Assembly (NCBI RefSeq): GCF_022682495.2
Contig: NC_071397.1
Span: 25,249,427 to 25,313,426, forward strand
Source of the DNA: Desmodus rotundus
Taxonomy: Eukaryota > Chordata > Mammalia > Chiroptera > Phyllostomidae
Direction of reading: 5' to 3'
DNA: 64,000 bases
The position numbers and the translations under genes are program-made. Shown piece by piece: positions 1 through 64,000 of the stretch; the stretch's first letter is position 1, and each line of letters begins with the position of its first letter. The notes below the pieces were generated by a model. That model saw nothing but the letters and a program-made list of their open reading frames with translations, was not told the origin of the DNA and ran no database searches.

Positions 1-285
1 AGTTGAAAATAAATAAGAAAATTAATTTACATTTGAATATAGAAAAGGCCTACTCAATTTGATAAATAACATATATAAGTTTAAATTAAAATTATATCTA
101 TATTAATTAAATTAAACAGAATATAGAATTAAATTAAATTGAATATAGAAAAGGCCTACTAATTTGATAAATAATATATATCATTTTAAATTAAAGTTAT
201 ATCATAATTATTAAAATAAGATTTTATGACAAAATAGGTTCATATTTTATTTTATTTTTTATCACTATCAATATATGGTTTATTT
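1..285. repeat. Very AT-rich segment with a direct duplication
   Basis: The segment beginning gaatatagaaaaggcctact occurs at about 34-103 and again at about 141-207. The second copy has small changes, including a missing c before aatttg. The offset is 107 bp. The rest is A/T-rich sequence with many aattaaatt words. No gene is seen. Confidence 0.7.
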
Positions 286-1062
286 AAATTTTTTAAATTT
301 TTATTCTGCTATAGTTGTCCCATTTTCCCCCCTTTTTCCTCCCCTGTCCAGCCCATCTCTCACTCCCACAGTCAATCCCCACACTGTAGTCCATGTCCGT
401 GGGTCATTTATACCTGTTCTTTGACTACTCCCTTCCCCTTTCCACCATTATCTTCCTCCCCCGACCCCTCTGGTCACTGTCAGTCTGTTCTATGTTTCCA
501 TGTCTCTTGTTCTGTTTTGCTTGTTGATTTATTTTTGTTCATTGTGTCCCTTTTGTAGGTGAGATCATATGGTATTTGTCTTTCACCACCTGGCTTATTT
601 CATTTACTATAATACTCTTCAGTTCCATCCACACTGATGGGAAAGATAGGAGTTCTTTCTTTCTTTCTGCTGCATAGTATTCCATTGTATAAATGTACTC
701 CAATTTTTTGATCCAATCATTTACTGGTAGGCACCGAGAGTGTTTCAAGCACTTGGTTATTATAAATAGTGCTGCTATGAACATTGGGGTGCATAAGTTT
801 TTTGATTGGTGTTTTGGGATTCTTAGGGTATATTCCCAGCTATAGAATCACTGGGGCAAAAGGCATTTCCATTTTTAGTTTTTTGAGGAAATTCCATACT
901 GTTTTCCACTGTGGCTGCACCAGTCAGCCTTCCCACCAATAGTGCACTAGGGTTCCCTTTTCTCCACATTCTTTCCAGCACTTGTTTTTTGTTGATTTAT
1001 TAATGATGGCCATTCTGACCAGTATGAGGTGATATCTCATTGGGGATTTACTTTAAATTGAG
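286..1062 (-). mobile_element. L1 3' end (ORF2 C-terminus and 3' UTR), 5'-truncated
   Basis: The minus strand at 539-784 reads MFIAALFIITK, then WIKKLEYIYTMEYYAA and KDKYHMISPTKGT, the C-terminal part of L1 ORF2. The 3' UTR, C-rich on the plus strand, follows at about 310-500, and a T-rich stretch at 240-300 marks the A tail. The copy is broken and ends abruptly near 1062, where unrelated sequence begins. Confidence 0.9.
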
Positions 1063-2939
1063 TCTCTTCATGTTTTGAATCAATGTGCTAAACTAGCAAA
1101 TACAATGTTTATATAGTAGACTTAGTAAGGAAAGGGAGCTGTTCTTATTTTCTTATTATCCTATCCCTTGCATATTTTATAAAGCAAAATAATGGAAATT
1201 ATTTTTCTTATAAATGAATTATTCCTATAATTCTTTTATTCTTGGTCCAAGTTTTATTTTTTAGGGTAGAGAGTAAAAATGAAGTAGTTGATTCAGAATA
1301 TATATGGTCAATCTGTTTCTAAAATATAATCTCTGAATAGAAAGTCACCTGTTGTTATTAAAACACAGACATTTAGTTCCAATTTACAGAGCCATAATTT
1401 GTAGCAAACTTGATCAATGATTGCTGAAAATGGATAATGTAGAATCAATAACCTTACCCTGTAATTGTCCTGAGTTACCTACAATCTCTTAGCCTTCATT
1501 CCTGATTTTTCTATCCAAGAATATAAAGAAATAGAATCTTTCTTCAAGTATGATATGAGGGGATGCAGTATGGCGTATTTTCTCATATGTTTCATTTAAC
1601 AATATGTGATGGTTGCTGAGATCTTATAATTAAAAATTGATTCAATTTACTGATTTTCTTCAATTTTTTAAGTAGGAAAGATACCAACGTGAGAAATCAA
1701 ACTTTAGGTTTACCAGTCTTTTGACATAATACATTTAATAGCATGAAATAATTATTTCTAAGTTCATGGAAGAAAGTGCAATGAAACTGGGTGAATGAGA
1801 AGGGCAAGAATGAAACACGTCAGGAATATGAAGGCAATGAACAAGGAGAGTTGAATTTGGATGGAAATGTCAGAGTGAAGGGGCATTTGCAAATGCAGGC
1901 TGGAGAAGCTGTGGGGATAGAATGAGACTATGAGACTCTACCAAGTAAAAGATGGAGACCAAGGAAAAAATTGCCTGGACCAGGAACCAGGATTTCACAT
2001 ATTACAAAGAAAACAAAGTATCATTGTGTCTGAGTACATTGTTTTATCAATCATTTACTATATTCTTTAATGATCTACATGGTACCAGAGAACAATAGTT
2101 ATCTAAAATGTTTTTACTTATTTCTGTAGACCTCTGCTGTGTGATTTCTAATTTGGATTTTTATTGTAATTTCAACATATTTTTATGGTTTAATAAAACT
2201 TGCACATATTAAAATGCTATTAAACTGTTACACATGGTTGATAATACTTATAGACTTCTGAAAGCAGCTATTATTAAGCTGAACACAGTCTTTAATATCT
2301 TTAATCTTTGCACCAGGATATAAACTCCAAAACAGATGCTTAATTGCATCTAGAAAACAGTCATGTTACCTGACTATATGTTTATTCTCTTTTTACCATA
2401 TTTACATATGTCCATTGTATTTTGTGTGTTAAATGAAAAGCACTCTAATGAAAATAAAACAGCAGTGCATTGGATTCGAGAATGGGCTTTTACACTGGTC
2501 GTGAATTTGCAGACAGCTGACAGAGTGCAAATCGCCTTAGACCCTTGCTTCTGCAGCTGTGCAATGTGCAGATTACAGGAGGGGATTGTTCCAATTCAGA
2601 AATTCTATGAGTTGATAAAAAACATACATTTGATTTTAGGAGTAGAAATACAGTCAGAAGTTACTGTATCTTCTGAACAAAACAATATTTTCCTTAATTT
2701 TAAGTCTATGAATTTTAAGTCAGATTTAGTCTATGAATGGCAAAGACTGAAACATTTGATCAACTATCAAACATGATTTTTTCTTTACATTAAACATTCA
2801 TATTGTTCTTTTGATATTTCTTCATTGGGCAATATAAATTACCTCAGTGAAAAGTTTTAAATGCTAACACATAAGTTACTAAAAATAAGTTTATGTGTTT
2901 GAAGTGCCCTTTCACTTCTCCAGCAATGATTGATATTAT
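1063..2939. other. Probable intronic sequence with no recognised repeat, one isolated open frame
   Basis: AT-rich sequence without a family I can name. It contains an open frame of 137 codons at 2363-2776 on the plus strand, described separately. No splice-site-bounded EGF-type exon was seen on the minus strand. Confidence 0.5.
2363..2776 (+). other. Unassigned 137-codon open frame, probably not a gene
   Basis: The frame starts with MLPDYMFILF. It has a hydrophobic N-terminus and then a mixed-composition stretch including HWIREWAF, DPCFCSCAMC and WQRLKHLIN. I do not recognise the product. It does not coincide with a named repeat, which makes it more notable than the antisense L1 frames, but it sits in an AT-rich intron with no clear promoter or poly(A) context. 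It could be a remnant of an old retrocopy or chance. Confidence 0.2.
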
Positions 2940-4690
2940 GGTTATATCATTAAAATGTCCACACTACCCAAAGGAACCTATATATTCAACACAATTCCTA
3001 TCAAAATACCTAAGTCATATTTCACAAAACCAGAACAAACATCCCCAAAATTTATATGGAACCACAGAAGACTCCAAATAGTCTCAGCAATCTTGAGAAA
3101 TAAGAACAAAGTTGGAAGTATCAACTATATTACAGGGTCATAGTATCAAACTATATTACAGAGTAATATAATCAAAACAGCATGTTACTGGCATAAAAAC
3201 AGAAATATGGATCTGTGGAATAGAATAGAGAGCTCAGAAATAAACCCTTACCTATATGGTCAATTCATATTTGGCAAAATAGGCAAGAACATACATTTGG
3301 GTCAAGACAGTCTATTCAACAAACAGAGCTGGGGATATTAGACAGATGCACACAAAAACCAACCAACCAACCAAGGAAATGAACCAAACCAAATGAACCC
3401 AAACAGAAAAGCAAGGCCAGACCACCTTCCTACACTATACACAAAAATAGACTCAAAATGGATTAAAGACTGAAAGGTAAGACTTGAAATCATTAAACTT
3501 CTAGGAGAAAACATAGGCAGTAAAATGTTTGAGATTTCTTTTAGCAATATTTTTTTCTGATATATCTCCATGGGTAAAGGAAACAAAAGAAAAAATGACA
3601 TGTGACTACATAAAATTAAAAAGGTTTTGTACTGCAAAGGAAACCACCAGCACAAAGAAAACACAACCTATGAGATGGGAGAACGTTTACCAATGATGTA
3701 TCTAATAAGAGAATAATATTCAAAATGCATAAAGAAAAACTACTCACCACAAAGAAAAGTCTGATTTGAAATGGACAAAGGGCCTGAATAGACACTTCTC
3801 CAAAGGAGATACATAGATGGCCAATAGACATATGGAAAAAAAATGCTCAATGTTATTAATTGTCAGAGAAATGCAAATTAAAACCACATCGTATCACCTC
3901 ACATGTATCACAATGGCTGTCATCAATAAGTCCACAAACAATAAATGTTAGAAAAATGTGGAGAAAAGGAGAATCCCCAAGGACTGTTGACGAGAATGCA
4001 GATTGGAGCAGCCAATTTTTGGAGGTTCCTCAAAAATTTAAAAATGGGACTGTGTTTTGACACAGCAATTCCACTTCTGGGTATTTATCCAAAGAAACCC
4101 AAAACACTAACTCAAAAGAATATTTTCATCCCTGTGTTCATTGCAGCATTATTTACAATACTCAAGGTGCAGAAGCAACCCAAGTCCTCATCAATAGATG
4201 AGTGGATAAAAAAGTGGTGGTGCCTACATACAATGGAATATTACTCAGCCATAAAGGAAGGAAATCTTATCATTTGTGACAGTACAGATGGACTTAGAGG
4301 ATATGATGCTCAGTGAACTATACCAGTCAGAAAAAGCCAAACACAATATGACTTCACTAATGTGTGGAATCTAAAGAAAAAAATAAACTAATACAAGAGA
4401 AACAGACTCATAAACATAGACAGCAGACTGGTATTGCTAGAAGAGAGAAGTATTGGGGAACTGGGTAAAAGAGGTCAAGAAATTAAGAAGTACAAGTTGG
4501 TAATTACAAAATAGTCACAGGGATGTAAAATACAGCTTAAGAAATATAGTCAATAATATTGCACTGGAAATATTGGGGAGGCTTTGTCTAGTATATGATT
4601 GTCTAATCACTATGTTGTGTACTGAAACCAATACAAAATATATACTGGGGGTAAACAGTAATTTAAAAAGTAAATTGTGGTTATAGAATT
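2940..4690 (+). mobile_element. L1 ORF2 3' portion and 3' UTR, old and degraded
   Basis: The plus strand follows the L1 ORF2 C-terminal region with interruptions. A frame at 3945-4316 gives AIPLLGIYPKKPKTL, FIAALFTILK and WIKKWWCLHTMEYYSAIK. The 3' UTR runs to about 4690. An imperfect aacc-type run occurs near 3355-3375. Frame breaks show it is inactive. Confidence 0.88.
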
Positions 4691-7600
4691 ACTTGAATAT
4701 TGTATGTTGCTGTGCACCTAACAGTCTAGTAACTGTTTATCTGAAAGTAATCCTAACTTTTTTTGCTTGAAATGGATAACTTATTTAATCTATATCAGTA
4801 TTCAAAGCAATATCACCTATGTACTTGTCCACAGTAATAAGGAAACTAGCTATATATATTGGTTTATTAATTTAATCACATTCAAGGATCATATTTAAAG
4901 TCAGAATAAAATACATCCTTTTTTTACATTTTCTTTTTGCATTTTTTTTCTGTTTAGATTCCACTTATTCCTTTCAAAATTTTGCTACAACTTCAGGAAG
5001 ATGAAAAACGTAAACTAGCTACTCTTCAGGTTTTATTGTTGTAGTTATAAAATAATCTAAAACAATCAAATGTCTCTATGAGAAAAATCAGCAATGAACA
5101 AACTATTCATTTGACATGCCTCATACCTAGATAAGCCCAATGTTCAAAGTATGAATTGTAAAGTAGAGATATTTGAATGAGTCCATATGTGCTCAGCAAT
5201 GTCGCCTTGGACCTAAGCGACCCCAACACACAGAGTAAAAATAGTCTTTCTCGTGTGTGCCTTTGCATTAATGCATGCTTCTATTCCAGTCTTGTAAACA
5301 GGCAGGCCTATCATTAAAAACTGTCTTGTACATGCAGAAATAATTTGATAAAAAAAGAGTATATGGCCAATGCAGTTGAAATATAAAGTGATCTTATGAG
5401 ATCTCTGGGTAACAGCAATAAAGATCAAAAAGCTGACGTAACAATGTTAGTAACTGAGACTCCGAGTCAACTAAAAAAATTCTGTAACAGAAAGAAGACA
5501 AGCCATGGTATAAGAACTTTGAGAAAAATTAAACACCTGAAATAAATTACTTTGCAAACAAAATATAATAATATGGTTTCTTAACTTGGCATTACATTTG
5601 CAATGAAAAAATACTTATTTAAAAGTGCATCTGCATTGAAAATAAAATGGAATATATAATATTTGCATAAAATATTTTTTATAAAACAGACCAAAATTTG
5701 AGTGAAAATAAATAATAGAGAAGAAATGCTTTAAAAGAAATAAAAATGGTATAAAGTGGTACGTGCACAAAAGACAACTTTAGATTTGTGATTTACAAAA
5801 CATAAATGATATTAGTACCTGAAGTAGGATGCGGAGTTAACACACAAAAGAACAATAGAATAATAAAAGGAAACTTTTCAACTGTAAACAAATAAAAAAG
5901 AGAAATAGCATCACATAGTCTAGTTAGATGCTTACAGTTCAAAGATAAAACAGAAGAAAAATAGTTGTATATTCTCTACTTAGCAGTCATTGGTATAATT
6001 ATTTTATATTTTTAATTAAAAAATTGAAAGTTTTGTAAGTTTCCAATGAGAAAGTGAATGAACTGCATTCATGAAACAAAATGTTCATAAAACAGGCCAT
6101 TCTCTGGTTTATTTTCTGCAATAATAGAGAGGAAAGCAGAATCATATCAACTGCATAATCCTCAGTCAATGACAAGATCTAAGAAGTTTGTACTTCACCA
6201 AGTTCTAAATCAAATGTGAAGCCAAGGACATGACCAAATACTTTAGGCTGGCAGTTTCAAATTTTCCACACCATTTGAAAGGGTAGGATACTATTTTTTG
6301 TTTCTTTTTTCTTTTTTTTAATGTGATGCCACATGATATTTCAGTTGGAAGAAAATTCATACTAAAATTATGAGAAAACAATAGTATAGAATGTTTACAG
6401 ATCATAGAAGGTTGAAATCATTTAATAAGGAAGTTTTCATCAACAATAAGACTTCAGGATAAATACTCTTATGATAGAAATTTATAGATTTGATAACTAT
6501 TTTCCCAATTAATATCAAACAAAATTTAGAAGGCTGATTTACAAAAATTCCAGCATTGAGAATGGAGACATTAACTTTAAGTTTGATTTGTATAAATTTA
6601 GAAGGAGAAAAAGCAAAAAAAGACAGTAACAAAATATTTCACCACAAGTGAAAAATGACATGAATGGAGCCATTTTAATGGAGTGGGAACATCCCCTGTA
6701 GAAAAACTATATTGCTTCTCATGTTCCTTGTACTTTTGGACTGGGCCGAATCTTTGAACTGGTCCAGATCTTTGGACCGAGATAAATCACACTTGTTCTA
6801 TAAACAGTTGTGTGTGGAAATTCAGAAGAAAAGCGACACCCTGAGGATGTGGACTGATAATTATGGACCTTGTATATGAAGACAGAATCAGTTACCATCA
6901 TGTATAGGCAAGAGTAGCTTAGTTTGTCAGCAACAAAAGGATTTTTTCCATGTGATTAATCCTTTCCTTTTTCTCCAAACCAAAACAAACAAACAAATAA
7001 GAAAACAAACAGAATATTCACCCTGTAATTGGAATATTATTTGGGTTTCTCCCCAAATTACAATTCTTTGATCCCAAATAAATACTTGTTGCCTCTCATT
7101 TTGGCTTTTTAAGTTTAGGTTGATATACATTGTGAATAGGAAGATTTTTTATTATATTTTAATGCAAAATAGGGATCAAAACAAAAACTTTGATATAATT
7201 TTTTCAATAAACAATTATTTGAATAAGGTTTAAGTAAATATATTGCAGATTAATCCTTGACCCCCACAAAAATCTGATAATTTTACTTGCAAACCTCTCC
7301 TTGCCACAACGAGTCTTTTGTAATAAATAAACTGAGGACTGTGCTGACTTGGTACCACTTCTGATGGCTCCTCACAGCCACTCTGCTAGTCAGTCCCCTA
7401 GAAGCTGAACTCCCAGCCGTTTACCATTCAGAGACTTTCAGGGACTTCGAGGAGCGTTGAATCAGCAGTGGAAATTTCGAAGACAGTTGATTCTTATTTA
7501 AATACAATTTGAACAACCCTGTGGCAGTAATGGATGCCTGTGCTTGTCCCTGGGAGATATTCCAGGAAAAGAAGCAGGTCTCTTCAGTCTGAATTCCACT

Positions 7601-8029
7601 GATTTCATGCTTTAAGAAAGGTCAGCCTAACTATGGCATGGATAACATCCTCTGAAAGAACTTTCTATAGAGTAGCTTTTATAGTGCTTAATTTAACAAA
7701 TGCTACCTTGGGTGAAAAAACATACATTTCAGTTTTAGGTTCAGTTATTTCTATTTTTATTGAATTTAATGAGTTTCCATGAATAAAGTCTTGATTTATA
7801 ATATTGTATCTACTGTGAGTAAGTGTTCAATTTACTGCTGCTTACCTAATCCAGGCACTGATTAACTGGAGGGGTCCTTGCAGTGCTCAAGTAATTGCTT
7901 TCATAAGTTTACGTTACACAAGTAATACTGATATTAGAAACATGTTTACTTTTATACTTTATTAGACCACCAGAGTAAAATAAGCAAAATCCATGCTCAA
8001 AATATAAGAGAGATCTCACACACAATCAT
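4691..8029. other. Intron-like AT-rich sequence, nothing recognised
   Basis: About 3.3 kb with only short chance open frames on both strands. I could not assign a repeat family, an RNA gene or an EYS exon here. Confidence 0.45.
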
Positions 8030-8330
8030 ATACAACTACATACACATACATAATACTTCAAATGAAATGGGAAAACACTCATGGACGTGGACAATAGTGT
8101 GGTGATGTTTAGGGAGAGGGTGGAGCAGGGGTAGGTAGAGAAGGATAAAGGGGCATAAATGGTGATAGAAGACGACTTGACTTAGGGTGGTAAACACACA
8201 ATACAGTGTACAGATGATGTGTTGTGGAGTTGGGCATCTGAAACCTGCATAATTTTGTTAACCGGTGTCACCCCAATAAACTCAATAAAATAAAAAATAA
8301 ATAAAATGATAAATAAAAGTAAAAAAGGAA
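8030..8330 (+). mobile_element. L1 3' UTR tail, strongly 5'-truncated
   Basis: The segment carries the L1 end signature atggacgtggacaatagtgt and aataaactcaataaaat, and ends in an A-rich tail at about 8275-8330. Confidence 0.75.
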
Positions 8331-9396
8331 ATGGGACATTAGGCAATATGTAATAAATAATGATAACTGTTCATAATGATAACCAAACAGTCTGCATGTG
8401 CTAAATAAAAAGATAATCTTGTGTGTATATGAAATTAGCACCCATGTGTATGTGCTTTACTAGACAGATGTATACCTCAAGGAAAATAATACAATACAGA
8501 CTAAAATAAATAAAAGGACAAAAACACAACATAGATGAACAATGAAAAGAAGGTCATGGCGGTATTAATTATGACAGAATACATTAATGACTTAAAGACA
8601 AATGATAAAATATGTGATAGGAATAATAGATATTATTTTCTAGTAAATAATTATATATGAAAGTATACCTGGTTAATTTATTACTGAGTTAAGATATCTT
8701 GACAGAAACACAATTGCTTACAGATTTTTAACCTAATGATAGCCTCTTACAAATGAGACTGAAATAGAGAAAAGAAGTGCTTTTTTTTCTATTTAATATG
8801 CAAGTTCAATTAATGTTTTGCAAATTGAACTGATAATGGCTAAAGTTTCTCAAATAACTAGCCAATTATATATATCATATAATTATAAAGACAAAAGTAA
8901 TGAACATTCATCTAAGAAATTTAAAAAGATTCCATAATAATAATTGGTTCAAAAATATAGTGACAGGTTAATTTGTTTTTATGAATCTTCATAAATAAAT
9001 TTTTATTTGTTTTTAAGCTCTTAGAAAAATATAGTAGTAAGAGAAATGAATATCTGCTTAAAAAGTATAATATAAATATGAACAATTTGTAAAATATTTA
9101 TATGGTGAATATAGAGGAAAATGAATAAGAACCCAATTTTGGGAGGGAATAGAGATATGAAACAATTATAAAAATAAATGATGATTACATTCAGAAGACC
9201 AGCAGGGGATCAATATAAATACATGGCACTTGGAAAAATATGAGCAATGCTTTCTTAGAATTATTGATTTCAAATTTATGATTACATGATGAAAACTTAC
9301 TTAAAAACTTAGTATCTTCAGAGTGCATTATTAGAAGGATGCTTATAAGCTTTCCTAGATACATATCTAGTGAATTGTAGATAAAGAAACACTGAC
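8331..9396. other. EYS intron sequence 3' of the 9397 exon, nothing recognised
   Basis: AT-rich sequence directly downstream (minus-strand sense) of the exon donor at 9396. No further EYS exon was identified here or further left in the window. Confidence 0.45.
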
Positions 9397-9596
9397 CTGC
9401 AGTAGAAAGTGTGTCCAGATTCATGAACACAAATCCCTCCTTCAGAACCGAGGTCCAGATTCAGTTCAAGCCCAGCGCGACCATCAGTATTTATCTCACG
9501 ACGGGCACCAGAACCTCCACTTGGGCAAATGCAAGTAAAGCTGTGGTCTGACTTCTGACAGGAGCCTTCTTGCATCCAAGGGATTGATGTGCAGCC
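9397..9596 (-). CDS. EYS: EYS exon encoding one EGF-like repeat and part of the next; several cysteines lost
   Basis: A 200-bp exon on the minus strand. The acceptor ends ctgaacttag (AG at 9597-9598) and the donor GTCAGT starts at 9396. It continues in phase 0 from the exon at 19790 and gives 66 codons plus two bases. The peptide opens GCTSIPWMQEGSCQKSDHSF, then TCICPSGG, and near its end has EGGICVHESGHTFYC. Human EYS, as remembered, has DCTSIPCMNEG, CQKSAHGFTCICPRG and GGICVDGPGHTFDC in the same order, so the gene identity is firm. Four cysteines of the family pattern are replaced: SIPC is SIPW (tgg), TGAYC is SGARR (cgt), DNC is DGR (cgc), and the VIC position is Gly (ggt). All are single-base changes from tgt or tgc. 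No stop or frameshift is present. The exon may be under relaxed selection or non-functional. Confidence 0.85.
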
Positions 9597-9889
9597 CTAA
9601 GTTCAGAAATAGAGAATCAAATTTGATTAGTAGTGGTAAGTCTAATAATTTTATTGAAATTTTATTATATTAAAGCATTTTAAAGAAACCAATATGTAAG
9701 CTTATCTGATATTCCCTTCCTCTAGTAAGTAAAGTATGTTTCTAGTAATAAATTATATTTACCTTTATCACCAGAAATACTCTGTCAAGTGTTTTATTAT
9801 TGTATTTTGAGGAAAAAAGTCTTTATGAAACTTTATTTATGTGCCATTCATAAAAGTAATAATCATATAATAACTGAAAGTTTGTGGCA

Positions 9890-10830
9890 TTTGCCAGCTT
9901 CTTCCTGTTTTTTCCCACACTTTTCACCTGGCAACCATCATTCCACCTCTGCTTCTACAAATTTAACTTTTTTTCCTTTAATATTCCATATATGAGTGAT
10001 ACTATGCAGGATTTGTCTTTCTCTCTGTCTTGTTTCACTTAGCATAACGTCCTCAGGGTTTATCAGTGTTGTCACGAATGGCAGCATTTCCTTCTTTTTT
10101 TTAAGAGTGAATAATATTTTACTGTATATATAGATAACACATTTTCTTTACCCAACCATCCGTCAATAGAGTCTGGTGTTGTTTCTATACCTCGGCTTTT
10201 GTGAACATTGTTGCAATGAACACAGGACTACAGATATCTCTTTGAGATAATAGCTTCATTTTCTTTGGATACATACCCAGAAGTGTGATATCTGGATCAT
10301 ATGCTAGTTATGTTTTTAATTTCTTGAAGACAGGAACGTCTGCACTGGTTTGAATAGTGGCTGTACCAGTTTACATTCCCACCAATAATATACATGTGTT
10401 CCCTTTTCTCCACATCCTTGCTAACATTTTATTTCTTGCATTATTGATAATAGACATCTTAATAGCTGTGAGGTAATATATCATTGTGGTTTTGATTTGC
10501 CTTTCCCTGATGATTAATGATGTTAAACACCTTTTCATATACCTATTGCCAATTGTGTGGCTTCTTTGGAGAAATGTCTATTCAAATCCTTTGTCCATTT
10601 TTAACTGGGTTATTTGGTTTTTGCCATTGCGTTTCCTGGATTTCTCATATATTTTCAATATTAACCCCTTATTAGATAGGTGGTATGCAAACCTTTTCTC
10701 TCATTCCAGAGGTTGCCTTTACATTTTGTTGATGATTTCCTTAGCTGCACAGAAAATTTTTATTTTGATATATCTTTCATTTATTTATTTTTGCATTCAT
10801 ATCATACATCAAATGAAAAATTAAAGGTTT
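9890..10830 (-). mobile_element. Old L1 ORF2 fragment, antisense to the plus strand
   Basis: The plus strand reads as the reverse complement of the L1 ORF2 3' half, for example the segment around 10240-10420 covering the 'tccacatccttgctaacat' region. The 112-codon open frame at 10486-10824 is the antisense of this element and is not a gene. Divergence suggests an old subfamily. Confidence 0.82.
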
Positions 10831-13379
10831 GTCAAACTGACCAGAGACTTTAATTATTGTCATTTTTAATGGATTGTACCCTTGAGTATAAAGCTCAAGT
10901 CATGCTTGGAACCAAGACAGTGATCTTTTATACTAATCCAAGTGATAGAGTTAAATGTATGTTTTTATAAATTAATACCATTTTGATATATTCTCTACTT
11001 TTGCTGAAAATGTGAACTCCTTAAGGATAACCAGGGGCATCGAGTAGACTTTGGCAGGTACTGCAGTTATTTTTATGGAATGTAAACATCAAAATTCCAC
11101 AGGGAATGGCCTGGAAACATGTTTCTCTCTTATCCCTATGGCTGGGTGTATATAGAATGATTTATTAGAAAGCATTACATAAATGAATTGAATTATATCT
11201 CCCATAGGAAAAAAAGAAATAGTTTTTAGAGTGCCAAAATTTCTGTCTCTAGGGTTTACAAGACTTTTACTAAATTAATTAGAAGGCTTAATGGGAAATA
11301 CAAAAACAATTTCTTTAAACAAATCAAAGTGTCAAAGTTCTTGATGTTTTCTAGTTCAAAAATTAAGGAGAATGCCTTTCCTTCTGTTCATGATCATTTA
11401 TATTACTTTACTATACCTTATTTAATATAATAAAGTGCTTCCCAAGGGGAACTCACTAATTTAATTTCAGAGAAGGAAAGAAATGTGTTTAGAGAAAAAG
11501 AAGGAGGCTAGGTGTAATGTCGCAGACCATGGCAATGTAGACAATTAAGCTAGACAATTTACCCAACTCGAATTTAAAACAGCACCCCAGGAAAGGCACC
11601 AGAGTGGGAATGAAAGAGCAGTGGCACGTCCATCGTGGACTGCTTCGGCAGAGCAGACCGCCCGAGTGGCTAGTAAATGCGCCAGTTATCCCTCTGACAG
11701 TTGGGTTCTATTGGAGGTATATAGTTTAATTCCAAAAGTTTGTCCTGGGATCTCTGAACCTCCCAGCATAGTAGAAATTTATTCTCTGATTTCATCTTTA
11801 CCATAAAACATTTCCCTCCTAGAATCATAAAGTAGTAGAGTACTTTCTTCCATACGATCTTGGAAAAACAGAATATATTAAACAGATAATCATACAACTG
11901 TTTTATTTGAAGAGGGAAATAGGGCAGGTGTCCATTAAAGCCCGCCTTACTGCAACAACTTATTAAGCATCACAGAATTTTTCAAATTTTGTCTCGTTCT
12001 GAATAAAAACTATCACTATAGTCTACTCTTTATAAAATTTAAGTTGTATATTAATACTTAAGCTTGTTAAATTACAGATTCAAATTCAGTAATAGGATTG
12101 GTGTAGGGCCTGAATTTTTCTATTTCCAACAAATCCCCTCATGTTTCTAGTGCATGGACCAAACACTGAGTAGCAAGAAGGTAGCCCAATAATTTCCATT
12201 TACTCACAAGGATGAGGACGAGCCCAGGGGCATTAGAATGACTTACCAAAGTCATAAAACAAAGTGACAGCAGAATAAAATCACATGCCCGGAAACTAAA
12301 TGCCCTGAATTCCAACTTATGGCTCTCATACCAACAAGCATTACTTTCTCTTTCAGAATATTTTCTCGGCTACAGAACTGTACAAATTATAATGTATATG
12401 ATAAAGGCTTAATGTCCCAAATGTTTACTTATAATTTTCATTTTCTAACTTGTTCGTTTTCAAATCATACATGGTTAAATATAGGGATGAAGTAGTTAAT
12501 AGAGAAAAACTTTTGTTTGACAACCGATTTAATCTGATTTATGGTGTTTTGATGTAAAGGAAGAAACTTTGTTATTAAAAAAATCAAACAAGATTCTAAA
12601 ATATCAAAATGAGAATATTTGCAGTAAATATCAATTTTTACTTTTTTATTAAAATGTGTCTGGCATTACCCCTGGGAAAGAAAGCCACTGAAATACAAGA
12701 AAACAAAAACATTGTCTCAGAAACAGTCTGAAATGCACAGATGAACAGTAAAGAAAATACATCGGGACTGAAACTAGACCCAATGCCAAATTCATGAAAC
12801 AAACGTGAAGATTTTTAAAAGGTAATAGAGAGCTCCAAACACACTAAAAAGTACACACTCCTATTTCCTCAGATAAAAGAATATTTCAGAAGAACTCTAA
12901 AGTGTATATTCAACATCTAACTTGGCAAAAGGAGGCATCAAATGTGCAACCCAGAAGGCGGAGAACACTGTGCTAAGGAGTCTGTAGCTCTGTAAGGGAC
13001 GTGGGCTGGCGTTAGTGCTCAGAAGAAGGCTCCACCCCACCTGTTTTGCTCTTCTCACTCAGGTTTGAGCTTACTCTCAATTGAACAGTAAAATAAATCT
13101 GCTCGTAACTTAGAGATTCAAGATTTATGGACCAGAGCAAATTAAGAAATAGAGAAAATGTATAGGAAAAGTATGTAAGAAAAGCTTCCGAATAAAGACA
13201 CAAACATGGTGGGAATGGAATAGGCTGTGAAGCCGAAAGGAAACACAGACACAACGTACGCAAACACACACAGATGAGCAAGAGAGTGTTAGTGATTATT
13301 TCCTAAATGAAACAGGGGGTGATCAACTCAATTTTCTGCACCTAGAGTACATAAATAATTTTTAAGAGCAATACACTTA
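10831..13379. other. EYS intron sequence, largely unassigned, with a possible MIR
   Basis: Mostly unassigned sequence between EYS exons. Around 12180-12340 the order of words (actcacaaggatgagga, gtcataaaac, gaattccaactt) is loosely MIR-like. Nothing gene-like was found. Confidence 0.4.
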
Positions 13380-13530
13380 AATATCTTAAATTGCCATCAA
13401 TAGGATACTGATTAAATAAATATAGCACCCCATGCCATGTAATATTAATAAGACTAAAGTAAAACTATATGTGTTAATGTAGGATAATCTACAATGACAG
13501 ATTAAATTTAAAAAATCAAGGTACTCTATA
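13380..13530 (+). mobile_element. Ancient LINE remnant (HAL1/L1-like 3' region)
   Basis: The order 'gccatcaataggatactgat', 'aaataaatatag', 'catgtaatattaataag' and 'aaaaaatcaaggta' matches the remembered 3' part of old HAL1/L1M elements. Family identity is tentative. Confidence 0.45.
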
Positions 13531-13903
13531 TGTGTGATAAAGTCCCCATTTACGAGACCTCCTTTATTTTAGAGATGTGTTTGCAGCCACAGAAGGTAGG
13601 TACAATGACTTGTGGGAAACAGCTGGTCATTTGCTGGGGAATTCCAACTCAAACCTTACCTCCCAAAAACCATACTGATGAATCTATAATTTATTACAAA
13701 TTAAAAGACAGTGAAAAAAACACTAGAAGAACTCTTTGGCTAAACCCCTTTCAAACTTGTCACAAGTGACAGAACCTTTAGAGGAAATCTCAATAAATTT
13801 TGATACATTAACCTTTTGTGTCGGGGGGCTTTAATGCAGTCCCCCGGTCCGCCATGGATGAAGCCGTGGCGATGGTGGCTCGAAGCCTCTGGTCCGTGCA
13901 GGT

Positions 13904-13919
13904 CCCTGTCCAGGCGCCA
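13904..13919 (-). repeat. Second, degraded copy of the primer-binding site
   Basis: In minus sense it reads tggcgcctggacaggg, following another copy of the LTR terminus. It shows that the LTR-end/leader module was tandemly duplicated. Confidence 0.7.
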
Positions 13920-14028
13920 GATGTCGGGGGGCTTTAACGCAGCCCCCCGGTCCACCACGGATGAAGGCCATCCGTAGCGATGGTGGCTCGAAGCCTCTGG
14001 TCCGTGCAGGTCCCGAAAATCCTCAGAT

Positions 14029-14045
14029 CCCTGTTCCGGGCGCCA
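14029..14045 (-). promoter_or_regulatory. Retroviral primer-binding site, tRNA-Lys type
   Basis: In minus-strand sense, two bases (tc) after the LTR end, the sequence is tggcgcccggaacaggg. This is one inserted G away from the classical tRNA-Lys3 primer-binding site. A more degraded copy is at 13904-13919. Confidence 0.75.
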
Positions 14046-14047
14046 GA

Positions 14048-14861
14048 TGTCGGGGGGGGGCTTTAACGCAGCCCTCCCGTCTGCCACGGATGAAGAAAAA
14101 GACTACCAAGACAGGATCTGCTTGGGGAGGAGAGGTGGCCGTTTCTCTCAAGGGGAGAAGGGCCTTGAGCTTTTCTCTTCCTGGGCTTTTATTAGGTTCA
14201 TTCGCATAGGAATGCAGATAAAGCTCATCAATCATTGTCAGGCAGTAAGGGTTAAACAGTACATGATTTACAGAGAACTCTGAGGGCTTATTCTGAGTTA
14301 CAGCCAATTAGTTAGAGGGCCATAAAACTTTAGGCGCCAGACTCATCTCAGGTCTGGACCCTTATCTCTTAAACTGAGGGTACAAATTAAGTAGGTTTCA
14401 CAGGAATGTATGTATTTTTCTTAGGCCTGATTCCCCAGGGAATCCACCCCTCCCAGCACAGGACTGCACTGCCCTCTGTTATTGCTTCAGGCTTAAGTCA
14501 GGCAAGGGAAGTAAGGCAGCCAAGAGATTAGGAGACTTCTTGCAGACAGAATGAGCACTCAGGCTATTTCAAAGCCGAGGGGCGAGGGTCCATCACCCCC
14601 TTTTGCCACAGCCCCCTGAGTCCTTCCCTGCGGGCCTCTTCTGTCACCAGAGCCTGTCTTAGGTTGATCTTCCCTTGAGGATTCTTACCCGTCATTGGCT
14701 AACTGGCCAAGCTCAGGGCCAAGCAGGGTAAAGTGGGCAGAGGTGGCACACCTGCCAGGGAGACAAGCTTTGTCTCCTTAGTGGCTTATGGTCCCAACTC
14801 TGACTCAGCCTTAACCATGAGGGGTTACAGCCTCTGAAACCAGGCAGAGCGGTTCCCAACA
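14048..14861 (-). repeat. Retroviral LTR, 814 bp
   Basis: In minus-strand sense it starts tgttgggaac and ends ccccgaca, giving the TG...CA ends expected of an LTR. An AATAAA motif lies at 14188-14193 in minus sense, close to the expected R region. It aligns along its length with the plus-strand LTR at 45211-46053. Confidence 0.9.
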
Positions 14862-14949
14862 GTTTTCTTTGTAGAAATTATTAAATGTAGATTTAACATA
14901 TTTAATATAATATAGCTATCTATGTATTATCATGTCCATTTTGTTAAAC

Positions 14950-15700
14950 TTTATTTTTTCCTAGAAAAATTTTTTAATCTGGACTTTCAAAAGTATTGGC
15001 ATAAAATATTTAATCATTTCCTCACATTATATTTGTATTGGTATCAGAGCTATAACAATGTCTCTTTCTTGTGACATTGACTATTTGTACCTTTTCTCAT
15101 TTTATTTATTTTGTAGATAAATATTGGGAGGGAGTAGTAAATTTCAAAGAACATACTTTTGCATTGTTATAGTCTTAATTCTCTATTTGTTTTTTACATC
15201 TTTAATGTCTGCTCTTATTTTAATGATTTTCTTCCTTTAACTTTCTTTGGGTTTAATTTACTCTTCTATTTATAAGTTTTATTTTTATTTTTTATTTATT
15301 TTTTAATTTTTTATTGCTGTTTAAGCACAGTTTTCTCCACTTCTCCCCCGCACACTCCCTTGCCCCATCCAACCCCCACCTTCCATCCTGGATCCCACCC
15401 CAACACTTTTGAATGTCAGAATCTACTATATATTGATTAACATTAACACAAATAGAAAAGCATATATAATATAATGTATATGATAGGCAAAACGTAAATA
15501 ATCTTATTACATAAAAAGCCCTTTATAAACGGCAGCTGGCATTTGATGAAATACAAATGCACGCACACACATTACTTTCTTTTCACTTCTTTTCTGTTTC
15601 TAGAACTTCTTTTAGTCCTTTTTTTATATTAGACATGCTGGTGATAAATTCTTAGATTTTCTTCATTCTAGGATGTTTCGATTCCTTCTTTTATTCTGTA
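14950..15700 (-). mobile_element. Old L1 ORF2 fragment interrupted by a younger L1 tail
   Basis: The T-rich plus strand resembles the antisense of L1 ORF2, for example 'ctttgggtttaatttactct' near 15246. A younger L1 3' UTR seems to interrupt it at about 15290-15405. Assignment is moderate. Confidence 0.45.
15290..15405 (-). mobile_element. Short L1 3' UTR insertion
   Basis: A T-rich run (the A tail in minus sense) is followed by C-rich L1 3' UTR including 'taagcacagttttctccact' and 'cccttgccccatccaacccc'. It is severely 5'-truncated. Confidence 0.7.
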
Positions 15701-16899
15701 ACCATGTTTTCTTTCTTCATGTTAGCATTTTCACATATTTATAAATTGCTACAGCAAACACGCAACCCTGCTCCCTTGCAGCAGTTATCCTCAGTCCCCA
15801 CACAATGGAGGGGAATGTTTGCCATCTATATCACTCTCCTCTCTTTCCTTTTATTGCTCCCTTTCTGTGTCTGTTCCCAGAGTTGAGTTAATTACATGGT
15901 CCAAAAACACAGTACCCATTCCATACCCAATCAGGAGTTTGTTTTTCTTCAGTGTTGATTCTAATTTTTAAAGCTCACCTCAAATTTTTAGATTGACAGA
16001 AAAAAAAGTTTGCTTGCATTTTTCTCCCTGCAGACCTAACACAAATTTGTTCATTTACTCTCTAAGAAGCTTCATATATAGCATCCTGCTCTTTAATGAC
16101 CTGAGTGTTCTTTTCAACCAGCACTGCCCATGTTTCTCCATTGCTCTTTTATCTTTAGCCTGGAAAGACAGACTTGGACATTAATACAACAATGCCCTTC
16201 GGAGGCTGCTATCTGTGCATTGCAACATAGAGCTACAATAAATAGGTCAGCTAAGTAAGATACATGACTGTATCTCCAAATAAAACTGATTGTGTGGAAG
16301 TATGTCAAAAATTCTTATATCTTGGTTTCTCATAGATGTTGAATATTGAATATATTTGCAGAACAAGTAAAATTACATTTAGAGTGCACTTAAAATATTA
16401 GTAAATAAAGATTCTTAAAAACTCTATTGAACTACAATAATTCATATAGATGGAAAAATGAGCTTTTAAAAAGCAGGGAAACAGAATAGATATTTCTAAT
16501 ACTAGGTATAGGAACATATAAGAGCATAAAACCTGAGACATTGCAAATCAGTAAAGAAATAACATATTTTTAGATGAAATTTTGATAATAATTCTTGGGA
16601 AAATTAATTATACTTTTGAAAAATAATCAAATTCCTGTCTTCTTTCATTATAACAAATATTCACTATGAGTTAAGGTATTAAAAGCATCATCAAGCCTGA
16701 AATTGTGGTAGATGAGAATGTAAGAAAATTATTTAAATAATGCTATATGAAAGCACTTTCTAAGGAGGGATAAAAACACAGAATCATTTAAAAAGTTTTA
16801 AAAAACCTAAATATTTTACAGTTTACTAGTTTTATAAAGTAAGAGTAGACAAGTATTAGAAAAGATTTGCAATTTTGAAGAATTTAGTAGATTTTATTC
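15701..16899. other. EYS intron sequence, nothing recognised
   Basis: AT-rich sequence with only short chance open frames. No named repeat was assigned with confidence. Confidence 0.4.
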
Positions 16900-17340
16900 A
16901 TAATTTTCAATAATATGTGCAAACCAAGAAAAAAGGCAAGCAAGCCCAAAGAAAACTACTATTAATTAAAGAATATACATAGACAAGGCATAAAGAAGAT
17001 ATACAAACGGAAAATAATCATATGGAAAAGTGCGAAATCTTTATAGTAACCTAGGAAACCATAAATTAAAATAATCACATGCTATATTTTCCTCATCAAA
17101 TTAGTCAACACATAAAAATGTTTACTAATTTCATAAGATCTAGGAAAGTTGGCATACTCATAGTCTCATTAAATAAGTGTAGTTTTTTTGAAATCCTTTT
17201 ATTTGGAATTCTTTTTAGCTATTAAAAGGACTCTGTCAGGACTGTATAAATTATAATGGAATGTTCCTAAGATATACCAAAGGAAACAAAAAGTCACTAA
17301 ATAAGGAGGATAATCAGTTCATTTTCCTATATATAAAGAA
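16900..17340 (+). mobile_element. Ancient LINE remnant (HAL1/L1-like)
   Basis: The order of weakly conserved words (ataatcacatgctatatttt, ggcatactcatagtctcatt, tcaggactgtataaatt) resembles the 3' part of old HAL1/L1M elements. Low-to-moderate certainty. Confidence 0.4.
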
Positions 17341-17440
17341 AATTAGAAAAAAATCTAGGCAATTTTAACAATTGTTCTCACAGCATTGGATATGAGGATA
17401 AAGATATACAAATTCATCTACAAAAAATATATTTATTTAG

Positions 17441-17623
17441 CCCTGGCCAGGTAGCTCAGCTGGTTGGAATGTCGTCCCTATATGCTAAGGTTGCTGTTTG
17501 ATCCTGGACCAGTGCACATAAAAGAATCAACCAGTAAATGCATAAATAAATGGAACAACAATTTGATGTCTCTCTCTTTCTCCTCCTCTCTCTCTAAAAA
17601 TGAATAAATACAATTTTTAAGTA
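17441..17623 (+). mobile_element. Ves-type SINE with target-site duplication
   Basis: A tRNA-derived head (ccctggccaggtagctcagc, containing an A-box) and a B-box-like gtttgatcctgg are followed by a ctctctctttctcctcctct tract and an A-rich tail. A 12-bp direct repeat, tatatttattta, flanks it at 17428-17439 and 17624-17635. This SINE class is characteristic of bats, which supports the organism assignment. Confidence 0.85.
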
Positions 17624-17763
17624 TATATTTATTTACATATTTCATTCTGAAGAAGAATGCCACATTTATACTACCAAGAGATAGTTTTTAGAGGATACTA
17701 CAGGCAATAAATGCAACAGTGCAAACAAGATATATGCTTCATCTACCAGGAAATTTATTAATT

Positions 17764-17779
17764 AAAACATTTTCCTTTC
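17764..17779 (+). repeat. Target-site duplication, left copy
   Basis: The 16-mer aaaacattttcctttc is repeated exactly at 17998-18013 around the L1 tail. Confidence 0.9.
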
Positions 17780-17997
17780 AATAGCAAGGGCGGGGGTGGG
17801 GGGGTGGGGGCGGGGACAGTGGGTAGAGGGGATTACAGGAACTACTATAAAGGACACATGAACAAATCCAAGGGGGAGGGTGGAGAGGGGGGAGGGAAGT
17901 GGGTTCACCTGGGGTGGGGTGAAGGGATGGGGGAAAAGGCATACAACTGTAATTAAATAACAATAAATAAATTAAAAAAAAAAAAAAAACAAAAAAA
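17780..17997 (+). mobile_element. Very young, severely truncated L1 insertion
   Basis: Only the G-rich L1 3' UTR end is present (ataaaggacacatgaacaaa, ggcatacaactgtaattaaa). A nearly pure A tail follows at about 17963-18000. The perfect 16-bp repeat aaaacattttcctttc lies at 17764-17779 and 17998-18013. Intact duplication and tail imply recent insertion. Confidence 0.93.
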
Positions 17998-18013
17998 AAA
18001 ACATTTTCCTTTC
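17998..18013 (+). repeat. Target-site duplication, right copy
   Basis: Exact repeat of 17764-17779. Its first four A residues cannot be told apart from the end of the A tail. Confidence 0.9.
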
Positions 18014-18109
18014 CACATCATGTATGGCTTTCACTATCTAGAACCAAATCAACATAATATCAACAATTTAATTAAGCTTTACAAAATAATGTATTAGAAA
18101 AATGTGCTG

Positions 18110-18300
18110 TTTTATTTATATGCATTATTTAGTTTAATCCACACAATAGCCTAAGAGGTGGTTACTATGATCACTCTCATTAGATAGCTAAATGATGATT
18201 TTAAAATATAAGTACAGAATTTGTTCAAGAACACACAGCAGGTAAGTAGGAAAATAGAGGTCAATCCCATTTCTCCCTAATGCATTTAACTACCTCATCA
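18110..18300 (+). mobile_element. MIR SINE remnant
   Basis: The order 'gcattatttagtttaatcca', 'cacaatagcctaagaggtgg' and 'aacacacagcaggtaagtag' follows the MIR core and tail. Confidence 0.7.
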
Positions 18301-19189
18301 CTCCCATCATTTACTGAGTATCTACAACATCTTACGTGCTTTACCATACAATGATGCTGTGATGTATGAACTATATTTTACTGAAAGACAGGAGGCAGGA
18401 GAGAGACAGATGGATTTAAATAAAATATTCATAGTCTTACAATGCTAAAGGCTGTATTTTGTCTCTATGCTTGCTTCCTTTAGCATGTAATTGTCAGCCA
18501 GGGAGGATTTGGAAGAACTCTCCATTATTCAGAAAGGCTCATGAGGTTTTCATCCACCAAGAAAAGTCTCAGACTTCAGGTAACCAACATTTCTCCACAG
18601 ATGAGGCATTCTGCATAAAATACCATATGTCAGTTATAATACACTAGACTCCTGAAGATTGGAAGACAGATCCTGAGGGTATTTACAGATGTGGAGGTTT
18701 GCTACATGTATCCATCTCTTCACACCTCTATCTAGAATTTATTTTCTCCTATGGTGTCTGGATCATTTATTCTCCTCTCATCCCTACACATCCACAGACA
18801 TTTGTGTATTCTAAGACCAGAGAGAGGAAATCAGGCAGCATGTCATAAGCCTTCTGAGGTCCTTTTGTCAAAGACCAAACCCAGGATTTAGTTTAATGAG
18901 GGCTCTAAGTTGCAGAAGTTTGTGATAACAAGAGAGAGTGGGGGAAGGCAAAAAAGAGGCTGTTATTTTTGTTTGGAGCAGCAGAAAAATTCCTAAACTG
19001 GTGAGGGACAGGGTAGTTAAATAATTAATAATCAAAGAAGTGACTCTGAAACCTATAGCAAGTACAGGGTCTGGTATAACTAACACCCTTTTTTTATTAC
19101 AATATCTTCTACTACAAAATCATAAGCATGCAACTCTGTAATATAACAACATCACACTCAAGCACATCACATGACATATTAGGTGAAAT
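18301..19189. other. EYS intron sequence, nothing recognised
   Basis: About 0.9 kb without an assignable repeat or exon. Short chance open frames only. Confidence 0.4.
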
Positions 19190-19655
19190 GTTCAAATAAG
19201 TGCCCATCAGCAAATGAATGGATAAAAAAACTATGGTACATTTACATAATGGAATACTATGCAGCAGAAAGAAGGAGCTCCTACCCTCTGTGACAGTATG
19301 GATGGACCTGGAGAGCATTATGTTACGTGAAATAAGCCAGGAGGTGAAAGACAAAGACCATATGATCTCACCTATAAGGGGAACCTACTCAACAAAACAA
19401 ACAAGCAAGCAAAATATAACCAGAAACATTGAAATAAAGAACAAACTGACAGTAATTAAAGGGGAAGTGGGAGGGGATAATGGGGGGGAAATGGGGAAGG
19501 GTTTTCAGGAACATGTATAAAGGACACATGGACAAAACCAAATGGGGGTAGGATCAAGGAGGGGAGGTGGAGATGACTGGGATTGGAGGGAGTGGTGAGG
19601 GGAAAGTGGAGACAACTGTACTTGAACAACAATAAAAAAATGTGAAAAAAACTAT
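19190..19655 (+). mobile_element. L1 3' end (ORF2 C-terminus and 3' UTR)
   Basis: The plus strand codes the L1 ORF2 end with breaks (WIKKLWYIYIMEYYAAE in shifted frames, KDKDHMISPIRGTYST at 19218-19520). The G-rich 3' UTR follows, ending acttgaacaacaataaaaaa. The A tail is short. It lies about 135 bp from the EYS exon at 19790. Confidence 0.88.
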
Positions 19656-19789
19656 GTATTATTACAACGTACCATATTATTACTGTACCAACCACAATCA
19701 AGCAGGCATTACTTCTGCCGGACCCTGTAGTTTGGTTTTCTTTTAAATTACTTCATATTTAATCAAAATATCAAAATTATAAAACTTAC

Positions 19790-19868
19790 ATTAATCTTGA
19801 TCTCACACCTTGAGCTAGTCCATTCTGTACCACAGGAACACCGATACTCATTAATGAGATCTGTGTAT
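19790..19868 (-). CDS. EYS: EYS exon encoding the C-terminal half of an EGF-like repeat
   Basis: A 79-bp exon on the minus strand. The acceptor ends in tctgtttcag (AG at 19869-19870) and the donor is GTAAGT starting at 19789. One base completes the Arg codon left open by the exon at 20739. Twenty-six codons follow, and the exon ends exactly on a codon boundary. The peptide starts YTDLINEYRCSC and ends SSRCEIKIN. This is closely like the human EYS segment that reads CTDLINEYPCSC and ends KIKIN. The two central cysteines and the last one are kept. The first residue, expected to be the third cysteine of the repeat, is Tyr (tac instead of tgc), a one-base change. The intron to the previous exon is only 870 bp; the intron to the next is about 10.2 kb and holds the endogenous retrovirus, a SINE and L1 insertions. 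The match in length, phase and sequence makes a chance open frame very unlikely. Confidence 0.85.
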
Positions 19869-20738
19869 CTGAAACAGACAATGGCATTTTAAGTAAGACA
19901 TTAAAGCATAAATTCAATAGAGTTCAACTATTTAGAATTGCTCCTTTACAGTTCTGCTTTAAAAAAAAAAAAGACACACATTCCCATGAATAATAGACTA
20001 GTCAGCCTTCAAGGTTAATGGGCTGAAAGAACAAATCAATTTTTATTTTTGCCATCTTACCCATGGCAGTGAAAAGAAAGAAGAGTTCTAAAAGGTCTAC
20101 AGAATGTCTAGGGCTTATGTAGGAAACTGAAGTCAGCTATAGACGAACTCCATTGCAAGGAGCTACCCATCTTCCTCTTTTCTTCCCTGCTCACATAGTG
20201 GCAGGACTAGAAAAAAAAAGTATTAATAATGCTGTGAAGACAGTTTGATGCATCCTAGAGCCATTCTTTGCCACGTGCATCTCCTAGAAATATCCTCACT
20301 CTGTATTTGCATAAAACAATTTTCTACCCATGAGCAGAATTTATTACGCAATTCCATAAAGAGAGCCACCAAATTCTTCACATGCACGTAGGGATGAAAA
20401 AACAGTTTATTTAGGAACATTTTAAATACTAAGTGTGTGGTATTATCCTTCCACACAGCAAATAATAAAATGTCTCCTCATCCTACCTGCTACCTGTATT
20501 ACTTTGAGCAGTTAACTTTAAGTATATTTTCTAATGAGTATAAATAAAAGAAAATCAGAGAAAATATATCAGTATATTGTATTAAGTAGAATAGGCAGCA
20601 TCTGTCTTCTTAACTGTACTTAGCGCTAGTATTATGAAATAGCATAATTAAAATTAATTTTTCTTGCCCTTGACATTGTCTTAAATATTGAGTTAAATTT
20701 ACTTTCTTAGATTCATAATAGAAAATAAAAATAGCTAC

Positions 20739-20910
20739 CTTCTGCACAGACAAGGATCAGAGAGGCAATCGCTTGCATTTGTTTCACAGTGGGTTCCCAA
20801 AAAGCCGCCCTTGCAGTCGCAGATGTAATGATTGACAAGATCAATACCAGCTCCATCATGGAGACAAGGCTTTGATACACGTTCATCTATATCTACTTCA
20901 CAGTTGATGC
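20739..20910 (-). CDS. EYS: EYS exon encoding one EGF-like repeat and the start of the next
   Basis: An internal coding exon of 172 bp on the minus strand. The acceptor is a pyrimidine-rich tract ending in AG at 20911-20912, and the donor is GTAGCT starting at 20738. The first two bases (gc) complete a codon from an upstream exon not seen in this window. The reading then runs 56 codons without a stop and leaves two bases (ag). The peptide begins INCEVDIDE and contains KPCLHDG, VNHYICDC and GTHCETN, the layout of a calcium-binding-type EGF repeat, and ends in the next repeat (DCLSDPC). The family assignment to EYS, a secreted photoreceptor extracellular-matrix protein, rests on the remembered resemblance of this exon and the next two to human EYS. 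Oddities: the cysteine expected after DIDE is Arg (cgt), and the one expected in the GTCID position is Gly (ggt). The codon split with the next exon reads aga, and the expected Cys just after it is Tyr. Open frame and splice sites are intact, but disulfide pairing would be broken. It could be a decaying gene. Confidence 0.82.
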
Positions 20911-21689
20911 CTATATTAGAAGAGACAGGACGAGACAAAACATGAGACTATTTAAATGCAAAACACAAAAGCTTGTTCGTTATGATAAACATCACCAAGA
21001 CATCAAGACTGCCTTCCCATAAAGACAATTTGACACCCTGTAGCAAAAAGCAAACAAAAGAACATTTTTTAAGCTTAAACATGTTTAGGTATAAATTCTC
21101 AGACTAGTAATTTAATGGGAATGAGACAGACGAAGCACAAGCTTAATCTTCTTAAAAGATTTGTTGTTAGTGTGAAGAATTGTTTATCGAAAATATTAGT
21201 GAAGTAATGGATTATATCATGCCCTCACTATAAATATTAATTTATATATTTTTGTAATGAACCTTGAAAGTCAAACATGTATTACCCACAGGAATTAAGA
21301 GTTTGAATTTTTCTAAATTTGGTCCTGGTGAGTCTATTAATGAGCTATCTGAATGTTCTAAATTTGTCTAACTTTGGCTAACTACCTAGTGTTTTCAAAG
21401 GCCAAGTTTTGAATATTTATTAAGCACCTAACATGTGCTATCTTTGTGTTCAAGTAAAAATACCAAAAAGAAAAAAAAAAAAGAACAACCCTGTTAACCC
21501 AGATACATGTACACATATCAGGGAGACAATATTTACAGACAGAAAACATCTAGAGAAAAGCGTAAGCAAAGCTTAATGGAAAGCATGGCTGTGATTCAGG
21601 ATTCACATGTTACAGATAGTAGGAAAAGTAGAGAATCATTATAAAATGTTCAGAATAATCCTTTTGTTCACTGTGCCTATCTGTTTACA
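20911..21689. other. EYS intron 5' of the 20739 exon, nothing recognised
   Basis: It begins with the exon acceptor tract and continues as AT-rich sequence. No further EYS exon was found upstream in minus-strand sense within the window. Confidence 0.45.
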
Positions 21690-21920
21690 GTGCGTCCATG
21701 AACAAAAACTCATTACTAGTGTGCCAGGCCCTGTGCTAAAGGCTTTACAGACATTATTGTAACTAATGCTCACCAAACATGGATACAGATATTAATTCTA
21801 ACCCTCTCTATTGCATAAACAAGGCTTGCAGAGTTTAACTTACGCTCCCAGATCACATAGTCCATTACAGCCAGAAAGAATTCAAATCGTGTTCTCCCTG
21901 ACTTACGCTTCTGATCATAG
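21690..21920 (+). mobile_element. MIR SINE remnant
   Basis: Contains 'gtgccaggccctgtgctaaa', 'ggctttacagacattattgt' and later 'gcagagtttaacttacgctc', in MIR order. Confidence 0.75.
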
Positions 21921-22175
21921 TTTGAACGGACTATCCTGCAGCTACTATGGTATGTTCATAAATTGTTTTGCTACATAATATGATGTACACTGTTAAAAAC
22001 AAGACAACAGGTCCCAAATGGAGTCACTTATGCTAAGCCTCATGTCACCAAACTGACAATTACAGTTTTAGCTTTCCCAGAATTGGAGTCTTAAACCGAT
22101 CACTCAGAAACAGCCTCATCAGCACTAGTTAGATAATCTGCCTGGTAGACAGATGCCATTCCCCAAAGAAAAGTG

Positions 22176-24497
22176 CAGGCGTACCTGAGAGGTATTGCCG
22201 GCTCGGTCCCAGACCACGGCAATAGAGGGAGTATCGCGATACAGTGAGTCACACAAACCTTCCAGTTCAGTGCATATATGTTATACTCACATTCCAGTGT
22301 GGTTTATTGTGTGCAATAATAGATTATGTATAAAATATAACAATGTACATACGTAATTAACATACTTTATGCTAAAAATGTTAACTATTATCTGAGTCTT
22401 CAGCACGTCATAATCTTTTTGCTGGTGGAGGATTGTGCTTCCATGTTGATGGATGCTGAATAATTGGGGTGGTTGTTGCTGAAGGTTGTAGTGGTTGCAG
22501 CAATTTCTGGAACTAGACAAGAATGAAGTATGCCACATCGATTGATTCTACATTTCATGGATCATTTCTCTGTAGAATGTGATGATGTTTGACATTTCAC
22601 CCACAGTAGAACTTTCAAAATTGGAGTCAGTCTTCTCAAATCATTCCATAGTTTCATCAACTAAGCTTATGTAATATTCTCAATCTTATTGTTATTTAGA
22701 TTATCTTCACAGCATATTTACCAGGAATATATTCCATCTTAGGAAACAACTTTCTTTGCTCATCAAGAAGAAGCAGCTCCTCATCCATGAATGAGAATGC
22801 ATCATCCTCATCATGTGATTGCAGCAACTCAGTCACTTTCAATTCTAGTTCTCTTGCTGTTCCTACCACATCTGCAATTACATCCTCTATTTAAGTCTTA
22901 AACCCCTCAAAGTCATCCAAGAGGGTTGTGATCAACTTCCCCCAAATGCCTATTGATGTTGATATTTTACCTCTTCCCATGTATCACAAATATTCTTAAT
23001 GGCACCTAGAATCGTGAGTCCTTTCCAGAAGAATTTTAATTTACTTTGCCAAGCTCTATCAGAGAAATCACTATCTATGGCATCTGTAGTCTTACAAAAA
23101 GTATTTCATTGATAATAAGATTTGAAAGTTGAAATTACTCTGAATGGATGTGGTGTCAGCAAGCATCAAAACAACATTTATCTCACTGTACATCTCCATC
23201 AGAGCTCTTGGGTGACCTTTGCATTATCAATGAGTAGTAAATTTTAAAAGAAAATATTTTCAAAATAGTAGATCTCAACAGTGGGCTTAAAATATTCAGT
23301 ATATCATGTAATCAAATATGTTGTCATTCAGTCATTTGTTGTTCCATTTGTAGAGCACAGATAGACAGGTAGAGTAGATACACAATAATTCTTAAGGACC
23401 CTACGATTTTCAGTATGGTAAATAAACATTGGCTTCAACTTAAAATAACAAGGTGCCTTAGCCCCTTACATAAAAGTCAGCCTGTCTTTTGAAGCTAGGC
23501 ATTGACTTTTCCTCTCCAGCTATGAAAGTCTTACATGGCAGCAGCTTCCAATAGAAATCTGACTTGTCCACTCTGAAACCCTAATGTTCATGTAGTCACC
23601 TTCATTCTCTTAGCTAGATTTCTAGATAATGGGCTGCAGCTTCTACATCAACTTCACCTTTCACTTTTATGTTATGGATATGGCTTCTTTCTTTAAACCT
23701 CATGAACCAACCTCTCCTAACTTCAAACTTTTCTTTGGCAGCTCCCTCACCTCTCTCATCCTTCATAATATTGGAGACAGTTAGGGGCTTTCTTCGGATT
23801 AAGTTTTGGCTTAAGGAAATGTTTTGGCTGGATTGATCTATCCAGACCAGTAAATTTTTCTCCATATCGGCAATAAGGATGTTTGCCTTTCTTATCATTC
23901 ATGTGTTTACTGGGGTAGCATTTTTAATTTCTTTCGAAAACTCTTTGTATTCATAGCTTGGCTAATTGTTTGGTTCAAGAGGTCTAGCTTGTAGCCTATC
24001 TCGGTATTGACAGGCCTTTCTTACTTATCAATTTCTAGCTTTTGGTTTAATGTGGAGGACGTGTGACTCTTCCTTTCACATTAATACTTATAGGCCATTA
24101 TAGGGTTATTAATTGGCCTAATTTAAGGATTGTCATATATCAGGAAAGAGGAAAGTCCAAGGAGAGAGATGGGGGAACACCTGATCAGGGGAGCATTCAG
24201 AACCCACACATCTTACAGGGGCACAGTTCATGGTACTCCTAAAGAATTATAGTCGTAACATCAAAGATAACTGATCGCAAGTCACCAAAACAAATATAAT
24301 AATGAAACAGTTTGAAATATTGCAAGAATTACCAAAATGTAACATAGAAACATGAAATGAGCAAATGCTTTTGGAAAAATTTTGCCAATAGGATTTTCTC
24401 AATGCAGGGTTGCCACAAAACTCCAATTTGTGAAAAAAAAAAAAAAAGAGCCATATCTGTGAAGCACAATAAAGCAAAACACAATAGATCAAGGTAT
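22176..24497 (-). mobile_element. Near full-length Tigger1 (pogo-type) DNA transposon
   Basis: Both terminal regions are recognisable: caggcgtacctgagaggtat at the left, and at the right a tail with 'gaagcacaataaagcaaaac' and aaggtat. The length of about 2.3 kb is close to the full element. The transposase reads on the minus strand. A fragment at 23614-23898 gives [31 protein letters not shown] and [15 protein letters not shown], the DNA-binding region. Stops and shifts elsewhere leave it inactive. Confidence 0.92.
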
Positions 24498-24884
24498 TTC
24501 TTTAACTTAGCAATAACCAACCCACTTATTTGCTTAGTATAATTCCTTATTCCTATGGTCTTTTTGCTACAAAAGTCATTCAATCATACAGCTCCCTCAG
24601 AGCTCCTATTTATCCACTAGATTGGATGTTGCCCAATTTAAATAGTTTTTTGCTCAAATAAACTCTTATAATTTTTACTATGTGTCAGTTCATATTTTAA
24701 CAGCTCCAATCAGAAACTATGTTCTTGTAGCCAAGAACATACCTGATTGGGAATAAAGATAAGCTTATAAAAGAATACACTATTACAATGCTTATAAAAA
24801 TAGGTATATAGCAGCTAGTTGGAAATAAAGATAAATTTATAAATAAATACACTTATTACCATGAAAAATAAAATAATAATAATA
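24498..24884. other. Unassigned spacer
   Basis: AT-rich, nothing recognised. Confidence 0.4.
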
Positions 24885-25110
24885 ATAGCTGACACTTGGA
24901 GACCTTATTATGTGTCAAGTACTGTTAAACACTTTATGTAAATCAACTCATTTGAACTTTACAATAACATCCTGGCATGGAAATTATTTTCCCCATTTTA
25001 TGGAACAACAAAAAAAATGAAGCACAGGCTCACAGCTAGTAAATGGCAGAGCCCACGTTGTTAGTCACTCTTCGATACCACCTTTATACGCTTTAACACT
25101 GTCCCTGCAC
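24885..25110 (+). mobile_element. MIR SINE, well preserved
   Basis: The words 'ttattatgtgtcaagtactg', 'cattttatggaacaac' and 'cacagctagtaaatggcaga' follow the MIR consensus in order. Confidence 0.82.
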
Positions 25111-26679
25111 GGCATATGCCTTAATAAGAGAGCAAACGGTGCATTGGCTGTTTAAAGGATAAAGAAATAAAGCCCATATGTGAGAGTATCATGGAAGCTT
25201 TAATGATCTTAGAGGAAAGAAACCTGAGTAAATTTAGTAAAAGAGTTTGACAGAGTACACTGGCATTATGTGCTAGCTAGACATCTTAGTATTTGTTTGA
25301 ATACCAGGAAAACAGTTGGGGGATGGCGGTAGGGGCAGACAGGCAGCCATTTCACAAGGTGATATCATAAATTAACTCCACTAAATTATACCGTAGCAGA
25401 ACTGTCTATTCGAGTGAATGTTATTTAGAGCAGTCACACCGGGAAAGTCTGTGATTTATTACAAATGAAACTTCCAATGCAAAAAAGACATGAAAATTCT
25501 CTTTGAAGATTGTTGGGTTTCAAGTCATAATTCAACTATATACTGCTTACTTCTTTGCCATAATTGTTATTACCTATCTAGAGCTTTGCACATTAATAAT
25601 ACTATAAAGAAATAGTGTTTGTAAATTGGTCAAATCTGCAGCCATATTTAAAAGGGCCATCAAGATTTAGGTGTAGGATGTGGTTTGAACAAGCATAATA
25701 GCTTAGATTAGGCTATTAATAATAAAAAATAAGGAACCCCTTCCCCTGAATGTTAGTGGATCATGACATGCAGGTTGATTTCCCACGCACACTCCAGGCC
25801 CAGGTGACTCACAGATCTCCTTTGTCTTCATTCTGGGACACAGGCTAATGGAGCATCCTCTACCTGGGACATGGTCATCATTGCTGAAGAGGGAAAGGGG
25901 CCCATGGCAAAATCACTGGTTCTGAAGCCTCCCACCAATATTTCATTGGCCATCTAAGTTACATGGCCAAGCCCTACATTTACTTTACCAGGAAAGGGCA
26001 GATATTTGTGACAATGGTAATATTTAGTAGAGACACATTAAACATTTAAGCTTTATAAATGAGGATTATTTATTAGTCCCTCCTAGGTTTATTGGTATAG
26101 TAAATTAAAACCATGTATACCAAACAACTAGCTCTTGGCCTGACATATTTAACATTTGATTTGTATCAGATTCCTGTTAAAAATATCACAACTACTTTAG
26201 AGTAAATGAGTAATTGTTCCTTATTTTAATTAAGAAAATGAGTGAAAATGAGTCCTAGTATTTATAGGACTATGTAGAATGCTGGTAGAATACTGACAAA
26301 AATTTTGGTTAAAAACAGATGGTTAATTTACCACAGAAGTATGGGAACCAGGGTAAAATCAGAGCGAACTGGACTAGATGCTTGCAGTTCTATTTAGAGA
26401 CAGGAGACCTGACAAGACACGATCAAGGCGTTCTCTATAGGGGGCAAGGCTGTCTCAGTTTAACAAAGGAAAGCATTACCAACATTGCCTTAGGAGGTTT
26501 TTTCCCCCTAATGCTTTATTTATTAGTCAAATTATGGTTATAATTTGATTCCTAAGTAACCTCCAGAGAAAATAGGAATGTAAGGATTAGCTGATCTGAA
26601 CATTTACAGGGAACATTTTGGTCCCTGTAAACCAGTATATTTTCATTTTTAATGCCATAATCCTTTAGCACAATACAAG
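25111..26679. other. Unassigned sequence with a possible ancient repeat at 25730-26010
   Basis: Around 25800-25980 the order 'caggtgactcacagatctcc', 'tttcattggccatctaagtt' and 'acatggccaagccctacatt' resembles a common old mammalian repeat that I cannot name with confidence. The remainder is unassigned. Confidence 0.4.
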
Positions 26680-27115
26680 TAAGTCTTCCTTTGTTAGCTT
26701 TTTAACGTCATTTTATTCTACCCTCACTCTTGACTACTTTGCTGTAGTTACACTGACCCCCTTGGGATTCTCTCAAAAACTTTGTTTTTCTTCCTAGCCT
26801 GGTCTTTTCCCAGATATCTACATAATTCATTCTTTCATTTTCTCAGGTCTTCATTCAAATATCATTTTCTCAGGGAGGCCTATTGAACCACACTGTTTGA
26901 AATTGCATCCTATTCCTCATCCACCATTATCCAGTTTTATGTTTTTCCCTATTGCAAGTAATTTTCTTCTAGCATTCTATGAAATTTACTCATTTATCTA
27001 TTTCTCTCTGCCTGTCTTCCACATTACAAGCTGAACTCCCTGAGGGTATGGATTTTGTCTGTCTAGTTCATGCCTCATTGATTCAAATTTTTGTTAAATA
27101 AATAAATTATTGTTA
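26680..27115 (+). mobile_element. L2 LINE 3' end
   Basis: The segments 'caggtcttcattcaaatatc', 'agctgaactccctgagggta' and a terminal 'gttaaataaataaatt' follow the 3' end of L2 in order. Confidence 0.75.
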
Positions 27116-27459
27116 AATCTGTGTGTGTTTATATTTTGTTTTACACACATTATTGATTTTGTTTTTCCTCAGAAGTCTCTGCTCCTTCCTGAGCAAGAGC
27201 AAAACCGTTCTTGAAAATCTGGACCAGCTGTCAGTCATTGCACTGTGAGAAGCAGAATCTGGAATGAGGTGTGCCCTCTGAGGTGTGTGCCTGAGGGCTT
27301 GTGTTGTCTGTGCAACCAAGGGGAACCATTTTGTTGAATCTGCACCTTTTCCCCTTCAAGCAAAAGAAATAAATATGAAAAGGGTGATAGACTTTGGTTC
27401 AAAATATGTCCCATACACAATTGCCAACCCTAAAAAAGAAGGAAATACTGTTTATGAAA

Positions 27460-27950
27460 GCATGGACCTTGTGGGCATTGAGTGAAGTGAGCTGAATAGA
27501 CAGAGAAAGAAATACTTTATGATAAGTGTCACCAGTATGCAGAATTTGAAAAAGAAGAAAAAAAAGGTCAAACACATAGAAACAAAGAAGAAAAAAGTGG
27601 TTGCCAAGGTCTCTGAGTTGAGGGAAATAAGGAGAAGTTGTACAAACTTTCAGCTGTAAGGTGAATAAGGTCTAGGGAACTAATGTATAAATTGGTGACT
27701 ATAGTTGCTAATACTGTATTGTATAATTGAAAATTGTTAAGAGAATAGAACTTAAATGTTCTCACACACAAAAATAAAAAGATAAAAATTCTGAGGTGAT
27801 GTATGTGTTAATTGACTAGATGGGAGAAATCCTTTCATAATGTATATACATTTATGACATCATCATGTTGTGAACTTTAAATGCCTACAGTTTCATGTAC
27901 CTTAATAAACTATACCTTAATAAAGCTGAAGAAATTGTATATTACCACAA
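27460..27950 (+). mobile_element. Older L1 3' end (L1MA/MB-type)
   Basis: Contains 'gtgaagtgagctgaatagac', 'gtggttgccaaggtctctga' and 'ggtgactatagttgctaata', then 'atgacatcatcatgttgtga', in the order of old primate-to-eutherian L1 3' UTRs. Confidence 0.7.
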
Positions 27951-28654
27951 AAATGGAAAACCATTATTATGTTCCTGAAATGAAAAGTAAACAAAAAATC
28001 AATGAAACAAAAACATTACCAACTCATCTAATTTTAAATTGCTCCTTTTTGAACTGTGGATTGAAATATCTAAGTTGTAGTATGACTGAGAGATGTAGAG
28101 AGTGTATATATTCATTCCTAGCAGCACTGATAAATGACATTTATAATTCACTATAACAATATGAGTACTCATTTTCTTCATAGGATTAAAATGAGAATGT
28201 TATGACATTGTCTCCGTGAATCCACACAACACTGAAAGAAATGATTTTTTAGTATTTATTAGATATTACCAAAGGCTTGTTCACTCTTAGTCTCAGGTGT
28301 TTGCCTCCATTGCCTTATTTCAGATACTTGTTAGTACTCATTAATGTACTCAACACACACTTATTGAGCATCTACTTGTGTCTCCTTCCATAGTTCATTC
28401 GACCTGGCGTGCACTAGAGCAGCATGCCTGCACCGTAGTGTAACAGTATTTTCTAAGTAATTTAGTGATGGGCATTGTGGATTTTACTTGACGATAGAAG
28501 AAACATGACACACAATTTTTACTTTTTGTTATGTCTGACTTATTATTCTTTTATGCTATCCTGCCTGCTTTGGGAGTATAGTAATGGTTTATGTTTGAAA
28601 TAAATTTCTGTTAGTGGTTCTAAAAGGACTTGATTTCATTAATAACATAGTCCA
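27951..28654. other. Unassigned sequence before the polypyrimidine tract
   Basis: No recognised gene or repeat. Confidence 0.4.
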
Positions 28655-28846
28655 CTCCTTTTCTCCCTCCCTCCTTTCTTTCTTTCTCTTTCCCTCCCTC
28701 CCTTCCTTCCTCCCTTCCTCCCTCCCTCCCTTCCTTCCTTCCTTCCTGCCTTTTTCTTTTCTTTTCTTTTTTCTTTCTTTCTTTCTTTTCCTTCCTTCCT
28801 TCTCCTCCCTCCCTCCCTCCCTCCCCCTCTCTCTCTTTCTTCTTTC

Positions 28847-28897
<51 letters not shown>

Positions 28898-28925
28898 TCA
28901 TTCTATTTCTTTCTTCTTTCTTTGT
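28655..28925 (+). repeat. Long polypyrimidine tract of CTTT/CCTT/CCCT units
   Basis: From 28655 to 28899 the plus strand is only C and T except for one G at 28748. It ends in about 13 perfect CTTT units (28847-28899), then a few imperfect ones. The open frames on both strands here are low-complexity artefacts. Such a tract is prone to length change and may form triplex DNA. Confidence 0.95.
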
Positions 28926-29504
28926 TGATTTTGAGAGTAGGTTTCTAAGGCAGGGGACAGTGAAACAAAGAAAGGGCTTAGGGTAGAAGAAGCAACAGGA
29001 GAGAGACTAGGCAGGGCTGCTTTAGCTCTCTAGAAACATTACAAAAAAGAAGTGAAGCCAAGTCAGGCTGCTGTTAGCTCACTCGGAAGTCAGAGAGAAG
29101 GGGGACCTTGGAGACAGATTCAGAGGTAAGCCTGGGATGAGCTACCACTGCCTGTTGCTCCCTCATTTGACAGTCTTGTGGGGGCCCTTAGAGTTTAGGA
29201 GAAAAATCTGAAGATGCTTTCCTGAGAAGGAAGAAAGGCGTGGGCAGGATCCAGAGTCATCCTGAAGGCCACTCCTTTCCTAAGCAAAGTAGAGTTACCT
29301 GTGAAATCCTGGGGACTTTCCACGCCTCTGTTTATGTCAAAACCCTCTTTACCAGATTGCCTCAACATCTACCTCCATATTGGGTGTTTTCTCACCAGAT
29401 GTTAAAGAATCCTTTCAAACATAAACCATTAAAGTATATAAACTGAGAAGCCTGATCAGTACAATATTTACATGCATCAATAATGTTATAATAGGAATAA
29501 TAAA
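28926..29504. other. Unassigned, less AT-rich stretch next to the polypyrimidine tract
   Basis: Roughly 0.5 kb of more balanced composition (for example caggcagggctgctttagct region near 29010) without a repeat I can name. It could be an old LTR. No exon features seen. Confidence 0.35.
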
Positions 29505-29624
29505 CAGGGTGGGGCAAATGTAGTTTTATAGTTGTGGGTGAGAGTTTATTCTTGTATTATTATTTATTAATTATTGTATTACTTTCCATAGGTACAACTG
29601 TAAACCTAATTTTGCCCCACCCTA
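29505..29624. mobile_element. Mariner-type MITE, 120 bp
   Basis: The left end cagggtggggcaaatgtagt is mirrored by the right end, whose reverse complement starts tagggtggggcaaaattagg. The inverted repeats extend about 31 bp with mismatches, and the centre is AT-rich with no coding capacity. The layout fits a non-autonomous mariner derivative similar to MADE1-type elements. Confidence 0.85.
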
Positions 29625-29799
29625 TATGTAAATAAATATATCTCTATATTTATCAGTCTATCATCTGTCTATCTAATTAGCTTTTTTTCAGCCTCTGTTT
29701 CTTTTCTTTCTTTCCTATCCCTCTTTACCCAACTTCTCCCAACTGGTCAGTTTTACATTTTGGACATGTTTTCCAAAATGACTTTTCTGAGCCTTTTCA

Positions 29800-30350
29800 T
29801 TTTTCATGTGTTATCTTAACAAAATACTTTGTGGACTATCCATTGCCTCCTGAAATAAATGTGATCTCCTTAGCCTAAAACTAAATACTCTGGGTCATTC
29901 TTGCCTTTCTTATTATTTACCTGATGTTTATCAATTACTCCAGCTCCTTAGTTTACAAACCTGATTAAATGATAGAAATCATCTGTGGAGTTTTAAAAAT
30001 ACAAATTTCCAAATATGAATCTCTGAGAAGTAGGCCTGACAAAATGTATTTTACAAAATTTTTGAAAATGATTCTAAAGCACAGGTAAGTATGAGGACCA
30101 CTGCTTTTATCAACCTAGGTTAGAAGTAAACACTGTATTTTCTTACATCTATGGCTGCTCTTAGAGTTCTGTCTGGAATATCATTTCCAAAACACTGCCT
30201 ATTTAAAGCTTGTTTTTCATTCAGGTCATACTAAAATTCTAACTCATTTCAAAATTTCCTCAGATATTACCTAGTAAAAATTAGCTGACTACAAATTTCA
30301 GATTATCCTTAAAGTATATTTATAACTTTTTGTGCTGTCAATGATCATAT
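29800..30350 (+). mobile_element. L2 fragment split by a MER5-like element
   Basis: L2-like text such as 'agcctaaaactaaatactct' and 'tcatttccaaaacactgcct' lies on both sides of the MER5-like insertion at 29935-30115. Tentative. Confidence 0.45.
29935..30115 (+). mobile_element. MER5A-like hAT (Charlie) non-autonomous element
   Basis: The order 'gaaatcatctgtggagtttt', 'gaatctctgagaagtaggcc' and 'gtatgaggaccactgctttt' matches the MER5A core and right end. Confidence 0.65.
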
Positions 30351-30829
30351 AGTCTGTTTATCTATAGTTGAATACATCTAAATATTGGTAACATTTTGAA
30401 AAAGATTATAACTTAAGTAATAGGATGTCACTTATGAATTACCTAATCAAATTTATAGAGGCACACAATAACCACATAATTAGTAGATTAAGGAAGTAAA
30501 GACTGCAAATTCAAATTGACACTTCTAACCATACTGAATTACAAAATAAAATAACAAGATCTTTAAATGAAAATGAGAATTTTATAATAAGATATTTTAT
30601 TGTTTACAATATTTAAATTTAAAATGAATTCAACTATTATATAAAATGTTTCCAATTAGGCAGTCCACCAAATGCCATTCTTTAAGGAATAATCTAGGAA
30701 AACATGCAGTTCTGTTATTTAAAAATAGGTCAATAACAAATCATGAGACATTCAACAAAAGGAAGAATAATGGAACTATCAATGTGTAAAATAGTGGAAG
30801 AGTTGCACATTCCTCGGACAGGACCAGCG

Positions 30830-32980
30830 GCAGTCCGTTACAGCTGGTGCATCAGGAATCTGGCGTGCGCAGACCCGAGGTCACGTGTAACTTCCCTCCT
30901 CTATTCATGACTCTCGCAATGGCAGCCTCCCTCAGTTCACAGTGTGGCTGTATGGGGGAACCCCTCCCCCAATACCATCTGAAAAAGGACCTGAACTAGG
31001 ATGGGTTCATGGATGGGTTGACTTGGTATATGGATACAAACTTAAAATGGACTGCTGCTTCCCTACAGCCTCTTAGAGGTATACCAGGGAGATAAAGGTA
31101 AAAGGAAAGTCTTCCAATGGGCAAGTCTTCAGTTAGAGAATGTCATCATCTTTTGGTAGAAATAGAAGTGGGCCAAGATGAGAATATACATGGAATTATA
31201 GACAGTAGCAAATAACCTTGTTGGTTTATCCCTGGGCTGGGAGAAAAATCCTGTGACGATTTGGGTTGGGGAAATTTGAGAAAGAGACATACAAGTTGAC
31301 TAATGGAAGTGAGCATGATGGGTAAATGTCTGCAATGCATGTTAATGTTCACCACAAAATACCTGCAAAAACACATGAACTAAATAACCACATAGAGAGA
31401 ACTTAGCCAGTTAAAATCAGTCATATGCCTTCAGCAACTAAAATAGGCATAAACAGAGTCCACAGAGTACCAGATATGGAAGCCACCCATGAACACCCAA
31501 TACACGGGTTCTTGTGTTCTAAAACTGCTCTAGCTAGGAGTAAAAACCAAAAACCAAAGCTATCAGTCAGTTGGTAGATGGCAGATTACATTGGACTAAA
31601 GCAACAGTGTGATTTACTTTGACTAAAATTGGCACATATTCCAGTTATTAGAATACCTTTTTTTTTTTTGTCTCTCCTGTCAATAGGGTTTCCAGTAGCC
31701 AGCATTGCTACTCAAGGCTTAGGCAGTGGTGATCCACCAATATGAAACATCTCATAACATTTCAGTAGACCAAGGAAGTTTTTTATAGGAAAACATGGCA
31801 GCAATCATGAAACCATGGAATCTAATGGTTCTATTATATACTACACCATTTGAATACTGCTAAATGCAAATGAGGTGCCAGCTTGGAGATGAAAACTTGC
31901 AAGCATGGGGCATCATCTTATAGGATGTCATACATATTCTTAATAATTATATGATGTTCTGTCTCCAGTAGCCATAATACATGGAACTGGGAACCAAGGC
32001 ATGAAAGTAAGAGATGAACCACATACTTTATCTCTGATGCATCGGGATACCGTGCTTTGCATTCCCAAAAATAAAGCCTCCATGGAATTAAAGGTCCTGG
32101 GGGACCCATTTGAAGAAAAGAAATGCTTGCATTAGGGGACACCAAAAGAGTCTCATTTTAAATTCTATGGCTGCCATCTAGTCACTTTGGTGTCTTTGTG
32201 CTAAGAGAGAGTCAGGGAAAGAAGGAAGTCATGAACTTCACAGGACTTACTGATGCTGATCATTAGAATGATGGAGGGTGCTGTTATAAAGTGGGGCAAG
32301 GATGATACTATCTGGCATCAAGGTGACCTACTGGGGCTTGCACTGATATTTCTTTATCTAATATTGTCAGAAAATGGACAAACACAGCAGCCACAGCATT
32401 TCTAGGACATCTGAAGTTTGGGGCATAATGTTATAAATTTATTTCACCAGGTAATCCACTAATTAGCACATCTAGCAGCCTAAGAGGAGGGTAATGTAAA
32501 TTGTGCAGGAGAGGAGGCTTGCGAGTATCAGTTCAGGATCCAGACCAGATTCAGTGACTGCAGCTGTGGTTCTCCCCAGTAATCACTACCCTTTTACACC
32601 TTCACTCAGAAAAGTAGACAAATCAGAATTCAGGGCGAGCAGTTTTCAGATGCAGTAAATTCATTTTTGAAAGCAGTTGGGTCTGAGAGGCACAAAAGGA
32701 TGACTATAGTAGATGCAGTGGTGAGTATCCCAGATCTCCATTCAGAACAGAGGAACTTATTTTTCCTGCTATGGAAGAGCTACCCGCCACAGCTCAGAGC
32801 CAAATTCTTCCCCATGAATTGAATTGTCCTTGGCTGAAGGACGCTGCCTTGCCAAAATTTAGTCCTCACTGGGTCTGCGGGGTATCTGAAGGTGACTTAA
32901 TTTGGGCAAACTCTAAAGGGTCACTCCCACTTCCGAGAGCCCTGAGTCATTAAATGAGGCTTCTGTTATAACTGTATCTT
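30830..32980. other. Unassigned 2.1-kb segment, possibly an ancient ERVL/MaLR internal remnant
   Basis: Less AT-rich than its surroundings and lacking L1 features. Stretches such as 'agatgagaatatacatggaa', 'gttataaagtggggcaagga' and 'gtggttctccccagtaatca' recall ERVL-type internal sequence on the plus strand. No open frame longer than about 76 codons exists and no LTR was identified. Family identity is a guess. Confidence 0.3.
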
Positions 32981-34427
32981 AGTTGAACATCTTTCTCCCC
33001 AGCTGGGCTCCTGTTTCACCCTTTTAGTCGTAGTCATTGGGAGCACTCCTCAATAACTTGCTTGCATATACATTTCTGCTTCTTTCTTGAGCAGCCTGAC
33101 TTATAAAAATATTTTAGGAAATGAATATTTTCCTTAAGAATCCTGCTTAAGTTTGGTTAGAAATAAAAATAAGTTGAAAGTAGGTAAATCATAGTTAATA
33201 TAAAACATAAGCACTGCTACAAACATAATCATGTGAATTTAGGTTCAAATTCTTATTCCAAATGCCATTAGACAAGTATAACTAGATTATAAACATTGAT
33301 CTCAAGAGGCATTCCACTGTAGTATAGGTTGAATTGGCAGTATATAAGCACTGGGTTTGTTAAGTAAAGGATTAAGCAAGCATGGGTTAAGCACTTAATT
33401 AACAATCATTTTGCTAATATTATCATTGTTTGGGAAGATTTTATAGAAATATTATGTAACCCATGTCTATTATCAAAACCTCTCCAAGGAATTTTTGTAA
33501 TGTTTTATTTTTTTATTTATAAATATTCCAAAGATTGGACAGCAGCCTTTAAAATTCATTAGAGTAGTCCTTAGAGCTTTGGGCAAAGGGCAAGTATCAA
33601 TAAATATTAGATGATAGAAATGGTGATGATGATAGTGATATTCATTTGAAGCTTGTCTCTTTCATCTTTTCATGTTTCTTATATGAAAAGAATGGGGCCA
33701 ATGCTTCAAGATCAGGCCAGGATTAAATGAGGGCTTCTCACTCTCAGACTTCATTACCACAGAAATGTGGCCTGACATTACAGTACTTCATAGTTCATTG
33801 GAAATGTCATAAAAACAATTACTATAACATTAGGAGGAACCTTTGAAAAGAAGCCTCAAAGTACCCTTCACAAAATTGCTATGACAGGCAAAAACAATAT
33901 TCTAATTCATGTATGTTGGTCCCTTACTGTTTTTAGGTCACACCGAATGGACAAGTCAAGAAAGGCTGGTGAAAGAGGCATGTGTTTAATTAGGCAAACT
34001 ATGCTGAAAGCTTTGGAAAACTGAGAAGTTGTTCAAGGTATAAGTATGCAGTATATATACCTGTAAGTGCAAACAGATATATATGAGGAAACATTAAAAG
34101 TGGAAGATGTCAGATAATAAGGTGTTAATATTTATAACAGCTTACAGATAAGTCAGAATCATGTTCTAATAAACAGATAATCACTTAGGAATCTATCTGT
34201 TGACTATAACTAACATGTTAATATAGGTCAGAACTTAATACATTCCAACATACATAAAAATGCAGGTGTTATAATTTGACTCACATTAATACTAATGCAT
34301 TCAGAGTTATTTGTCCCATGTAATATAATGGAGAAAATAACACATTCTCTAAAGAATCACTTACTTAACATGTTCTAAACCTGAGAAATGAGATCATTAG
34401 GATTAATTTCATGGCTTAATACATATG
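32981..34427. other. Intron-like AT-rich sequence, nothing recognised
   Basis: No gene or repeat assigned. Confidence 0.4.
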
Positions 34428-34535
34428 AAAGTGGGGATGGCTGGGGTTGGGGAGAGTGGTGAGTGGGAAATGGAGACAACTGTAACTAAACAATAAAAAA
34501 TGTGGGGGAAAATAAAATAAATTAAAAAATAAATG
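34428..34535 (+). mobile_element. L1 3' UTR tail
   Basis: 'gggatggctggggttgggga' and 'ggagacaactgtaactaaac' are followed by an A-rich tail, as at the other L1 ends in this window. Confidence 0.82.
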
Positions 34536-35307
34536 TGTCCACGCTTTGTTTCTGATTATAAATAACTTATTCATTCTATCATAACCTTATCTTGTCTTAT
34601 ATGTTTATCAAAATCTTTATATACCAAATAAGGTACATCAGTATACAACACTAAATACTTTAAAATAGCAATAAAAAAGTTTGGAGAAGTAAGTGATTTT
34701 GTAAAAAGAATTTAGATTTAAGCTACTTGCATTTATATTTAGTAAAACAATACAGAATACTTTGATATGCTTAAAATTTGAATATAAGACAATATGAATT
34801 TAGATAAACAAAGCTGACAGTCAATATAATATACTGTCATAACTATTGTCAAACTATTGGAATGTCCTTGTGGCTCATCAAATGTGGCTCACCTTTTGTA
34901 GCTGCCCCAGCCTTCCTCCTGTGACTGTCCAGACTTTCCCCTCAGGAAGTAAGAGGTGACATGTTACACAGGAGCATTAGGGTCTGCTTAAATCAAATAA
35001 ATCATCACATACTTTTATTGTCACCTCTGGAGACAAATGTAACAAATACATTTTTAAAAAAGCATCTCATATCTATGAGGTTAAATTTTTGAGACTCACT
35101 AGATTATAACTTTTATATTTGATAACAAACAGAAAAGAACCATTTAGTCTTTACAGTTCAGGTTATACTTCTATAAGGGAAATACACTTTAAACACTTGA
35201 TATTTTTAATAATTAAAAATGTAAGATTAAGAGACCTGCAATTATGTGGCTGGAAGCTGACAAATGAAAGAACTTTACAAAGTCCTGGGCCTCTGAACAA
35301 AACGTGT
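34536..35307. other. Unassigned AT-rich sequence
   Basis: Nothing recognised. Confidence 0.4.
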
Positions 35308-35500
35308 GACTTTTTTTTTGCCTTTTTTAAAATTGTTAAGTACAGTTATCTCCATTGTCCTCCCTCTACTCCCCTCACCTCACCCATCCCTACCTTCCAC
35401 CCTCAATTCTACCCCCTCTGGTTTTGTCCATGTGTCCTTAACACAGGTTCTTTGATGACTCTTCCCCTATTTTCCCCCCAACATTTTGCAATGTATGTTT
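35308..35500 (-). mobile_element. L1 3' UTR, severely 5'-truncated
   Basis: A T run at 35311-35320 (the A tail in minus sense) is followed by 'gttaagtacagttatctcca' and C-rich 3' UTR. The 156-codon open frame at 35119-35589 passes through it and is chance. Confidence 0.82.
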
Positions 35501-35699
35501 CTCTCATTTCTGACAACTACACCAAGAACTTCACTAAGGACATCAATGAAAAGATGAAAGTTTTTGTTCTTCATTTCATTTGGCCCTAAATCCAGGGTCT
35601 TGATGAGATTTAAAGGTCTTATTTATCCCCTACCCTCTAGGTTATGTACAGACACATTTTGACATAAAAACTTATTTAGGTTCAGTGAATCAGAGGAAC

Positions 35700-37590
35700 A
35701 CATCAAAGAGATGCTAATAAATGGAAGCATATACAGTGTTGATGGATAGAAAGAATTAACATCCTAACAACATGAACAATGATGCAGGAATTGTCTGAGG
35801 GAGTGACAGGTGTTGGGTGGAGGGGGTAAGGGGGGAAAACTGGGACAACTGTAAAAACAAATCAATGAAATATAGTTTAAAAAAGAATTAACATCATAAA
35901 ATTTCCATACTAACCAAAGCCATCTATAATACCAATGGTATTTTTCACAGAACTAGAAGAGATGATATTACAAAAATGTGCATAGAAACAAAAGAATGTG
36001 AAGAGTGACAGCAATCATGAAAAAGAACACTGGGAGATATCACACTACCTGATGTCAAACTACACTACCAGGCTATAGTAATTAAAACAGCATGGTACTG
36101 GCATAAAAACAGACCCATTGATCAATGGACACCAGAGATAAAACCATGCCTATATGGGCAATTAATATTTGACAAAGCAAAGCAAGAAAATACAACAAGG
36201 TAAAGACAGTCTATTTGGTAAGTGGGGTTGAGAAAATTGGACAGATGCATGCAAAAAATGAAGGCTAGATCACCTTGTTACACCATATACAAGAATATAT
36301 TCAAAATGGATAAAAGAATTAAATGTAAAACTCAAAACCATTAAACTCCTAGAAGAAAACACAGTCAGTAAAATCTTTGAGATTACTCTTAGCGATATTT
36401 TTTTTCTGACATATCTTCTCAGGCAAGGAAAGAAAACAAAACAAAACATGGGGCTATTTCAAACTGAAAAGTTTTTGTACAACAAGTGAAACTATCAATG
36501 AAATTAAAGACAATCCATTGACTGGAAGAACATGTTCATTGATACAGCTGTTAAGGGGTTAATATCCAAAATTTATAAAGAGGTCATACAACTCAATACC
36601 AAAAAAAAAAAAACCCCACACATTTGAAAAGTGGTCACAGGACCAACTTGGACAGATACTTCTTCAAAAAGGACAGACATACAGATGACCATAGACATAT
36701 GAAAACATGCTTAAAAATACTAATTATCAGAAAATGAAAATTTAAACCATGAGATACCACCTCACACCGGTCAGAAAAGCTATCATCAATGTCAACAGAC
36801 AAGTGTTGGCAAGGATGTGAAAAGGTAACCGGAGTGCACTGTTGGTGGGGATGTAGACTGGTGCAACCACAATGGGAAAAAATGTGGAAGTTCTTAAAAA
36901 AATAAAAACAACTGCCTTATGACCAGAGATTCCACTTCTATAGAAACCCAAAACACAAAGTCAAGAGAATATACACTCTCCTATGTTCATTGCAGCATTA
37001 TTTGCAATAGACAAGATATGGAAGTAATATAATGGCCCATCAATAGATCAGTGAATAAAAATGGTGGTATGTATATATACACACACACATATATATATAC
37101 AGTGGAACATTACTTGGTGATAAAAAAGAATGACATTTCACCATTTATAACAGCATGGATGGACTTATAAGATATACTAAATGAAATAAGTCAGACAGAT
37201 AAGGATAAACACTATATGATATCACTTATATTTGGAAACTAAAGAACAAAAATAAATGCAAACAAAATTGAAACACATAGATACAGAGAACAAATTAACA
37301 GAGGCCAGAAGGGAGAGGTAGGTGCTGGCGGATAGGATGAAATAGGTGATGGAATTAAGAAGTACTAGTTGGTAGGTACAGAATAGTCACAGAGATGTAA
37401 ATTACAACATAGGGGATATGGTCAATGATACTGTAAGAACTATCTATGGTGTTAGCTGAGCACTTGAATTATTTTATGGAGCACTTTGTAACCTATATGA
37501 ATGGCTATCCCCTGTGCTGTACACTTGAAACTAGGACAAAATAGTGTTGAATACATACTGCAATCAAGAATAATAAAATAAACAAAAAAA
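35700..37590 (+). mobile_element. L1 ORF2 3' portion and 3' UTR, interrupted by a younger L1 tail
   Basis: The plus strand follows L1 ORF2, with 'acagcatggtactggcataa' at about 36090 and 'cattgcagcattatttgcaa' near 36988, then a 3' UTR to about 37590. The left edge is interrupted by the insertion at 35764-35881. Frame breaks show it is inactive. Confidence 0.88.
35764..35881 (+). mobile_element. Younger L1 tail nested in an older L1
   Basis: Only about 118 bp of L1 3' UTR (ggtgttgggtggagggggta, gggacaactgtaaaaacaaa) is present. It is flanked by the exact 14-bp repeat aaagaattaacatc at 35750-35763 and 35882-35895. Confidence 0.88.
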
Positions 37591-38779
37591 GAGTCTCATT
37601 TTGTAAAGACTAGACAAACTGACTAGTCTCTCATCTGTGAACCAAGATAAAGTAGAAAATAAATGGTCTGATTTGAACTAGAAAAGCTTACAATACAATT
37701 TCTATTTTTCTATATATCCCTAACTCCACAATTTGCTTAAGTAGAAAGAGCAGCACACAAGCCAATTTCATCGTGGAAACATTCAATTTTATCATAAAAA
37801 CCGATTATTAAATATTTCCTGTGAACTCAGTGCTTTCAAATTTAATATCCCAACATTAAATGAATTTTATCTGAAGTGCTCACTTTAGTCCTTAAATCAA
37901 CAACATAATTATTTCACTTACACAAAGTTATAAGCAATGACTTATGAACTGTACATCAATTTGTAGTTGGGTAAACATAGTCCTGTTTCTGAAATGCCAT
38001 TTTAAAAAGTATAATAAGCCTCTCAAAGATTTAATTTTAAAATCCAGTTAAAACGAAATGTTAAGTGATAACCATGGCACTTTCCTTCTTTTTGAAATTT
38101 ATGACTTATAAATTAATTTCATGTGTTCATTTGATTTACCCTTTAACCACATTGTCAAGTAAATGCTATCCACAGGAAAAGTGGCACAGTTGTTCTGCTG
38201 AGTGACTCTGTCCTATAACAAATAGTCATGAAAATAAGTTCCAAAGTGACATCTCCTCATTTAACATGAGTAGTCCAAACATGTGTTACGTAGGAGTCAA
38301 AAGGGTTTAAAGGGGTAAACACACAATGGTGTGGTGGTAACTGTTTAACTGACTTTCAGGAGAAAAATAAATTAGGGGAGAAGGGCTTATTTACAACATT
38401 ATGTAGTTCTTCCTGCGCAAATCATCTGAATTTTTTTATTTCAATTATGTACCAAATTACGTCAACCAGCCCAAAAATTCAGAAAAATTTAATATTCAGT
38501 GCTCAGGAGCCAGGAAAGCTGGCTCTATCACACCGTTGGAAAAGTGCTTTCCTGGTTGTTACTCGAGGTAGATCAGGGTCATGATAGTAGAAAAGTGGAA
38601 CGTGTGAGTAACAAGGATGGGAAAGGGTAGCCCAGGCGGTTGTTCGGGGCGTGTGGCAAAGACTGGTCCTCAGCATGTCATCGGGTAATACAGCCATTGG
38701 TCACGTAACAGGGTTGAGAAGTCCACGGTAACTTGAGGCAGGATTTTACGGTGCCGTGAGTTCCAAGGTGGTAACCATA
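37591..38779. other. Low-copy-looking sequence with a CpG-richer part
   Basis: From about 38500 to 38760 the sequence is richer in G, C and CpG (for example cggttgttcggggcgtgtgg) than anything nearby apart from the LTRs. I could not assign it to a repeat or an exon. Confidence 0.4.
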
Positions 38780-39010
38780 ATTTTATTGTTGACACTCATT
38801 GAGTCTTATGTGGTAGGCAAGCCCTGTGGTCACAGCGGGGACCCAGCCTGGGCACCGTTTGCATGATCGATTTTCAGGTAATAAAATGTAGCCACAGGGA
38901 TGATTGCAACCTCCTGAAAATTGGGCTGTTGTTAACCGGTAAAGCTGGGACTCAAACACAGGGAATCAAATATAAGAGTCTTCATTCCAAACATTTAAAT
39001 AATTTTGTGA
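38780..39010 (+). mobile_element. MIR SINE remnant
   Basis: 'gacactcattgagtcttatg', 'ggtaggcaagccctgtggtc' and 'aagctgggactcaaacacag' follow MIR order. Confidence 0.6.
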
Positions 39011-39199
39011 ATAATATATTAGAGACATTTCAACTTTCTTTATAAAAGTGAGAATAACTAATGAAAACTGTGTCAAAGCTAGAGACAAGGGATGCAGTCG
39101 TAAAGTGACAGTTTTATCAGTTCAGTTGTTAATTAGTAAGACTTGAATTATGGCGACGATGGCGGTGATAAAATAAAGTGACACAACAGGCAACTCCAT

Positions 39200-40210
39200 T
39201 TGCTTTGGGCTCCTCATCAAACTCCTCCTCCTCCTTTCTTTTTATTAAAAAAGCATATTAGTTGTTTTTAAAATTATGTAAATTTAAATAACAAAAATAA
39301 TCACTCTAATCCCATGATCGTACATATATGGTATATTCCTTTTTTACATTTTGATTTTGTCCACATGTATCCATCCTTGGATACATTAGCACTTTCACAC
39401 TGCAAAAATCATTTTCTACACAATTTAAACATGTGGTGATTTTGGGGGGGGTCCACTTCTCTGCACAGACTTTGGTCATACCATTTTAATGATTGAAAAA
39501 TATTCCATGAATATACATATCTATTTAACTATTTTGATAATAATGGTCTTTTTTGTATCACATTTTGCTAATATGAATAATTAATAAAGATATTTGTGCA
39601 TACAAAAACATATATATTCTTTTTGGGTTATTGATAATTTATACAGGACAATATTTTTTCTAAGAGAAATGATAATGTCCAATACATGAATATTTAACTT
39701 CCCTAGTGTTCACCTTGCTAGTAAGTAGTGACATGCATATTCAAAGAGTGAGGCATATATTTTCACCTAACAAGTAATCATTATTGTTTTAAGTAGCAAT
39801 AACCAATCGTGGTGAATATGGAGTCAAATGAGCACCCTCTTATATTCTGATTTGTTTGAAAATTGTACAACCTTACCAACGCATAGGAAGCAACATAATT
39901 TAGTAAGCAATTCAGCCAAGAGTTGTGAACAATTTCCTCAGATGTGATTAAAGATCAAACATGCCCAATGTACTTTCTGCAATAGAAATGTGTCCCAAAG
40001 AAATGTTCAGAAATGTTTCAAAATATACCTAGAATGATGGTTATTGCAGTATTTTTGAGAAAAGTGACAAATTAGAAAATATATAGATGTCTATTATTGA
40101 GATTAATTATACTGTGTCCTTGGGATAAAACTTTAGACATATTAAAAATTATACGGTGGAAAGTAAATTAATAACATGGGAAAAATTTAAAAACACATTA
40201 TTTCTAATTA
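39200..40210. mobile_element. Ancient LINE remnants (L1/HAL1-like)
   Basis: At 39480-39600 the text resembles an old L1 (gattgaaaaatattccatga), and at 40010-40200 it resembles the HAL1-like 3' region also seen at 13380. Orientation and exact families are uncertain. Confidence 0.35.
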
Positions 40211-40549
40211 AAACTTCATGTGACCAAATATTAGGCACTGCATAAAACTAATTGCACAACTAGCTCTTACATGCTCTCCAAACAACGCCTTAGCACCGTA
40301 CAACTGTTTGGTAATGCTTCCTTCTGGTAAAAGGTATTTTGTGATCTTTGCTTTTTTTGAGTTTTTCTGTAACTTCCCTACTTATATCATGCAAATGTAT
40401 GGCTTGTTAGTAAGAAAATTGCATTTTGATGGGTCAAACTCTCAATTAAAAATACAATGAATATTTTCATGTCATTTATACAGAACCAATTTGTTTTCAA
40501 AGAACCACACTGATTTCCAATAGCAAAATTGCTCCTTGCGCTTGCTTTA

Positions 40550-40900
40550 GTTTAAATTTATTGATGTATTGTTGCTCAGTCTTTTATTTTTAGTGCTCCT
40601 GTGCCATTTAGTTTTATATGTGTTTTGTAAATGTAGCATAGCTTGGGATTTTGTTTTGAATCTGCTCCAGCAGACTTTGTTTTTTAAGAGGGCAATTTAA
40701 AGCCATTTATGCTTGCTAGAGATTTATTATATCTGTTCCTGCATCTGACAGCCTTCCTTTAATTTTTTTACTGCCTCGCTTCTCTCCTGTCCTTTCCTCC
40801 TCTCCTCCTATGGTCCCCCTCCCCTTTTTCCCTCTCGTTCTCTCTCACATTTGCTATTCAGGTTTTTCACTAACCTACAGGGACAGTTAATAATAAAATA
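40550..40900 (-). mobile_element. Old L1 ORF2 fragment
   Basis: 'gggcaatttaaagccattta' and the following T-rich text read as the antisense of L1 ORF2. Moderate to low certainty. Confidence 0.45.
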
Positions 40901-42024
40901 CAATATTAAATAATAAATAATATTATAAGAATCAACTCTGTCTTTTGCTTACTCACAGCTATAAATCTACTTTTGCTCACCTCTCTATATATTCCTTGAA
41001 AGGCAAAGACTCAGTCTTCTATCTTTGTACCAAACAAACAAACAAATGAATGAATCAATGGATTAATGCTCTAATAATTAATTGTCAATTCTGCACACAG
41101 TAGGACTCATCTTAAATTTTATTCACATTAAACCAACTCATTATTGATATAAATTGAATCCTATTTTTAGAAATATAGAAATCAAATGTAGAGCTTTTAT
41201 TAAATACCATTCTTTTACTTTCTCCATAAATATAACACCTAAGTTTTGATCAAAAACTTTATTTCATTTTTGAAAAATATTATATTATCTTATACTATTA
41301 CTTTTTAAAACACAAAAATAATTACATTCCTCAATATCAATTTTCTTGTTTAGCAATATATTGCTTATATCAATAACTGTACTAGGCTTAACCTAAGAGT
41401 TCTTTTTGCCACAACATTCAAATTCAAGATTCCTCTCTCTCTCCCTTTCTCTTTTAACCTGACAGTGGTCTTTTCTATGTTTCTGGTGCATCTGCCTGTT
41501 CTTTTTTGCAGGAAAAAAGGGTACTTAGCTAGCATGTGCTTTGGGACCATAAATCTGATCTTCTGAGGGAAATGGCTCTCTGGATGTTATCTTTTTGATA
41601 CCATATGTTATGTGACCCACACACCATTGTCTTATATCAGTTATTGAAGAGGAGGATAAAACACAAAGACATGATTTTAACTCTTCTGAGATAGTCCTAG
41701 TCAGAAAGAAATTCTGGGGAAGCTGATGATATAAGACTAGGTTCCCATTCCTCATTCAATTTATCATCAAAATAAACCTCAGATTGATGGAAACGAAGAC
41801 TGAGAACTGACTTATAAGAACAAGAAAACAGCATAAGTTTCTGCCTAATTTAATGATTGTAATGCTTGGTGTGCCAAGCTATCTACATTAATTTCTCTTG
41901 TGAAGACCTAAGTCCAGGTGCCTATGTAAGTAGCTTTCTAAGCTGTGGTTAGTTGTCTATATATTCCTTTACGTAAGGGTTTTGGTGCTAGTTAAAATGG
42001 GGCTAAAACAATTTTACGTGTGTG
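40901..42024. other. Unassigned AT-rich sequence
   Basis: No gene or repeat recognised. Short open frames on the minus strand near 41365-41755 have no family resemblance. Confidence 0.4.
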
Positions 42025-42790
42025 GGGGGGGTATCTCCGGAAAAAAATCCAGCCATTATTAATATAAGAACAGCTTGTGCAACATTGATGTAACTTTGGC
42101 AGCCAGGGAGAGTAGACTGGAATGCACAAGTGTGAACAATGACGACTTCACTGTACTAGTCAGTGGGGGCGGTAGATGCTGTTGAGTGAAAATGTGTGCT
42201 GTGTGCCCATCACATTGAAAATGACTGACTGACTGAGTAGAGCAATGAATCTGCATTAAATCTTGTGTGAAGCTTGCATATTCCTCTGTGGAAACTACTT
42301 GGATGATTCAGAAGGCTTTTGCGGATGATACAATGAGTGCAGCACAAATAAAAGTGTGGCACAAATGCTTCAAAGATGGTCAAGAATCTGTTGAAAGTGA
42401 TCCACGTTCTGGAAGGCCTGCAACAAGCAGAACACCTGAGAATGTTGAACATGTACAGGCTGCAATCAACAAAGGTCGGCAACTGTCAGTGAGAGAATTA
42501 GAAGCTGATCTAGGGATTCCAGAAACTACTGTGCCCGAGCTTTTGACACAGGATGTTGGCATGAAATGTGTCATGGCAAAATTTGCTCTGTACCTTCTGC
42601 TACCAGAGCAAAAGGAATACAATGCTGCATAGTTGGAAGAACTGTGTGAGGTCCCAACATGCCCACTTTGAAGGGGACAGAGGCATCATTTTCCTATGTA
42701 CAATGTTTCTTGTATCTGGTCTCTTCTTCAATAAATAGTTCTATTTTTCATAGTGTATGGCTGGATACTTTATGGACAGATCTTTGTATG
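42025..42790 (+). mobile_element. Internally deleted mariner transposon
   Basis: Terminal inverted repeats: the left end has tatctccgg then aatccagcc, and the reverse complement of the right end has gatctgtcc then tatccagcc. Inside, an open frame at 42267-42632 (121 codons) codes the N-terminal helix-turn-helix DNA-binding region of a mariner transposase (WHKCFKDGQESVESDPRSGR, LSVRELEADLGI). A full transposase is about 345 residues. The catalytic DDE/D part is missing, so the element cannot move itself. Confidence 0.88.
42267..42632 (+). pseudogene. Truncated mariner transposase, DNA-binding part only
   Basis: Helix-turn-helix fragment containing SAAQIKVWHKCFKDG, RSGRPATSRTPENVEHV and LLTQDVGMKCVMAKFAL. 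After LLPEQKEYNAA a stop follows, and the sequence goes straight to the element's 3' untranslated end. The catalytic core has therefore been deleted. It is an open frame but not expected to have transposase activity. Confidence 0.85.
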
Positions 42791-43784
42791 CACATGGTTT
42801 CTAGGATTGCAGATACAGTAAAATTTCTATCATCAGACACTATTTTACTTTGAAAAATAAATTTGAGTGTTTAGTAAGAGTAAATGATATGTAACAACGT
42901 GGACTATTATGCAGTGGGTATTTCTCTCTACACTTGCACGCACACACACAAAGATATTTTTTGTAATGTACATCAAATGACAGTTTATATGTCTTTAATT
43001 CATTAAATAAATGCTTATAAGAATTGGCATGCCTCATCTTTTCCTCGATATTCTATAGATATGTGTGTGTGTACACATATATATGCATATATGATAAGAG
43101 AAGTTAAATTCACTTGTTTTGTTTCCTTATACTTATGATATTTTTCTTGAATGCTTTAATTGGTTGGTATTGACTCTCTATCTATATTACATTTCTTTGC
43201 ATTTTACATGTAAACTATAAGCAACTAGGAGGAGCTACAGCTCCATGGTATTGACTATATTGTAATCTGTACTTAAAGAACATCAATTATGAGAGATAAC
43301 TTAGAGAAAACTATTATATGTATATGTATATATAATTTAAGTTACTAAGCATAATTTTATCCCCTTCCAATATCTTACCAATGATATATTCTGTTCATAA
43401 CAAATGTTTTGTCATTATTCTTGATGATAACACCTTGTAATTAAAAATATTTTGCTGTGCTTCCCAGATCTCCCTTTATTTCAGCTGTATTGATTCAATG
43501 CAATTGAATTAATTTTTGCTTGAGTAGTTCACTATGAATACAATGAAAACCTATTATTTCCTTTTGAGAAGTTAGGCTGGATACATAAATATCATTAGGC
43601 ATTAGGTAATTGCCAATCCTGAATACTTTTTTATAGACTCAATTGACTATACATTATATATATATGTATATATATAATTTTAGTATGGCAAAAATATAAA
43701 AAATTACCTTACTTGGTCTTTTAGGTTTTAGGTGCGGTGCCTTTAATACATTATACCATATATAGCAATGTTCATTTATAGTAA
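42791..43784. other. AT-rich sequence with short TA/TG runs
   Basis: Contains alternating purine-pyrimidine runs near 43055-43095 and 43310-43335, and TA-rich runs near 43650-43680. No gene seen. Confidence 0.5.
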
Positions 43785-45030
43785 AAAGTTTATTTAATAA
43801 ATGGTGTTGGGAAATTGGAGAGGTACAGACAGAAAAATAAAACTAGACCACCTTCTTATACCACACACAAGAATAAAGTCAAAATGGATCAAACATTTAA
43901 ATGTTAGACCTGAAGCCATAAAAATCCTAGAAGAAAACACAGGCAACAAAATCTCAGACATTGCTTGTAGAAATCTTTTATTGGATATATCTCCCAAGGC
44001 AAGGGAAACAAAAGAAAAAATAAACAAATGGAATTACATCAAATAAAAAGTTTATGCACAACAAAGGAAATCATCAATAAAATAAAAAGACAACCCATAG
44101 AGTGGGAGAAAGTATTTGCTGATACATCTGACAAGGAGTTAATATAAAAAATTTATAAAGTACTTACAAAACTAAACACCCAAAAAAAAAATAACAACCC
44201 ATTTAAAAAAATGGGCAAAAGACCTGAATAGACACTCCTCCAAAGAGGACATACAGATGGCCAATTGACATATGAAAAGATGCTCAATGGCACTACTCAT
44301 CAGAGAAATGCAAATTAAAAGCACAATGAGATACCATCTCACGCCTGTCAGAGTGGCCAACATAAACAAATCAACAAACACCAAGTGCTTACGAGGATGT
44401 GGGCAAAGGGTAACTCTCTTGCACTGTTGGTGGGGATATAGATTGGTGCAGCCACTGTGGAAAACTGTATGGAGATACCTCAAAAAATTAAAAATGGATC
44501 TGCCTTTTGACCCAGCAATCCCACTTGTGGGAATATATCCAAAGGAACCTAAAACACTAATTCGAAAGAACATCAGCACCCCTTCGTTCACTGCAACGTA
44601 TTTACAATCACCAAGATATGGAAGCAGCCCAAGTGTCCATGAGTAGGTGAGTGGGTAAAACAACTATGGAATATTTACACAATGGAATTCTACTTGGCCA
44701 TACAAAAGAAGAAAATTTTACCCTTTACAACAGTATGGATGGACCTGGAGAACATTATTCTAAGTGAAATAAAACAATCAAAGAAAGACAAATACCATAC
44801 GATTTCATTCTTATGTGGAATGTAAATAAAAAACTGAACTAACAAGCAAAACAAAGACTCACAGATGGACAGCAGTTGACAGCTAGCAGGGGTGGGAGGG
44901 TTAGCAGTTCAAGGGACTGAACAAAAAGGAAAAAGGACTCCTGGACATGGACAACAGTGTGGAGATTGCTGGGGTGTGGGGAGTATAATGAGACTAAATG
45001 ATAATGGAAAAAAATACAATAAAGATTAAA
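43785..45030 (+). mobile_element. L1 ORF2 3' portion and 3' UTR
   Basis: The plus strand at 43801-44046 and 44272-44646 codes parts of ORF2 with shifts: IKSKWIKHLNVRPEAIKILE, then [21 protein letters not shown] 3' UTR follows to about 45030. The 163-codon minus-strand frame at 44172-44663 is its antisense. Confidence 0.9.
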
Positions 45031-45210
45031 TTAACAAATTTACAGTGTACGTATACTGGTATTTAAAAATTATTGTAATAAGTAATTTATTCAAAATAAT
45101 TTTTCTCTTAGAGGATTTGATTCACAATATTTAGGAGTTTAGAGTATCTGGTTAATTCTTTTTGCACTCACACATACCTTATATGCTAGCATATCAAGAT
45201 CATTCTAAAT

Positions 45211-46053
45211 TGTTGGGAACTGCCCTGCCTGGTTTCAGAAGCTGTAGCCTCCATGGCTCAGGCTGAGTAGAAAGGCCTTAGGGACATAAGCTTCTAAGGA
45301 GACAAAAACCTATCCCCTTTCTTATATCCCCCTGCTTGGCCAGGGCGGATGACTGGTTAGCCAATGATGGGTAAGACTCCTCAAGGGAGGGGCAACCTAA
45401 GACAGGTACAGTTGCAAAGGGACCATCAGGGAAGGACTTAGGGGTCTATAGAAAAGGGGTGATGCTCCTTCAGTCCTTGGCTTTGGTATAGCCTGGGTCC
45501 TTATTCCACTACAGAAAGTCTCCTGCTGTCTTGGCTACTTTGTTCTCCTGGCCTGACTCAAGCCTGAAAGAATGACAGATAAGGGGGGCACAGTCTTATA
45601 CTAATACAGGTGGTTCCTGGGGTCAATCAGGCCTGAAAAAGAATGCATTAAATCCTGTGAAACCTGCTTTGCTAAGAATGCCCTCAAGTTAATATATACT
45701 AAATGTTTAGGGTTCAAACAAAAAATGAATTTGTTTCCCAAAGTTTTAGGGCCCTTTGGCATCACTCTTTCCAGCAGACCCTGACTCAGAATAAGCCCTT
45801 CTAGTTCTTTGAACTTTATCTATTAACCATATCTCCCTTCCTTGATCATTACTGCCTGACACTGATTGATGAACTTTACCTATACACTCTGTATTCCTAT
45901 GCAACCTGAACCCAATAAAAGCTCAAGGAAAGGGGTGCTTGAGGCTCTTTTCCTCTTACAGATTAGCCAGTCTTTTCTCCCCAACAGATCATGTCTTGGT
46001 AGCCTCATTTCATCCATGATGCTGGGGGACACTGTGGGACAAGGTCCCCTTCA
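45211..46053 (+). repeat. Solo retroviral LTR, 843 bp
   Basis: It starts tgttgggaac and ends ccttca, with the same internal order as the minus-strand LTR at 14048-14861. An AATAAA motif is at 45914-45919. The exact 6-bp repeat ctaaat flanks it at 45205-45210 and 46054-46059. A lone LTR with an intact duplication is the product of recombination between the two LTRs of a former provirus. Confidence 0.92.
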
Positions 46054-46059
46054 CTAAAT

Positions 46060-46320
46060 AACTTTAATTTTACTTGCATGAAGAATACCACTACATAGTC
46101 ATGGTTTTGAACACAAATACTGTATCAAGTAAACATGATTCAGAATATTATTTCTGCTACTTACTAGTATATATGACCTTAATTTTGCTACACTTCATCT
46201 GTAACTCAGTCATAACATCTATTTTACATAGTGATGCTGTAAGATTAATTAGCATGGTGCTGAAAAATCATCACAGAAAATTCTATTGGATAGCACTGAT
46301 ATAAACCAGTACTTTTCAAC
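46060..46320 (+). mobile_element. Possible MIR remnant
   Basis: 'tctgctacttactagtatat' and 'aattttgctacacttcatct' fit the MIR tail order, but the match is weak. Confidence 0.4.
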
Positions 46321-49300
46321 TTAAAAAACATTTTCTGTAAAGACTCTTTTGACAGGTATTTTTTCCTAATCACCCCTCACCACAAAACTTTAATGCCAGT
46401 GATATATTTTATGGAGCTGTGCCTTACAGATACAAAGAATAAGACCCTCTTCCCTGCTTGATAGTACATGATGTAGGCTTAGGAAAAAAGAAGAGACTGA
46501 TCCACTGAACGGCTCCATGAGGGGCAGAACAGCGTTTTGCCATGTGTTCACGTTTAAAAATTCTACGAACAACTTATTTAATTTTACCTTCTGGAACATG
46601 CAAATATTGAAATTAAAATAAATATGTTAAGATAAAGTAAATTTTAAAGATTAATCTCTATTACTCTATTAATATTCAAGTCATATTACTTAACTTGAAA
46701 ATTTTTCATCTTTTTTTGTAATAAATGTAACTATAACAGAAGCTACTATATATCTTCCTACCATCCTCCTTGTGGATATTCACAGCTACTGGGAAGTATT
46801 GTACACACTGGAAAGCAGAAGAAAATAAGGTAGTTCTTGCTCATCAGATCTTGAAAGACTAATGGAAGGTAAAGATAAGACCAGTTTCTCTATCTTGTAC
46901 TACAAAATCCAGAATTCTTTACCCTAAACAATGTTGCTTTGATACATCAATGTGAAATGATATGTCAGGTCCATCTGACATCCACTCGCAAGAGCCAACT
47001 GTGAAAGTTTTAGTTTTGGGAGCCAGTTGACATCATCTTGTTGGTAACTTGAAATCAGCCATGGTAGTCATATGTACACGTTAGAACCCAGAAAAAAAAT
47101 GTGAACTAAGAGTTTGATTTTTCCCTAGGAGAGTTAGCTGTTAAACATATGGCAACACCTCATTGTTAAACACATTAAAAGAAAAGATCAGCATTAACCT
47201 CCTAAACCCAATTATTCTCTTAAACCTTTATTAAACTTCTGGAAATTAAGGAAATGGTAAAAATTGCCAACAATATAATAATAATTCTCCATAAACCCTA
47301 GGAATTTATGAGGCAATTTTCAAGAAGTCAGTGTTTAACAAGGTTTGGCATCAAGCATCATTAAAATTTACATCTATTACTCTCTACCAGTAGAACTAAC
47401 ACATAGTCATTAATGCTAACAGTGTTTGTTTTACAATTAACACTGAGCTGACCTTCCTAAAGATCAACACATTTGTGAGGAGCATATTATTTACCTAAAG
47501 GCCGGGTCAGATTTCCCTGGTCTGAGACAGAGAAGTGTCAGGGAAAATAAATGCAAGAGCTTGACCTGACGTGCCATTATTTCCTTTTTTCTTCTAAACT
47601 GAAGTTTTGTTAACAAGGTCATTGCTGATTACACTGGTGCCCCTTGGTCTCCACATATCATGAGAACATAGTAGATCAGTGTATGGTAATTTTGTGTGTG
47701 TTATGATGATTGTTTCTATATTTTTTCTCAAAATAGTATCTTAGGAATCCAGCAATATGAAAAAATGAATAAGAATAAATCTATGTATTTTAGAGTTTTC
47801 ACGTTGTTGTTGCTGTTGAATAGACCTGTAAGTTCAATGCTTAATACCTGAGAGCGAAACGTTTCTCGAAATATTTTTCAAAAACACCATTTTGAAGAGA
47901 GAATTCCCAGAAAATGTTTTGTGGTATTACTAGATTTTAAGCCACGTCAGAGCAAGTGAATCTGTTCCCTACCCATGTGAACCATCTTTTTTGCAAATTT
48001 AAACTTTTCCTTAGGCTGACCTTTCTCTCAGCTGCTAATACTAACTGAAACCTTTCATGAGTGTGCTTGGCTTCCGCCTCATGACACTGAGCTGTTTGAA
48101 ACAACTGACCAGAGAAAGCTGCTCTCTCTTTCATTTGGATGGACTCAAATAAACAGTAGAAAGGGGCCAGCAGAGTTCGTGTCCTACTTTCAGGCATTTA
48201 TTCTAATGCAGCTATTTAAAATTATTTCCCTTTAGAAATTTACTCATTCAGGTATACCATCTTCTCCAAACTTTCTTGCATGGTGCTAGCCATTATTTGG
48301 GGTGAATTTCACATCGAAGTTTTAGCCTCTTTCACCTCACATGATTTTTCAATGACTGCCATTACAGCTATCATGGCCAAGTACTAACCGGCCACGTGCA
48401 GATGCACACCTTTGGGAGTTTAACATGGTGAATTGTTCTCTAAAAAACACATACTAATTTCTTTATAATTACAATCCATTCTTAACTCTTGATTTATTCC
48501 CCTTTTGTATTGTAAACATACTGTATTTATTTCATTCTAAGAGGCCTTGGAATCTTTTTTCCCCTTTTATGATGCATAAAATAATGATGAGTCTATAACT
48601 GATAGGACCTTAGATTTAATTGAACATAGTTGATTTTATTTGTTTCTTTCAACAGACAAATTTATCTCTTTCTCTCATTTCTGCCTACTCTTAGTCCTTT
48701 TCTCCCTTGGTCCTTTTCTCTCATCTTTCCTCCCCACTTCAGAAGTATCTTAACCCCTCATGCTTTTTATACAGGTAATTTGCATTATTCACCTTTCTTC
48801 TTTCTAAGCCTCATAACCTCATTTTGGATGAATTGCTTGAAGTCTTCACCTAATTTTATTTCTTTCAAGTTTAAAATAAAATTCACTTCCATTACTTCTT
48901 TCTTAGTAATATCCCACTCTCTTCACACAAAAAAAGAATCTCAAACAAAATTTTCCCCACCCTTTTAAAATCTCTTCTCTATATAAATTATCCAAGGCTG
49001 GATAAGGCTTGAAGAAGTACATTCAATTTGTAAAACTTTCGTGTGTCTGCTTCATTAGGTAATGATTCCATGCTTTTATTTTCCCTGCCACACACCAAAA
49101 TCAGGTCCCCATTTTCTTTATATTCAAAATCATCTAAGAAACTGTTATTTGTTTTCCTTCAACTTAACTTATACTTCACAGAATCTTTAAATCAATCATC
49201 TTACAGAGGCAGTTCCTGTATTGCTATTCCCTGGCTCGAAGACTTTCAATGGCTACCTGCTACCAAGAGTGCATTATAGAATCCTCCTTTCTTCATTCTG

Positions 49301-49594
49301 ACTGGTAATGCAAATCAAAACTTGTCCTACCAATCATGAGCCTTGTGAAAAGAAAACAAATAGGCATCATCACAAGCCTTTAAGTAAAGCATTGTGGTGT
49401 GAAAGAACAGCTAAAAGATGTGCATTCTGCAGGAAGATTAGAGATTGGTAGAGATTATTTAGAGTTCAGGTTGTTTCTGGAATTAAGCACTGTTCATTTC
49501 TCAGCAGGTGTAGGGAAAGTGAGGATGTGTTAGTCACAGAACAGGATGCAGGAGCAGCCAGGCTGGGGTTACAGTTTAGTAGCAAATTCACCTA
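46321..49594. other. Intron-like sequence, no gene or repeat assigned
   Basis: About 3.3 kb. The stretch around 47930-48200 is of more balanced composition and has an 86-codon minus-strand frame with no family resemblance. A C/T-rich part lies at 48640-48760. Confidence 0.4.
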
Positions 49595-49905
49595 ACTGAC
49601 ATAAGGCAGACAGACAAAGACAAATACTGTATGATCTCACTTATATGTAAAATCTTTAAAAAAGAACATAACAGCAACTCAGAAAAAGAGGTCAGATTTG
49701 TGGGTACCAGGGAAGGAGTGGAGGGTGGAAGAACTGAAAGTGGTCAAAATGTACAAACTTTCCATTATAAAATAAATAAGTACTGGAGATGTAATGTACA
49801 ATGTAATGACTATCAATGACTATAGTTAACACTGTTGTATGGTATAATTGACAGTTGTTAAGGAAGTCAACGTAAAAGTTCTTATCTCAATAATAAAAAC
49901 ATTCT
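49595..49905 (+). mobile_element. Older L1 3' UTR (L1MA-type)
   Basis: 'actgtatgatctcacttata', 'tttgtgggtaccagggaagg' and 'gactatagttaacactgttg' follow old L1 3' ends. The ATP5F1B retrocopy inserted just beyond it. Confidence 0.8.
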
Positions 49906-49931
49906 TTGAAACTGTATAAGACGATGGATAT

Positions 49932-49942
49932 TAAGTAAATTT
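49932..49942 (+). repeat. Target-site duplication, left copy, of the ATP5F1B retrocopy
   Basis: The 11-mer taagtaaattt is repeated exactly at 51704-51714 on the other side of the pseudogene. It overlaps the start of the short A tail, so its right edge is uncertain by about three bases. Confidence 0.85.
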
Positions 49943-51703
<1,761 letters not shown>

Positions 51704-51714
51704 TAAGTAAATTT
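51704..51714 (+). repeat. Target-site duplication, right copy, of the ATP5F1B retrocopy
   Basis: Exact copy of the 11-mer at 49932-49942, lying 28 bases upstream of the pseudogene start codon. It fixes how much 5' UTR was copied. Confidence 0.85.
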
Positions 51715-54700
51715 ATTTTGGTAATCATTTTACAATGTCTGTAAGTCATTGCTTATATAATACTATTTGTCAATTATATCTCAATGAAACTGGAAAAAAT
51801 TCTCCAGCTCAAGGAAAAACATTGATTTATATACAAAAATTTTTACAGATGTAATTACTATACTTAAAAAAACTATAATGATAAGAAAATATTTCTTTTA
51901 AATAGTTACTATAGATTTGCTTATATTTCTTGTCTTCATCTTCACTTTTCTATTCTGTTCAGGAGCTAAAATTAGAAAAGTCTGGATTATTAATGAATTC
52001 TTCCATCGCATATCCTGCTTTTCAATAATAATATCTTCAATATCCATTTCTTCTCTATTTCCTTGACAACCGCCTTAGCTCAGAGCATCGCTATGTCTCA
52101 GCTGTGTTTTTAAAAGACCTTATTTCAACAATCTTCTTGGTATCGACACTAACCTCTACCACATTTTTTGAGTTTATTTTAGAACTTGTTTTCTAAGACA
52201 CAAATATTTTACATGTTTTTTCCTTATAAATTTCAATGACTTTTCCTTTTCTTTATGAAAAAATTCTTTTCTTAGTAAATCGTTTGCAGAACAGAACTCT
52301 AATCATATACCTTCTCACTGACTAACTGGAAATGCCTTACCTAAAGTACTGTAGTTTCCCTTTTCCTTTCTACTGCAATTGTGAAAGTGTATTTTTATTC
52401 GACTTTGCCCTCATATACCATGTTACCTTTTGGTAATTTTCTGATACATTAAGATGTATGGCTCCTTCCTTCGTCTGCATATGTCTGTACAGTTACCACA
52501 TTGAGGCTAATTACATATTTGCCACACTCTGAGTTCATTAACACTTCATTTCTGCTGCCCCAGTACCGGGTACAAATGCCTGGCCTATTCATTTCTTCTT
52601 AAAGTATATAAAAATGATTTTGATTCTGATCATTTTCATTTGATAATTTGGTGATTTCCTAGATAACTTCCCCAAATTTCTTTTTAATTTCTTCATAGAC
52701 TTCAGAAGGCACATATAATGATTTTTAAATAATTTTAGTGACTAAAGTTATACTTTGATCTTTCAAAGACCTAGTGTTTGTATACGTGTTAGCAGTTTTC
52801 TCTGGAATTGTGCAGTAGGTAAATAGCAATGACCCAGAGGTTTGAAAAATGCATATGAGGAGTTAAAATTGCTTTTATAATAAAGCTTGTGAAAGCAAGA
52901 AGCACTTCTGGGGAAGTCTTTTCAGTTTACTGCTAGGAGATTGAAGAGAGATTTATAACGATGGGTTGATGTTTTCAAACAATCAACAGACACAGGAGAC
53001 AAAATTATGACAAATAGCCTTTTTCCAATGAGAATGTGGGGAGGGAGTACAGGAGATCAGGTGTATGAGCTGGAGGATAAATGTCTTAGTCACTCTGAAC
53101 AAGAGAATACAGCTGGTGTAAATAGCATGACCTGGGTAATAGTACATTGAACAAGCGAAGGAGAGAATGATAAATTTAGAGATTGTCACTGTGGATCAGA
53201 GTGTGAGTCCATCTAGTGTAAAATTCTTCCTATGGCAATAACCGATATTTAATGTTCCAAAGGAAGATGAAAGCTCACAGACTGTACCTAGGCGATTCAT
53301 GCCATGTTATTATTTATCAGGTGAGAAATTTCTCTATCAGTCCAGTAGGTAATCACTGAACATCTTGAGTTATGAAGTTTGAATACCCTTTTATTGCTGG
53401 CAGATTTGCAAATGGTAGTGATGGACATAACGATAGTCAGGTTTTTAAAATACTCTTTCTACACTATCATAATTATTTTAATTTACCATTAAAATGCAAT
53501 GGTTCTCCACATCAGGTGGAACATATTCAAAAGTTGCATGTCATTTTCATAATAAGCTTGGGTCACAGCACATTTAAAAGACATGTAGAAGAGTAATGTA
53601 TTAGTGTTCATCCAGCCAATCAAATACCAGCCTGCCTTCTCAATGTTCAAATTTACTCTTGTTTTTGTATTTATAATTTTTAAAAACACTATTATTTTTA
53701 AACCTCTGAAATCCTTAAAAACACACAATTGGGTATATAATACACTCCTACTGAAATAAATAAAAGTAGGCTTCATCAGGGTTACCACAGTCAGAGGAGA
53801 TGGAGTGAACAAATAGCACATATTTACCAAGTATTATGCTACTGCTGTTGAGAACATTGGAAAGAAATGATGAAGCAGAGGTACTATGAGGAGTCTATGT
53901 GCCAGGAAGATGAATCAATAAGAAGGAAAAGCCAGGTTAAAAACTTAAAGATGTAAAACAAGTAACTCTTTCATTTAAAGAGTGTTTTCAACCATAGTCT
54001 TCCTTATTATACAGGCAGTAGCAGTCAACCGTTGACTAAGGTATGCAGTATACTTGTAAATACAATTATCATAATTCAGCTGCATCCTAAAAGAAGCTCC
54101 CTATGTGTTCACACATTTAGCTTTAGTAACTAACTATGCACTTTGTAGATGATAACACTGATTTTATCCAAAGAATTCATGAATATTTTTTTCATGAATT
54201 TTTTGGAGAAAAGTTCACTTCAAAGATTACAGTGACTGCTATGGGAATAAATGTTAAAATTCAGGACATCTGCTTGCCACTTCATAGTTATTAATGAAGA
54301 ACTGGTAGGCTAGTTTTCGAAAAGCTACCATAGACCTATAATGATGAGACATGGGTTCATAGTCAGCTGTATGCTAGATACTCTTAGAATAACTAAAAAT
54401 AATTCAATATAGTTCCTATATGTCAAGGCTGTGTTGTTTGAAGACTAATAAACAAATAAGAGAATTAATAGAGCTTGGAGCTGGAAAGAATTGCTTTTTA
54501 ATTAAGATGAAAATCAGGCATAGTGAAAGAATAAAGCTAATGATTGTATGACAGGATTAGAACTTGGGCTGCCTAAATGCCAATGAACAACTTTTGATTA
54601 CCACGCTGTCTATAACTCAAGGAAAGAATACATAATTCTGATCCACCTGCGTTGTCCTTGTTGTCTCTTTCTTCCCCCTAATGGATTTATTTTATCTTGT

Positions 54701-54829
54701 AGTTACAGTTGAGGACAGAGCAGTTAGAGATTTGAAGCCAGAAATGTCTTCACCTCTAGTCCTACATGTGTCACATTTTTAGATATAAAATATCTATGGA
54801 GTCATTTATCCTTCAATAGACACATTAGT
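51715..54829. other. Intron-like sequence with a possible L2 at 51930-52640
   Basis: Text such as 'actgactaactggaaatgcc' and 'gagttcattaacacttcatt', then 'tgccccagtaccgggtacaa', is L2-like on the plus strand but diverged. A possible MIR tail lies near 54500-54580. The remainder is unassigned. Confidence 0.4.
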
Positions 54830-55310
54830 TTATTATTGCTGTGTATAAAATTGCCACAAATTTAGCAGCTTAAATAGCACCCATTTATTAGCTCACAGTT
54901 CTGTAAGACATGGGTAGGATGGGTAGGATGGGTGCAGGGTCTCAAGAGACTGAAATCAGGTATTTGCCCAACTGAGTTTTGATCTGTAGACTCTGGGGAG
55001 AAACTGGTTTCTACATTCATTCAGGTTGTTGGTAGAATCTAGTTCCTTTCTCTGTAGGTTTGATATCCCCATTTTCTTGCTGGGTGTCAGTCATAGCCAC
55101 TCTTTAGAAGGTAAAATTCATGCGTTCTAATATAGTCCCCTCAATCCTCAATGACAACAAGAACAGTTCAAATCCTTTCCACACTTTGAATCTCTTGGAC
55201 TTCTCATTCTGCTCATCAGATAGAGAAAACTTTCTGCTCTTATATTGCTCATATAATTAAATTAGGCCCATTGAAATAATCTCCTTTTCTCCATATAAAT
55301 GGACATGATC
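54830..55310 (+). mobile_element. Ancient interspersed repeat, family not assigned
   Basis: 'ttattattgctgtgtataaa', 'ccatttattagctcacagtt' and 'gtgtcagtcatagccactct', then 'cccattgaaataatctcctt', occur in the order of a common mammalian repeat that I recognise but cannot name confidently. A small 9-bp tandem repeat (atgggtagg) lies near 54908-54930. Confidence 0.55.
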
Positions 55311-56321
55311 ATGGAAGTGATATCATATTAACATTTCAGGCACATTAAAAAGGGAAGAGATTATGCTAAGGTAAGGTTTATGGGGAGTCATTGCTAAAAT
55401 TTTGCTTACCAAAACAGCTTATTCGTTATCAGACTTAAAATATTGAGTTTAAGTATGTCTCCCACACATGTTCGTTGGCAGTAGTAAAAGAGCTACTTTT
55501 TAAAAATCATGTGACACACCATAAATAATTTATAAACAACAGTATATGCTAGAACATTATATATTAACTTAAAATCTGCCTATAATGCACCCCTTCTTTT
55601 CAAGTCAAAGAGCTTTTATGCAAATTTTGATCCATTTTCATTCATTATGTGGTACTTAATTAACATTAATAGCATTCACATTGGTTCATGACCTGTATAC
55701 CAAAATTCTGTCCAGCTTTCAGAACCAACATCAATATTCAATTATCAATGAAATGTAAAGGTTTTTCTCCCTTCTCTTAACAATGCTCTATTAAGTTCTC
55801 TATAAATGTCGGTATCCTTAGTTGGGTTTTGTTATCTTTGAAGGCAGAAGGTTTTCCTTAGGGGCTACTTTCATTATTACAGTAAGCAGTCAAATATTCA
55901 TGTACTAACATGAGTATTTTTCATCTCTGTATTTTCTGTAATAGTGACACTTTAATGTCCTTTGAGTTTCCAGAAAACTCTTAATTTTTGTTAGCGAATC
56001 ATATAAAATTAGATTCTACTATTGATAACATGCATTGAGACTAAATGGTTTATAATTATTTGTGTATATTTCCTAGTCTTTTATCTCCAATTAACATTTG
56101 TCACACAATGCACTTTTATTAGACGACTGACATCATTAGACAAGCTTCACTGAAAGCATCATTAATTTTGATTTCATTTATTTAGTAGAACCCTGTAGTA
56201 ATTAAAGCCCTGTGAATATTTTAGAAAAGCTCTAATATCATAGGCTGTTCCTATACCCATATTATATGTAAAGATAAAATGGTGTATTTTCCAGTATCTG
56301 AATAATTGCCTCTATTAAAAT
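55311..56321. other. AT-rich sequence, nothing recognised
   Basis: No gene, repeat or RNA assigned. Confidence 0.4.
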
Positions 56322-56390
56322 AGGTGGGGGGAGAGTTATAGGGGGAAAATAGAGGCAACTGTACTTGAACAACAATAAAAATTCAAAATA
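56322..56390 (+). mobile_element. Very short L1 3' UTR tail
   Basis: 'gaggcaactgtacttgaaca' followed by acaataaaaattc and an A-rich end is the terminal L1 signature. Confidence 0.75.
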
Positions 56391-59300
56391 AAGTAGAATG
56401 TATAGGTACTATCATTTTTATCTTAGTTTAGTATTTTTTATGTTTTTAAAAAATTATCACTAAGTTTTCTGATGTTACCATTCATTTCTTAAATACTTAT
56501 TAAGCCCTTTTAATGTGTCAAGCATTGTTTTGAACTCTTGAAATACATTAATGCATAAATAAAAACATCTCTGTACTCATGTAAAATTGCATTCCACTGC
56601 GATAATTCATTATTACTTATTTGAAACATATATGCATATTACTAACTATGGAAAAAGCACATAAAATTAAACTAAATGTAAACTGCTTGTTTTCTACCTT
56701 TTTATTACATATAAGTAGAAAGCCATTTTTTCCAAAGATAAAGCAATCCTTCAAATAATATGTTCATATAACTCCTTAGACAAAATACATTATAGAGAAA
56801 AAAATCTTTCCCCTACTGCCCCTCCACAGAAAAAGCAAAATATAAAAGAACTGTTGTGAGTTGATAAATAAAGGTATAACTACATCCACTCTCTCGGAGC
56901 CAAGATTTGTTTTAAAAGCAAACACAAATACAATGACAAAACGCAGATCAACGTCTCGAGAGCTCTGAACAAATGTTGCAAACATATTCTTCCTTTGTTT
57001 TATACTGCCTCGAGGAACTTCCTTGAGTTCTTAAAAGTGTTAACATTTTCCTAAACAGAAATTTTCCTTAGGAAATTTAAATTGCAACCAGTTAAAGACA
57101 GAAAGGGTCTTTCCATTATGCTGTTAAAGGCTAAGCAAGTCAAGTGATGATAAAGAGTACAAAAGACAAGTGATGATTTATTAGCCAATAAATGAGTAGC
57201 GGACTGAAAGGTGAATGGAAAAATTTTCATGTGGGAGCAGAGAGAATTCTGGACTGGGCCAACAAATGAAGGGAGTGGAGATGTTGGGAATGAGGAAGCT
57301 TGTTTTTATGGTTTTCTGAAAATTTGGTGGTGCCAAACAAAGGTCTGTAGTTGTTAGGTAAATAGCATGAAAAATACCTGAGAACTCAGTAAAATGGAGA
57401 GCATATACCCCATGTTAAGCAAGCAATCACTCCTCAGAGCCAACCTATTGCTTCCAAAATAAAAATATATTCCTGGTGTTTCCAGGTCTTTCAAATTTTC
57501 ATAAGAAGCAAAAATGAAGAGTACTATGATTTGTTTTAATTTTATAAGATACCTTATCTATGTAAATCCTATTATTCACTGAAACAGAACTCGATTCAGC
57601 TTGTGGGTCACATTCAGCCAGGTGCATAATAATTAAATGCTAGAAAGCCATGGTGTAAAAAGTCAAAGCCCAAATCTTCTGAAGGTAAAGGGGACCTGGC
57701 TGAAGGGATGTTCTTATTTAGATGACGGATTTAGCACAAAGTCTCTGAGCATAACCTGTGCAGAAGCTGGCAGAGGTGAAAAAGGCAGAGACTGTATGTA
57801 TGGGTCCTCTGTCTCTGGGGAGAACTTGGCTCACCTGCGTTCAGAGATGAGAAAATAATATCTCATCTTTCTTTAATTCTTGCCTGTTGTTAAGTCTCAA
57901 CTGAAATTCATAGTTCCAGCATTGCGAAGATTAGACTGTGTGAGCAAATGTAGGAAATCTTGGGTTCTCTCAGGGTCTCACCAGAACATAAACAACAGGA
58001 AGTCAGGGGTTCTAACTTGTTCTCACTACTTTTTGCAGCACCTAGACAGGTTGCTACTTTGTAAGAGCTCAGTGAGAGATTGGAAAGAAGTATTAGAGCT
58101 CGAAGACTGCAGAGTTGCACTTGCTAAAATGTGACTTGATAAAATTGCTTCACGTAATTAAATATGTGTTTTAGTCAGATAATGCTGATAACTGTTATGA
58201 AAAAAGACTTAGAGAAGAAGATACTTGACACAAGAAAATAAGACAAAAGAATGCCTCAGAGAGGGACAATAGCAATTAAAATAGAATGGTGAGATCAATT
58301 ACCCATTAAAGTACCAGAAAAAAATTTCTTTCAAAACGTAGGAGACCCATTTTTCTTCTATGTGCCATGGAGTCATCGAGGTCAAGATTTCAAATCACAA
58401 ATGTCTACAGAGAGCTTTGCTTTCTAATAAGTTCAATTTCTATTTATTTCTCTGATTAAAAGCTAGAATGAACTGTTCTAGTAGTGCTTCAGTATTTTCA
58501 TTTTAAAAGACCTTCAATGTTTTTGTACATGTGGCTACATTACGCAGGACCACAGCACATTTCAGTTGAACAGACAATGTGGGAAAGCACTATCTTAAAA
58601 ATGAAAGCCATTGACTTTCTTCAGATGCCATCCAGAGTCATTTACCAAGTAGGGGAATTCTTAAGTTTGAAGAATAAAAGTATTGTCTCTCTTATAGGCA
58701 GAACATTTCATTTTAGATGATTGGTTCTTGAGTTTTCATAGAAGTCAGTCCAGATTCCCTTACCATAAGGGGAAAAACTGGTAAGTATTTACATTAAATT
58801 CTCTTTTCTTCCCTTTCTAGCCAATTAAGGGAAAATTTAGTCGTCAAACAGCAACGTCTCACATACTGATGGCAAGAATTTCCATGCTTCCAAATGCAGG
58901 AAATATGCTCCATGCCTGGGCTTTGGGCCACTTCATTTGATTCCGGCTCCAGTCTCATAAGTCTACTGTTTTACTTTGCATTCTGCTAAAATCAGAAGCA
59001 GTTATGATGATCCAATTTATTCAGGAGGGGGATCCAGCAGGTAAGAAAAAGGGAGTGGGGAGCATGAAACCGGAGCATGATTAAAAGTTGGTAGAAAACC
59101 TAAACACGATCACTGTTGCAGGCAATCCCTTTGATTGCACAGTGACCTTTTAAGAAGTAAATAATATATAAGCAGGATTATCTAACCAAAGAGAAGGTGA
59201 TTGGAATATTTATAAACTGCCTCCCATCTCCTATTGTTTGAAGGGGGCTTTCAGGACACGGCTTCTGTGTTTTGATCTGTGCACGCATGTGGGCTGAACT

Positions 59301-60713
59301 GGCTCCATGGTGTAGAGCAAGACTGGATATGGAGCAAAGAGACTCAGAAAGCATTTGACTCAGAGAACTGTCATGGGCTGATCTGAGATCACTCAGCACT
59401 ACTCACTCAAATGCAGCTGAAATCAGAGGCTGGTGAAGAGGTTGGGACCTGAGTACCAGAAGTATTTGCTTCCAGAAATATACCTGTAGGCTTGCCCCAC
59501 TCCATTTACTTTCTGGTCTTCACCAATTCTTGCCCCCAAATCTTACAAGATGCCAGCTAAGTAAATATTAGTTTGATTCTGCCTTTCACACCCAACTCTT
59601 TTGTACCAAAATCTCTGTTTCTAATGGGGAGATAGTTAGTGTTATGTTCTTTCATGGGACACAGGTTATACGCATATTCTTCAAACTGGTTTCACTACAA
59701 AACTCTGTACTTTGGAAGGCGTTGGGACTTCATAAATAACCTTCATAATTTGATCCATGCTTGTTTTGGGTGCTTGCACGTGATTAGAACCCCAGATGAA
59801 AGAAAAGTGAATGAAGAGGAATCAAGAACACCTTAGTGCCCTTCAGTTTGAATTGTACTATAACTATTATTTTTGTTACTCACCAGTATTGAATATCATT
59901 CTGGTATTTGATTGTATAATAAAGTATTTCCTAATGTTAGGATAAAAATGTATTTCAATTATAATTATAGCATTTCTCTAGGCCCAATTACTCTGTAAAA
60001 TATCAAATGGACACATTGATGTCATATAAATATCACTGCCCTAGAAAACTAAATATGAGTGGATAATGACCTATAAATATCTGATAATTGATGGGCTTTT
60101 AATAGGCAATACATCATCTCAATAGTTATTTTTAGCATCTTATTTTGCAGGATATAAAATACTAAGTGCTTCACAATTGTTATATATTATATAAAGAATC
60201 ACCAATGATAAGGTCACTATGCTTAATTTGCTACTGGGGTTCTTTTAAAAAGATTTAGTATGGGTTAATGAGTAATATAAAAGGTCTAATTTTATATTTT
60301 AGGTCACTTTTAATTTATTGCATAGAACTATTTCACTTTGTAACATCAAATCAAATTATATTGCTCCTGAATTTAGAAGTGGTGTTACATATTTGCATAT
60401 ATATGCCTTTAACCCACAATGAGCCAGATTCACAGAGTTATGATTTTCAGAGCACAGTGTAACCTTTTGAATGATTTGCCACGGTATCAATTAATCAGTA
60501 TTACAAAAATGAGAATTTTATTTCCTATTCGTACAGACATTTAAAAAATGTTTTTCAATGTCATTATGAGGAGAAAATGAAAAGAATAAAGCGCTTAATG
60601 AAGATCTATAATCATCAAAAGTTATGTACATAAACATGTAAAAAGTTAAATAATTATAACTGAATACCATTATGAAATCAAATCACCTGAAAATTAAATG
60701 TTTTCTTTTTAAC
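56391..60713. other. Intron-like sequence, largely unassigned
   Basis: A MIR-like piece at about 56480-56575 ('cttattaagcccttttaatg', 'gtcaagcattgttttgaact') is the only tentative repeat. The more balanced stretch at 57600-58130 has overlapping short frames on both strands but no recognised domain. Confidence 0.4.
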
Positions 60714-60716
60714 TAA

Positions 60717-60741
60717 ACACACACACACACACACACACACA
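60717..60741 (+). repeat. (AC)12 microsatellite
   Basis: Twelve perfect AC units followed by a final A. Confidence 0.95.
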
Positions 60742-60749
60742 TGCAAATG

Positions 60750-61620
60750 CTTTTAATGTCCTAGGCTCCTTCTAGACAATGAGATAGAAAATCAAACAAA
60801 ACATAGAAAAAATCCTTCCCTGGAAGACATCCAATTCTAGTAGGAAGAGATAAAAATAAATAAATAATTTGATCATGCAATAATTACATAGTCATAACTG
60901 TTATGAAGGACCAAAAAAAATAGGTGGAAAGAAGAACACAGTGTTATTTTTATGTAAAGTGAATAAGCCTGTAAAGGGAATTCATATTTGAGATCTGATG
61001 AAATAAGAGAAAATTCTCTGATGAAATAAAAAAGAGAATGCTCATACCTGAGGGAAGTGATTCACACACAAATGGAACAGCAAGGGTTCAAATGGGGAAC
61101 CAGGGACAATGTTGTAGGAAAAGAGATCAGAGAAGTAGCCGGAAATCAAATTACAGAGGATTCAACAGGCCATAGTAAGAAGGATGTGTTACATTCACAG
61201 CATCATGAGAGGTCACGGAGGATTTTGTGATTGACTGCAAAGGGATCTGTTTAATATTTTAAAATGACCACTCTTGCTGCTGGATAAGGAATATATTTTC
61301 ATGTGACAAGAATAGAAGACAAGTTAAAATATTATTGTTTGGACAAGAGATGATGGTGGCTTAGACTAGCGTGACAGAAATGCAGAAATGGTTGAGCTAA
61401 AATATATTTTGAAGATGAAGCCAATGGAATTTGCTGATGAACTTCATGGTGATGGGTGAAAAGTCAAGAATAATTCCTTGAATTTGGCCTGAGAAACTGT
61501 GTGAACAATGATGCCGCTCACTGAGGTGGAAATGACTGCTGGTGGAACAGGCTTGGGAGAAATCCTATATGAGATGCTGTGTGACCCACCGGGATATTAA
61601 TGCTTAAATGCTGGTAATAG
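60750..61620 (+). mobile_element. Ancient LINE-like repeat, family not assigned
   Basis: 'ggaacagcaagggttcaaat', 'aacaggccatagtaagaagg', 'gaccactcttgctgctggat', 'agagatgatggtggcttaga' and 'ggaatttgctgatgaacttc' appear in the order of a widespread old mammalian repeat. I cannot say whether it is L2-, L3- or other-type. Confidence 0.6.
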
Positions 61621-61925
61621 TGATATAGTATTGAGGTGAAATTTTATGTTGCAGAAAATAATTATGGATGAATATCCTTTAATAATAGGTAATAAAGGAC
61701 AGAATCAACTCACTATCTAATGGTTAACCATGAACAGGGACACGGACAAACAGAAAAACACAGTGTATGAGTGCAGATCTGTGTGGATTATTAGTTGTTA
61801 GTGGGAAGATAAAGTAGCTCTCTTCTTATCACTTTTATTTTCTCAGGAATATATGAAACAAATATATAAATTGAAATTTCAGCACAGGGAATACTGTGAT
61901 AAGAATATAAGAAGGAAGAACAAGA

Positions 61926-62135
61926 CCTGGCTGGTGTGGCTCAGTGGATGGAGTGCCAGCCTGGGAACCAAACGGTCGCTGCTTTGATTCCCAGTCAGGG
62001 CACATGCCTGGGTTGTGGGCCAGGTCCCCAGTGGGGGGCGCACAAGAGGCAACCACACATTGATGTTTCTCTCCCTCTCTATCTCCCTCCCTTCCCTCTC
62101 TCTAAAAATAAATAAATAAAATCTTTTAAAAAAGG
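61926..62135 (+). mobile_element. Full-length Ves SINE
   Basis: A tRNA-like head with A-box (tggctcagtggatggag) and B-box-like ggtcgctgctttgattcc. It is followed by cagtcagggcacatgcctgg, ggccaggtccccagtggggg, a pyrimidine-rich tract and an A-rich tail (aaataaataaataaaatc). This element type is typical of bats. Confidence 0.92.
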
Positions 62136-63654
62136 AGGAAGGATGAGCTACAAATAATAGTTTAGGATACTGGGAAATAAAACTGATAGAGAATAGACTG
62201 TCAGATGACATTAGCTTCCTTGAGGTTTGTGGACAAGAAGTCAAAGCAAGAACACCCAGCATATATGAATGAACGACTGTGTTTGTGTTTTGTGTGTGTG
62301 CATGTTTGTGTTTTCTCCCATCTTACGCAACCTATGTGAATGAAAAATATATGAGAAATTGGAAATTAACATTAGGACTAAGAGTTTTAAGATAAGAATT
62401 AGGGAAAGAGAGCAGAGAAGGATAATGGACAATAGGGAATGATTATAATTATGAGTCTTGGAATTTAGGTTGGGAAAGAGGGAACCAAGGATTTGAGGAG
62501 CAGGCAAGAAAAAGAGGAAGAAAGGGTGGTCTGAAAGTGGCATTAATCATCAAGAATTACTGAGGAATTTGCACAACCTCTACTCACTCTTCAGCTAAGT
62601 TATGCCAACCTCTCCTTTATCAGTGCCCTTGTTTCACACTGCTGTGCCCTGTGCTATGGTCTGAACTGATCCCCAAAGATCAGTAACACACAATTACTTT
62701 GTTTTATAAAGTATGTACATCTTTGTATTAAGAGGTTTGAAGCAATAATATAAAGCATGGTAGGAAAAAATAACTTTATTGTATATATTGTTCTAAGATA
62801 TTTTTTAGGTGTTTCTAAAAATCAGAACTATCTAACTAGATCTTGGATTCTGGTTTGCCAAAATCTTACCAAAAGTCTTTCCCTGCCCCTTTCCTAAAAA
62901 GAAAAAGGCCACCAATGATGACATTTCACATTTCTCCAATGAAAAAGCTGATGTTCATGCTACTTTACACAAAGTAACAAAATCACCAGTCAAGTGTTCT
63001 CACTCACTCAAAGTTTTCAATTAGCATTTTAGTAGTTCTTTCTTAAATATTAACTGACATCCAAAATTATTTGAGATTAAAGAAATACCTGTAAATACAG
63101 AGATAAATGAAGAAAGAAAACACACATAGAGAAATGGAATTCGGAGATTAAGAAAATGCAAGGAATCAAACATACAAAACACCCAATAAATATTGTAGAA
63201 AAGAAAACTTTTTATCAATGAAATTTACAGTATATACTATAAAATATTAGATAAGAAGAAAGAGCTTTTGTAAATTAAAACTAAAAGCTAAATGTTCTTC
63301 AACAATTAAAGCTTTGGTATAAGTAAGTCTTTATCAAAATGAGCAATAATAAGAAAATACGAAAGGAAAAATTTATGTGGTTATAATAATAACAACAGCA
63401 ACCTTTTGACTAATAAAAAATTTTGATACAACTGCTTTAGAAGGAAGTAGTGAGGTAATGCGCTGGTGGATGGGGATAGTGATAACAGAGTTAAATCCTT
63501 ATTTTCCATAGGAGCAATTACTTAGATATTGTTCAGAAGAGGAAAAAAATAAGAAATAGAAGTATAGGTATGTTAATTAGAAATATGGAGATATTTGCCA
63601 GAAGAAATATTTAAGAGTATTGAAAGAACTTGCTTTCTTTGGAGAAGGGTTGTT
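62136..63654. other. Intron-like sequence, nothing recognised
   Basis: No gene or repeat assigned. Confidence 0.4.
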
Positions 63655-63930
63655 TTCTTTCTTTCTTTTTTTAAATTGTTTTTCAAGTACAGTTTTCTGC
63701 CTTTTCCCACAACCCTTTCCCTCTGCCTCAGCCCTCCACACCTCCCTCCTCCATTTCCAGCCCCCCTTGTTATTGTCTATATGTCCTTTATAATTGTTCC
63801 TGTAAACCCTTCACCCTTTCCCCCCATTATCCCCTCCCATCTCCCCTCTTGTCACTGTCAGCCTGTGCTCAATTTCAGTGTCATTGGCTATACTTTGCTT
63901 GCTTGTTCATTTTGTTGATTAGGTTCCTGT
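63655..63930 (-). mobile_element. L1 3' UTR, part of an inverted copy
   Basis: A T-rich run (the A tail in minus sense) is followed by 'tcaagtacagttttctgcct' and C-rich L1 3' UTR. It ends near 63930, where the L1 sequence reverses direction. Confidence 0.88.
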
Positions 63931-64000
63931 TAATGGTAAATAGTATGGAATTTTCTCAGAAAACTAAAAATGGAAATGCCTTTTGAGCCAGCAATTCCAC
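63931..64000 (+). mobile_element. L1 ORF2 fragment in the opposite direction, cut by the window edge
   Basis: 'aaactaaaaatggaaatgcc' followed by ttttgagccagcaattccac codes the L1 ORF2 motif ending KMEMPFEPAIP on the plus strand. Together with the minus-strand 3' UTR next to it, this looks like a 5' inversion of one insertion. Confidence 0.8.

Follow-up and report, generated by a model that had tools for sequence, protein, structure and literature searches.

A bat EYS orthologue with degenerate EGF repeats and a frame-breaking exon 19, possibly in the last stage of its loss

The window, by which we mean the whole 64,000-nucleotide stretch analyzed here (C11:25249427-25313426 of a 2.12-Gb genome), carries on its minus strand three exons that match named EYS proteins in sequence, here numbered EYS exons 20-22. 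The exons and the altered positions within them are as follows.

20739-20910, minus strand: EYS exon 20, 172 bp, phase 1 to 2
20898-20900, minus strand: TGA ending exons 18-19-20 when read in the exon-18 frame, a consequence of the exon-19 frameshift
20881-20879, minus strand: Cys1008 to Arg, exon 20
20848-20846, minus strand: Cys1019 to Gly, exon 20
19790-19868, minus strand: EYS exon 21, 79 bp, phase 2 to 0, exact start 19868
19867-19865, minus strand: Cys1056 to Tyr, exon 21, common to Phyllostomus discolor
9397-9596, minus strand: EYS exon 22, 200 bp, phase 0 to 2
9578-9576, minus strand: Cys1088 to Trp, exon 22
9500-9498, minus strand: Cys1114 to Arg, exon 22, also in the public sequence P0003
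9479-9477, minus strand: Cys1121 to Arg, exon 22, also in P0003
9449-9447, minus strand: Cys1131 to Gly, exon 22, also in P0003

The best named match to these exons is the “protein eyes shut homolog” of the leaf-nosed bat P. discolor (E=3.2e-73, 82% identity), whereas chimpanzee EYS matches at 63% identity (E=1.6e-49). Judged by this protein similarity, the host is probably a bat near P. discolor, in agreement with the first-pass annotation, which had assigned the gene to a bat; the short repeats in the window may also be bat-type. A tblastn search with exon 20 matched the P. discolor record (P0001), a chimpanzee EYS fragment (P0002), and sauropsid EYS. In Pfam the window exons passed narrowly as EGF (23 bits against a cut-off of 21.5), and a PDB sequence search with the window protein matched only Notch and other EGF proteins.

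With lizard EYS as query, the locus spans 1.4 Mb on the minus strand (C11:24399509-25796563). An N-terminal exon, an EGF array, and an EGF/LamG C-terminal half follow one another in order from 25.80 to 24.40 Mb. Outside C11:24.4-25.8 Mb, the best candidates, which were those scored, comprised lower-scoring EGF/LamG matches, not named individually, and a one-exon copy on C14. The latter (C14:89504243-89504413, L047) contains part of a single EYS LamG exon together with flanking intron sequence and differs from C11 by about 4%; as a divergence yardstick it gave no signal (mismatches 7/154 in the exon, 8/220 in the intron). Full-length mammalian EYS was absent from the best 120 of 594 matches. 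On sequence grounds, the window gene is the EYS orthologue by descent, with degenerate EGF repeats.

Exons 20-22 have AG/GT borders, join in phase, and read through 150 codons without a stop. Seven of the 23 cysteines present here in the chimpanzee fragment are replaced (R1008, G1019, Y1056, W1088, R1114, R1121, and G1131), and each replacement codon (CGT, GGT, TAC, TGG, CGT, CGC, and GGT, respectively) lies one base from a cysteine codon. An intact frame and intact splice sites, combined with seven EGF cysteines altered by one-base changes, were what the annotation had described, and both observations hold. We take residue numbers from human coordinates and number exon 20 from human exon lengths. 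Chimpanzee, Anolis, Vidua, and a snake have cysteine at all 23 positions, so ordinary variation does not account for the losses. The window also gains one cysteine, at position 1053. R1114, R1121, and G1131 also occur in P0003, a sequence with 2 differences from the window over 59 exon residues, which argues against an assembly error at these three positions. R1008, G1019, and W1088 were found in the window alone. Exon 20 lost the first and third cysteines of its first EGF, two residues that pair in EGF folds; such paired removal does not hold generally, as other EGFs lost single members of pairs.

A further stretch in intron 22 (7525-7611, minus strand) shows 83% amino acid identity to the tail of a chimpanzee EYS model. 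It is preceded by AG and is in phase with exon 22, and could be an alternative 3' end exon or a conserved noncoding element.

By homology, which may miss damaged exons, we identified 33 coding exons across the locus. The stretch from the N-terminal exon through exon 26 accounts for 19 of them and the LamG half for 14. About ten exons are unseen, 9-11 among them. We assign most exon numbers from human coordinates, order, and phases, and regard those of exons 13-17 as the least certain. When conserved cysteines are defined as those invariant in Anolis, Vidua, and a snake, 27 of 144 are lost in the EGF half compared with 1 of 47 in the LamG half (Fisher p=0.0036), so that the EGF half departs from the six-cysteine pattern of its repeats. 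The 27 include a cysteine codon in exon 19 that is cut by the deletion described below. Losses occur in exons 5, 6, 7, 12, 13, 14, 17, and 18-24; exon 13 lost four of its six cysteines, and exons 4, 8, 16, and 25 lost none. The primate reference covers exons 20-22, and losses elsewhere may be older than bats. These counts replace a first table (11/104 vs 1/46, p=0.11) in which some references were aligned to the wrong EGFs; an intermediate count (23/132 vs 1/46, p=0.010) became 22/131 when an edge artefact in exon 8 was dropped by hand. The seven losses in exons 20-22 are therefore the local part of an array-wide decay of the EGF repeats.

The LamG half presents a different picture. All 14 of its exons seen are open and 46 of 47 conserved cysteines are kept. 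Its exons have AG/GT wherever their borders are fixed (the acceptor of L044 is unfixed), neighboring exons join in phase by eye, and in ten exons the best sauropsid identity is 53-76%. The low-complexity exon 26 is open over 545 codons (1635 bp) and in phase with the next exon.

The one frame lesion in approximately 8.1 kb of EYS coding sequence lies in exon 19, at C11:25317023-25316883, 3.6 kb past the right end of the window. An exon 18 that ends in phase 2 and an exon 20 that begins in phase 1 require an exon 19 of length 2 mod 3. The exon found has usable borders and measures 141 bp, which by phase and by comparison is 5 bp short in this one assembly. It reads in one frame to “...DECEIS” and in another from “LDGGNC...”, whereas the P. 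discolor record reads straight through the exon 19/20 junction. The shifted frame runs into the TGA at 20900-20898, and full-length EYS therefore cannot arise by normal splicing. This orthologous copy thus carries, in one assembly, the kind of frame-breaking lesion by which a unitary pseudogene is recognized. By arithmetic, skipping exon 19 alone does not restore the frame; skipping exons 19 and 20 does, these two spanning 318 bp in ancestral lengths from phase 2 to phase 2. The exon 12 donor is GC, which can still be used, and the exon 18 donor is poor (GTTAAA). Two other candidate lesions were rejected. Weak matches at C11:25305601 had been considered as a decayed exon 19 before the real exon was located, and an apparent stop in exon 25 (tblastn “KNCEFN*GDYC”) is not a lesion, because the human boundaries c.3684/c.3877 (PMC3045506) give a 193-bp exon and an AG/GT exon of this length begins downstream of the TAA.

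Comparison with P. discolor places part of this decay in time. Its EYS record, available only as a 221-aa database model, lost 4 of the 23 cysteines of exons 20-22, against 0 in chimpanzee and 7 in the window. Two losses (C1056Y and C1121R) are common to both bats, as is the new cysteine at 1053, which suggests that relaxation probably predates their split; C1028R and C1137S are losses of P. discolor itself. Its EYS keeps the exon 19/20 frame, unlike that of the window. The tail of the record after exon 22 matches C11:25112281-25112219, in intron 23 of the window animal, and the model therefore seems to splice exon 22 onto sequence that is intronic here.

The remaining sites of exons 20-22 do not evolve faster in the bat: among non-cysteine positions conserved in sauropsids, 28 of 75 changed in the window versus 29 of 75 in chimpanzee. 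We do not claim that cysteines were lost selectively over other conserved sites. One cut was suggestive in the window (5/19 cysteines vs 7/79 other sites, p=0.052), with 2/16 vs 6/78 on the P. discolor branch (p=0.62) and 7/35 vs 13/157 pooled (p=0.061). The signal was gone at sites conserved in chimpanzee, Anolis, and Vidua, in the window (7/23 vs 11/51, p=0.56) as in P. discolor (4/23 vs 12/51, p=0.76). Non-cysteine sites were also less conserved in the EGF half (183/469 vs 114/480 changed, p=4e-7), a difference that we set aside because chimpanzee is equally diverged in exons 20-22.

We then asked how probable the open frame is under neutrality, using a model that assumes 10% indels per substitution and scores the retention of all AG/GT borders with no stop and no frameshift. 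Given the loss of 7 of 23 cysteines, this outcome has a probability of 8e-4 for exons 20-22 and occurred in 0 of 4937 accepted runs for exons 20-25. Conditioning on only the five losses not found in P. discolor gives 8e-3 and 6e-4, respectively; stops alone are a weaker test (0.16 and 0.03). Over 7320 coding bases with no stop and one frameshift, the joint P is 0.06 at 0.5% neutral divergence, 0.002 at 1%, and 1e-6 at 2%, and a further 829 bp of coding sequence contain no stop. As far as the exons seen can tell, the divergence accumulated since the frame lost its protection is thus less than about 1%. In mammals, such a divergence corresponds to a few million years. The lack of any other stop or frameshift in the sequence read indicates that the frame was protected until recently though disulfides were already being lost; within the same limits, the disulfides appear to have been released before the frame lost its protection.

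The reading that best accounts for these data is that EYS is decaying and was recently broken in this bat, to which we assign a probability of roughly 0.68. The gene would be in the last stage of its loss, a long relaxation of the EGF folds with a translated frame having been followed by a recent break. In a first step, probably before the split from P. discolor, the EGF array would have been freed from selection for disulfides, and both bat lineages kept losing cysteines thereafter. In the exons read, nearly all of the frame and splice sites remained intact, so a protein was probably still made during much of this period. Finally, the 5-bp-short exon 19 seen in the assembly shifted the frame, bringing in a TGA shortly after the start of exon 20. 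The product of normal splicing would then stop at about residue 1000 and lack the last EGFs, exon 26, and the LamG half; the mRNA would be a target of nonsense-mediated decay. The shortfall in exon 19 makes recent loss the best reading for the full-length protein. The first-pass proposal that EYS is relaxed or recently lost is supported by the cysteine losses of the EGF half together with the frame break, with an open LamG half as a qualification, and the search for stops in other exons that it had called for returned, in the exons read, no in-frame stop and this one frameshift. Several observations count against decay: a single frame-breaking lesion, seen in one assembly, the open exon 26, the sauropsid identity of the LamG half, a non-cysteine rate equal to that of chimpanzee, and cysteines that are not singled out.

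Some of these observations would also be expected if a reduced EYS were in use, made by skipping of exons 19-20 or from a downstream start, with a LamG half that binds a partner and an EGF array free to decay. We consider this unlikely, though it is the strongest of the alternatives. The open LamG exons with their nearly complete cysteines, the open and in-phase exon 26, and a neutral model under which the gene as a whole can have diverged by no more than about 1% would all fit; the LamG half may, however, simply have remained under constraint until the whole gene died recently. A tentative corollary is that the two halves of EYS have been uncoupled, the EGF array being discarded and the LamG half kept under selection as a shortened protein, which, if true, would constitute a natural test of which part photoreceptors need. 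Less probable still is a functional full-length EYS that tolerates the cysteine changes, the short exon 19 being due to an assembly error or a rare allele. The otherwise open frame and splice sites and the chimpanzee-like non-cysteine rate agree with such a protein, but more than a sixth of the conserved EGF-half cysteines are gone, most of those in exon 13 among them, three losses recur in P0003, and P. discolor follows the same trend. An old pseudogene, neutral since the first cysteine losses, would explain the count of lost cysteines alone and is already contradicted by the neutral-model probabilities, including those conditioned on unshared losses and the whole-gene value at 2% divergence, unless unseen exons hold many lesions.

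In its architecture, the window gene resembles primate EYS, with an EGF array, a long exon 26, and an EGF/LamG half. Its remaining exon lengths presumably fit the human values. Human EYS is given as 3144/3165 aa (PMC5112921) and 44 exons (PMC2927534), and the boundaries c.1766/c.2024 and c.3684/c.3877 (PMC3045506) imply a 257-bp exon 12 and a 193-bp exon 25, the lengths also found here. It differs from the primate gene in the cysteines missing from exons 20-22 and in its frame-breaking exon 19. Mouse, rat, and guinea pig are described as being without a working EYS (PMC8127272), consistent with the annotation's premise that the loss in mouse and rat is established, and loss is reported for subterranean mammals (PMC7671337, PMC9355568). 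EYS is missing or interrupted in those mammals and interrupted in the window bat, where it seems to be caught early, with a near-whole frame, one frameshift, and decay concentrated in EGF cysteines. Among the literature matches listed, there was no report of EYS loss in leaf-nosed bats or their relatives, and “EYS” is absent from the main text of a six-bat genome paper (PMC8075899). The review PMC8127272 names EYS mutations as a major cause of recessive retinitis pigmentosa and links the distribution of calyceal processes with EYS. A bat lineage in mid-loss would add an independent case for retinal traits tied to EYS loss, such as calyceal processes, and would reveal in what order a disulfide-rich array decays, with its cysteines going first and the frame last.

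The window contains several other features. A minus-strand ATP synthase alpha/beta reading at 50321-51729 (PF00006 on 50324-51190), with neighboring pieces in other frames, is probably a processed pseudogene between EYS exons; the piece at 51034-51372 had no Pfam match, and we take it to resemble the ATP synthase beta subunit. A plus-strand reading frame at 42249-42632, with a weak helix-turn-helix (HTH) match below cut-off (PF13565), looks to us like the start of a mariner-type transposase. Finally, a long imperfect polypyrimidine microsatellite array lies at 28655-28923, and a GC-rich 108-bp unit is repeated 1.9 times at 13819-14014 inside an AT-rich intron.
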